Assembly (NCBI GenBank): GCA_017470985.1 | Contig: JAFUXA010000017.1 | Span: 1 to 38,592, forward strand | Direction of reading: 5' to 3' | Source: Lachnospiraceae bacterium | GTDB lineage: Bacteria > Bacillota > Clostridia > Lachnospirales > Lachnospiraceae | Length of the DNA stretch: 38,592 nt | Shown: positions 1 through 38,592 of the stretch, in pieces | Position numbering within the stretch: the first letter of the stretch is position 1 | How the letters are laid out: every line of letters begins with the position of its first letter | Program-made: the position numbers and the translations under genes | Notes under the pieces: model-generated | What the model saw: the letters and a program-made list of their open reading frames with translations, nothing else | Told to the model about the DNA's origin: nothing | The model's database searches: none

Positions 1-66
1 AGACTGATAAGCAGTGGCTTCTATGATTTAGCCACAGCCTACCAGTCTGTGCACGTCAACTATTGA
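1..66 (+). CDS. C-terminal end of the intron-encoded reverse transcriptase/maturase (partial)
   Basis: Frame 1 is open from base 1 to a TGA at 64-66, just 2 nt before domain V. It encodes 21 residues ending in SVHVNY. The position, inside domain IV and directly before domain V, is where class C intron proteins end. The fragment holds no diagnostic motif, so the assignment rests on context. The reverse transcriptase domain would be outside the window. Confidence 0.45.
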   Translation, partial: RLISSGFYDLATAYQSVHVNY

Positions 67-137
67 AAGCGCCGTATACCGAACGGTACGTACGGTGCTG
101 TGAGAGGACGGGAGCTAATCACTCCCTTCTACTTGAT
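1..137 (+). mobile_element. 3' end of a group II intron (probably class C)
   Basis: The domain V hairpin lies at 69-98: a 12-nt arm beginning GCGCCGTAT, a GAAC tetraloop, and a return arm ending GTACGGTGC. Domain VI follows at about 107-129, with a GGGAG/CTCCC stem around an A-rich bulge that would hold the branch-point A. The intron should end at the CTACTTGAT sequence, near base 137. The domain V triad reads CGC instead of the common AGC, which I recall for class C introns. Only the last 137 nt are in the window; domains I-III lie upstream. Class is an inference; the identity as a group II intron is firm. Confidence 0.88.
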
Positions 138-237
138 TTTGTGATAAATGCTGACCTGAAATTGCTAACTTGAAAAATACTTGTTTATTCTGGAGATATG
201 TGAAATATAGATGTTTTTTATAGGTTGTTTTATGGTA

Positions 238-260
238 TAACAGGCGCAGAGCGCCTGTTA
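238..260. repeat. Perfect inverted repeat, 10-bp arms
   Basis: TAACAGGCGC (238-247) and GCGCCTGTTA (251-260) form a perfect 10-bp stem around AGA. It overlaps the upstream -10 candidate. There is no U-tract after it, so it is not an ordinary intrinsic terminator. It could be an operator or a processed 5' hairpin. Confidence 0.6.
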
Positions 261-275
261 TCGCATACGGTCGTC

Positions 276-297
276 AAATGCAAATAAATTTGCATTT
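276..297. repeat. Perfect AT-rich inverted repeat, 10-bp arms
   Basis: AAATGCAAAT (276-285) and ATTTGCATTT (288-297) are exact reverse complements separated by AA. It lies between the two GTTTTATGGTAT copies, 18 nt upstream of the second -10 candidate, a natural operator position. A weak TTTTCC run follows, so weak termination is also possible. Confidence 0.55.
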
Positions 298-368
298 TCC
301 TCGTCGTTTTATGGTATTATATTTGAGGTGACTTTTTGACAATAGCATATATAGCGAGGTAAGACGTC

Positions 369-1790
369 GTGGGCGGATTTTTTGGGGTAGCATCTCATGA
401 AGATGTTGTTTTTGATTTATTTTATGGAACAGATTATCATTCACATCTTGGAACCAGAAGAGCTGGTTTGGCAGTGTATGATGAGGAGAAAGGATTCGAC
501 AGATCTATTCATAATATAGAGAGTTCTAACTTCAGACCGAAGTTCGACAAGGATATTCTGGAGATGAGTGGTACATTGGGAATCGGTTGTATCTCTGATT
601 TTGAACCACAACCACTTATTGTAAGATCTCATCATGGTAACTATGCCATAACTACTGTGGGTAAGATTAACAATGCGCAGGAGATTATTGATGATTTGTT
701 TGCCAAGGGCCATTCACATTTCCTGGAAATGAGTGGTGGAGAAATAAATCCTACAGAGTTGGTTGCTACGCTGATAAATCAGCAGGGTAGTATTGTGGAC
801 GGCATCAGATATGTGCAGGATACTATTGAAGGCTCTATGACATTTCTTGTTATGACCAGCAAGGGAATATACGCTGCCAGAGACAAGATGGGTAGAACTC
901 CTGTTGTTATAGGAGCCAAGGAAGGTAGCCATTGTGTATGCTTCGAGAGCTTCTCATTTTTGAATCTGGGATATCAGTACGAGAGAGAATTGGGACCTGC
1001 AGAGGTGGCATTTATTGAGGCTGACTCAGTAAAGACTTTGGTTCCACCTAGGGAGGAAATGAAGATTTGTTCATTCCTGTGGATCTATTATGGATTCCCT
1101 GCATCAACTTATGAAGGCTTGAATGTAGAGGATGTGCGTTATAAATGTGGCAAGAAACTGGCTGAGCGTGATATGGCAAGAGGCTTGAAGCCTGATGCTG
1201 TAGCCGGCGTGCCTGATTCAGGTGTGGCTCATGCAGTGGGATATGCCAACTATTCAGGAGTTCCATACTCGCGACCATTTGTTAAATATACACCTACCTG
1301 GCCGAGATCATTTATGCCGACTATTCAGAGTCGCAGAAATCTCATAGCCAAGATGAAGCTTGTTCCGGTAAAGGAACTGTTAAGTGACAAGAAGCTTCTG
1401 CTTATTGATGATTCTATTGTAAGAGGTACACAGCTTGGAGAGACAACTCAGTATCTCTATGAAAATGGAGTGGGAGAGGTTCATATCAGACCTGCCTGTC
1501 CACCACTTGTATTTGGATGTAAATATCTCAATTTCTCCAGATCTAATTCAGAGGCAGAGCTTATTACTCGCCGTATGATAGAGAAGTTGGAGGGTACAAT
1601 GTATCCTTCCAGAGATATTTTGGATAAATATACTGATCCTGATTCCCAGGAATATGCCAACATGTTGGAAGAAATTCGTAAAGAATTAGGATTTACCACC
1701 TTGCACTATCATCGATTAGACGATATGATAGAGGCTATAGGAATTGAGAAATGTAAACTCTGTACTTATTGTTGGGATGGTAAAGAGTAA
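369..1790 (+). CDS. PurF-like amidophosphoribosyltransferase paralogue lacking the glutaminase cysteine
   Basis: The 473-residue product has the PurF architecture: an N-terminal Ntn-glutaminase-like domain (about 1-230) and a C-terminal phosphoribosyltransferase domain with the PRPP loop IDDSIVRGT at about 346-354. True PurF begins with a processed catalytic Cys (MCG...). This protein reads MGGFFGV, so the nucleophile is Gly and glutamine hydrolysis should be impossible. An in-frame TAA at 360-362 excludes an upstream start; the GTG at 369 follows a GAGGT site. Cysteines at 234, 384, 462, 465 and 468 fall where Bacillus-type PurF carries its 4Fe-4S ligands, so the cluster may be retained. I recall similar MGGFFGV proteins in other Clostridia annotated simply as PurF. 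It may use free ammonia or do something else. No other pur gene is nearby; the next gene is thrS. Confidence 0.85.
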   Translation: MGGFFGVASHEDVVFDLFYGTDYHSHLGTRRAGLAVYDEEKGFDRSIHNIESSNFRPKFDKDILEMSGTLGIGCISDFEPQPLIVRSHHGNYAITTVGKINNAQEIIDDLFAKGHSHFLEMSGGEINPTELVATLINQQGSIVDGIRYVQDTIEGSMTFLVMTSKGIYAARDKMGRTPVVIGAKEGSHCVCFESFSFLNLGYQYERELGPAEVAFIEADSVKTLVPPREEMKICSFLWIYYGFPASTYEGLNVEDVRYKCGKKLAERDMARGLKPDAVAGVPDSGVAHAVGYANYSGVPYSRPFVKYTPTWPRSFMPTIQSRRNLIAKMKLVPVKELLSDKKLLLIDDSIVRGTQLGETTQYLYENGVGEVHIRPACPPLVFGCKYLNFSRSNSEAELITRRMIEKLEGTMYPSRDILDKYTDPDSQEYANMLEEIRKELGFTTLHYHRLDDMIEAIGIEKCKLCTYCWDGKE

Positions 1791-1896
1791 GCACATTTCA
1801 CATAACTTTGTTTGAAATTATATTTCATATAAATATTGGCCAATTGGTGTTCTACCCAGTGGAGAAACCTTGAGGTTAGATAAGGAGTAAATAATA

Positions 1897-3777
1897 ATGG
1901 ATAAAGAAGAATTTTTAGGATTGTACAGACATTCCCTGGCTCATGTAATGGCCAAAGCTGTAATCGAGTTGTATGGCGAGGATACTTTGTATGGTATCGG
2001 ACCACAGATTGATGACGGAGCTTATTATGATTTCGTATTACCTGAGGGTAAGTCTATCACTGAGGCTGATTACAAGACTATTGAGGACAAGATGCGCGAG
2101 ATTATTAAACGTCGCGAGGATTGGACCAGAAAGGTTGTGACCAAGGAAGAAGCTCTTGAGGTATTCAAGAACAACAGATTCAAGGTGGAACTTATTAATG
2201 AGCTCCCTGATGATGAGACAATCACTTTGTATTATACAGGCGATGATTATGTGGATCTCTGTCGTGGACCACATGTATCTAATTCACAGGAACTTATGAA
2301 TGTATCTTACAAGGTTCATTCATGTTCTATGGCTTACTGGAAGGGTGATGCCAAGAGAGATCATATGCAGAGAGTATACTTCTATGCATTCCCTGATAAG
2401 CAGCAGTTAAAAGAGCATATCAAGATGATTGAAGAAGCCAGAGAGCGCGACCACAAGAAGATTGGTGCTCAGTTGGAATTATTTATGTTCAATGAGTCTG
2501 CACCTGGTATGCCTTATTGGGAGCCAAGAGGATGGCAGATGTACCAGACACTTCTGGCATACTCTCGTAAGATTCAGAAGGCTCATGGTTATACAGAGAT
2601 TTCTGCGCCACTTATTAACAACAAGAAGTTATGGCTTGTAAGTGGTCACTGGGCACATTATCTCAACAATATGTTTATTGTGCCTGGAATTGACGGATTC
2701 ACACAGGCTGATACCAATATTGAGAATTTGCAGGCTGCACTTGATGATGAGGATGAGACAACATCAGCAGTATTGGAAGCAGGCACTCCTGTTTACGATA
2801 GAGAGAATATCGATACAATGGCAGCAAAGCCTATGAACTGTCCAAATGCTATGATGATGTTCAAGCGTAAGCTTCATTCATACAAGGATCTGCCAATCAG
2901 ATATAGTGAGTATGATGTACTTCACCGTAAGGAGAAGTCTGGTCAGATGAATGGACTCTTCAGAGTACAGGAATTCAGACAGGATGATGATCATACATTC
3001 GTAATGGAATCTCAGATCAAAGATGAAATTGCCGATATTATTGCAATTGCTGATGAGATTTATAGCACATTTGGTGTTACATATAGAGCTGAGCTCTCTA
3101 CTCGTCCAGATGATTACATGGGTGATATTGAAGTATGGAACAGAGCAGAAGCTGGCTTGAAGGAAATCCTTGACGAGAAGTATGGCGAGGGTGGATATGA
3201 AATCAACGAAGGTGACGGAGCTTTCTATGGTCCAAAGATTGACTTGCAGATCAAGGATGCTCTTGGAAGAGAATGGCAGTGTGGTACTATCCAGCTTGAC
3301 TTCCAGTTACCTCATAACTTCGGCCTGACATATACCAATGCTGAGGGAAATCTTGAGATGCCAGTAGTTATCCATAGAGCTATCTACGGTTCATTGGAGA
3401 GATTCATCGGAATTATTATTGAGAACTTCAAGGGTAGATTCCCATTCTGGCTCAGCCCATATCAGGTTGCTGTTGTTCCAATTACAACAGACCACAATGC
3501 TTATGCTGAGGAAGTTATTGAAGCACTTGAGTCTAACCATATCAGAGTGGAAGCTGACTTGAGCGACAAGAATATGAGAAGCAAGATCAAGAAGTTTAAG
3601 CCTTATCAGGATCCATATATTTTAGTACTTGGAGATAATGAGGCGAAGGAGCGTACAGTTTCTATTAATGTGCGTGGTTCAAATAAGCAGATTCAGAATG
3701 TACCACTTGATACATTTATTGAAGTATGTAAGAAGATGAACCAGGAACATACACTTGAACTTGTTCAGGAAATGTAA
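1897..3777 (+). CDS. thrS: Threonyl-tRNA synthetase, TGS-less divergent form
   Basis: The protein has 626 residues and charges tRNA-Thr. It begins directly with the editing domain (HSLAH, an HxxxH motif, near residue 12, and DLCRGPH further on), so the usual N-terminal TGS domain of about 60 residues is absent. The AAGGAG site at 1882-1887 fixes the ATG at 1897 and leaves no room for a longer protein. The catalytic core is recognisable: MNCP, a motif 2 region with HRKEKSG and FRQDDDH, and VIHRAIYGSLERF, which supply the Cys/His/His zinc ligands. Two departures from standard ThrRS stand out: MNCPNA where MNCPGH is usual, and an insertion of about 35-40 residues between HWAHYLNNMF and KPMNCP. 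The C-terminal anticodon-binding domain is present. It may be a second or resistance-type ThrRS. The leader is only 106 nt and contains no T-box. Confidence 0.93.
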   Translation: MDKEEFLGLYRHSLAHVMAKAVIELYGEDTLYGIGPQIDDGAYYDFVLPEGKSITEADYKTIEDKMREIIKRREDWTRKVVTKEEALEVFKNNRFKVELINELPDDETITLYYTGDDYVDLCRGPHVSNSQELMNVSYKVHSCSMAYWKGDAKRDHMQRVYFYAFPDKQQLKEHIKMIEEARERDHKKIGAQLELFMFNESAPGMPYWEPRGWQMYQTLLAYSRKIQKAHGYTEISAPLINNKKLWLVSGHWAHYLNNMFIVPGIDGFTQADTNIENLQAALDDEDETTSAVLEAGTPVYDRENIDTMAAKPMNCPNAMMMFKRKLHSYKDLPIRYSEYDVLHRKEKSGQMNGLFRVQEFRQDDDHTFVMESQIKDEIADIIAIADEIYSTFGVTYRAELSTRPDDYMGDIEVWNRAEAGLKEILDEKYGEGGYEINEGDGAFYGPKIDLQIKDALGREWQCGTIQLDFQLPHNFGLTYTNAEGNLEMPVVIHRAIYGSLERFIGIIIENFKGRFPFWLSPYQVAVVPITTDHNAYAEEVIEALESNHIRVEADLSDKNMRSKIKKFKPYQDPYILVLGDNEAKERTVSINVRGSNKQIQNVPLDTFIEVCKKMNQEHTLELVQEM

Positions 3778-3782
3778 TATTG

Positions 3783-3818
3783 ATGCAGCCTCTAACTGAT
3801 GCGGAGGCTGCATTTTTT
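3783..3818 (+). terminator. Intrinsic terminator after thrS
   Basis: ATGCAGCCTC (3783-3792) pairs perfectly with GAGGCTGCAT (3804-3813) and is followed by six T. It ends the purF-like/thrS unit 5 nt after the thrS stop codon. Confidence 0.92.
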
Positions 3819-3834
3819 AGAAGAAGGTGGGAAA

Positions 3835-5121
3835 ATGATACTGATAAAAAACGGGCGTGTAATAGATTCGGCCAGCGGTTTGGATGAACTTAGAGATGTG
3901 TTGATAGGAGATGATGGCAGAATCGCGGCAATTGATGCCTGTGGAGAGATAGATTGTGATCTGGAAAATGTTGAAGTAATTGATGCTTCAGAAAAGGTTG
4001 TAGCTCCAGGTTTTGTGGATGTGCATGTGCATTTTAGAGATCCTGGACTTACTTATAAGGAAGATGTGGTAACAGGAGCAGCTGCTGCTGCAGCTGGCGG
4101 TTATACTACTGTAGTATGTATGGCCAATACCAAGCCTTCTATCGATAGTGTCGAAGTATTTAATGAGGTCTATGCCAGAGAACAGCAATTGCCTATTCAT
4201 GTGCTTCAGGCGGCAAATGTTACCATGGGGATGCAGGGGACTAAGCTTACAGATATGTCTGCCTTGAAGGAGGCAGGTGCTGTAGGATTTACAGATGATG
4301 GTGTGCCTATTGCAGATGAGAAACTATTACTGGAAGCACTTAAGCAATGTAAGGAATTGGATGTTCCGATTTCCCTTCACGAGGAAGATCCACATCTCAT
4401 GTATTCTCCAGGAGTGAATTATGGAGAAGTATCAAGAGAATTAGGCTTAGGCGGGGCTCCAGAGGAGGCAGAATATGTACTGACAGCCAGAGATATTATG
4501 CTGAATAAGAAGGTGGGAGCGAAGCTTGATATACAACATATCTCCAGTGCTGTGACTGTGGAATTGTTGCGTCAGGCCAAAAAACAGGGTATAGAAGTAT
4601 ATGGTGAGGTTACACCTCAGCATCTTGCAGCCACCGAGGATTTGGTTAGACAGCGAGGCAGCCTTGCCAGAGTTAATCCACCTCTTAGAACAGAGAAGGA
4701 TAGGCAGGCTCTCATTGCCGGTGTTGCAGATGGCACAATAGATATGATTGCCACAGACCATGCCCCTCACAGTTCAGAGGAGAAAGCCAAGGATATAAGT
4801 CATGCACCAAGTGGTATGATAGGCTTAGAGACAGCTCTTGGACTTGTATTGACTCACACTTATCACACAGGATTGATTCCTTTGGAGACAATTATTAGAG
4901 CATTAACCATTAATCCTGCCAGGCTTTATAATATTGATGGTGGATATCTCTCGGTAAATGGCCCTGGGGATGTGGTTATATTTGATCCAGATAAGTTATG
5001 GCTAGTACCGAATCATTTTGCATCGAAGGCTTCAAACTCTCCTTTTATAGGTGATGAGTTGCAGGGAAGAGTGGAATATACTATCTGCAATGGTAAGATT
5101 GTATACTGCCTAGCTAAATAA
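3835..5121 (+). CDS. pyrC: Dihydroorotase
   Basis: This 428-residue amidohydrolase closes carbamoyl aspartate to dihydroorotate in pyrimidine synthesis. The type I zinc motif HVHFRDPG begins at H64 (H64 and H66 are metal ligands). Later motifs include MANTKP, QHISSA, TPQH, RVNPPLR and IATDHAPH, all in family order. An in-frame ATG at 3799 exists but lies inside the thrS terminator loop; the ATG at 3835 follows AAGGTGGG and begins with the normal family N-terminus MILIKNGRVID, so I chose it. No other pyr gene is adjacent, and no PyrR-type attenuator was recognised. It is bounded by terminators on both sides. Confidence 0.95.
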   Translation: MILIKNGRVIDSASGLDELRDVLIGDDGRIAAIDACGEIDCDLENVEVIDASEKVVAPGFVDVHVHFRDPGLTYKEDVVTGAAAAAAGGYTTVVCMANTKPSIDSVEVFNEVYAREQQLPIHVLQAANVTMGMQGTKLTDMSALKEAGAVGFTDDGVPIADEKLLLEALKQCKELDVPISLHEEDPHLMYSPGVNYGEVSRELGLGGAPEEAEYVLTARDIMLNKKVGAKLDIQHISSAVTVELLRQAKKQGIEVYGEVTPQHLAATEDLVRQRGSLARVNPPLRTEKDRQALIAGVADGTIDMIATDHAPHSSEEKAKDISHAPSGMIGLETALGLVLTHTYHTGLIPLETIIRALTINPARLYNIDGGYLSVNGPGDVVIFDPDKLWLVPNHFASKASNSPFIGDELQGRVEYTICNGKIVYCLAK

Positions 5122-5162
5122 AGTGCACAAAAACAGATAAATATTGTAAATAATAATCCTAG

Positions 5163-5203
5163 TACACATTGGTTTTATAATGTAAAATCAATGTGTATTT
5201 TTT
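5163..5203 (+). terminator. Intrinsic terminator after pyrC
   Basis: TACACATTG (5163-5171) and CAATGTGTA (5189-5197) enclose a continuing inner stem TTTTA/TAAAA plus a G-U pair, giving about 15 bp around TAATG. A T-rich tail follows (5198-5203 and beyond). The next gene starts only 45 nt later. Confidence 0.85.
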
Positions 5204-5247
5204 GTATTTTGGAAATTTTAGAAAATGTATTTAGAAATGGGAAAAAA

Positions 5248-6210
5248 ATGGATTTTGTATCAGTACTAGTTAAAATGATTGAGCTGTTTTTGATTATTAT
5301 TGTGGGATATACAGCTTTCAAGATTAAATTTATAGATGGTGGAGTGAAGGTAGCTCTCACAAAGCTTATATTAAATATCACCATGCCTTGTACTATTATG
5401 GCTTCAGTAATGACAGCCAAGGAATTGCCGGAGGCTTCTATGATTGTGAAGCTTCTGTTTATTGCGACAATTGAGTATGCTATTTATTTTGTGATTGCCA
5501 AGGGTACTTCCAAGGTCCTACGACTTACAGGCAGCAAGAAGGCTGTAGCTGAGTTTGCAATTATGTTTGCCAATGTGGGATTTGTAGGCTTTCCTGTGAC
5601 ATATGCGGTGTTTGGAGAAGCCAGCACATTTTACACTATGATATTTAATCTGCCTTTTAATGTGCTTTGCTATTCCCTTGGAGTGTATCTCTTACAGCAG
5701 GGTGAGGCTACAGTGGAGGAGAAAGAGTTTATTGAAGAACTCCCTGTGAAATCCAGAATCAATAAAATATTCAAGCTTTTTATGACACCTGCTATGATAT
5801 CATCGATTATTGCATTGGTTTTAGCATTTACAAGAGTTCATACTCCTGCAGTTATTGCAGATACCTGTGATATTATTGGCAAAATCACAACTCCAGGTGC
5901 TCTTATTATCATTGGATGTGCTCTGGCACAGATGCCTCTGAAGGAAATGTTTGGAGATATCAAGGCATATTTATTTACTATAATATGCGTAATTGTAACA
6001 CCGGCAATCGTATATCTGTGTTACTTTAAGTTCGTAACAGAGCCGCTTGCTATTGGAGAGGCTGTGATTATGGCGGGACTTCCAGTGGCAACAGCAGGAA
6101 CCATGCTTTGTGTGGAATACGGCGGAGACGAGAAATTCATGGCGCAGATTACATTTCTCACAACCCTTGTTTCCGTAATTACAATTCCGGTTATAGCAGT
6201 GCTTTTATAG
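5248..6210 (+). CDS. AEC (auxin efflux carrier) family permease
   Basis: The 320-residue protein is highly hydrophobic with about ten transmembrane segments. Two membrane bundles are separated by a charged loop (GEATVEEKEFIEELPVK, about residue 150-170), as in AEC/MleP permeases. The N-terminal LTKLILNITMPC and the later GLPVATAGTMLC, each with a helix-breaking Pro, match the family. Bacterial members move organic acids or amino acids; the substrate is not readable. An upstream in-frame ATG at 5191 lies in the pyrC terminator stem, so the ATG at 5248, preceded by AAATGGGA, is preferred. I see no clear promoter between the terminator and the start; it may depend on readthrough. Confidence 0.85.
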   Translation: MDFVSVLVKMIELFLIIIVGYTAFKIKFIDGGVKVALTKLILNITMPCTIMASVMTAKELPEASMIVKLLFIATIEYAIYFVIAKGTSKVLRLTGSKKAVAEFAIMFANVGFVGFPVTYAVFGEASTFYTMIFNLPFNVLCYSLGVYLLQQGEATVEEKEFIEELPVKSRINKIFKLFMTPAMISSIIALVLAFTRVHTPAVIADTCDIIGKITTPGALIIIGCALAQMPLKEMFGDIKAYLFTIICVIVTPAIVYLCYFKFVTEPLAIGEAVIMAGLPVATAGTMLCVEYGGDEKFMAQITFLTTLVSVITIPVIAVLL

Positions 6211-6305
6211 TGGATTGGTTGCAATCATTGTCAGAAATATATTATGTGAAATGTTATTGTAAGAAATGTGCCACAAAGTAGTGGCCACATGAGAAAGGTT
6301 TATAA

Positions 6306-7094
6306 ATGAGTAATATAAAATTAATTGCTACTGACTTGGATGGGACACTTATCAGAGGATACAGACCTGATTGTTCCGAGGAAGCTATCAGGCTTATGAG
6401 TCAGTTGGTGGCAAAAGGTGTATATATAGTTCCTGCCAGTGGCAGACAGTATTTTAATCTGAGCAATATGTTCGCAGATGTGGGAGGGGATCTGCTTTAT
6501 ATATGTGAAAATGGAGCTCTTGTAATGTATGGAGATAAGGTGGTTCTCAAGAATTCCTTTGACAGAGAACTGGCTCTTGCAATATGCCATATGGTAATTG
6601 ATAATCCATACTGTGAGGTTTTGATTTCGGGAGAGCGGACCTGCTATATCATGCCTGGAAATCCTGAGTATGAAGATCATCTGAGAAATGGTATCAAAAA
6701 TGATGTGACTGTAGTAAATGCCCCTGAGGATATTAAGGAAGACATTATCAAAATCTCTTATTTCGTTCCTGAGGATAAATGTGCAGAGGTGACAGAAGAA
6801 TTCTCCAAGGCTGTGGAGGGTAAATGTATAATTGCCGTGTCAGGAAATGAGTGGGTGGATTTCGCTCCATTTGGAACTTCAAAGGGTGATGCATTGCAGG
6901 CCATTGAGGAGAAGCTGGGCATACCTCGTGAGGATATGGCAGCCTTTGGTGATAATGAAAATGATAGAACTATGCTACAATTCGTAGGTCATCCATATCT
7001 TATGGCAGATGGCAATCCTACAATGATGGATTTGGATGTGCCAAGATGCACAAGTGTGGAGGAAGAGTTACGACATATTCTAGAATCTTTATAA
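6306..7094 (+). CDS. Cof-type HAD hydrolase (sugar-phosphate or flavin phosphatase-like)
   Basis: The 262-residue protein carries HAD motif I as TDLDGT (nucleophile D10, acid D12), motif II SGRQY, motif III Lys193 in SKGDAL, and motif IV GDNEND (D216, D220). The long cap between residues 80 and 185 identifies the Cof (type IIB) group, which dephosphorylates sugar phosphates, pyridoxal phosphate or FMN-type substrates; the substrate cannot be told. The ATG follows GAGAAAGG. Its stop codon lies inside the TATAAT of the promoter for the downstream RNA (7090-7095). Confidence 0.9.
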   Translation: MSNIKLIATDLDGTLIRGYRPDCSEEAIRLMSQLVAKGVYIVPASGRQYFNLSNMFADVGGDLLYICENGALVMYGDKVVLKNSFDRELALAICHMVIDNPYCEVLISGERTCYIMPGNPEYEDHLRNGIKNDVTVVNAPEDIKEDIIKISYFVPEDKCAEVTEEFSKAVEGKCIIAVSGNEWVDFAPFGTSKGDALQAIEEKLGIPREDMAAFGDNENDRTMLQFVGHPYLMADGNPTMMDLDVPRCTSVEEELRHILESL

Positions 7095-7095
7095 T
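7068..7095 (+). promoter_or_regulatory. Sigma-A promoter for the rod RNA / dus unit
   Basis: TTACGA (7068-7073), a 16-nt spacer and a consensus TATAAT (7090-7095). The -10 overlaps the stop codon of the HAD gene. Transcription would begin near 7102-7103, about 15 nt before the RNA's closing helix. Confidence 0.6.
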
Positions 7096-7102
7096 AGTTT
7101 TA

Positions 7103-7370
7103 GATTTTTGCGTTAGACTGGTTTTGAGAGGGTGGTGTTTCAATTAATAATCAGCCGCTACTTCTTAAAGGTCCGGTATTCTGTGTGATTAAAATCAATA
7201 GTGGCCGTTGCGGTGTTTGAGGACCGAAGAAGCTTAGAGGCTGCTTGCAGTCCTCTTGGCTTCTTGGGCCGAGTTCGCGAGGCTACATTGATTTATCACT
7301 AAGGAATGCCGGAGCTTTCTAGAAGTATCGGCATTAATGAAACACCACCTTGCTCAAAACCAGATTATTT
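7103..7370 (+). ncRNA. Unassigned rod-shaped structured RNA upstream of dus
   Basis: The 300-nt gap between the HAD gene and dus is filled by one nearly continuous hairpin (helices span 7118-7363). Paired arms from outside in: 7118-7128/7353-7363 (11 bp), 7131-7141/7339-7349 (11 bp), 7143-7148/7333-7338, 7154-7157/7329-7332, 7159-7165/7321-7327, 7172-7181/7304-7313 (10 bp), 7185-7189/7295-7299, 7194-7199/7287-7292, 7201-7206/7281-7286, 7208-7212/7276-7280, 7227-7233/7259-7265, and a tip at 7236-7256. Several G-U pairs and small bulges point to RNA rather than a DNA palindrome. A consensus -10 sits upstream. No U-tract follows, so it may be cotranscribed with dus or processed. It lacks the SRP RNA and RNase P signatures I know. 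A 6S-like RNA is possible but I cannot assign it. Confidence 0.7.
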
Positions 7371-7394
7371 CAATAATTAATAAGGAAACAGATT

Positions 7395-8474
7395 ATGAAA
7401 CTTTACTTGGCGCCTCTTGAGGGAGTAACTTCATACATTTTGAGAAATGCAATAGCACATCATTATGGTGGCTTTGACAGGTATTTTACACCATTTATCA
7501 CAAGCGCCACCATGAACCATCGTGAACGGGAAGATGTGGATGTGGCTCATAATGCTGACATTGATCTGGTCCCCCAGATTATGTCCAACAATGTGGAAGA
7601 GTTTTTAGATATTGCAGCAAGTATTGCCAGACGGGGATATGAGACTGTGAATCTGAATCTGGGTTGTCCTTCCAAAACTGTGGTGGGCAAGAAAAGAGGC
7701 TCAGGATTTCTTTCAGTGCAGTATGAACTTGATGAATTTCTTGCAGAAGTATATGACAGATGCCCTGTGAATATATCCATCAAAACCAGATTGGGAATGG
7801 ATGACTTGAGTAAGTGGCCGGAGATTGTTGAGATATATAGAAAGTATCCTATGGAGGAGCTGATCATTCATCCTCGCATTCAGAGAGAATTCTACAAGGG
7901 AGTTCCTCATATGGATGAGTTCGTATATGCATGTGAGCAATTGAGCGATACTGATATCCCGATTTCTTATAATGGAGATATTGTAGATATTAAAAGCTAT
8001 ATAAATCTATTAAATCTTCTGAGAGAGAATAATATAGAAAATGTAACTTCCGTCATGATTGGAAGAGGTGCTATGGCCTTGCCAATGCTTGCCAGAGATA
8101 TAATAAAATATGAGATGGAAAATGTGACGGACAACAATGTTGATGCGGGAATCAACAATACCATAAATGCCTTGAACTCAGAGGATGGAGGATTTGTGGC
8201 ATATGACCAAGAATTGGTAAGCCATAGGTTTCTGTCAAATGATAATGAAGTGAAAATGTTTTGGATATTTCACAATGAAATCCTGGATAATTATATAGAG
8301 ATTATGTCAGGGGATACACCGACTCTATATAAGATGAAGGAGCTGTGGGTATATTGGCAGAGGCTATTTGATTCTGTTTCTGATTTCAAGAAAATATATA
8401 AGAAGATATTGAAGGCCAAAAAGATTGATGAATATCTGGCTGTGGTAGAACATTTGAAAAACATATGTGCATAA
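7395..8474 (+). CDS. tRNA-dihydrouridine synthase family protein
   Basis: This 359-residue FMN enzyme reduces uridine to dihydrouridine in tRNA D-loops. It shows the TIM-barrel flavin motif YLAPLEGVT at residues 4-12, the NLGCPS loop with catalytic Cys91, KTRLGM, HPR, YNGDI and IGRGAM, in the usual Dus order. The C-terminal 90 residues form the helical tRNA-binding domain. An AAGGA site precedes the ATG. The gene follows the rod RNA with only 31 nt between. Which uridine it modifies is not readable; it is more divergent than DusB. Confidence 0.9.
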   Translation: MKLYLAPLEGVTSYILRNAIAHHYGGFDRYFTPFITSATMNHREREDVDVAHNADIDLVPQIMSNNVEEFLDIAASIARRGYETVNLNLGCPSKTVVGKKRGSGFLSVQYELDEFLAEVYDRCPVNISIKTRLGMDDLSKWPEIVEIYRKYPMEELIIHPRIQREFYKGVPHMDEFVYACEQLSDTDIPISYNGDIVDIKSYINLLNLLRENNIENVTSVMIGRGAMALPMLARDIIKYEMENVTDNNVDAGINNTINALNSEDGGFVAYDQELVSHRFLSNDNEVKMFWIFHNEILDNYIEIMSGDTPTLYKMKELWVYWQRLFDSVSDFKKIYKKILKAKKIDEYLAVVEHLKNICA

Positions 8475-8479
8475 TAAAG

Positions 8480-8528
8480 AAGTCCTGTGAAATGTGATAT
8501 TTATTTATCACAAGTCACAGGACTTTTA
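8480..8528. terminator. Bidirectional terminator between dus and crt
   Basis: AAGTCCTGTGA (8480-8490) pairs with TCACAGGACTT (8515-8525), with an inner TGTGAT/ATCACA stem. T-runs on the plus side and A-runs on the other serve both convergent genes. Confidence 0.88.
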
Positions 8529-8555
8529 TTTATGTTTGGTTAAAGAGTTTATGTC

Positions 8556-9359
8556 TTAGAAATCAGTAAGATCAGCAGCACGTCTCTCGAGGAATGCTGT
8601 CATACCTTCTGTCTTGTCATGCGTTGAGCAAGCAACACCGAATAAGTTTGCTTCCATCTCAACTGCATTCTTGATATCCATATCATAACCATTGTTGATA
8701 GCAGCCTTGGCAAGAGATACAGCATAGCTTCCTTTGCTTACAATCTTAGCAGCCATCTTCTGTGCTGTTTCCATAAGTTCTTCCGGTGCAACAACCTTAT
8801 TTACAAGTCCGATTCTATATGCTTCTGCAGCATCGATACTGTCGCATGTGAAGATAAGTTCCTTGGCACGACCCATACCAACAAGTCTTGCAAGTCTCTG
8901 AGTACCACCAAATCCAGGGATGATACCAAGTCCTGTCTCAGGCTGACCAAATGTAGCATTGTCAGAAGCGATTCTGATATCACAAGCCATTGCAATTTCA
9001 CATCCGCCACCAAGTGCAAAACCATTTACAGCAGCTATTGTGACCTGACGCATATTCATGAGCTTGAAGAAAGGAACAGAAGCTCTCATTCCAAATGCTC
9101 TTGCTTCAGCAGCTGAGAAATTAACCATCTCTGAAATGTCAGCTCCGGCTACGAAAGACTTGAATGCATTGTCCTTCTTGTCAGGACCACCTGTTAAAAT
9201 TACAACTTTAACATCGTCTCTTGCTTCGATTTCTGTCAAAGCTACATTTAACTCATCAAGAGTTTCGCTGTTAAGCGCATTGAGGGCTGCTGGACGGCTA
9301 ATTGTAAGTACAGCAACTTCATTTGCAACATCAAGTTTTAAATTGTTAAAATCACCCAT
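8556..9359 (-). CDS. crt: Short-chain enoyl-CoA hydratase (crotonase)
   Basis: The 267-residue protein hydrates crotonyl-CoA or dehydrates 3-hydroxybutyryl-CoA, a step in butyrate formation. Crotonase landmarks are clear: SFVAGADISEM for oxyanion hole 1, ALGGGCEIAMACD with the first catalytic Glu, and GQPETGLGIIPGFGGTQRL with the second. The length is normal for Crt. The start is set by an AGGAGG site 8 nt upstream. The usual partners (thl, hbd, bcd, etfAB) are not in the window, so this copy is transcribed alone. FadB-type roles in fatty acid degradation cannot be excluded. Confidence 0.92.
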   Translation of the reverse strand: MGDFNNLKLDVANEVAVLTISRPAALNALNSETLDELNVALTEIEARDDVKVVILTGGPDKKDNAFKSFVAGADISEMVNFSAAEARAFGMRASVPFFKLMNMRQVTIAAVNGFALGGGCEIAMACDIRIASDNATFGQPETGLGIIPGFGGTQRLARLVGMGRAKELIFTCDSIDAAEAYRIGLVNKVVAPEELMETAQKMAAKIVSKGSYAVSLAKAAINNGYDMDIKNAVEMEANLFGVACSTHDKTEGMTAFLERRAADLTDF

Positions 9360-9411
9360 ATTATTTTCCTCCTAAAAAGTGCGGCTTCCCCTCGAGCCAT
9401 GTCATAAAATC

Positions 9412-9440
9412 ACTATATAACATTGATAATTTTTTGTCAA
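9412..9440 (-). promoter_or_regulatory. Sigma-A promoter of crt
   Basis: On the minus strand, TTGACA (9440-9435), a 17-nt spacer and TATAGT (9417-9412). This near-consensus promoter lies about 45 nt upstream of the crt start and predicts high expression. Confidence 0.85.
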
Positions 9441-9499
9441 TCTATAATTCTTTGGCATTTTTACATAAATAGTAGGCGGAGTTTTATGGATATTTTATT

Positions 9500-9527
9500 T
9501 TGCGAAATGAGAAAATAGTTGTAGAAT
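9500..9527 (+). promoter_or_regulatory. Probable promoter of the TrmH-type methyltransferase gene
   Basis: TTGCGA (9500-9505), 16 nt, TAGAAT (9522-9527), placed 38 nt before the start codon. It is divergent from the crt promoter. Confidence 0.5.
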
Positions 9528-9565
9528 GGGATGGATTAGTAAAAAAATAGAAGTGAGAATGATAT

Positions 9566-10399
9566 ATGAACAGAATTGATATTTTGAATTTAGAGGACAA
9601 GAGATTAGATTTGTACACAGCCTATAATGAAAATCAGTTGTATCATATATATGAACCGGCGCAGGGTGTATTTATTGCTGAAACTCCCCAGGTTATAGAG
9701 AGAGCGTTAGAGGCCGGATATGAACCTATAAGTGTGCTGACTGAGGAGAAGTACATGAGAGGATTAGGGGGCGAGGTCATTGACAGATGTGGTGATGTAC
9801 CGGTTTATGTGGCTCCCGTGGAGCAGATTTCCAAAATGGTAGGATATAATCTTACAAGAGGAATGCTCTGTGCCATGAGACGCAGAGAACTTCCTTCTTT
9901 AGAGGATGTATGCAGAGAAGCAAGGCGAATTGTTGTACTGGAGGAAGTGGTGAATCCAACCAATGTGGGTGCTATAGTTCGCTCTGCTGCAGCTCTTGGA
10001 ATGGATGCAGTTGTATTGACTTCAGGCTGTGCAGATCCTCTGTACAGACGGGCGGCACGAGTGAGTATGGGAACCATTTTCCAGATACCATGGACTGTAT
10101 TGCCGGAGAAAGCTGTGGATGGAGCACATTACTGGCCGCAATATGGAATGGAGAAATTGAATCAATTAGGATTTAAGACGGTATCTATGGCTTTGCGTGA
10201 GGATTCAGTTGGCATTGATGATGAGAAATTATTGCAAGAAGATAAGCTGGCTGTGATTATGGGAACAGAAGGCGAAGGACTTATGGATTCCACCATAGAC
10301 GCCAGTGACTACACAGTGAGAATTCCTATGAAGCATGGAGTGGATTCCCTTAATGTGGCAGCTGCCAGCGCTGTGGCTTTCTATCAGTTGTGTAAATGA
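9566..10399 (+). CDS. TrmH/SpoU-family RNA 2'-O-methyltransferase
   Basis: The 277-residue protein has the SPOUT trefoil-knot motifs: motif 1 NPTNVGAIVRSAAALGMD, motif 2 IMGTEGEGL and motif 3 MKHGVDSLNVAAASAV. These bind S-adenosylmethionine and position the ribose. An N-terminal region of about 110 residues matches the substrate-binding extension of rRNA methyltransferases of this family. The target (23S rRNA or tRNA) cannot be read. It has its own promoter and ends 17 nt from the convergent tetR gene, without a visible terminator. Confidence 0.9.
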   Translation: MNRIDILNLEDKRLDLYTAYNENQLYHIYEPAQGVFIAETPQVIERALEAGYEPISVLTEEKYMRGLGGEVIDRCGDVPVYVAPVEQISKMVGYNLTRGMLCAMRRRELPSLEDVCREARRIVVLEEVVNPTNVGAIVRSAAALGMDAVVLTSGCADPLYRRAARVSMGTIFQIPWTVLPEKAVDGAHYWPQYGMEKLNQLGFKTVSMALREDSVGIDDEKLLQEDKLAVIMGTEGEGLMDSTIDASDYTVRIPMKHGVDSLNVAAASAVAFYQLCK

Positions 10400-10416
10400 T
10401 ATAAGTATTCATGTAT

Positions 10417-10962
10417 TTATATATTTTTGACGATGTTTTTTAAATATTTTTGTAATTGCTTTTCGTCAATGTAATGATTATGTTTTGAATTGTGATAAAT
10501 AGTATCATAAACAATATTGGCAAAGATTTGAGACTCTATTGTAGAAGCATCAGTACAAAGAGTTTGATAATCCTTTGTCATTTTTTGTGTTATACATTCT
10601 TTTATGTCGAAGGTGGAAGTTTTTATGAGACGTAACCTTAAAAATCGTTCAACATATTCCTCTGGCATATTTTTTATGAGACTAAACATATACCGTATGT
10701 ATTCAGAAGGACTGTTAACATTTTGCATTATAATCTTGTTGAAGAAAAATGGGATGATATTGGACTGAATCGATTCTAATATTTCATATTTATCTTTGAA
10801 ATGTCTGTAGAATGTAGAACGATTAATATGTGCTTCTAATATTATTTGAGAAGTCGTTATCCTTTCGAAAGAATTATTCTTAAGGAGGGTAAAAAAAGCC
10901 ACTATTATCTTATGATTTGCTTTTGAGTATCTGTCATTTTCTTCACCAATTTTCTGTGGCAT
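10417..10962 (-). CDS. TetR/AcrR-family transcriptional regulator
   Basis: This 181-residue protein has an N-terminal helix-turn-helix of TetR type (about 35-65): ITTSQIILEAHINRSTFYRHF followed by KDKYEIL. The remaining 115 residues are helical and lack a recognisable ligand signature. A GAGGTG site precedes the ATG. It is divergent from the CE15-like esterase gene, with about 200 nt between the starts, so it most likely controls that gene and itself. Confidence 0.88.
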   Translation of the reverse strand: MPQKIGEENDRYSKANHKIIVAFFTLLKNNSFERITTSQIILEAHINRSTFYRHFKDKYEILESIQSNIIPFFFNKIIMQNVNSPSEYIRYMFSLIKNMPEEYVERFLRLRLIKTSTFDIKECITQKMTKDYQTLCTDASTIESQIFANIVYDTIYHNSKHNHYIDEKQLQKYLKNIVKNI

Positions 10963-11033
10963 ATTTTCACCTCAAATAAAGACTCCAACAATTTGTTTCA
11001 TTCTGTTTCTATCATAGCATAGATAAATGTGTG

Positions 11034-11058
11034 ATACTAGATTTAGGTAAGATAGTAT
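11034..11058. promoter_or_regulatory. Candidate TetR operator
   Basis: ATACTA (11034-11039) and TAGTAT (11053-11058) form a 25-bp inverted repeat in the tetR-esterase divergent region. The size fits TetR operators, but 6-bp AT-rich arms are weak evidence. A second imperfect dyad, CTATCATAG, lies at about 11010-11018. Confidence 0.25.
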
Positions 11059-11158
11059 GAATGATTCTATTATGTGTAGGAAGGGTGCATATAAGAAATC
11101 TTATCAATATGTAATTGAGGTAATTGTAAATTGGGTTCATAAAGAATTGAGGGTTTTT

Positions 11159-12487
11159 ATGAAGGTGAAGAAGGAGAAGAAAAAACTAAAATGGTGGCAG
11201 GTTGTACTTAGAATATTATTGGTGTTACTGATTATATTCTGTGTGTTTATAGGGTTCAGTGTATTTACAATTCGTAAATTTACCGGGGATTCTCTCGGCT
11301 TGCGTGGCACAATGGCGATGGTTGGATACGGTGGTATAGAAATGCCAATGTGGTATCAAAAAATTGTTCTTGGAAATGATCATGAGTATGAAAATTTACC
11401 AGAAATATTTGTGAATAATGAAGGAAAAGAAGTCACCAATAAAAGAGGTTATGCTGCTAGACGTGAAGAAATGTTAGATCTCTATGAGGAGTATATGTAT
11501 GGAGAGACTCCTAGTGAGGGATATGATATGGATACGGAGATATTAGAAGAAGGTGAGGCTTTAGATGGTAAAGCTCACAGGCAGCAGGTGAAGATAATAA
11601 TCACCACAGACAAGGGTAGTAAAGATTTTATTATGCTTGTATATACTCCTACAAACAAAGAAAAGTATGGCATGTTTGTGGGCGAAAATTTTGGTGGTAA
11701 TACTTCTATCTTAAATGATGAAAATATATTGCCTTCAAATGTGCAGGACAAGGATAACTTGACATACGGCGGAGATCCTTGGCAAGTAGAACAGATTATA
11801 GATAGTGGATATGGCGTGGCAACTACGGATTATCTTGATTGGGCAGAAGACACTCCTGCAGATTTCCAGAAGAATCTACTAGAAATATTCCCGGAGAGCA
11901 ATGCAACTGCATTTTCTGCATGGAGTTTTGGATACATGAGAATGATCGATTATCTCTGCAATCAACCACAGGTTGATGAGAATAAAATTGCAACATTTGG
12001 ACATTCTAGATTAGCTAGGGTTTCTCTATGGACTGCAGCTCAGGATGATAGAGTTGATCTTGCAATTTCAAGTTGTGGTGGTGGAATGATTAGAAGTGAT
12101 GTTTCAGGACGAATCGTTAAGGATGGAACATCAGATCATTGGTTCACTTCAAAGTATTTTGAGTACACAGATAGGGATTCGGAAATTCCGGTAGATTCTA
12201 ATATGTTATTCGCGATGATTGCTGATCGATGTGTGTTTGTAAGTATGGGAAATGCTGATTTGGCATCAGACCCAAGTTCTACAGTTGATGCACTTCAAAA
12301 TGCAAAAGCTGTTTGGAAAAATATTTATGGAAAAGAAGTTCTAGATGATTTCCATTACTTTGATCTTGAGTTAAATAAGGCAAGGGTTAGCGAAAGCCAA
12401 GGTATTTATTTACATCAAGGTGGACACAAGGTGATGGATGAGGACTGGGAGCAATACATTAGTTATATGGATAAGTATGTGAAATAA
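11159..12487 (+). CDS. Membrane-anchored CE15-like (glucuronoyl esterase-type) alpha/beta hydrolase
   Basis: The 442-residue protein begins with a Lys-rich stretch and one transmembrane helix (about 15-38) without a cleavage or lipobox motif, so it is anchored with the catalytic domain outside. The domain contains GENFGGN, a nucleophile elbow GHSRLA with Ser283, the following WTAAQDDRVDLAISSCGGG, and the terminal HQGGHKVMDEDW with His423. That arrangement is CE15-like; known members cleave 4-O-methylglucuronate esters linking xylan to lignin. The canonical GCSRxG elbow is changed, so the substrate may differ. An in-frame ATG at 11057 would add 34 unlikely residues; the start at 11159, after GAGGG, places the anchor at the N-terminus. 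The divergent TetR gene is the probable regulator. Confidence 0.75.
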   Translation: MKVKKEKKKLKWWQVVLRILLVLLIIFCVFIGFSVFTIRKFTGDSLGLRGTMAMVGYGGIEMPMWYQKIVLGNDHEYENLPEIFVNNEGKEVTNKRGYAARREEMLDLYEEYMYGETPSEGYDMDTEILEEGEALDGKAHRQQVKIIITTDKGSKDFIMLVYTPTNKEKYGMFVGENFGGNTSILNDENILPSNVQDKDNLTYGGDPWQVEQIIDSGYGVATTDYLDWAEDTPADFQKNLLEIFPESNATAFSAWSFGYMRMIDYLCNQPQVDENKIATFGHSRLARVSLWTAAQDDRVDLAISSCGGGMIRSDVSGRIVKDGTSDHWFTSKYFEYTDRDSEIPVDSNMLFAMIADRCVFVSMGNADLASDPSSTVDALQNAKAVWKNIYGKEVLDDFHYFDLELNKARVSESQGIYLHQGGHKVMDEDWEQYISYMDKYVK

Positions 12488-12553
12488 TTTTTATTGAAGT
12501 AAGAGATTTAAATGATTCCAGTGAATGTATTAATCCTCATAGAAAGTGTTGCA

Positions 12554-13627
12554 TTATGAAGTGCTATCTTCTTGAGAACTTCTGGGAGTGGTGCCGTAGT
12601 ATTTGCTATAGGCTCTGTAGAAACTGCTTAAGCCGGAGTAGCCGCACATGGATGCAATATCTGATATAGGATAATTATTTTGGAGGAGGTTTTTGGCCTT
12701 CTCCATTTTTAGTTCCAGAATTAAATCGTGGAAGGAAACCCCTGTGCAGCTTTTTACAATACGGCTGATTTGCTTCTCGCTATAGTGATACATGCAAGAT
12801 AGCTCTTCCAGGCTGGTTGTATCATAATGAGTCTGAATATGGCTGAGAATCCCGGAGTATTCTTGTTTCCAAAACAGACTTTCAGAGGATGGAAATGATA
12901 CCGTGCTCTCATATCTACGCAACAGTAATATGAAAAATGTACTGGTAAGAGCATTTAACATTTGGGACTTATAGGTCTCTTTGGCCAGGTATTCCTGCTG
13001 AATCTGAAGCAGTAAATGATAGATGTCCGTGTCTTCTTGTGTATCAAATAACAGATAGGATACGGCCTTCTCATTATTTAAAACATGACGAAAGAAATTG
13101 GCCATAAGGCTGTCTGCTGGCAGTTGGTCAAAGAATACTTTTTCAAATGTGCTTCGTCGCACACTGAAGGAGTAGAGTACCTGATTATCCCTGTAGCATG
13201 GAGTTGCATGGGTGGTGCTTGGAGCTAAAATTACAACTGTGCCAGCCTGCAAGATTAGTGTCTCTTCTGGAAAATATATCTGGGCTCCCTCATGGGGGCT
13301 GTAGTATATTTCAAAATAATCATTGGTATGCCAATGTGCCGGCATATATCTGAATATCTGGGAGAATGAGATGTCCTCATTATTGCGGAAATGATGAAGT
13401 TCCTGCTGAGTTGCAAAATTCTGTGGCAGGATGGCATATCTATTAAACTCTGATAAATCAAGAGTCTTTTCCAAGTCCTTGTAATTATTCATAAGAAAAG
13501 ACAGATAGTCTGTTAACTCTTCTGCATTTAGAATATGGCTATGGTATTCGGGATACTGTTTGAATAGTTGTTTTAGTAGTTGTTCTATTTTGTTAAGGGG
13601 AATTGGCTTGAATTTCTCTGTATCCAT
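12554..13627 (-). CDS. AraC-family regulator with N-terminal cupin domain
   Basis: This 357-residue protein has a cupin-like sensor (about 75-170; HWHTNDYFEIYYSP, then LILQAGTVVILAPST) and a C-terminal double helix-turn-helix (about 260-355) containing SLEELSCMYHYSEKQISRI and ISDIASMCGYSGLSSFYRAY. A longer in-frame start at 13699 exists, but AAGGAGG sits just upstream of the ATG at 13627, so that is the start. It is divergent from the rhamnosidase gene and is the likely activator responding to a sugar from the same glycan. Paired dyads lie in the shared promoter region. Confidence 0.9.
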   Translation of the reverse strand: MDTEKFKPIPLNKIEQLLKQLFKQYPEYHSHILNAEELTDYLSFLMNNYKDLEKTLDLSEFNRYAILPQNFATQQELHHFRNNEDISFSQIFRYMPAHWHTNDYFEIYYSPHEGAQIYFPEETLILQAGTVVILAPSTTHATPCYRDNQVLYSFSVRRSTFEKVFFDQLPADSLMANFFRHVLNNEKAVSYLLFDTQEDTDIYHLLLQIQQEYLAKETYKSQMLNALTSTFFILLLRRYESTVSFPSSESLFWKQEYSGILSHIQTHYDTTSLEELSCMYHYSEKQISRIVKSCTGVSFHDLILELKMEKAKNLLQNNYPISDIASMCGYSGLSSFYRAYSKYYGTTPRSSQEDSTS

Positions 13628-13657
13628 ATTAACCTCCTTGATGTCCGAAAATGCGAA

Positions 13658-13711
13658 AACTATGATAGTTATTGTAAAAGATTTTTCTTGTCCTCGCAAC
13701 TATAATTAGTT
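13658..13711. promoter_or_regulatory. Two similar dyads between araC-type gene and GH78 gene
   Basis: AACTATGATAGTT (13658-13670) and AACTATAATTAGTT (13698-13711) are two palindromes sharing AACTA...TAGTT. Their starts are 40 bp apart, close to four helical turns. They lie upstream of both divergent genes and are plausible binding sites for the AraC regulator. AraC proteins more often bind direct repeats, hence the caution. Confidence 0.4.
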
Positions 13712-13793
13712 TAGAAAAAAGTGTTGGGAAATACCATTAGTCAATCATTTATAGAAATTAATTGGTGTATCAAAGTGGAAAAGGAGAAGAGAA

Positions 13794-16427
13794 ATGATAG
13801 CAAGTAGAATTCGAGTGGAATACCTGAATCAACCCCTAGGGCTGGGGAACAGTAAACCAAGATTTTCATGGAATTGTAGTGGAGATAAGAGACAAAGTGC
13901 ATATCGTATTATATGTGAACGAATGGTGGGCGCGGATGGTAAAGAAACAATTTGGGATACTGGCAAAGTTGATTCTTCAGCCATGACTCATATTGTCTAT
14001 GAAGGGAAAATACTAAAAAGTAGAGAGGTGATTTTATATACAATCATTCTATGGAATGAGGAGGATGAAGCGGGAGATGCAGTTAGTGGCTCATTTGAAA
14101 TGGGACTCTTAGATGAAGCAGATTGGCAGGGAAGATGGATTAGTGGAAATTATACTGCAAGTAAGAAAATGCGCTATCCGGTGGATTGCTTCAGGAAGAG
14201 TATTAAAATAACTAAGCCTGTGGTTAAAGCGAGAATATATGCCTCGGCGCTGGGTGTTTATAAGTTGTATATGGATGGAAACCCTCTTGAGGAGTTTATT
14301 CTGGCACCTGGAATTACAGATTATCGAAAGAGGGTGCAATATCAGACATATGATGCAACCAGATATTTTGAGTGTGAAAATGATAATCATAAGTTGGAGA
14401 TATACTTAGGAGATGGTTGGTATCGAGGCAGTTCGGCTGCTTATGGCGTGACAAATGTATATGGTACAGAAACTGCTGTAATAGCACAGTTGGAATTGAC
14501 TTATGTTGATGGAAGCTGTGAGATTATTTCCACAGATGACAGTTGGGATTGGAGCAATGATGGACCGATTCGTTTTGCAGATTTAAAGGATGGAGAAATC
14601 TATGATGCCTGCAAGACTCCAGCCTATGGCAGCAAGGCTAAGTTGGCTTTGAAGAGAAAAACTGTACATCTTGTGGCATCAGACAATGTGTATGTTAAGG
14701 AACAGGAAGTATTTCATGGCAGAGTTGTAAAACAGGAAAATGGAATTACTGTATTGGACTTTGGACAGAATATTGCCGGCTATTTATCTTTTAAGATAAA
14801 AGGTGAGAAAGGCATGAAAGTTCATATATTTTGCTCTGAACTTGTGGATGAAAATGGTTATGCAGATCCGTTTTCAATGCAGGAATCTAAACCGAAGGAA
14901 GGATGGACTACATTTAAAATATTATCTAAACTTATGACCAATTCTTTCAAGGGGGAAGCAGTACCTACTCCTCGTCAGGAGATTGATTTTATATGCTCAG
15001 GTGATTGGGATACTTATAAGACAAGCTTTGCAGTATTTGGTTTCCGCTATATACAAATTGAGGGAGAGGCTGAATTTGAGCCTGAAGATTTCTGTGCTAT
15101 AGCTTTGTATTCTGACATGGAACAGACAGGAGGATTTAGCTGTTCCGATGAGAGGGTTAATCAATTTGTACAGAATACTTTGTGGAGTATGAAGGGGAAT
15201 TTCTTGGATATTCCTACAGATTGTCCGACAAGAGAACGATTGGGATGGACCGGAGATGCCCAGGTCTTTTTCGACACAGGAGCATATTTTATGAATACAG
15301 CCCCTTTCTTTGAGAAATGGTTGAGAGATATGGAAGATGCCCGGTATGACAATGGATTAATTCCTGCGGTGCTTCCTTTTGCTGGAGTTGAGCAGATGTA
15401 CAAGGCTACAGGTTCTTCTGTAGGTTGGGCAGATGCGGTTTATTTGGTTCCATATAGATTCTATAAAAGATATGGAGATAAGCAGATTCTGATTGAACAT
15501 TGGAATATGATGAAGTCATATGGAGAATATCTCAAGACTCACCTGGGTTATAAGGACAGGAAACAGGCGGCATCCTGTGAATATAATGATGGAATATATG
15601 AGAAGGGTGTGCATCTGGGAGAATGGCTGGAGCCTGAAGAATTTCGTGACAAGGTATATGGAGCATCAGCCAAACATCCTGAGGAGTGTACAGCATATCT
15701 GTATTATGCAATGACTATATTGTCGGAGATAGGTGAGATTGTGGGAGATTTAGAGGCTTCAGGGGAGTATAAGGGAATTGCTGAAAAAGCCAGGGTTGCA
15801 TATGAAGAAATATTTGTAAATGAAGAATTATTTACAACCAGGAGACAGGCTAAACTGGTAAGACCTCTGGCACTGGGGATTATCACAGATGATGATAAGA
15901 GAAAGCAGGTTGTGGAAGCTCTTAAAAAGGCTGTGGAGGATTATGATTACCGAGTTGGAACCGGCTTTTTGTCTACACCATTTCTGCTGGGAGCATTAAC
16001 TGAGGCTGGTGCGGTGGATACTGCATACAAGGTTTTGTTGAATGAGAAAAATCCTGGATGGTTGTATGAGGTATTGCAGGGCTCTACAACAGTGTGGGAA
16101 AACTGGGAAGGCAAGGATGCAAATGGTAAAGGAAGTTTCAATCATTATTCCCCGGGAAGCGCATGCCAATGGCTGTTTGATACTGTTGCAGGAATTCAAG
16201 TGACAGGTGATAAGCATTTCACCATTGCACCGGTTCCTGGAGAAGAGTTGTCTCATGTAGCCGCCAGTTATGAAAGTATATATGGCAAAGTTTCCTGTGA
16301 ATGGAAGAAGACAGAGGGGCAAATAGAATATACAATTAATATACCAGTGAATTGTAAAGCTACTATAGTTCTTGAAGGTATGGATACCGTGGTAGTAGAA
16401 GCAGGAGAGTATACATATGAAATATAA
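13794..16427 (+). CDS. Alpha-L-rhamnosidase, GH78
   Basis: The 877-residue enzyme removes terminal alpha-L-rhamnose from rhamnogalacturonan or plant glycosides. It opens with the GH78 beta domain (VEYLNQPLGLGNSKPRFSW), followed by a carbohydrate-binding beta domain, the (alpha/alpha)6 barrel with DCPTRERLGWTGD at residues 476-488, and TTVWENWEG with Glu769. These carry the acidic catalytic residues known for the family. HYSPGSACQWLFD and a C-terminal beta domain complete it. No signal peptide is present, so it acts in the cytoplasm on imported oligosaccharides. GGAGAAG precedes the ATG. The last 11 nt overlap the GH43-like gene, so the two are translationally coupled. Confidence 0.95.
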   Translation: MIASRIRVEYLNQPLGLGNSKPRFSWNCSGDKRQSAYRIICERMVGADGKETIWDTGKVDSSAMTHIVYEGKILKSREVILYTIILWNEEDEAGDAVSGSFEMGLLDEADWQGRWISGNYTASKKMRYPVDCFRKSIKITKPVVKARIYASALGVYKLYMDGNPLEEFILAPGITDYRKRVQYQTYDATRYFECENDNHKLEIYLGDGWYRGSSAAYGVTNVYGTETAVIAQLELTYVDGSCEIISTDDSWDWSNDGPIRFADLKDGEIYDACKTPAYGSKAKLALKRKTVHLVASDNVYVKEQEVFHGRVVKQENGITVLDFGQNIAGYLSFKIKGEKGMKVHIFCSELVDENGYADPFSMQESKPKEGWTTFKILSKLMTNSFKGEAVPTPRQEIDFICSGDWDTYKTSFAVFGFRYIQIEGEAEFEPEDFCAIALYSDMEQTGGFSCSDERVNQFVQNTLWSMKGNFLDIPTDCPTRERLGWTGDAQVFFDTGAYFMNTAPFFEKWLRDMEDARYDNGLIPAVLPFAGVEQMYKATGSSVGWADAVYLVPYRFYKRYGDKQILIEHWNMMKSYGEYLKTHLGYKDRKQAASCEYNDGIYEKGVHLGEWLEPEEFRDKVYGASAKHPEECTAYLYYAMTILSEIGEIVGDLEASGEYKGIAEKARVAYEEIFVNEELFTTRRQAKLVRPLALGIITDDDKRKQVVEALKKAVEDYDYRVGTGFLSTPFLLGALTEAGAVDTAYKVLLNEKNPGWLYEVLQGSTTVWENWEGKDANGKGSFNHYSPGSACQWLFDTVAGIQVTGDKHFTIAPVPGEELSHVAASYESIYGKVSCEWKKTEGQIEYTINIPVNCKATIVLEGMDTVVVEAGEYTYEI

Positions 16428-17475
16428 TAGTATAAAACCGGGAATTAAATGGCTGGATACATCAGGAAAGCCTATTCAGGCCCATGGCTTTTCAGTGTTT
16501 TATAACCAGGAGGATAAACTGTGGTATTGGTATGGGGAGAATAAAGAAAAGACAGATGGCAAAGGATGCATATGGCATTGGGGTGTTCGCCTATACACTT
16601 CAACAGATTTATATAATTGGGAAGATAAAGGACTTATAATTCCGCCTACACCAGAGGATTTAAATAGTCCTCTTCATCCGACTTATTGCGTTGATCGTCC
16701 TCATATTTTATATTGCAAGAAGACCAAGAAATATGTGGCGTGGCTCAAGGTTATGGCCGATGATGTGAGTCAGTTTATGACGATTATGACTGCAGATCAA
16801 TTTGAAGGTCCTTATGAGATTGTTCACAAGGTCTATAAGCCATTGAACATGGACTCAGGGGATTTCTGCCTTCATGCTGACGAAGACGGCAAAGCATATA
16901 TCTGGTTTGAAAGACCGCATTTTCAAATGATATGTGCTACTTTGTCAGAGGATTATACAGAGGTTACAGATGAGTATTCCGTTCATTATGATGGATTGAT
17001 CCCTCCTTATACAAGGGAGGCACCTACATATTTTGAGCATGGGGGCTATCGATATCTCATTACCAGTGGAACTACGGGATATTTTCCTAATGAATCCAGG
17101 GTGTGCAGATTTGTAGATCCTCATGGAGAATATGAAGATTTGGGCAATCCTTTTGTAGGAGACAAGCACCAAAACAGTTTTTCTTCTCAGGTGACATCTG
17201 TAATTCAGATTCCTGAAACAGGTCAGTATATAGCCTGTGGAGATCGATGGAAACCGCAGTGGTATACCAACTTGATTTCTAAAAAGATAGTCTCTGGAAT
17301 GGAGAGATATTATGCAGATTATAAGCCGGATACAAGTTCCAAGGAAGTACATGAACTGCCGGGAGTTGAAATGCCTAGAAAAGAGAATACGTCCATTGCC
17401 AGATATGTATGGCTTCCAATTGAGTGGGAAGGAGATAAACCTGTGATTTCATGGAAGAGTGAATGGCAGATTTAG
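16417..17475 (+). CDS. GH43-like five-bladed beta-propeller glycosidase
   Basis: The 352-residue protein resembles GH43 enzymes of the exo-beta-1,3-galactanase type: an N-terminal WLDTSGKPIQAHG, then LWYWYGENK, WGVRLYTSTDLYNWEDKG, RPHILYC and later EAPTYFEHGGYRYLITSG, each a propeller blade signature. Exact linkage specificity is not readable; GH43 members cleave arabinose, xylose or galactose units. No signal peptide is visible, so it is cytoplasmic like its partner. Its ATG lies inside the end of the GH78 gene. Together they suggest degradation of rhamnogalacturonan or arabinogalactan side chains. No transporter is encoded beside them. Confidence 0.75.
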   Translation: MKYNSIKPGIKWLDTSGKPIQAHGFSVFYNQEDKLWYWYGENKEKTDGKGCIWHWGVRLYTSTDLYNWEDKGLIIPPTPEDLNSPLHPTYCVDRPHILYCKKTKKYVAWLKVMADDVSQFMTIMTADQFEGPYEIVHKVYKPLNMDSGDFCLHADEDGKAYIWFERPHFQMICATLSEDYTEVTDEYSVHYDGLIPPYTREAPTYFEHGGYRYLITSGTTGYFPNESRVCRFVDPHGEYEDLGNPFVGDKHQNSFSSQVTSVIQIPETGQYIACGDRWKPQWYTNLISKKIVSGMERYYADYKPDTSSKEVHELPGVEMPRKENTSIARYVWLPIEWEGDKPVISWKSEWQI

Positions 17476-17517
17476 AATGATTTGGATTCTATGAGTATAA
17501 TATGGTAATACTTTGAT

Positions 17518-17549
17518 AGCAGGAGAAACTTAGTTTTCTCCTGCTTTTT
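17518..17549 (+). terminator. Intrinsic terminator after the GH78-GH43 operon
   Basis: AGCAGGAGAAA (17518-17528) pairs with TTTCTCCTGCT (17535-17545), followed by a T-run to 17549. Confidence 0.92.
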
Positions 17550-17591
17550 CTATGTCCATAAATTGATTTGGTAAATGTTTTGATAAATTTC

Positions 17592-17619
17592 TTGATTTCG
17601 AGAACGAAGTACATATAAT
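17592..17619 (+). promoter_or_regulatory. Sigma-A promoter for the small-protein/nucleotidase unit
   Basis: TTGATT (17592-17597), 16 nt, TATAAT (17614-17619). Transcription would start near 17626, immediately before the anti-Shine-Dalgarno-like segment. Confidence 0.65.
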
Positions 17620-17627
17620 GGGACAGG

Positions 17628-17679
17628 CCTCCTGGTATTCTGTATACAGGTAAAGGGAAATGAACATTTGAACAGGAGG
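17628..17679 (+). promoter_or_regulatory. Leader that could mask the ribosome site of the small ORF
   Basis: CCTCCTG (17628-17634) is exactly complementary to CAGGAGG (17673-17679), the ribosome site of the 33-codon gene; one flanking G-U pair extends it. The same upstream segment can instead pair locally: CCTGGTAT (17631-17638) with ATACAGG just downstream. The two pairings exclude each other, as in a translation switch. A 7-bp match to a Shine-Dalgarno can arise by chance. Confidence 0.3.
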
Positions 17680-17687
17680 TAGGTATT

Positions 17688-17789
17688 ATGAAAGGTTACA
17701 GCGTATCAGAAGGATTTATGGGTTATGTAGAGGGAGAGTATATGTTATTCGCCAGCGAGGAAGATTACAGAGATTATATTGAAATGTAG
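17688..17789 (+). CDS. Small conserved-looking protein, 33 residues
   Basis: A complete ORF with a strong AGGAGGT site 7 nt upstream. The product starts MKGYSVSEGFMGYVEGEY and ends MLFASEEDYRDYIEM. It is acidic, rich in Tyr, Gly and Glu, with no membrane segment. The alternating aromatic pattern (GYV, GEYMLF, EDY) suggests a tiny beta structure. It is 39 nt from the nucleotidase-like gene and shares its promoter. Function unknown. Confidence 0.7.
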   Translation: MKGYSVSEGFMGYVEGEYMLFASEEDYRDYIEM

Positions 17790-17828
17790 ATTGATTCTGT
17801 TGTGGGGAGCTATAGATAGGAGGTTGCT

Positions 17829-18344
17829 ATGATAAATATTTATTTTGACATGGACGGAGTTCAAACTGTTTATTATAAGGATGAGATTGTAGAGGATATG
17901 ATGAAGCCGGGGTATTTCCTGTCCAGAACACCTCATTATGAGATGATTGAATTGATTAAGCTTCTGCAGGAGGATGAGGATTTTCATGTGACAATATTGT
18001 CTGCAGTATTTACAGACAGTCATTCTGTGTTGGAGAAGAGCCTGTGGTTAGAGCAGCATGGTCTTGGGATGACAGATATGATGTTTGTTCCATGTGGAAG
18101 TTGTAAGAGTGATTTCGTAAAATCCGATGGCTTGAATATTTTGGTGGATGATTTTTCCAAGAATCTCTTTGATTGGGAAAATGCCGGGGAGAATTTCATG
18201 GGAATTAAATATATGAATGAAATAAACGGCTCTCAAGGGAACTGGGTTCGTCACAGCGGCAGGGTTATTGACTATGAAATGAGTGCGGAGGAAATGTATG
18301 CAGCTATTATACTTTATGCACTAAGCGGGGAGAATGCGGCTTGA
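17829..18344 (+). CDS. 5'(3')-deoxyribonucleotidase-like HAD protein
   Basis: The 171-residue protein has HAD motif I as YFDMDGV (residues 5-11), a Ser/Thr motif II in VTILSAVF, and motif IV ILVDDFSKN. The order and short length fit the NT5C / nucleotidase-like group, which removes phosphate from deoxynucleotides; some members are only nominal enzymes. AGGAGG precedes the ATG. It shares a promoter with the 33-residue protein. Confidence 0.7.
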   Translation: MINIYFDMDGVQTVYYKDEIVEDMMKPGYFLSRTPHYEMIELIKLLQEDEDFHVTILSAVFTDSHSVLEKSLWLEQHGLGMTDMMFVPCGSCKSDFVKSDGLNILVDDFSKNLFDWENAGENFMGIKYMNEINGSQGNWVRHSGRVIDYEMSAEEMYAAIILYALSGENAA

Positions 18345-18364
18345 TTTATTGGGCGGTTTAACAT

Positions 18365-18392
18365 TTGAAAAAAGAAACTATCTGAGTATAAT
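18365..18392 (+). promoter_or_regulatory. Promoter of the GT2 gene
   Basis: TTGAAA (18365-18370), 16 nt, TATAAT (18387-18392); predicted start near 18399, with AGGAGA before the ATG at 18425. Confidence 0.65.
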
Positions 18393-18424
18393 AGTAGGTA
18401 ATGTGTGAATAGGAGACGAATAAA

Positions 18425-19441
18425 ATGAAGACAATATCATTTGCAATTCCTTGCTATAACTCGGAAGGGTATATGGATAAATGTATCCAATCGTTATTGC
18501 CAGGTGGGGAGGATATTGAGATTATTATTGTGGATGACGGATCCACAGATGGTACTGCCAGAAAGGCAGATGAGTATGCCGGGAAGTATCCTGATATTAT
18601 CAAGGTAATACATCAGGAAAATGGCGGTCACGGTCAGGCAGTAAATACAGGTTTGGCCAATGCTACAGGAGTGTATTTCAAAGTGGTTGATAGTGATGAC
18701 TGGGTAGATGCTGATGCATACAAGCAGGTTATGTCTACATTGAGAAGTTTTATTGCTGACAATACTTTGGTAGATATGCTTCTCACCAATTATGTATATG
18801 AGAAGGTTTCAACAGGGCATCAGAGACGTATGATATATAGTTTGCTCTTTGATACCAATCGGATTATGACATGGGATGATATGAAGAGAAATATCAGAGG
18901 TTTCTCTATTCTCATGCACTCTGTAACTTACAGAACCGAAATGCTTAGAGCATGCAATTTACAATTGCCGAAGCATACATTTTATGTAGATAATCTCTTT
19001 GTATTTGAGCCACTGCCACATGTGAAGACTTTATATTATCTCAATGTGGATTTCTACAGATATTATATTGGCAGAGATGGACAGTCTGTAAGTGAGACCA
19101 ATATGATCAACAGACTTGATCAGCAGCTCTATGTTAATAAGAGAATGTTTGATGATTTTGATTTCTCAGCTATTGAGCCGGAACATTTGAGAAAATATAT
19201 GTTATCATATCTTGAGACGATAACTGTTGTTTCAACTTCTATTGCATATATCTCCAATGATCCTGAGAAGGTTGCCAAGGTGAAGAAGCTGTGGAAGTAT
19301 ATGAAATTAAAAGCTCCAAAGACATATAGACATATTCGTTGGGGTGTTTTGGGTAATGCTATGAATCTGCCGGGCAAGACTGGAAGAAAGATTTCTGTTA
19401 AGGCATATAAATTGTCCCAGAAGTTTATGGGATTTAATTAG
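18425..19441 (+). CDS. Family 2 glycosyltransferase
   Basis: The 338-residue protein has a GT-A fold: SFAIPCYNSEGYMDKCI at the start, VDDGSTDGT for nucleotide binding, ENGGHGQAVNTGL, and the metal-binding DSDDW near residue 95. The C-terminal half is alpha-helical and basic, with no transmembrane helix. It probably transfers a sugar from a nucleotide donor to a cell-surface polysaccharide or glycolipid. No polysaccharide cluster surrounds it, so donor and acceptor are unknown. Confidence 0.9.
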   Translation: MKTISFAIPCYNSEGYMDKCIQSLLPGGEDIEIIIVDDGSTDGTARKADEYAGKYPDIIKVIHQENGGHGQAVNTGLANATGVYFKVVDSDDWVDADAYKQVMSTLRSFIADNTLVDMLLTNYVYEKVSTGHQRRMIYSLLFDTNRIMTWDDMKRNIRGFSILMHSVTYRTEMLRACNLQLPKHTFYVDNLFVFEPLPHVKTLYYLNVDFYRYYIGRDGQSVSETNMINRLDQQLYVNKRMFDDFDFSAIEPEHLRKYMLSYLETITVVSTSIAYISNDPEKVAKVKKLWKYMKLKAPKTYRHIRWGVLGNAMNLPGKTGRKISVKAYKLSQKFMGFN

Positions 19442-19464
19442 AGAATTAAGGAGGCAGAATAAGT

Positions 19465-19491
19465 ATGTATTTTGCTTTTTTAATGAGATGA
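19465..19491 (+). CDS. Possible 8-codon leader peptide
   Basis: A perfect AAGGAGG (19448-19454) lies 10 nt before ATG, and the frame reads MYFAFLMR then TGA. It is followed by a hairpin-like AAGGC...GCCTT segment at about 19497-19523, then the small membrane protein. The ribosome site is far stronger than that of the next gene, so a leader peptide or decoy is possible. Too short to prove. Confidence 0.2.
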   Translation: MYFAFLMR

Positions 19492-19553
19492 TAAAGAAGG
19501 CTGGATATGTATACATCTGCCTTAATATAAGAATGGAGAGCAGATAGACATTT

Positions 19554-19832
19554 ATGAGAAAAGGGGAAATGACACCTGAACAATTGAATAAATTGCTATC
19601 TGCTCTTTGTTTGGTATGCGGTATTTTGGCTTTGCCATTTGTATGCTACTGGTATGTGGGTATGGTACTTGCAGTTGTAAGTATTGCTTTGGGAATATAT
19701 ACCTGGCGCAGATTTGGCAGAGATAGAATGATTATTGCAGGTCTTATTTGCAGCGGTCTGTATATAATATTTTTTGTATTGATAGCAGTTAGTATGGGCA
19801 TGTACTATAGCATGATTGGTTTGGGGAGATAG
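19554..19832 (+). CDS. Small membrane protein
   Basis: The 92-residue product has about three hydrophobic segments (14-34, 35-48 and 58-83) separated by a short basic WRRFGRDR loop. The layout resembles one half of DUF4190-type proteins. The start could instead be the ATG at 19569 (MTPEQLNKL, 87 residues); neither has an ideal ribosome site. Its stop codon is 3 nt from the dinB ATG, so translation is probably coupled. Function unknown. Confidence 0.7.
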   Translation: MRKGEMTPEQLNKLLSALCLVCGILALPFVCYWYVGMVLAVVSIALGIYTWRRFGRDRMIIAGLICSGLYIIFFVLIAVSMGMYYSMIGLGR

Positions 19833-19835
19833 CAT

Positions 19836-21044
19836 ATGGATTCAATTATATTTCATATTGATGTGAATTCTGCTTTTTTGAGTTGGACTGCATTGAAGCT
19901 ATTGCAGGAGGGATATGAGACTGATATCAGGGAAGTGCCGGCAATTATTGGCGGAGATCAGGAAAGCAGGCATGGAATTGTAGTAGCGAAATCAATTCCG
20001 GCCAAGAAGTATGGTATCGAAACTGCAGAGCCTGTTGCTCAGGCAATGAAGAAATGTCCCAATTTGCTGATGTTCCCGCCGGAACATAAATATTATTCGG
20101 AGCAGAGTCGTAAGCTTATGTCATATCTGTCCAAGATATGTCCTGTGATTGAGCAGGTGAGTGTAGATGAGTGTTATATGTCATATGATCCCATATCTAC
20201 CAAGTTTGATTCCCCTATGGAGGCTGCATATTATATCAAGGATTCTGTTCGAGAGAAGTTTGGCTTTACAGTTAATGTAGGAATTTCGGATAGAAAGGTG
20301 TTGGCCAAGATGGCTTCTGATATGCAAAAGCCGGACAAGGTGCATACTCTATATCATAATGAGATTCAGGAGAAGATGTGGCCACTTCCCATATCTGATT
20401 TGTTTATGTGTGGCAAGAGTGCCAGCAATAAGCTTATGAGTATGGGGATTAATACCATAGGTGAATTTGCCATTTGCGATGAGAAACTTGTGGAATCATG
20501 GCTGAAAAGTCACGGGAAGCTAATATGGGAGTTTGCCAATGGAATAGATGATTCTATAGTGAATACATCTCGTGAGAAGGTGAAGGGTGTTGGAAATTCC
20601 GTGACCTTATCCTCCGATTTGACAGATTTATTCCAGGCCAAGAAGGTGTTGCAGAAGTTGACCAAGTCTGTGGAAGGCCGCATGAACAAGAAGGGAGTCA
20701 TGGCATCATCCATTTGTGTTGAGATAAAATATGCCAGTTTCAAATCGGTATCTCATCAGAAACAATTGAATTATAGTGTGGATAAATATGATGACATGAT
20801 TGATACAGTATATGATCTGTTTGAAGAATTGTGGGATGGAGAACCTATTAGACTTCTGGGAGTGCGAACTACCAAGCTTACATATTCGGATGAACCTAGA
20901 CAGATGAATCTTTTTGAATTTCAAGATATGCTTGAGAAGGAAAACAAGCAGAAGAAGGCGGATGAAGCCATGGAAAGTATCATCAATAAATTTGGAGATG
21001 GTGTCATTAGCAGAGGCGCTGGTGGAATTGATTTTGATGAGTGA
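19836..21044 (+). CDS. dinB: DNA polymerase IV (Y-family, translesion)
   Basis: The 402-residue polymerase copies past damaged bases. It has the catalytic HIDVNSAF (Asp9) and VSVDECY (Asp111, Glu112), the steric-gate region near the start, VGISDRKVLAKMASDMQKP, and a thumb helix-hairpin-helix with LMSMGINTIGEFA. The C-terminus carries QMNLFEF, a beta-clamp-binding motif. No LexA-type box was seen upstream; the small membrane protein precedes it by 3 nt. Confidence 0.93.
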   Translation: MDSIIFHIDVNSAFLSWTALKLLQEGYETDIREVPAIIGGDQESRHGIVVAKSIPAKKYGIETAEPVAQAMKKCPNLLMFPPEHKYYSEQSRKLMSYLSKICPVIEQVSVDECYMSYDPISTKFDSPMEAAYYIKDSVREKFGFTVNVGISDRKVLAKMASDMQKPDKVHTLYHNEIQEKMWPLPISDLFMCGKSASNKLMSMGINTIGEFAICDEKLVESWLKSHGKLIWEFANGIDDSIVNTSREKVKGVGNSVTLSSDLTDLFQAKKVLQKLTKSVEGRMNKKGVMASSICVEIKYASFKSVSHQKQLNYSVDKYDDMIDTVYDLFEELWDGEPIRLLGVRTTKLTYSDEPRQMNLFEFQDMLEKENKQKKADEAMESIINKFGDGVISRGAGGIDFDE

Positions 21045-21101
21045 TATGTGCTACACTTTATAATATAATTTTTTATGAAAAGCGGGGAAGGAGAATAGTT
21101 T

Positions 21102-21815
21102 ATGAGTGAAGAGAGACAAGATGAATTCACAACCCAAAACTCAGCTGAAGAAGATATGACAGCTACAGACAATTATAATGATGATATGTTTGTAGATGAG
21201 GATGAGAAGAAATATACAGGAACCAACAATCCAAATAGCTGGCAGAATGCATATGGAAATTCCAACAACAATTATTCCAGCGATACACATAATACAAATA
21301 ACTGGCAGAATGCCTATGGCAACAGTAATGCCAATAATAATAATACGTATGGTAATTACAATGCATATGGCAATCAAAATGGTAGCAACCCATATGGCGA
21401 TAACCAGTATAATCAATATAACCAGGGAAACCAGTATCAAAACAATGGTAATCCTTATGTAAATAATGGACCTACTGTGGGACCAACAGGCAAGAAGATT
21501 GGTACAGGCTTCGGAATTGCATCCATGGTGCTTGGAATTTTAGCTTTATGTACATTCTGTGCATGCATCAATATTCCATTGGCTATATTGGCTGTAATAT
21601 TCGGTATTATTCAGCTGGTGGCTTATGAGAAGAAGGGATTTGCTATTGCAGGTATTGTCACTGCTGTATTATCTATAATTTTGTTTGTAGGTTGTTATAC
21701 TATTTTAGCAAGCAATCCGGAATTTAATGATGCTATTGAAGAGAGCATCGAAGATGGTGATTTTGAAGATTACTTAGACGAGTATGAATACTATTTAGAG
21801 GATGACTTCCAGTAG
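21102..21815 (+). CDS. Asn/Tyr/Gly-rich DUF4190-like membrane protein
   Basis: The 237-residue protein starts with an acidic stretch, then a low-complexity region (about 38-125) rich in Asn, Gly, Tyr and Gln that contains two copies of NxWQNAYGNSN. Two hydrophobic segments follow (about 135-165 and 175-205), with GFGIASMVLGILAL and KGFAIAGIVTAVLSII typical of DUF4190. A very acidic tail (EDGDFEDYLDEYEYYLED) ends it. No signal peptide, so the repeat region is likely cytoplasmic. AAGGAG precedes the ATG. Function unknown. Confidence 0.8.
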   Translation: MSEERQDEFTTQNSAEEDMTATDNYNDDMFVDEDEKKYTGTNNPNSWQNAYGNSNNNYSSDTHNTNNWQNAYGNSNANNNNTYGNYNAYGNQNGSNPYGDNQYNQYNQGNQYQNNGNPYVNNGPTVGPTGKKIGTGFGIASMVLGILALCTFCACINIPLAILAVIFGIIQLVAYEKKGFAIAGIVTAVLSIILFVGCYTILASNPEFNDAIEESIEDGDFEDYLDEYEYYLEDDFQ

Positions 21816-21823
21816 AGTTTTCC

Positions 21824-21852
21824 TTGACAAAATAGGTATCTCTAAGTATACT
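21824..21852 (+). promoter_or_regulatory. Sigma-A promoter of the ileS T-box transcript
   Basis: Consensus TTGACA (21824-21829), 17 nt, TATACT (21847-21852). Transcription should start near 21859, about 45 nt before the first T-box helix. Confidence 0.9.
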
Positions 21853-21904
21853 TTTCAAAGGATATTTTTCTAGTTTTCAATTGAAAAATGATAAATGCGT
21901 TGAG

Positions 21905-22135
21905 GAAGACAGTACATAAATTTATGAAAGCCTAGCGAGTCGGGTATGGTGGAAGCCGATGCAAGTAATAATTATGGAAAATCACTTCTTAGCAGCAAAC
22001 TGAAAGGGTGACCAAGTAGGGGAGACGTATTTCTCACGTTACAGAGGACATGTATGCAAGAAAATCTTAAGTACAGCGTATTAGGTGGTATAACGAATTT
22101 TTGGCTTTCGTCCTATGCGGGATGGGAGCCTTTTT
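21905..22135 (+). promoter_or_regulatory. T-box leader (isoleucine) of ileS
   Basis: Stem I base: GAAG (21905-21908) with CTTC (21985-21988) and CATAA (21915-21919) with TTATG (21972-21976). Between them is the specifier loop with AGTA on the 5' side and GAAAATCA on the 3' side, which presents ATC (21981-21983), an Ile codon. The apical AGCGAG and GGTGGAAGCC elements are present. The T-box sequence AGGTGGTATAACG (22083-22095) offers TGGT to the ACCA end of uncharged tRNA-Ile. It is shorter than the usual GGGTGGNACCGCG. A terminator, 22103-22113 with 22120-22130 plus T5, competes with antitermination. Confidence 0.95.
22103..22135 (+). terminator. T-box-controlled terminator
   Basis: GGCTTTCGTCC (22103-22113) pairs along its full length, including three G-U pairs, with the arm ending GGGAGCC (22120-22130), and five T follow. 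It forms when tRNA-Ile is charged. Confidence 0.88.
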
Positions 22136-22209
22136 ATTTTATAAAATGTCGGGCGTATACCCCTGGTGACATTTATCATATCGCCTAATAGAAAAGAAAG
22201 GGAAAAGTG

Positions 22210-25200
22210 ATGTACAAAAAAGTATCAACTGATCTAAATTTTGTAGAACGCGAAAAAGCAACAGAGAAATTCTGGAGCGACAATGACATTTTCCGTAAGA
22301 GTATGGAAAATAGAAAAGAAGGAGAGACATATACATTCTATGATGGACCTCCTACAGCAAATGGTAAGCCACATATTGGACATGTGCTTACTCGTGTAAT
22401 CAAGGATATGATTCCTCGTTACCAGACAATGAAGGGTAAGTATGTACCTCGTAAGGCTGGATGGGATACACATGGTCTTCCTGTTGAGCTTGAGGTGGAG
22501 AAGCTTCTCGGATTAAATGGTAAGGAACAGATTGAAGAATATGGTATGGAGCCATTCATTGACAAATGTAAAGAGTCAGTGTGGAAATACAAGGGTATGT
22601 GGGAAGATTTCTCAGGTACTGTTGGATTCTGGGCTGATATGGATGATCCATATGTAACTTATGATGATAATTTTATAGAGTCAGAGTGGTGGGCTCTTAA
22701 CCAGATCTGGAACAAGGGATTACTTTACAAGGGATATAAGATTGTACCTTATTGTCCTCGTTGTGGTACTCCACTTTCATCTGCTGAGGTATCTCAGGGA
22801 TATAAGACTGTAAAGGAGAGATCTGCTATTGTTCGCTTCAAGGTTGTAGATGAGGATGCTTACATTTTGGCATGGACAACAACACCTTGGACATTGCCAT
22901 CCAATGTGGCTCTTTGTGTAAACCCTGATGAGACTTATCTCAAGGTCAAGGCTGTAGATGGATATACATATTATATTGCCGAGGCTCTTGCTGATAAAGT
23001 TTTGGGACAGCTTCTTGAAAAGGATGCTGAAGGTCCTGCTTACGAAGTACTTGAGACATACAAGGGTACAGATTTAGAGCACAAGAAATATGAGCCACTT
23101 TATGACTGCGCTAAGGTTGATGCAGACAGACAGAAGAAGGAAGGCTTCTATGTAGTATGTGATACATATGTAACTATGACAGATGGTACTGGTATCGTAC
23201 ATATTGCTCCTGCCTTCGGTGAGGATGATGCTAATGTAGGACGCAACTATGATTTACCTGTAGTCAAGATGGTTGATGAGAAGGGATGCATGTTGGAGGA
23301 GACTCCATTTGCAGGAATGCGTTGTAAGCCTACACAGGATGAAATCAACAGAGGTGCTATCTCTGCTGATCCTGAGGTAATCAAGGATTTATCAGCTCGT
23401 AAGCTTCTCTTTGATGCGCCTAAGTTCGAACATGAATATCCACATTGCTGGAGATGTGATACACCACTTATCTACTATGCTAGAGAGTCATGGTATATCA
23501 AGGAAACAGCAGTTAGAGATGATCTTATTAGAAATAATAACACAGTAAACTGGATTCCTGAGTCTATTGGTAAGGGACGTTTCGGTAACTGGCTTGAGAA
23601 TATTCAGGATTGGGCTATCTCAAGAAACCGTTACTGGGGAACTCCACTTAATATCTGGGAATGTGAGGATTGTGGACACAGAGAATCAATCGGCAGCCGT
23701 GCAGAACTTGCTGAGAGAAGTGGCAATCCTGAAAATGCCAAGGTTGAGCTTCACCGCCCATATATTGATGCAGTTACATTTACATGCCCTGACTGTGGTA
23801 AGACAATGAGAAGAGTACCAGAAGTTATTGACTGCTGGTTTGATTCAGGTGCAATGCCATTTGCACAGCATCATTATCCATTTGAGAACAAGGAATTATT
23901 CGAGCAGCAGTTCCCTGCTAAGTTTATTTCAGAGGCTGTTGACCAGACTCGTGGATGGTTCCACTCACTTATGGCTGAGTCTACATTATTATTTAACAAG
24001 GCTCCATACGAGAATGTAATCGTATTGGGTCATGTACAGGATAAGAATGGTCAGAAGATGTCTAAGTCCAAGGGCAATGCAGTAGATCCTTTTGAGGCTC
24101 TTGAGAAATATGGCGCAGATGCAATCAGATGGTACTTCTATATTAACTCAGCTCCATGGCTTCCAAACAGATTCCATGGTGATGCAGTATTAGAGGGACA
24201 GAGAAAGTTCATGGGAACATTGTGGAACACATACGCTTTCTTTGTTCTATATGCCAATATTGATGAGTTTGATGCTACAAAATATGAGATGGATTACGAT
24301 TCACTTACAGTAATGGATAGATGGTTATTGTCTAGACTGGCTACTACAATCAAGGAAGTGGATACAAATCTGGGTAATTATAGAATTCCTGAGGCTGCCA
24401 GAAGTCTTGAGAAATTCGTAGATGATATGTCTAACTGGTATGTACGCCGTAGCCGTGAAAGATTCTGGGCAAAGGGCATGGAGCAGGATAAGATAAATGC
24501 TTATATGACTCTGTATACAGCTCTTGTGGAAATTTCCAAGGCAGCAGCACCTATGATTCCATTTATGACAGAGGAAATCTATCGCAATCTTGTATGCTCG
24601 GTTGATGCTTCAGCTCCAGAGTCAATTCATCTGTGTGACTTCCCTGAAGTGAAGACAGAGTGGATTGATGAGGAATTAGAGTCGAAGATGGAAGTGGTAC
24701 TTGAAGCAGTTGTACTTGGTCGTGCTTGTAGAAATACATCCAATATCAAGAATCGTCAGCCAATCGGTCAGATGTATGTAAAAGCTGAAGAGGAAATCTC
24801 TCAGTTCTACCTTGATATCATTCGTGATGAGTTAAATGTCAAAGCTATTGAGTACAAGTCTGATGTAAGTGATCTTACTTCATATAACTTCAAGCCACAG
24901 CTCAAGACCTTGGGCCGTCGTTTCGGTAAGAATATCAATGCTGTAAAGGAAATCCTGGCTAATTTGGATGGACAGGCAGCAATGAAGGAATTGAAGTCTG
25001 AGGGAACTCTTACAATTACAGTTGATGGAGTTGCTGAGGCTCTTACAGAGGAAGATTTGCTTATTGAAGCTGCAGAGGTGGAAGGCTTCGTGTCAAATAC
25101 TGATCATGGTGTAACAGTAGTACTTGATACTAATATGACACCTGAACTTCTTGAGGAAGGCTTCGTTCGTGAGATTATCTCAAAGGTTCAGACTATGAGA

Positions 25201-25404
25201 AAGGACGCCGGCTTCGAAGTTATGGATCATATCCAGGTATCTTATGATGCCAATGATGAGGTTAGTGCAATATTTGACAGAAATGTAGAAACTATCAGCA
25301 GTGAGGTTTTGGCAGATGAAGTGGTATCTGGAGCTCAGGGAGACCTGGTGAAGGAATGGAATATTAATGGTAAGCAGGTTACACTTGGTGTGACTAGATT
25401 ATAA
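22210..25404 (+). CDS. ileS: Isoleucyl-tRNA synthetase
   Basis: The 1064-residue class I synthetase charges tRNA-Ile. It has HIGH at 55-58 (PPTANGKPHIGHV), the CP1 editing domain with WTTTPWTLPSN and the GTGIVHIAPAFGEDD motif, KMSKS at 616-620, and an anticodon-binding C-terminal domain. The length and the GWDTHGLPVE and FSGTVGFWADM signatures resemble the longer, eukaryote-like IleRS type, which is often less sensitive to mupirocin; that is an inference. An in-frame GTG at 22207 is possible, but the ATG at 22210 lies 7 nt from AAAGG and is preferred. Expression is controlled by the T-box leader. Confidence 0.97.
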   Translation: MYKKVSTDLNFVEREKATEKFWSDNDIFRKSMENRKEGETYTFYDGPPTANGKPHIGHVLTRVIKDMIPRYQTMKGKYVPRKAGWDTHGLPVELEVEKLLGLNGKEQIEEYGMEPFIDKCKESVWKYKGMWEDFSGTVGFWADMDDPYVTYDDNFIESEWWALNQIWNKGLLYKGYKIVPYCPRCGTPLSSAEVSQGYKTVKERSAIVRFKVVDEDAYILAWTTTPWTLPSNVALCVNPDETYLKVKAVDGYTYYIAEALADKVLGQLLEKDAEGPAYEVLETYKGTDLEHKKYEPLYDCAKVDADRQKKEGFYVVCDTYVTMTDGTGIVHIAPAFGEDDANVGRNYDLPVVKMVDEKGCMLEETPFAGMRCKPTQDEINRGAISADPEVIKDLSARKLLFDAPKFEHEYPHCWRCDTPLIYYARESWYIKETAVRDDLIRNNNTVNWIPESIGKGRFGNWLENIQDWAISRNRYWGTPLNIWECEDCGHRESIGSRAELAERSGNPENAKVELHRPYIDAVTFTCPDCGKTMRRVPEVIDCWFDSGAMPFAQHHYPFENKELFEQQFPAKFISEAVDQTRGWFHSLMAESTLLFNKAPYENVIVLGHVQDKNGQKMSKSKGNAVDPFEALEKYGADAIRWYFYINSAPWLPNRFHGDAVLEGQRKFMGTLWNTYAFFVLYANIDEFDATKYEMDYDSLTVMDRWLLSRLATTIKEVDTNLGNYRIPEAARSLEKFVDDMSNWYVRRSRERFWAKGMEQDKINAYMTLYTALVEISKAAAPMIPFMTEEIYRNLVCSVDASAPESIHLCDFPEVKTEWIDEELESKMEVVLEAVVLGRACRNTSNIKNRQPIGQMYVKAEEEISQFYLDIIRDELNVKAIEYKSDVSDLTSYNFKPQLKTLGRRFGKNINAVKEILANLDGQAAMKELKSEGTLTITVDGVAEALTEEDLLIEAAEVEGFVSNTDHGVTVVLDTNMTPELLEEGFVREIISKVQTMRKDAGFEVMDHIQVSYDANDEVSAIFDRNVETISSEVLADEVVSGAQGDLVKEWNINGKQVTLGVTRL

Positions 25405-25413
25405 GAACAATTA

Positions 25414-25457
25414 AAATCTATGGTTTGGTAAATAATCATTTATCAGACCATAGATTT
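25414..25457 (+). terminator. Long hairpin terminator after ileS
   Basis: A 19-20 bp stem with two G-U pairs, 25414-25433 with 25438-25457, around AATC. The tail TTGTTGTATT is only moderately T-rich, so termination may be incomplete and some readthrough into glgP is plausible. Confidence 0.75.
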
Positions 25458-25507
25458 GTTGTATTATGGGATTATCGAGGGAAAGAGTTATAAAGGAGAT
25501 TGAGTTT

Positions 25508-27961
25508 ATGACAAAGAAATTTGACAAGAAGGCATTTAAAAAAGAAGTAGAAGATAATGTACGCAAAATGTATCGCAAAGATTTTGCGGAGGCTTCTGAG
25601 CAGGAAGTGTTTCAGGCTGTATCATCAGTTGTAAAAGATATGGTTATTGAGAACTGGATTGATACTCAAAAGGCTGTGAAAGAGCAGGATCCTAAGACAG
25701 TATATTATATGTCAATGGAATTTTTGGTAGGTCGTGCCCTGGGAAATAATATGATTAACCTCTGCAATTATGACAAGATAAAAGAATGCTTAGAGGAGAT
25801 GGGCTTCAATATCAATGCCATCGAGGATCAGGAGCCGGATCCGGCTTTGGGAAATGGTGGTCTTGGAAGACTTGCTGCCTGCTTCATGGATTCCCTGTCT
25901 ACTTTGGGATATTCAGCATACGGTTGTGGTATTCGATATCGTTATGGTATGTTCAAGCAGAAGATTGAGGATGGATATCAGAAAGAAGTGCCTGATGATT
26001 GGTTAAAAAATGGTTATCCATTTGAGCTGGTACGCCCTGAATATACATATGAGGTAAAATTCGGTGGCTATGTTAGAGCTGTTGTTGATGCCGAGGGCAA
26101 GACTGATTTTGTTCAGGAGAATTACAATTCTATTATGGCAGTGCCATATGATATGCCGATTTTAGGCTATGATAATAATGTGGTTAACACTCTTATGATC
26201 TGGGATGCGAGAGCCAAGGAGGAATTCAGCCTGGCATCATTTGACAAGGGAGAATATGAGAAGGCTGTAGAGGAACAGAATCTGGCTAGAAATCTGGTTG
26301 AAGTATTATATCCAAATGATAATCATATATATGGTAAGGAGCTTCGTCTGAAGCAGCAGTATTTCTTCGTTTCAGCAAGCTTGCAGAGGATTATTGATCA
26401 TTACAAGCAGGGACATAAGGATATCAAGAAATTATATACCAAGGTTGCAATTCAGATGAATGATACTCATCCTACTTTGGCTGTGCCGGAGCTTATGAGA
26501 ATCCTCATTGATGAGGAAGGCTTGGACTGGGATGAGGCCTGGACAGTTACAACCAAGACTGTGGCATATACAAATCATACAATTATGTCAGAAGCTTTGG
26601 AGAAATGGCCGATTGAGATTTTCTCCCGTCTGCTTCCTAGAATTTATCAGATAGTGGAAGAAATAAATCGTAGATTTGAAATTGCTATTAGAGAGCAGTT
26701 TCCGGGAGATGAGGGCAAGGTTGCCAGAATGGGAATTATCAGAGATGGCCAGGTGAAGATGGCTCACATGGCAATTGCTGCCGGACATTCGGTAAATGGT
26801 GTTGCAGCATTGCACACTGAAATCCTGAAGAAGGAATCCCTGAAGGACTTCTACGATATGTTTCCGAAGAAGTTCAACAACAAGACCAATGGTATTACCC
26901 AGCGTAGATTCCTGTTGCATGGAAATCCGCTGTTGGCTGAGTGGGTCACAGATCATATTGGCAAAGAGTGGATTACAGATTTGTCCAAGATGAAAAAGCT
27001 TGAGATTTATGCAGATGACAAGAAGGCTCAGGCTGAGTTCATGAATATTAAATACAAGAATAAGGTTCGTCTGGCTGAATATATCAAGGAACATAATGGC
27101 ATCGAGGTGAATCCTAATTCTATCTTTGATGTACAGGTAAAGAGATTGCATGAGTACAAGAGACAGCTTCTGAATATTATGCATGTCATGTATCTGTATA
27201 ATAGATTGAAGGAAAATCCTGATATGGATTTCGTGCCTCGCACATTTATCTTTGGAGCCAAGGCGGCAGCAGGATATAGAAATGCCAAGCTTACAATTAA
27301 GCTTATTAACAGCGTGGCAGATGTAATCAATAATGATGGTGCTATCGAGGGCAAGATCAAGGTAGTATTTATTGAGGATTACAGAGTATCCAATGCGGAA
27401 TGGATTTTCGCGGCAGCAGATGTATCTGAACAGATTTCAACAGCTTCCAAGGAGGCTTCCGGAACCGGCAATATGAAGTTCATGTTAAATGGTGCTGTGA
27501 CCATAGGTACCATGGACGGAGCCAATGTGGAGATGGTGAAGGAAATGGGCGAGGAAAATGCATTTATATTTGGTATGAGTGCAGATGAAGTAATTGCTCA
27601 TGAGAATAATAATGACTACAACCCAATGGATATCTACAATAATGACATGGAAATTCGCCGTGTTATGATGCAGATGGTAAATGGTTTCTATAGTCCGCAG
27701 GATACAGAGCTGTTTAGAGATTTATATAATTCTCTTCTCAATACTCAGTGCACTGCCAAGGCAGATACATATTTTGTATTAGCTGATTTTAAATCCTATG
27801 CCCAGGCGCAGCAGAGGGTTATGGAAGCTTATCAGGATGAGGAGAGATGGGCCAAGATGGCGATGCTTAATGTGGCCAATGTTGGCAAATTCTCTTCAGA
27901 TAGAACTATTGAGGAATATGTGAAAGATATCTGGAAGTTAGATAGAATTACTGTGAAGTAA
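25508..27961 (+). CDS. glgP: Glycogen/maltodextrin phosphorylase
   Basis: The 817-residue PLP enzyme (GT35) releases glucose-1-phosphate from alpha-1,4-glucans. Family signatures are plain: NGGLGRLAACFMDSLSTL, NDTHPTLAVPELMR, KRLHEYKRQLLN, and ASGTGNMKFMLNGA with the PLP lysine at 657, then TMDGANVEM. A longer in-frame start at 25466 would add 14 residues; the ATG at 25508 follows AAAGGAGAT and is preferred. No other glycogen gene is adjacent. Confidence 0.96.
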   Translation: MTKKFDKKAFKKEVEDNVRKMYRKDFAEASEQEVFQAVSSVVKDMVIENWIDTQKAVKEQDPKTVYYMSMEFLVGRALGNNMINLCNYDKIKECLEEMGFNINAIEDQEPDPALGNGGLGRLAACFMDSLSTLGYSAYGCGIRYRYGMFKQKIEDGYQKEVPDDWLKNGYPFELVRPEYTYEVKFGGYVRAVVDAEGKTDFVQENYNSIMAVPYDMPILGYDNNVVNTLMIWDARAKEEFSLASFDKGEYEKAVEEQNLARNLVEVLYPNDNHIYGKELRLKQQYFFVSASLQRIIDHYKQGHKDIKKLYTKVAIQMNDTHPTLAVPELMRILIDEEGLDWDEAWTVTTKTVAYTNHTIMSEALEKWPIEIFSRLLPRIYQIVEEINRRFEIAIREQFPGDEGKVARMGIIRDGQVKMAHMAIAAGHSVNGVAALHTEILKKESLKDFYDMFPKKFNNKTNGITQRRFLLHGNPLLAEWVTDHIGKEWITDLSKMKKLEIYADDKKAQAEFMNIKYKNKVRLAEYIKEHNGIEVNPNSIFDVQVKRLHEYKRQLLNIMHVMYLYNRLKENPDMDFVPRTFIFGAKAAAGYRNAKLTIKLINSVADVINNDGAIEGKIKVVFIEDYRVSNAEWIFAAADVSEQISTASKEASGTGNMKFMLNGAVTIGTMDGANVEMVKEMGEENAFIFGMSADEVIAHENNNDYNPMDIYNNDMEIRRVMMQMVNGFYSPQDTELFRDLYNSLLNTQCTAKADTYFVLADFKSYAQAQQRVMEAYQDEERWAKMAMLNVANVGKFSSDRTIEEYVKDIWKLDRITVK

Positions 27962-28047
27962 GATTTTCAGGTAAGATATGCTTATATCTGATATAATCAA
28001 TAGATGTAGTTACTAGTTGAATTGCATAATAGAAATAGAGGTTATAA

Positions 28048-28908
28048 ATGAAAACAGGTTTAATAGTAGAAGGCGGGGGTATGAAATGCGCATATAGCGC
28101 AGGCGTATTAGATGTACTGTTGGACCATGATATAAATTTCGATTACTGTATCGGAGTTTCTGCGGGGGCTGCTAATGCAGCCTCCTTTCTTGCTGGTCAA
28201 CGTGAGAGAAACATGAGGTTTTATACCGAGCATGTCAAAGATCCGAATTATATAAGTGTCAGAAGTCTGGTTAGAACCGGTTCTCTATTCGGTTTACAAT
28301 ATATATATGGCGATATGACTAATGAAGGGGGAATCGACCCTTTGGATTATGATGCATATATTAATAATCCTACGGAAGCCTATATGCCTGCAACAGATGC
28401 AATAACCGGTAAGCCATATTATTTTAACAAAAATGATATTCGTAGAAATGAGTATCAGCCTATTATGGCTACCTGCGCTTTGCCTGTGGCATGTAAGCCT
28501 ATTGAGTATGAGGGGCATATATATTATGATGGAGGGGTGTCAGATTCTATTCCAATAATGCATGCCCTACATCATGGATGTGATAGAATAGTAATCATCT
28601 TCTCTAAGCCCAAGGGATTTCGAATGAAGCCTCAAGGGGGAAAAGTGGCCTATACAGCTGCACTGAGACGGAAATATCCCAAGATAGTTAAGGATTTAAA
28701 TCATAGACATGAGAAATACAATTCTCAGATGGAGATGGTTGAAAGCTTAGAGGCCAAAGGCCAGGTGTATTGCTTTAATCCAAGAGCGGATATTGAGATT
28801 GGCACTTATACAACAGAACCAGCAGTTATGATGAAACTCTATGATAATGGAGTGGAGGATGCTGCGCAAAATATTAATAGATTGAAGGATTTCTTAAATG
28901 GAAAATAG
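28048..28908 (+). CDS. Patatin-like phospholipase
   Basis: The 286-residue protein has the patatin catalytic dyad: the GGGMK oxyanion motif at 9-13, nucleophile Ser38 in GVSAG, and Asp161 in YDGGVSDS. The RssA/YjjU-like architecture suggests hydrolysis of lipid acyl esters at the membrane's inner face; no signal peptide is visible. It overlaps the CPBP gene by 11 nt, so the two are translated together. Confidence 0.93.
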   Translation: MKTGLIVEGGGMKCAYSAGVLDVLLDHDINFDYCIGVSAGAANAASFLAGQRERNMRFYTEHVKDPNYISVRSLVRTGSLFGLQYIYGDMTNEGGIDPLDYDAYINNPTEAYMPATDAITGKPYYFNKNDIRRNEYQPIMATCALPVACKPIEYEGHIYYDGGVSDSIPIMHALHHGCDRIVIIFSKPKGFRMKPQGGKVAYTAALRRKYPKIVKDLNHRHEKYNSQMEMVESLEAKGQVYCFNPRADIEIGTYTTEPAVMMKLYDNGVEDAAQNINRLKDFLNGK

Positions 28909-29806
28909 ACAGAACAAATCAAATAGTTTTTTATTAGCTTTATTGCCATCAATTGCAATGTTACTTCTGAATACTTTTATCAGTTATGGAGTAATTTTCT
29001 TTGCAGTAATTTTGAAAATAAGAGATTACAAGACATCAGATGGCAATCCTTTTGACTATATTATGCAGGCTGCAGAAGATATTGCTTCAGGTGACACAAT
29101 GGGAGTATTATTTGCAATATACTCAGTGACAGCAGTTTTGCTCTTCGGTATTTGGTATTATATAGCCTTTATCAAGAAGAGTGGAAAGAAGATTCAACTG
29201 AAGTCGGAATGCGCAAAACTTACTACTAAACCATTGTTTTATATTCCTGGTGTGATTTTGATGGCATGTGGTCTGCAGGTGCTATGTGATTTTCTCATGA
29301 ACATACTTGCAACTCTGGTTCCTAGCTGGATGGAGTTTTATGTTCAGCTTATGGAAAATGTGGGCCTTGAGGGAGAAACTACACCACTGTTGCTTCTTTA
29401 TGTAGTTATACTAGGACCTATTTCAGAGGAATTGATATTCAGAGGATTGACAATCGGCTATGCCAAGAGAACATTTAGATTATGGCTGGTAAATGTTATT
29501 CAGGCTCTTCTCTTTGGTGCAATGCATATGAATCCTATTCAGTCTATCTATGCATTTGTACTAGGACTTGTTATTGGATATCTGGTTTTGAAATCGGATT
29601 CTCTACTTATGGGTATGATTATTCATATAACATTTAACGCATCTAGCTTTGTTATATCTTATATCATGCCTGAGGGCAGCAAATCTGCTATAGAATTTGG
29701 ACTGCTTCTCTTTGCATCAATGGTGGCAACCTATGTGGGATTTGAAATGATTTATAAAAATTTACCACAAGCTACTAAAGAAACATCTGAGACTTCCGAT
29801 AAATAA
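28898..29806 (+). CDS. CPBP-family intramembrane metalloprotease (CAAX/Abi-like)
   Basis: The 302-residue protein has about seven to eight transmembrane segments and the CPBP motifs: SEELIFRG (Glu177, Glu178, Arg182), FGAMHMNPIQ with a metal-binding His, and HITFNASS with a second His. Bacterial members act in bacteriocin self-immunity, sigma-factor signalling or unknown processing. The 11-nt overlap with the patatin gene indicates a shared function, possibly in membrane lipid or lipoprotein metabolism. The C-terminal tail is short, polar and Thr/Ser-rich. Confidence 0.92.
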   Translation: MENRQNKSNSFLLALLPSIAMLLLNTFISYGVIFFAVILKIRDYKTSDGNPFDYIMQAAEDIASGDTMGVLFAIYSVTAVLLFGIWYYIAFIKKSGKKIQLKSECAKLTTKPLFYIPGVILMACGLQVLCDFLMNILATLVPSWMEFYVQLMENVGLEGETTPLLLLYVVILGPISEELIFRGLTIGYAKRTFRLWLVNVIQALLFGAMHMNPIQSIYAFVLGLVIGYLVLKSDSLLMGMIIHITFNASSFVISYIMPEGSKSAIEFGLLLFASMVATYVGFEMIYKNLPQATKETSETSDK

Positions 29807-29853
29807 TTTGTACGGGATTGTAATTTAATAATAGATATATACGTTCAAGGAAG

Positions 29854-29890
29854 GCAACTTTTGAAAAGGGATTTTCAAAGGTTGCTTTTT
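29854..29890 (+). terminator. Intrinsic terminator after the CPBP gene
   Basis: GCAACTTTTGAAAA (29854-29867) pairs with TTTTCAAAGGTTGC (29872-29885), one G-U pair, GGGA loop, then T5. Confidence 0.92.
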
Positions 29891-29916
29891 GTATTATATC
29901 AACGCGCGCACCTAAA

Positions 29917-29944
29917 TTTACAATCTCACATAAACAATTGTAAA
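29917..29944 (+). repeat. Inverted repeat next to the ribosome site of the calcium-loop gene
   Basis: TTTACAAT (29917-29924) and ATTGTAAA (29937-29944) are exact reverse complements with a 12-nt loop. The second arm abuts GGGAGG. It could be an operator or could control ribosome access. An alternating GCGCGCG lies just upstream. Confidence 0.45.
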
Positions 29945-29957
29945 GGGAGGTGTTCGG

Positions 29958-31010
29958 ATGATTATTTCGTCCCAAAACATAAGAATGTCCTCACGGTCAG
30001 AGATGAAGGTATCGGAGAGATACTCTGCTGAATCGGCCAGTGCGGGTGTGGTTAATGCGCCTCAAAATATAGGTGCAGTATCATTTAAAGATATGCTTTC
30101 CCAGATGGATTCAGGCATTAATAATTATGATAACAACGGGAATCTCACTCAGGTGGGACAGGTTGTGACTGACAAAACCATGGGGGAAAGTGTGCCAACC
30201 AAGATTCAATTTGAGACCTTGAATTATTTGCTCAGGGTATTTCTCTATGGAGTGAATCGGGCTAGAGATACCCAGTTTGAGCAGAGATTGTCGGATATGG
30301 GAATAACCATATTTGATGGAAATGCCGGTGGTCAGATTGGTTGGGATATTACAGAAAATATTTCCACATATGAATATCAGGAGGAGAAGAGCTACAGCTT
30401 TGCTACCACTGGAACTGTAATGACAGCAGATGGTAGGCAGATTGATTTCGATGTAAATGTGGGGATGAGCGAGAAATTCTATATGAAGGCCGCGGAGCAT
30501 AATTTTAATATTTCACCGAAATATGTAGATCCATTGGTGATAAATATTGATAGTGATGTGGTGGATGTGGAAAATCAGACGTTCTTCTTTGATCTGGATG
30601 CAGATGGCAAGGAGGAAGAGTTGAGCCGTCTGGGTTTGGGAAGTGGTTTTCTGGCCCTGGATCGAAATGCAGATGGGCGTATTAATGATGGCTCGGAACT
30701 ATTTGGAACAGCATCAGGTAATGGCTTTGCCGATTTGTCACAGTACGATTTGGACGGAAATGGATGGATTGATGAGGCAGATGAAATATTTGACAAACTG
30801 CTTATCTGGACTCCGGGAGTTGATGGTAAGGACCAATGTTATAAGCTCAAGGAGAAAGGTGTTGGAGCAATCTGTCTGCAAAATGTGCCCACAGATTATG
30901 TGTTGAGACAGGATGATGGTAAGGTTGGAGCAGCAGTGAGAAGGAGCGGAATGTTTCTTATGGAAGATGGTCGCCCCGGTACTGTTCAACATGTGGACCT
31001 AGCCATGTAG
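29958..31010 (+). CDS. Protein with calcium-binding-loop (RTX/EF-hand-like) C-terminal domain
   Basis: The 350-residue protein has a polar Ser-rich N-terminus, a central region without known domain, and a C-terminal module (about 195-330): DPLVINIDSD, FFDLDADGKEEE, LDRNADGRINDGSE, LDGNGWIDEADE. These Asp-rich loops (DxDxDG type) bind Ca2+. The same module occurs in secreted RTX-like proteins and in many Lachnospiraceae proteins of unknown role. No signal peptide or membrane segment is visible, so it is cytoplasmic or leaves by a non-Sec route. GGGAGGTG precedes the ATG. It stands alone between terminators. Confidence 0.8.
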   Translation: MIISSQNIRMSSRSEMKVSERYSAESASAGVVNAPQNIGAVSFKDMLSQMDSGINNYDNNGNLTQVGQVVTDKTMGESVPTKIQFETLNYLLRVFLYGVNRARDTQFEQRLSDMGITIFDGNAGGQIGWDITENISTYEYQEEKSYSFATTGTVMTADGRQIDFDVNVGMSEKFYMKAAEHNFNISPKYVDPLVINIDSDVVDVENQTFFFDLDADGKEEELSRLGLGSGFLALDRNADGRINDGSELFGTASGNGFADLSQYDLDGNGWIDEADEIFDKLLIWTPGVDGKDQCYKLKEKGVGAICLQNVPTDYVLRQDDGKVGAAVRRSGMFLMEDGRPGTVQHVDLAM

Positions 31011-31029
31011 AATTTCATATTTTTGGAGG

Positions 31030-31069
31030 CGGACTATGTGCTATAATCAAGTGCATAGTCCGTTTTTTT
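31030..31069 (+). terminator. Intrinsic terminator after the calcium-loop gene
   Basis: CGGACTATG (31030-31038) pairs with CATAGTCCG (31054-31062), followed by seven T. The following gene starts at 31082. Confidence 0.9.
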
Positions 31070-31081
31070 AGGAGAATAATT

Positions 31082-33757
31082 ATGAATAAGATTACTTTGG
31101 GGATTGTGGCCCATGTGGATGCAGGCAAGACAACCCTTTCAGAGACAATTCTATATAAGAAAAATGTAATTCGTAAAATGGGAAGGGTGGATGATAAGGA
31201 TTCCTTTATGGATACAGATGACATAGAGCGTCAGCGTGGCATTACAATCTATTCCAAACTGGCTCGAATCCCTATGGGAGATAATGAGGTTATATTCATC
31301 GATACTCCCGGACATGTGGATTTCTCTGCTGAGATGGAGAGATGCTTAAGTGTGTTGGATTATGCCTTTCTTGTGATAAATGGTATTAACGGAGTTCAGA
31401 GCCACACTAGAACCTTATGGAAGTTACTGAATAGATATAATATTCCCACAATTATATTTGTAAATAAGATGGATATATCTCCGAAGTCCAGGGACGAACT
31501 GATGATAAATATTAGAGAGACTCTGTCGGAAGAATGCATGGATTTCTCGGGAGTAGTTACGGATTTAAATGGCACAGACCATAATAACTGGGTTATTTCA
31601 GATGAAATAATGGAGGAGATATCCATGTCCTCAGAGAAACTTATGGAGGAGTATCTGGATACCGGAGCTATCAGCCACAAGTCTGTGGTGGAGGCGATTA
31701 ATGGCAGATTGATATATCCGGTATTTTATGGCTCGGCTTTGAAGGGACAGGGAGTAGATGAACTGCTGGCATTTTATCAGCAGGTGCTGTCATTGGAGTT
31801 GCAATTGGAAAATATTAAAACTGTGGATGACTCTTTTGGAGCCAGATGCTTCAAGATTACAAGAGATAATAATAATGTGCGTCAGACCTGGATTAGAATA
31901 ACCGGAGGCACATTAAAGGCCAAGGATATGATTCAGCCATTTGATTCATATCCTAGCGATGCCAGAAAGATTAATGAGATTCGACGATACAATGGTGATA
32001 AATATGAACTGGTAAATGAAGCAGGGCCAGGGGATATTGTAGCTTTGACAGGAGTGGACAATTCCGCACCATCTATGGGCTTCGGAAATCTGCCGGAGGG
32101 GGACGAATCTCTCATTCAGCCGGTATTGAAATATCGTGTGCTGGTGGATAAAAATGATAATATTCACGAAGTATACAGCGAGTTGAAGGAATTAAATGAT
32201 GAGGATCCAGCGCTGGAATTAGAATATATAGATGGGGCTGGAGTTATTAATATCCGATTGATGGGCAAGATTCAGTTGGAGATTATTCAGGCCAAGATGC
32301 AGGAACGTTTTGGGAGAAATATAGATTTTGGAACTGGCAATATAATGTACAAGGAGACCATATTAGAGGAAGTTACAGGTCATGGTCATTTTGAACCACT
32401 GAAACATTTTGCAGATGTGGTTCTTGAGATGAAGCCATTGCCTGCCGGAAGTGGAATTGTGGTTCATACTGAGTGCCCGGTGGATGTATTGGGTAAGAAT
32501 TATCAGCATCAGGTCTTGAATTATTTGTCCAGAAGAAATCATCCGGGGATATTGACAGGTTCTACTTTGACAGATATGGATATTACACTTGTCAGGGGTA
32601 AATCTCATACCAAGCATACTGAGGGTGGAGATTTCAGAAAGGCCACGGATATTGCTATAAGGAATGGACTTCTGCGGGTTGAAAGCCAACTTTTGGAACC
32701 TTATTATAAGGTTACACTGGAATTGCCGGTAAATAATGTGGGCCGTGCTATGACAGATTGGGAGCGCATGCATGGAGAGATTATGACTCCTGAAATTACA
32801 GGGGATGTGTGTGTCCTGACAGGCAGGGTACCGGTTGCGACAATCATTGATTATGCTGCGGAAGTTGCTTCTTATACAGGAGGCATGGGACAGCTTATTT
32901 TGGAGATGGAAGGATATTTTCCATGTCATAATTCAGAAGAGATTATTGAGCAGATTGGATATGATTATCGTACAGATATGAGGCACCCGTATGAATCCAT
33001 ATATGTTCATGGCGGTCAGGAGAGATATGCCATAGAAGGTGAACTGGACTATGAGGGACTTGGAGACGAGGAGTTGGAGACCGGAGAGTCAGCTAATAAG
33101 TCTCAGACTAACAGGCCGAAATCAAAAAAGGCAGATTCCGATTATACCGGCTATGGTGGATTGGAACCTGATTTGAAGGAAATATTTACCAGGACATATG
33201 GAGAGGTGAAATTTCAGAATTATAATAGGGAGAGAGTTATAACTTCTGCTGAACAAAAGGCGGTGAATGTGGCAGCTGCGAGAGAAGAGTATGAACTAAA
33301 TCATCCTGGGGCTGCAAAGCGAAAGGAAAATGAGGCTGCCAAAAAGAGAAAGAAGTATGTGCTGGTGGATGGATATAATGTAATACATGCTCATCCATTA
33401 TGGCATGAGTTGGCTGAGGAAAATCTGGATGCTGCCCGAGGAGCTTTGATTGATGCTCTATGTAATTATCAGGGATTTATGGCATGCGAACTCATTGTGG
33501 TTTTTGATGCATACAATGTGCCGAATACTGCTCCCCGTGATATGAAGCATAATAATATATACATGGTATTTACCAAGGAAAATCAGACAGCAGATGCCTA
33601 TATTGAGCGGACAACCCATGAGATGGTAAATGCAGACAATGCTGATGTAACAGTTATATCATCAGATGGTTTGGTTCAGAAGATTATTATGGGAGATGGT
33701 GCCAGAAGAGTTTCTGCCAGAGACTTTTTTGCGGAACTTGATAGATTGAAATTGTAG
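31082..33757 (+). CDS. TetM-like ribosomal GTPase fused to a Rae1/YacP-like NYN nuclease domain
   Basis: The 891-residue protein has two parts. Residues 1-640 follow EF-G/TetM: G1 AHVDAGKTT (10-18), G2 RGITI, G3 DTPGHVDF, G4 NKMD, G5 SALKG, then domains II-V, including the TetM-type domain IV segment GSTLTDMDITLVRGKSH. Such proteins bind the ribosome next to the A site. A charged linker (about 650-755) leads to residues 758-891, a NYN/PIN-like domain resembling YacP (Rae1), which cuts mRNA in the ribosomal A site in Bacillus. Its acidic residues are present: D763 (VDGYN), D809 (FDAYN), D838 (TADAYIE) and D862 (SSDG). The simplest reading is a GTPase that delivers a nuclease to a ribosome. I recall similar fusions in Clostridia named only as translation factor GTPases. 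GGAGAA precedes the ATG, and transcription must come through or past the terminator just upstream. Tetracycline resistance is unproven. Confidence 0.88.
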   Translation: MNKITLGIVAHVDAGKTTLSETILYKKNVIRKMGRVDDKDSFMDTDDIERQRGITIYSKLARIPMGDNEVIFIDTPGHVDFSAEMERCLSVLDYAFLVINGINGVQSHTRTLWKLLNRYNIPTIIFVNKMDISPKSRDELMINIRETLSEECMDFSGVVTDLNGTDHNNWVISDEIMEEISMSSEKLMEEYLDTGAISHKSVVEAINGRLIYPVFYGSALKGQGVDELLAFYQQVLSLELQLENIKTVDDSFGARCFKITRDNNNVRQTWIRITGGTLKAKDMIQPFDSYPSDARKINEIRRYNGDKYELVNEAGPGDIVALTGVDNSAPSMGFGNLPEGDESLIQPVLKYRVLVDKNDNIHEVYSELKELNDEDPALELEYIDGAGVINIRLMGKIQLEIIQAKMQERFGRNIDFGTGNIMYKETILEEVTGHGHFEPLKHFADVVLEMKPLPAGSGIVVHTECPVDVLGKNYQHQVLNYLSRRNHPGILTGSTLTDMDITLVRGKSHTKHTEGGDFRKATDIAIRNGLLRVESQLLEPYYKVTLELPVNNVGRAMTDWERMHGEIMTPEITGDVCVLTGRVPVATIIDYAAEVASYTGGMGQLILEMEGYFPCHNSEEIIEQIGYDYRTDMRHPYESIYVHGGQERYAIEGELDYEGLGDEELETGESANKSQTNRPKSKKADSDYTGYGGLEPDLKEIFTRTYGEVKFQNYNRERVITSAEQKAVNVAAAREEYELNHPGAAKRKENEAAKKRKKYVLVDGYNVIHAHPLWHELAEENLDAARGALIDALCNYQGFMACELIVVFDAYNVPNTAPRDMKHNNIYMVFTKENQTADAYIERTTHEMVNADNADVTVISSDGLVQKIIMGDGARRVSARDFFAELDRLKL

Positions 33758-33776
33758 ATTTAAACTACATATTCGG

Positions 33777-33831
33777 TTAAGAAATGAACCTATTTCTGAT
33801 ATACTATCAAGTGTGTCCTGTGTATACAGGA
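33777..33831 (+). promoter_or_regulatory. Promoter and 5' hairpin upstream of dnaE
   Basis: TTAAGA (33777-33782), 17 nt, TATACT (33800-33805), predicted start near 33812. The RNA would begin almost at once with TCCTGT/ACAGGA (33816-33831), a 6-bp hairpin that may stabilise the 5' end. Confidence 0.5.
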
Positions 33832-33895
33832 GCATATGTTGTAATGAGATTATTAATCGAAATAGATAGATTATAAATAAACGGGAGATTGGAAT

Positions 33896-36800
33896 ATGTC
33901 ATTTGTACATTTGCACAGCCATACAGAGTATTCTCTATTAGATGGCTCCAATAAAATAAGTGAATATGTGTCTCGAGTTAAGCAGCTGGGGATGAATGCT
34001 GCTGCAATTACAGACCATGGTGTCATGTATGGTTGCATCGAATTCTATAAGGAATGTCACAAGCAGGGAATCAAACCTATTATAGGTTGTGAGGTTTATG
34101 TGGCTCCAGGTTCCAGATTTGACAGAGAGGTATCCCATGGAGATGACAGATACTATCATTTGATTCTCCTGGCAGAAAATAATACTGGATATCAGAATCT
34201 CATCAAGATTGTATCTGCAGGTTTTATAGATGGATATTATTATAAGCCTCGTGTGGATATGGAAGTGCTGGAGAAGTACAGCGAGGGCATCATATGTTCA
34301 AGCGCCTGTCTGGCAGGAGAGATTCCAAGACTCATAACCAGAGGTTTGTATGAGGAAGCCAAGGCCAAAGCGCTGGAGTTTAAACGCATATTTGGTGATA
34401 ATAATTTCTATTTGGAAATGCAGGATCATGGTATTGAGGAACAGGCTTTTGTGAACCAGCAGTTGGTTCGTATGAATAAGGAGACTGGGATTCCTCTTAT
34501 ATGTACCAATGACTGCCATTATACATATGATACTGATGTGGAGCCTCATGATATTTTATTATGTATTCAGACTGGTAAGAAATTATCAGATGAGGATAGA
34601 ATGCGTTATGAAGGCGGGCAGTATTATGTGAAATCCGAGGAGGAGATGCGAGGACTTTTTGCTGCTACTCCTGAGGCTTTGGAAAATACTCAGGCTATTG
34701 CGGACAGATGTAATGTGGAAATAGAATTTGGCGTAACTAAGTTACCTCATTTTGATGTGCCGGAGGGCTATGATTCCTGGTCGTATCTCAACAAGCTGTG
34801 CTTTGATGGATTAGATGCGAGATATGGTGATAGAGCAGAGGAATTAAAGCCTCGTCTTGAGTATGAGTTAAATACCATCCGCCAAATGGGATATGTGGAT
34901 TACTTCCTCATTGTATGGGATTTCATTAATTATGCCCGAACCCAGGGGATTCCTGTTGGACCGGGACGAGGAAGTGCCGCCGGTTCTATTGTCAGTTATA
35001 CTATAGGAATCACCAATATTGATCCTATAAAATACAATTTGATTTTTGAGAGATTCTTGAATCCTGAGCGTGTATCCATGCCCGATATTGATATTGACTT
35101 TTGTTTCAACCGACGAAGCGAAGTTATAGATTATGTGGTTGAGAAGTATGGGGCAGATTGTGTGACTCAGATTGTAACCTTTGGTACATTGAAGGCCAGA
35201 GGTGTAATTAGAGATGTAGGTCGTGTGCTTGATTTGCCATATAATTATGTGGATTCAATTGCCAAGAGTGTGCCAACTGATTTGGGAATTACTCTGGAAA
35301 AGGCGCTGGTTATGAGTCCTGATCTCAAGAAGATGTACAATGAGGATCCAGTGGTGAAGAATCTCATTGATATGGCTATGAGATTGGAAGGTCTTCCTAG
35401 ACATACAGGAATTCATGCTGCAGGTGTGGTTATTTCCGAGAAGCCTATGGATGAGTATGTACCATTATCAAGAGGTGGTGATGGTGCAGTTACAACTCAA
35501 TATGAGAAGGGCACCATTGAGGAATTAGGACTTCTGAAAATGGACTTTTTGGGACTTCGTACCCTGACAGTTATTGATGATGCCATCAAGCTTATAAAAG
35601 AAGGTCATGGAATAGATATTGATATAGACAATATAGATTATGATGATCCAAAGGTTTTGGAAATGATATCTTCCGGCAAGACCGAGGGCGTGTTCCAGCT
35701 GGAAAGTCCTGGAATGACAAGTTTCATGAAGGAATTAAAGCCAGAGAGCTTAGAGGATGTCATAGCAGGAATTTCTCTCTACAGACCGGGCCCTATGGAT
35801 TTCATTCCGGATTATATCAAGGGTAAGCGTGACAAGAATGATGTTTCTTATTTATGTCCACAGTTGGAGGATATTCTGGCTCCAACTTATGGATGTATTG
35901 TATATCAGGAGCAGGTTATGCAGATTGTGCGTGACCTGGCAGGTTATTCCATGGGACGAAGCGATCTGGTTCGTCGAGCTATGGCCAAGAAGCATGAGGA
36001 TGAGATGCTTCGTGAGAGACAGAACTTCGTATATGGAAATGAGGCGGAAGGTGTCAAAGGATGTGTGGCCAACGGCATTAGCGAGGAAGTGGCCAACAAG
36101 ATATTTGACAATATGGTTACATTTGCCAGCTACGCATTTAACAAAAGTCATGCTGCGGCTTACGCATATGTATCTTTCCAGACTGCCTATCTGAAATATT
36201 ATTATCCGGTGGAATTTATGGCAGCCCTTATGACGTCAGTTTTGGATAACTCTGTAAAGGTTGCTGAATATATTATGGTATGCCGCAATATGAATATTGA
36301 GGTTTTGCCACCAGATATTAATGACGGCCAGGGAAACTTTGCGGTATCTGATGGCAAGATAAGATATGGAATGTATGCCATCAAGAGTCTTGGTAAGCCG
36401 GTTATTGATTTTATATTAAATGAGCGTAGACTCAGAGGCAGATACAAGACTATAGAGGATTTTTGTACCAGAGTTAACAGCCGTGAGGTTAACAAGCGAG
36501 GCGTGGAGAATCTCATAAAGGCTGGAGCTTTGGATTCACTGGAAGGTAATCGTCGACAGATGATTATGATATATGCATCCATTATGGATAATGTGGCAAA
36601 TGAGAAGAAGAAATCCATGGCAGGTCAGATTACATTATTTGATATAGCTGATGAGGAGAGCAAGAGTGACTTTGAAATCAAACTTCCTAATGTGGAGGAG
36701 TTTGACAAGGAACAGCTTCTTATGTTTGAGAAGGATGTGCTTGGAGTATATATTTCAGGTCATCCCTTAGAAGAATATTTGTCTGTAATCAAGGCTACAA

Positions 36801-37378
36801 CAGATGCCTCTTCTGCAGATTTTGTCCTGGATGAGGATACCAATACCACTGTTGTAAGAGATAATCAGATGGTGATTTTGGGCGGTATGCTCACAGATGT
36901 AAATATTAAATACACCAAGAACAATACGGTTATGGCCTTTGCTAACCTGGAGGATGTGGCTGGAATTGTGGAGGTTATTATTTTCCCTAAGCAGTATGAG
37001 AAATACAGACAGTATGTGGAAAACGATAACAAGGTGTTCATCCGAGGCAGAGTTCAGGCTGAAGATGACAAGAATGCCAAGCTTATCTGCCAGGAAATCC
37101 ACGGCTTTAATGAAGTGAAGAAGGAAGTGTGGATACAGTTTATGACCAGGGATGAGTACAATTCCAGGGAGAAGGAATTGGAGAATCTTCTTATGGACTG
37201 TGAGGGAAATGATTCTGTCATTATCTACATAAAAGACGACAAACTGGTGAAGAGATTACCTCCTAATTGGAACATTTCCGCCTCAGATGAGATGATTTCT
37301 CTTTTATCTGAGAATTTTGGCGAGGAAAATGTAAAAGTTACGCAAAAGAATGTTGAATTTGATAACAAAAGATATTAA
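33896..37378 (+). CDS. dnaE: DNA polymerase III alpha subunit (DnaE)
   Basis: The 1160-residue replicative polymerase starts with the PHP domain (HLHSHTEYSLLDG). The palm contains GPGRGSAAGS and PDIDIDF with catalytic Asp397 and Asp399, followed by fingers (KMDFLGLRTL, GVFQLES) and YRPGPMDFIP. A helix-hairpin-helix and an OB-fold (VILGGMLTDVNIKYTKNNT) follow near residue 990. Length matches DnaE1 rather than PolC, which has an internal exonuclease. GGGAGA precedes the ATG. pfkA follows after 42 nt, a common arrangement in Clostridia. Confidence 0.97.
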   Translation: MSFVHLHSHTEYSLLDGSNKISEYVSRVKQLGMNAAAITDHGVMYGCIEFYKECHKQGIKPIIGCEVYVAPGSRFDREVSHGDDRYYHLILLAENNTGYQNLIKIVSAGFIDGYYYKPRVDMEVLEKYSEGIICSSACLAGEIPRLITRGLYEEAKAKALEFKRIFGDNNFYLEMQDHGIEEQAFVNQQLVRMNKETGIPLICTNDCHYTYDTDVEPHDILLCIQTGKKLSDEDRMRYEGGQYYVKSEEEMRGLFAATPEALENTQAIADRCNVEIEFGVTKLPHFDVPEGYDSWSYLNKLCFDGLDARYGDRAEELKPRLEYELNTIRQMGYVDYFLIVWDFINYARTQGIPVGPGRGSAAGSIVSYTIGITNIDPIKYNLIFERFLNPERVSMPDIDIDFCFNRRSEVIDYVVEKYGADCVTQIVTFGTLKARGVIRDVGRVLDLPYNYVDSIAKSVPTDLGITLEKALVMSPDLKKMYNEDPVVKNLIDMAMRLEGLPRHTGIHAAGVVISEKPMDEYVPLSRGGDGAVTTQYEKGTIEELGLLKMDFLGLRTLTVIDDAIKLIKEGHGIDIDIDNIDYDDPKVLEMISSGKTEGVFQLESPGMTSFMKELKPESLEDVIAGISLYRPGPMDFIPDYIKGKRDKNDVSYLCPQLEDILAPTYGCIVYQEQVMQIVRDLAGYSMGRSDLVRRAMAKKHEDEMLRERQNFVYGNEAEGVKGCVANGISEEVANKIFDNMVTFASYAFNKSHAAAYAYVSFQTAYLKYYYPVEFMAALMTSVLDNSVKVAEYIMVCRNMNIEVLPPDINDGQGNFAVSDGKIRYGMYAIKSLGKPVIDFILNERRLRGRYKTIEDFCTRVNSREVNKRGVENLIKAGALDSLEGNRRQMIMIYASIMDNVANEKKKSMAGQITLFDIADEESKSDFEIKLPNVEEFDKEQLLMFEKDVLGVYISGHPLEEYLSVIKATTDASSADFVLDEDTNTTVVRDNQMVILGGMLTDVNIKYTKNNTVMAFANLEDVAGIVEVIIFPKQYEKYRQYVENDNKVFIRGRVQAEDDKNAKLICQEIHGFNEVKKEVWIQFMTRDEYNSREKELENLLMDCEGNDSVIIYIKDDKLVKRLPPNWNISASDEMISLLSENFGEENVKVTQKNVEFDNKRY

Positions 37379-37420
37379 AATATGTAACGAGTGAATGTGA
37401 AGAAATAGGAGGATATATCG

Positions 37421-38398
37421 ATGGCAAATGAAATCAATACAATCGGCGTGTTGACCAGTGGTGGTGATGCACCAGGAATGAATGCAGCCATCCGTGCAGT
37501 TGTTCGTCAGGCAATTGCAAAGGGAAAAAAGGTAAAAGGAATTAAGCGTGGATATGCCGGATTATTGCAGGAAGAAATTATAGATATGGATGCATATTCG
37601 GTTTCTGAGATTATTCAGAGAGGTGGAACTATTTTACAGACTGCCAGATGTCTGGAATTCTGCGAGCCTGAATATCAGAAGAAGGGTGCTGAGATTTGTA
37701 GAAAGCATGGAATTGATGGATTGGTTGTAATTGGAGGAGACGGTTCTTTCAAGGGTGCTCAGAAATTGGCAGGACTTGGAATTAATACAATTGGTCTTCC
37801 AGGAACAATTGATTTGGATATTGCATGTACTGAATATACAATCGGATTTGATACAGCAGTAAATACTGCAATGGAAGCTATCGATAAGGTTAGAGATACA
37901 TCTACTTCCCATGAGAGATGCTCTATCATCGAGGTTATGGGTCGTGGAGCCGGTTATATCGCATTATGGTGTGGTATTGCCAACGGTGCTGAGGATGTAT
38001 TGCTTCCTGAGAAATATGATTATGACGAGCAGAAGCTTATTAATCATATTATTGAAGGCAAGAAAAAAGGTAAGCAGCATCATATTATTATAAATGCAGA
38101 AGGTATTGGTCATTCTACTTCAATGGCCAAGAGAATTGAAGCAGCTACAGGAATTGAGACTCGTGCTACAATTCTTGGACACATGCAGCGTGGTGGTAGC
38201 CCAACTTGTAAAGATAGAGTTTATGCAACTACAATGGGTGCTTTGGCAGTTAATTTATTGCTTGAAGGTGCATCTAACAGAGTTGTTGGTTACAGACATG
38301 GCGAATTCGTAGACTTTGATATTGATGAAGCTCTTGCAATGACAAAGGGCATTGATGAGTTCCAGTATGATTTGTGTGCATCTATGTGTACAAACTAA
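37421..38398 (+). CDS. pfkA: ATP-dependent 6-phosphofructokinase
   Basis: The 325-residue enzyme phosphorylates fructose-6-phosphate. It has the ATP-binding LTSGGDAPGMNAAIRA, GGDGSF (Gly, as in ATP-dependent forms, where PPi types have Asp), MGRGAGYIAL, NAEGIGH and ILGHMQRGG. The catalytic loop reads PGTIDLDI (Asp131, Asp133), where most enzymes have PGTIDNDI; the Asn is Leu and the following PGTDYT is ACTEYT. AGGAGG precedes the ATG. It is cotranscribed with dnaE and ended by a strong terminator. Confidence 0.96.
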   Translation: MANEINTIGVLTSGGDAPGMNAAIRAVVRQAIAKGKKVKGIKRGYAGLLQEEIIDMDAYSVSEIIQRGGTILQTARCLEFCEPEYQKKGAEICRKHGIDGLVVIGGDGSFKGAQKLAGLGINTIGLPGTIDLDIACTEYTIGFDTAVNTAMEAIDKVRDTSTSHERCSIIEVMGRGAGYIALWCGIANGAEDVLLPEKYDYDEQKLINHIIEGKKKGKQHHIIINAEGIGHSTSMAKRIEAATGIETRATILGHMQRGGSPTCKDRVYATTMGALAVNLLLEGASNRVVGYRHGEFVDFDIDEALAMTKGIDEFQYDLCASMCTN

Positions 38399-38421
38399 TA
38401 TCATTTGACATTGATTTGATA

Positions 38422-38451
38422 GGATGGTGCCTTATAGCGCCATCCTTTTTT
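38422..38451 (+). terminator. Intrinsic terminator after pfkA
   Basis: GGATGGTGC (38422-38430) pairs with GCGCCATCC (38437-38445), one U-G pair, followed by six T. It is also the insertion landmark of the group II intron that begins 5 nt later. Confidence 0.93.
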
Positions 38452-38455
38452 GCTT

Positions 38456-38592
38456 GTGCGCCTAGCGGCGCACGTTTCTAACGGGTTAAAGTCCCGAATC
38501 CGCCCGGTAGTGGGAAGGATATAGCCGAAGGCAAGGGTGTCCATCGCGAGGTGGAATCTGAAGGAAGCTGGATGTGGGGAACATACTAACCC
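38456..38592 (+). mobile_element. 5' end of a group II intron (probably class C)
   Basis: The sequence opens with GTGCGCC, the group II 5' consensus, and immediately forms a GTGCGCC/GGCGCAC hairpin around TAGC. It continues with the domain I text I recognise from clostridial introns (GGGTTAAAGTCCCGAAT, GTAGTGGGAAGG, CCGAAGGCAAGGGTGTCC, GAGGTGGAATCTGAAGGAAG). It is inserted just past the pfkA terminator, the site preference of class C introns. Only the first 137 nt are in the window; the maturase gene would follow. Confidence 0.9.

Follow-up and report, generated by a model that had tools for sequence, protein, structure and literature searches.

The gap upstream of the dihydrouridine synthase gene (dus) in this Lachnospiraceae bacterium holds a rod-shaped fold-back sequence. 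With modest confidence, we assign it to an unlisted family of intergenic fold-back elements that are dispersed in genomes of this bacterial family, each built on a rod of ~190–200 nt with conserved bulges and loops. The window analyzed here is a 38,592-nt stretch of DNA carried by genome G000, and the genus sample consists of this genome and two others, G001 and G002. Unrelated neighbours, occurrence in both orientations, the presence of filled and empty sites, and many copies in G012, a genome from another genus of the same family, together point to a small dispersed fold-back repeat. In the genus, complementary outer arms flank the rod, and these arms vary from locus to locus. No description of such an element in this bacterial family was found in the titles and abstract openings of the papers returned by our searches of an open-access library.

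Structure and Position of the Rod

An earlier note made from the sequence alone had described a 246-nt unbranched rod filling the gap upstream of dus, and folding confirms it. Positions 7103–7370 of the + strand fold at −140.1 kcal/mol compared to a shuffled mean of −72.1 (sd 5.1), a z of −13.3 that none of 200 shuffles equalled, and the fold is a single unbranched run of helices that include G-U pairs and are interrupted by bulges and small internal loops. The gap contains no ORF of at least 60 aa. The minus strand is also stable (−111.2 kcal/mol, z −12.3) because the rod is nearly a palindrome, and the strand in Table 1 is the better match to our family models, with covariance-model scores of 122.4 bits for the + strand and 24.2 bits for the − strand. 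The note's failure to recognize a known family also stands, as no Rfam family reached its gathering score in the rod and the 4 matches at E values up to 10 were all far below gathering.

The consensus TATAAT that the note placed ahead of the rod is present as a hexamer, but the −35 that precedes it at 17-nt spacing is a poor one (GTTACG, 3/6) and it was absent from a promoter scan of 6900–7500, which returned 3 promoter-like sites where 1.5 are expected from shuffles. Terminator-like sites (a short G+C-rich stem followed by a T run) numbered 0 across 6900–7500. Downstream of dus, an inverted repeat with a terminal T run at 8480–8527 resembles an ordinary intrinsic terminator. Elsewhere in the window, positions 67–137 at the left end match the Rfam group II intron family RF00029 with 43.9 bits (gathering 40), and a model match at 24169–24273 was set aside at only 14.6 bits.

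Table 1. Parts of the rod, its surroundings in the window, and the three loci with rods in the genus.
Feature	Position	Strand	Basis or occurrence
Whole rod, 246 nt	7118..7363	+	Paired region in fold; strand from better match to family models
Core, 199 nt, common to rods at the asnB and rsmE loci	7141..7339	+	196.4 bits
5′ outer arm, locus-specific	7118..7140	+	Fold and comparison
3′ outer arm, complementary to 5′ outer arm	7340..7363	+	Fold and comparison
ACUUCU, conserved, pairs with UAGAAGU side	7160..7165	+	Alignment
CCGUU (CCGAA in asnB rods), 5′ side of first conserved internal loop	7205..7209	+	Alignment
GUUUGA, 5′ side of second conserved internal loop	7215..7220	+	Alignment
CUUG tetraloop, apical	7244..7247	+	Fold and alignment
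GAGUU, 3′ side of second internal loop	7271..7275	+	Alignment
GCGAGG, 3′ side of first internal loop	7277..7282	+	Alignment
UAGAAGU with conserved bulge	7320..7326	+	Alignment
TATAAT, possible −10 with weak −35, overlaps HAD gene stop codon	7090..7095	+	Read in sequence
Neighbour, Cof-type HAD-IIB hydrolase gene	6306..7094	+	ORF and protein matches
Neighbour, dihydrouridine synthase gene (dus)	7395..8474	+	Pfam Dus, E 2.2e-30
HAD/dus locus			Rods in G000, G002
Asparagine synthase-like (asnB)/HflX locus			Rods in G000, G001, G002
RsmE/cysteine desulfurase locus			Rods in G000, G002

Copies within the Genus

A DNA search with the window rod found a second copy in G000 and rods in G002 and G001, while the third locus was found only after a search with R1, a covariance model built from four rods. 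R1 located seven rods across 3/3 genus genomes (three in G000, three in G002, and one in G001), and the same seven were returned by R2, which was trained only on the seven genus rods, placing the copy number in the genus at 1–3 per genome, a low number that speaks against the dispersed-repeat reading. The three loci, with gene names assigned from one genome each, are unrelated, and the copies are intergenic. A rod accompanies dus in 2/3 genomes, and rods are found elsewhere in 3/3. No rod was found by sequence reading or by models R1 and R2 in the dus gap (102 bases) or the rsmE gap (83 bases) of G001. Filled and empty sites are both present among relatives, a pattern in which insertion and loss look alike.

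The direction of the core varies among the genomes. At the asnB locus, gene order and model strand place the core of G000 opposite to those of G001 and G002, and the cores of G000 and G002 are 97–100% identical only when one is reversed, and otherwise 73–88%. The rsmE-locus core also runs in opposite directions in G000 and G002, whereas the dus-locus core has the same direction in both. There is a small residual chance that these reversals come from a palindrome mis-oriented in assembly. The outer arms at asnB/hflX (L003, L006, and L013) are wholly unlike in G001 compared to G000 and G002, yet are complementary within each genome.

Structural Constraint and Conservation

In all seven genus rods the core measures 196–199 nt between its outermost conserved bulges. 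The alignment of homologous rods that the earlier note proposed does reveal covariation, with 33 of 63 pairs changed on both sides and 93.2% of cells pairing when the seven rods are aligned with MAFFT. Covariation scores 0.529 in this alignment, where shuffling gives a mean of 0.227 and 0/500 shuffles as high, although the structure comes from a prediction on the very same columns, which favours it; sliding the partners by 1–3 columns gives at most 0.122. The number of further pair types was not above shuffling in this alignment (153/500 as high). With a distant rod from G012 added, the count becomes 41/63 pairs and the score 0.580, in an alignment fitted to the model. Among the conserved unpaired parts are CCGAA/GAGG (CCGUU in the dus rods), GUUYGA opposite AGU (GUCUGA in one copy), an A bulge beside AAUCAAU, and UUAG[A/U]AGU or UAGAAGU.

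The core is more conserved than the silent sites of its neighbours at all three loci. Between G000 and G001, the asnB core is 89.8% identical (177/197) compared to 39% and 50% at the 4-fold degenerate sites of hflX and asnB, respectively, and 60-column stretches just outside the core drop to as low as 45–74%. The asnB core is 99.0% identical between G000 and G002. The ~400 bp around this rod (L003 ~1380–1790 vs. L013) are 93–100% identical in the same two genomes, with neighbouring 4-fold sites at 54–61%, so the identity of the core there may be owed to recombination, and the ~400-bp stretch is perhaps a recombination tract. The dus and rsmE cores are 94.5% and 93.4% identical, with 4-fold sites of dus at 76% and of the desulfurase at 62%. 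That the core is better conserved than neighbouring silent sites suggests that it does something useful, possibly in trans. When rods from different loci of G000 are compared with one another, identity is only 63–77%, which indicates that the copies are old.

The + strand has the more stable fold in 7/7 genus copies, and over the seven rods G-U outnumbers A-C by 25 to 12. The two dus copies account for 12 to 0 of this and the other five for 13 to 12, so the excess is owed almost wholly to the dus copies, and we regard the strand asymmetry as weak. It is weak also in a further strand comparison, which is biased because its reference structures had been folded on the + strand.

Relatives outside the Genus

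Searching 40 genomes with R2 identified L043 in G012 with 37.8 bits (E 3.1e-5 for G012), a rod with a z of −11.3 and the same loops as the genus rods. A third model that includes L043 (R3) was run on 397 genomes with stricter filters and detected L181 in G107 (50.7 bits) and L182 in G325 (35.8 bits; 28.7 with R2; 19.0 on the opposite strand); R3 also gave a weak match in G012, L180 (24.6 bits, E 0.07). From these model scores, L182 can tentatively be called a further family member. Positions 1440–1700 of L182 form a very long near-perfect hairpin (−129 kcal/mol) downstream of a chorismate mutase/prephenate dehydratase gene. An order-wide sample searched with strict filters gave a match in 1/392 genomes, that being G000. 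Several weak model matches were set aside, namely those in G047 and G041, that in G126, which is a terminator-like hairpin, and those in G150 and G287, which are short terminator-like hairpins.

L180 and L181 have an outer motif in common, and L043 carries a variant of it. G012 carries this 17-base motif at 33 places, 18 of them forward and 15 reverse, and the reversed control at none. The motif was found in 11 of the 397 genomes, once each in the 10 besides G012, and the reversed control pattern has one match in each of 8 other genomes. G107 alone of these 10 has a rod, with no such rod seen by eye in the other nine (L185, L188–L195). Eleven G012 loci were examined (10 of the 33 places and L180), of which 7 hold complete 192-nt copies, 2 hold forms with internal deletions, and 2 are cut by the locus ends; L196/L197 and L202/L204 are near-identical, and each pair is perhaps one site assembled twice. 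The G012 sequence (L187, L196–L204, and L180) is a 192-nt palindromic repeat with further complementary ends, and several copies lie near contig ends. These terminal ends are shared among the G012 copies but not with or among the genus rods. No target-site duplication was seen by eye at the copies inspected. Where neighbours are present on both sides, G012 copies sit between genes on either strand, and the outer arms of L200 show paired changes.

Kinship of the genus rods to the G012 repeats is drawn from the model scores and from 6 of 24 comparisons between genus and distant rods that beat every structure-keeping null, with the remaining 18 not doing so. L200 against the asnB rod scored 31.0, where the null mean was 13.5 and the highest of 200 was 22.5 (17.5 for the other strand), and L043 against the dus rod scored 21.5 with a highest null of 21.0. 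On the expected strand, R2 with filters off gives the G012 and G107 copies 6.5–37.8 bits, and the bottom of this range lies within background.

Carriage by mobile DNA was also considered. Neither the window element nor one G012 copy had a blastn match among phages and plasmids. Scanning viral contigs with four patterns returned 1, 119, 11, and 1 stretches. The single match of the first pattern falls within an ORF on a phage-like contig, and that of the last pattern did not fold into such a rod. For the 119-stretch pattern, of which 80 stretches were listed, and the 11-stretch pattern, motif-enclosing pairs were counted in 110 distinct matches across all collected loci; the known rods had 61–68 such pairs and the best of the rest 39.

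Alternative Explanations

The high-copy dispersed relatives in G012 make a repeat element the first pointer, ahead of the new ncRNA class that the earlier note had listed among its options. It is nonetheless conceivable, though on balance we doubt it, that the rods are a small family of trans-acting structured RNAs, with 1–3 genes per genome and loops that bind protein or RNA. Each copy would then be its own transcription unit, making gene order and direction irrelevant, and this would fit the independence from neighbouring genes, the covarying helices with conserved internal loops, the conservation of the core above neighbours' silent sites at three loci, and the greater stability of the + strand throughout the genus. 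It sits poorly with the window copy, where no conserved promoter or terminator was found, with a G-U excess that is nearly all from the two dus copies, with the two G001 sites that have no rod, and with the many dispersed copies in G012, which are unlike an RNA gene. A more speculative idea, to which we give a small chance, is that of a mobile rod-shaped structured RNA that spreads or functions via folded RNA or single-stranded DNA with its conserved internal loops, and that multiplied in one genus and in another was tamed to become a conserved RNA indifferent to orientation. In long palindromes one arm can be corrected by the other, and a functionless fold-back insertion whose arms are kept complementary by template switching would explain how the asnB outer arms differ fully between G001 and G000 and are still complementary. 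We consider such a neutral relic improbable, as bulges and loops hold their place and sequence across loci and genera, and the asnB core is far above silent sites and flanks over the G000–G001 split.

The remaining two readings fare worse. The earlier note had suggested a cis element of dus, and the rod does lie 31 bases ahead of the dus start, and its direction there is shared by G000 and G002. That it serves as a cis-regulatory leader of dus, or solely as terminator or processing site for the HAD-dus operon, is nevertheless very improbable: the other five genus rods are at two other loci in both directions, related rods lie beside asnB/hflX, rsmE/cysteine desulfurase, galE, and topoisomerase III-like genes in either direction, dus in G001 has no rod in its gap, and the terminator variant lacks a terminator-like site. 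The note's other suggestion, a 6S-like RNA polymerase-binding RNA, has rod shape in its favour and nothing more, and we give it almost no credence, since each of the 3 genus genomes has one 6S match elsewhere at 56.7–66.3 bits, above the cut-off of 46.4 (RF00013), and no 6S match was found in the window.

Comparison with Known Repeats and Possible Function

Enterobacteria, Neisseria, and streptococci are the bacteria in which small fold-back repeats of the dispersed kind are best known, as the excerpts of PMC2229807 and PMC3049150 describe them. ERIC/IRU sequences of enterobacteria are, like the rod, dispersed and form a fold-back when transcribed, and ERIC is reported to affect the stability of co-transcribed mRNA in a way that depends on orientation; they are 127 bp with a different sequence and host group, whereas the rod is ~200–250 nt and low-copy in the genus (PMC2229807, in part). 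The rod is further set apart from ERIC by internal loops that are conserved and by a core whose direction changes from one species to another. The Correia/NEMIS elements of Neisseria are likewise small repeats, whose RNA hairpins are proposed RNase III substrates, but they are ~107/155 bp, the longer form has an IHF site, and the host is unrelated (same excerpts of PMC2229807). Closer in host are BOX, RUP, and SPRITE of pneumococcus, also a Firmicute, which are small interspersed structured repeats, numerous in one species and scarce in its relatives; host and size differ from ours, and the comparison is by description rather than by sequence (PMC3049150, in part). 6S RNA is also a long rod with internal loops, and it differs in having its own match elsewhere in each genome.

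If the rod is indeed a dispersed fold-back element, it could have spread as a small non-autonomous element, with the genus copies now kept by selection. Read-through transcription would then yield a double-stranded RNA rod, either a substrate for RNase III or a shield for transcript ends, so the rod would tune whatever transcript carries it and would do no sensing for dus. RNase III processing of the rod, which the earlier note had raised, is plausible.

As this case shows, stability and covariation in a fold that precedes a gene do not suffice to identify a cis-regulatory RNA. In one genus the rod seems to be a repeat with many copies, and in another genus of the family what seems to be the same rod is low in copy number and strongly conserved; this contrast would make the taming of a small repeat directly testable.
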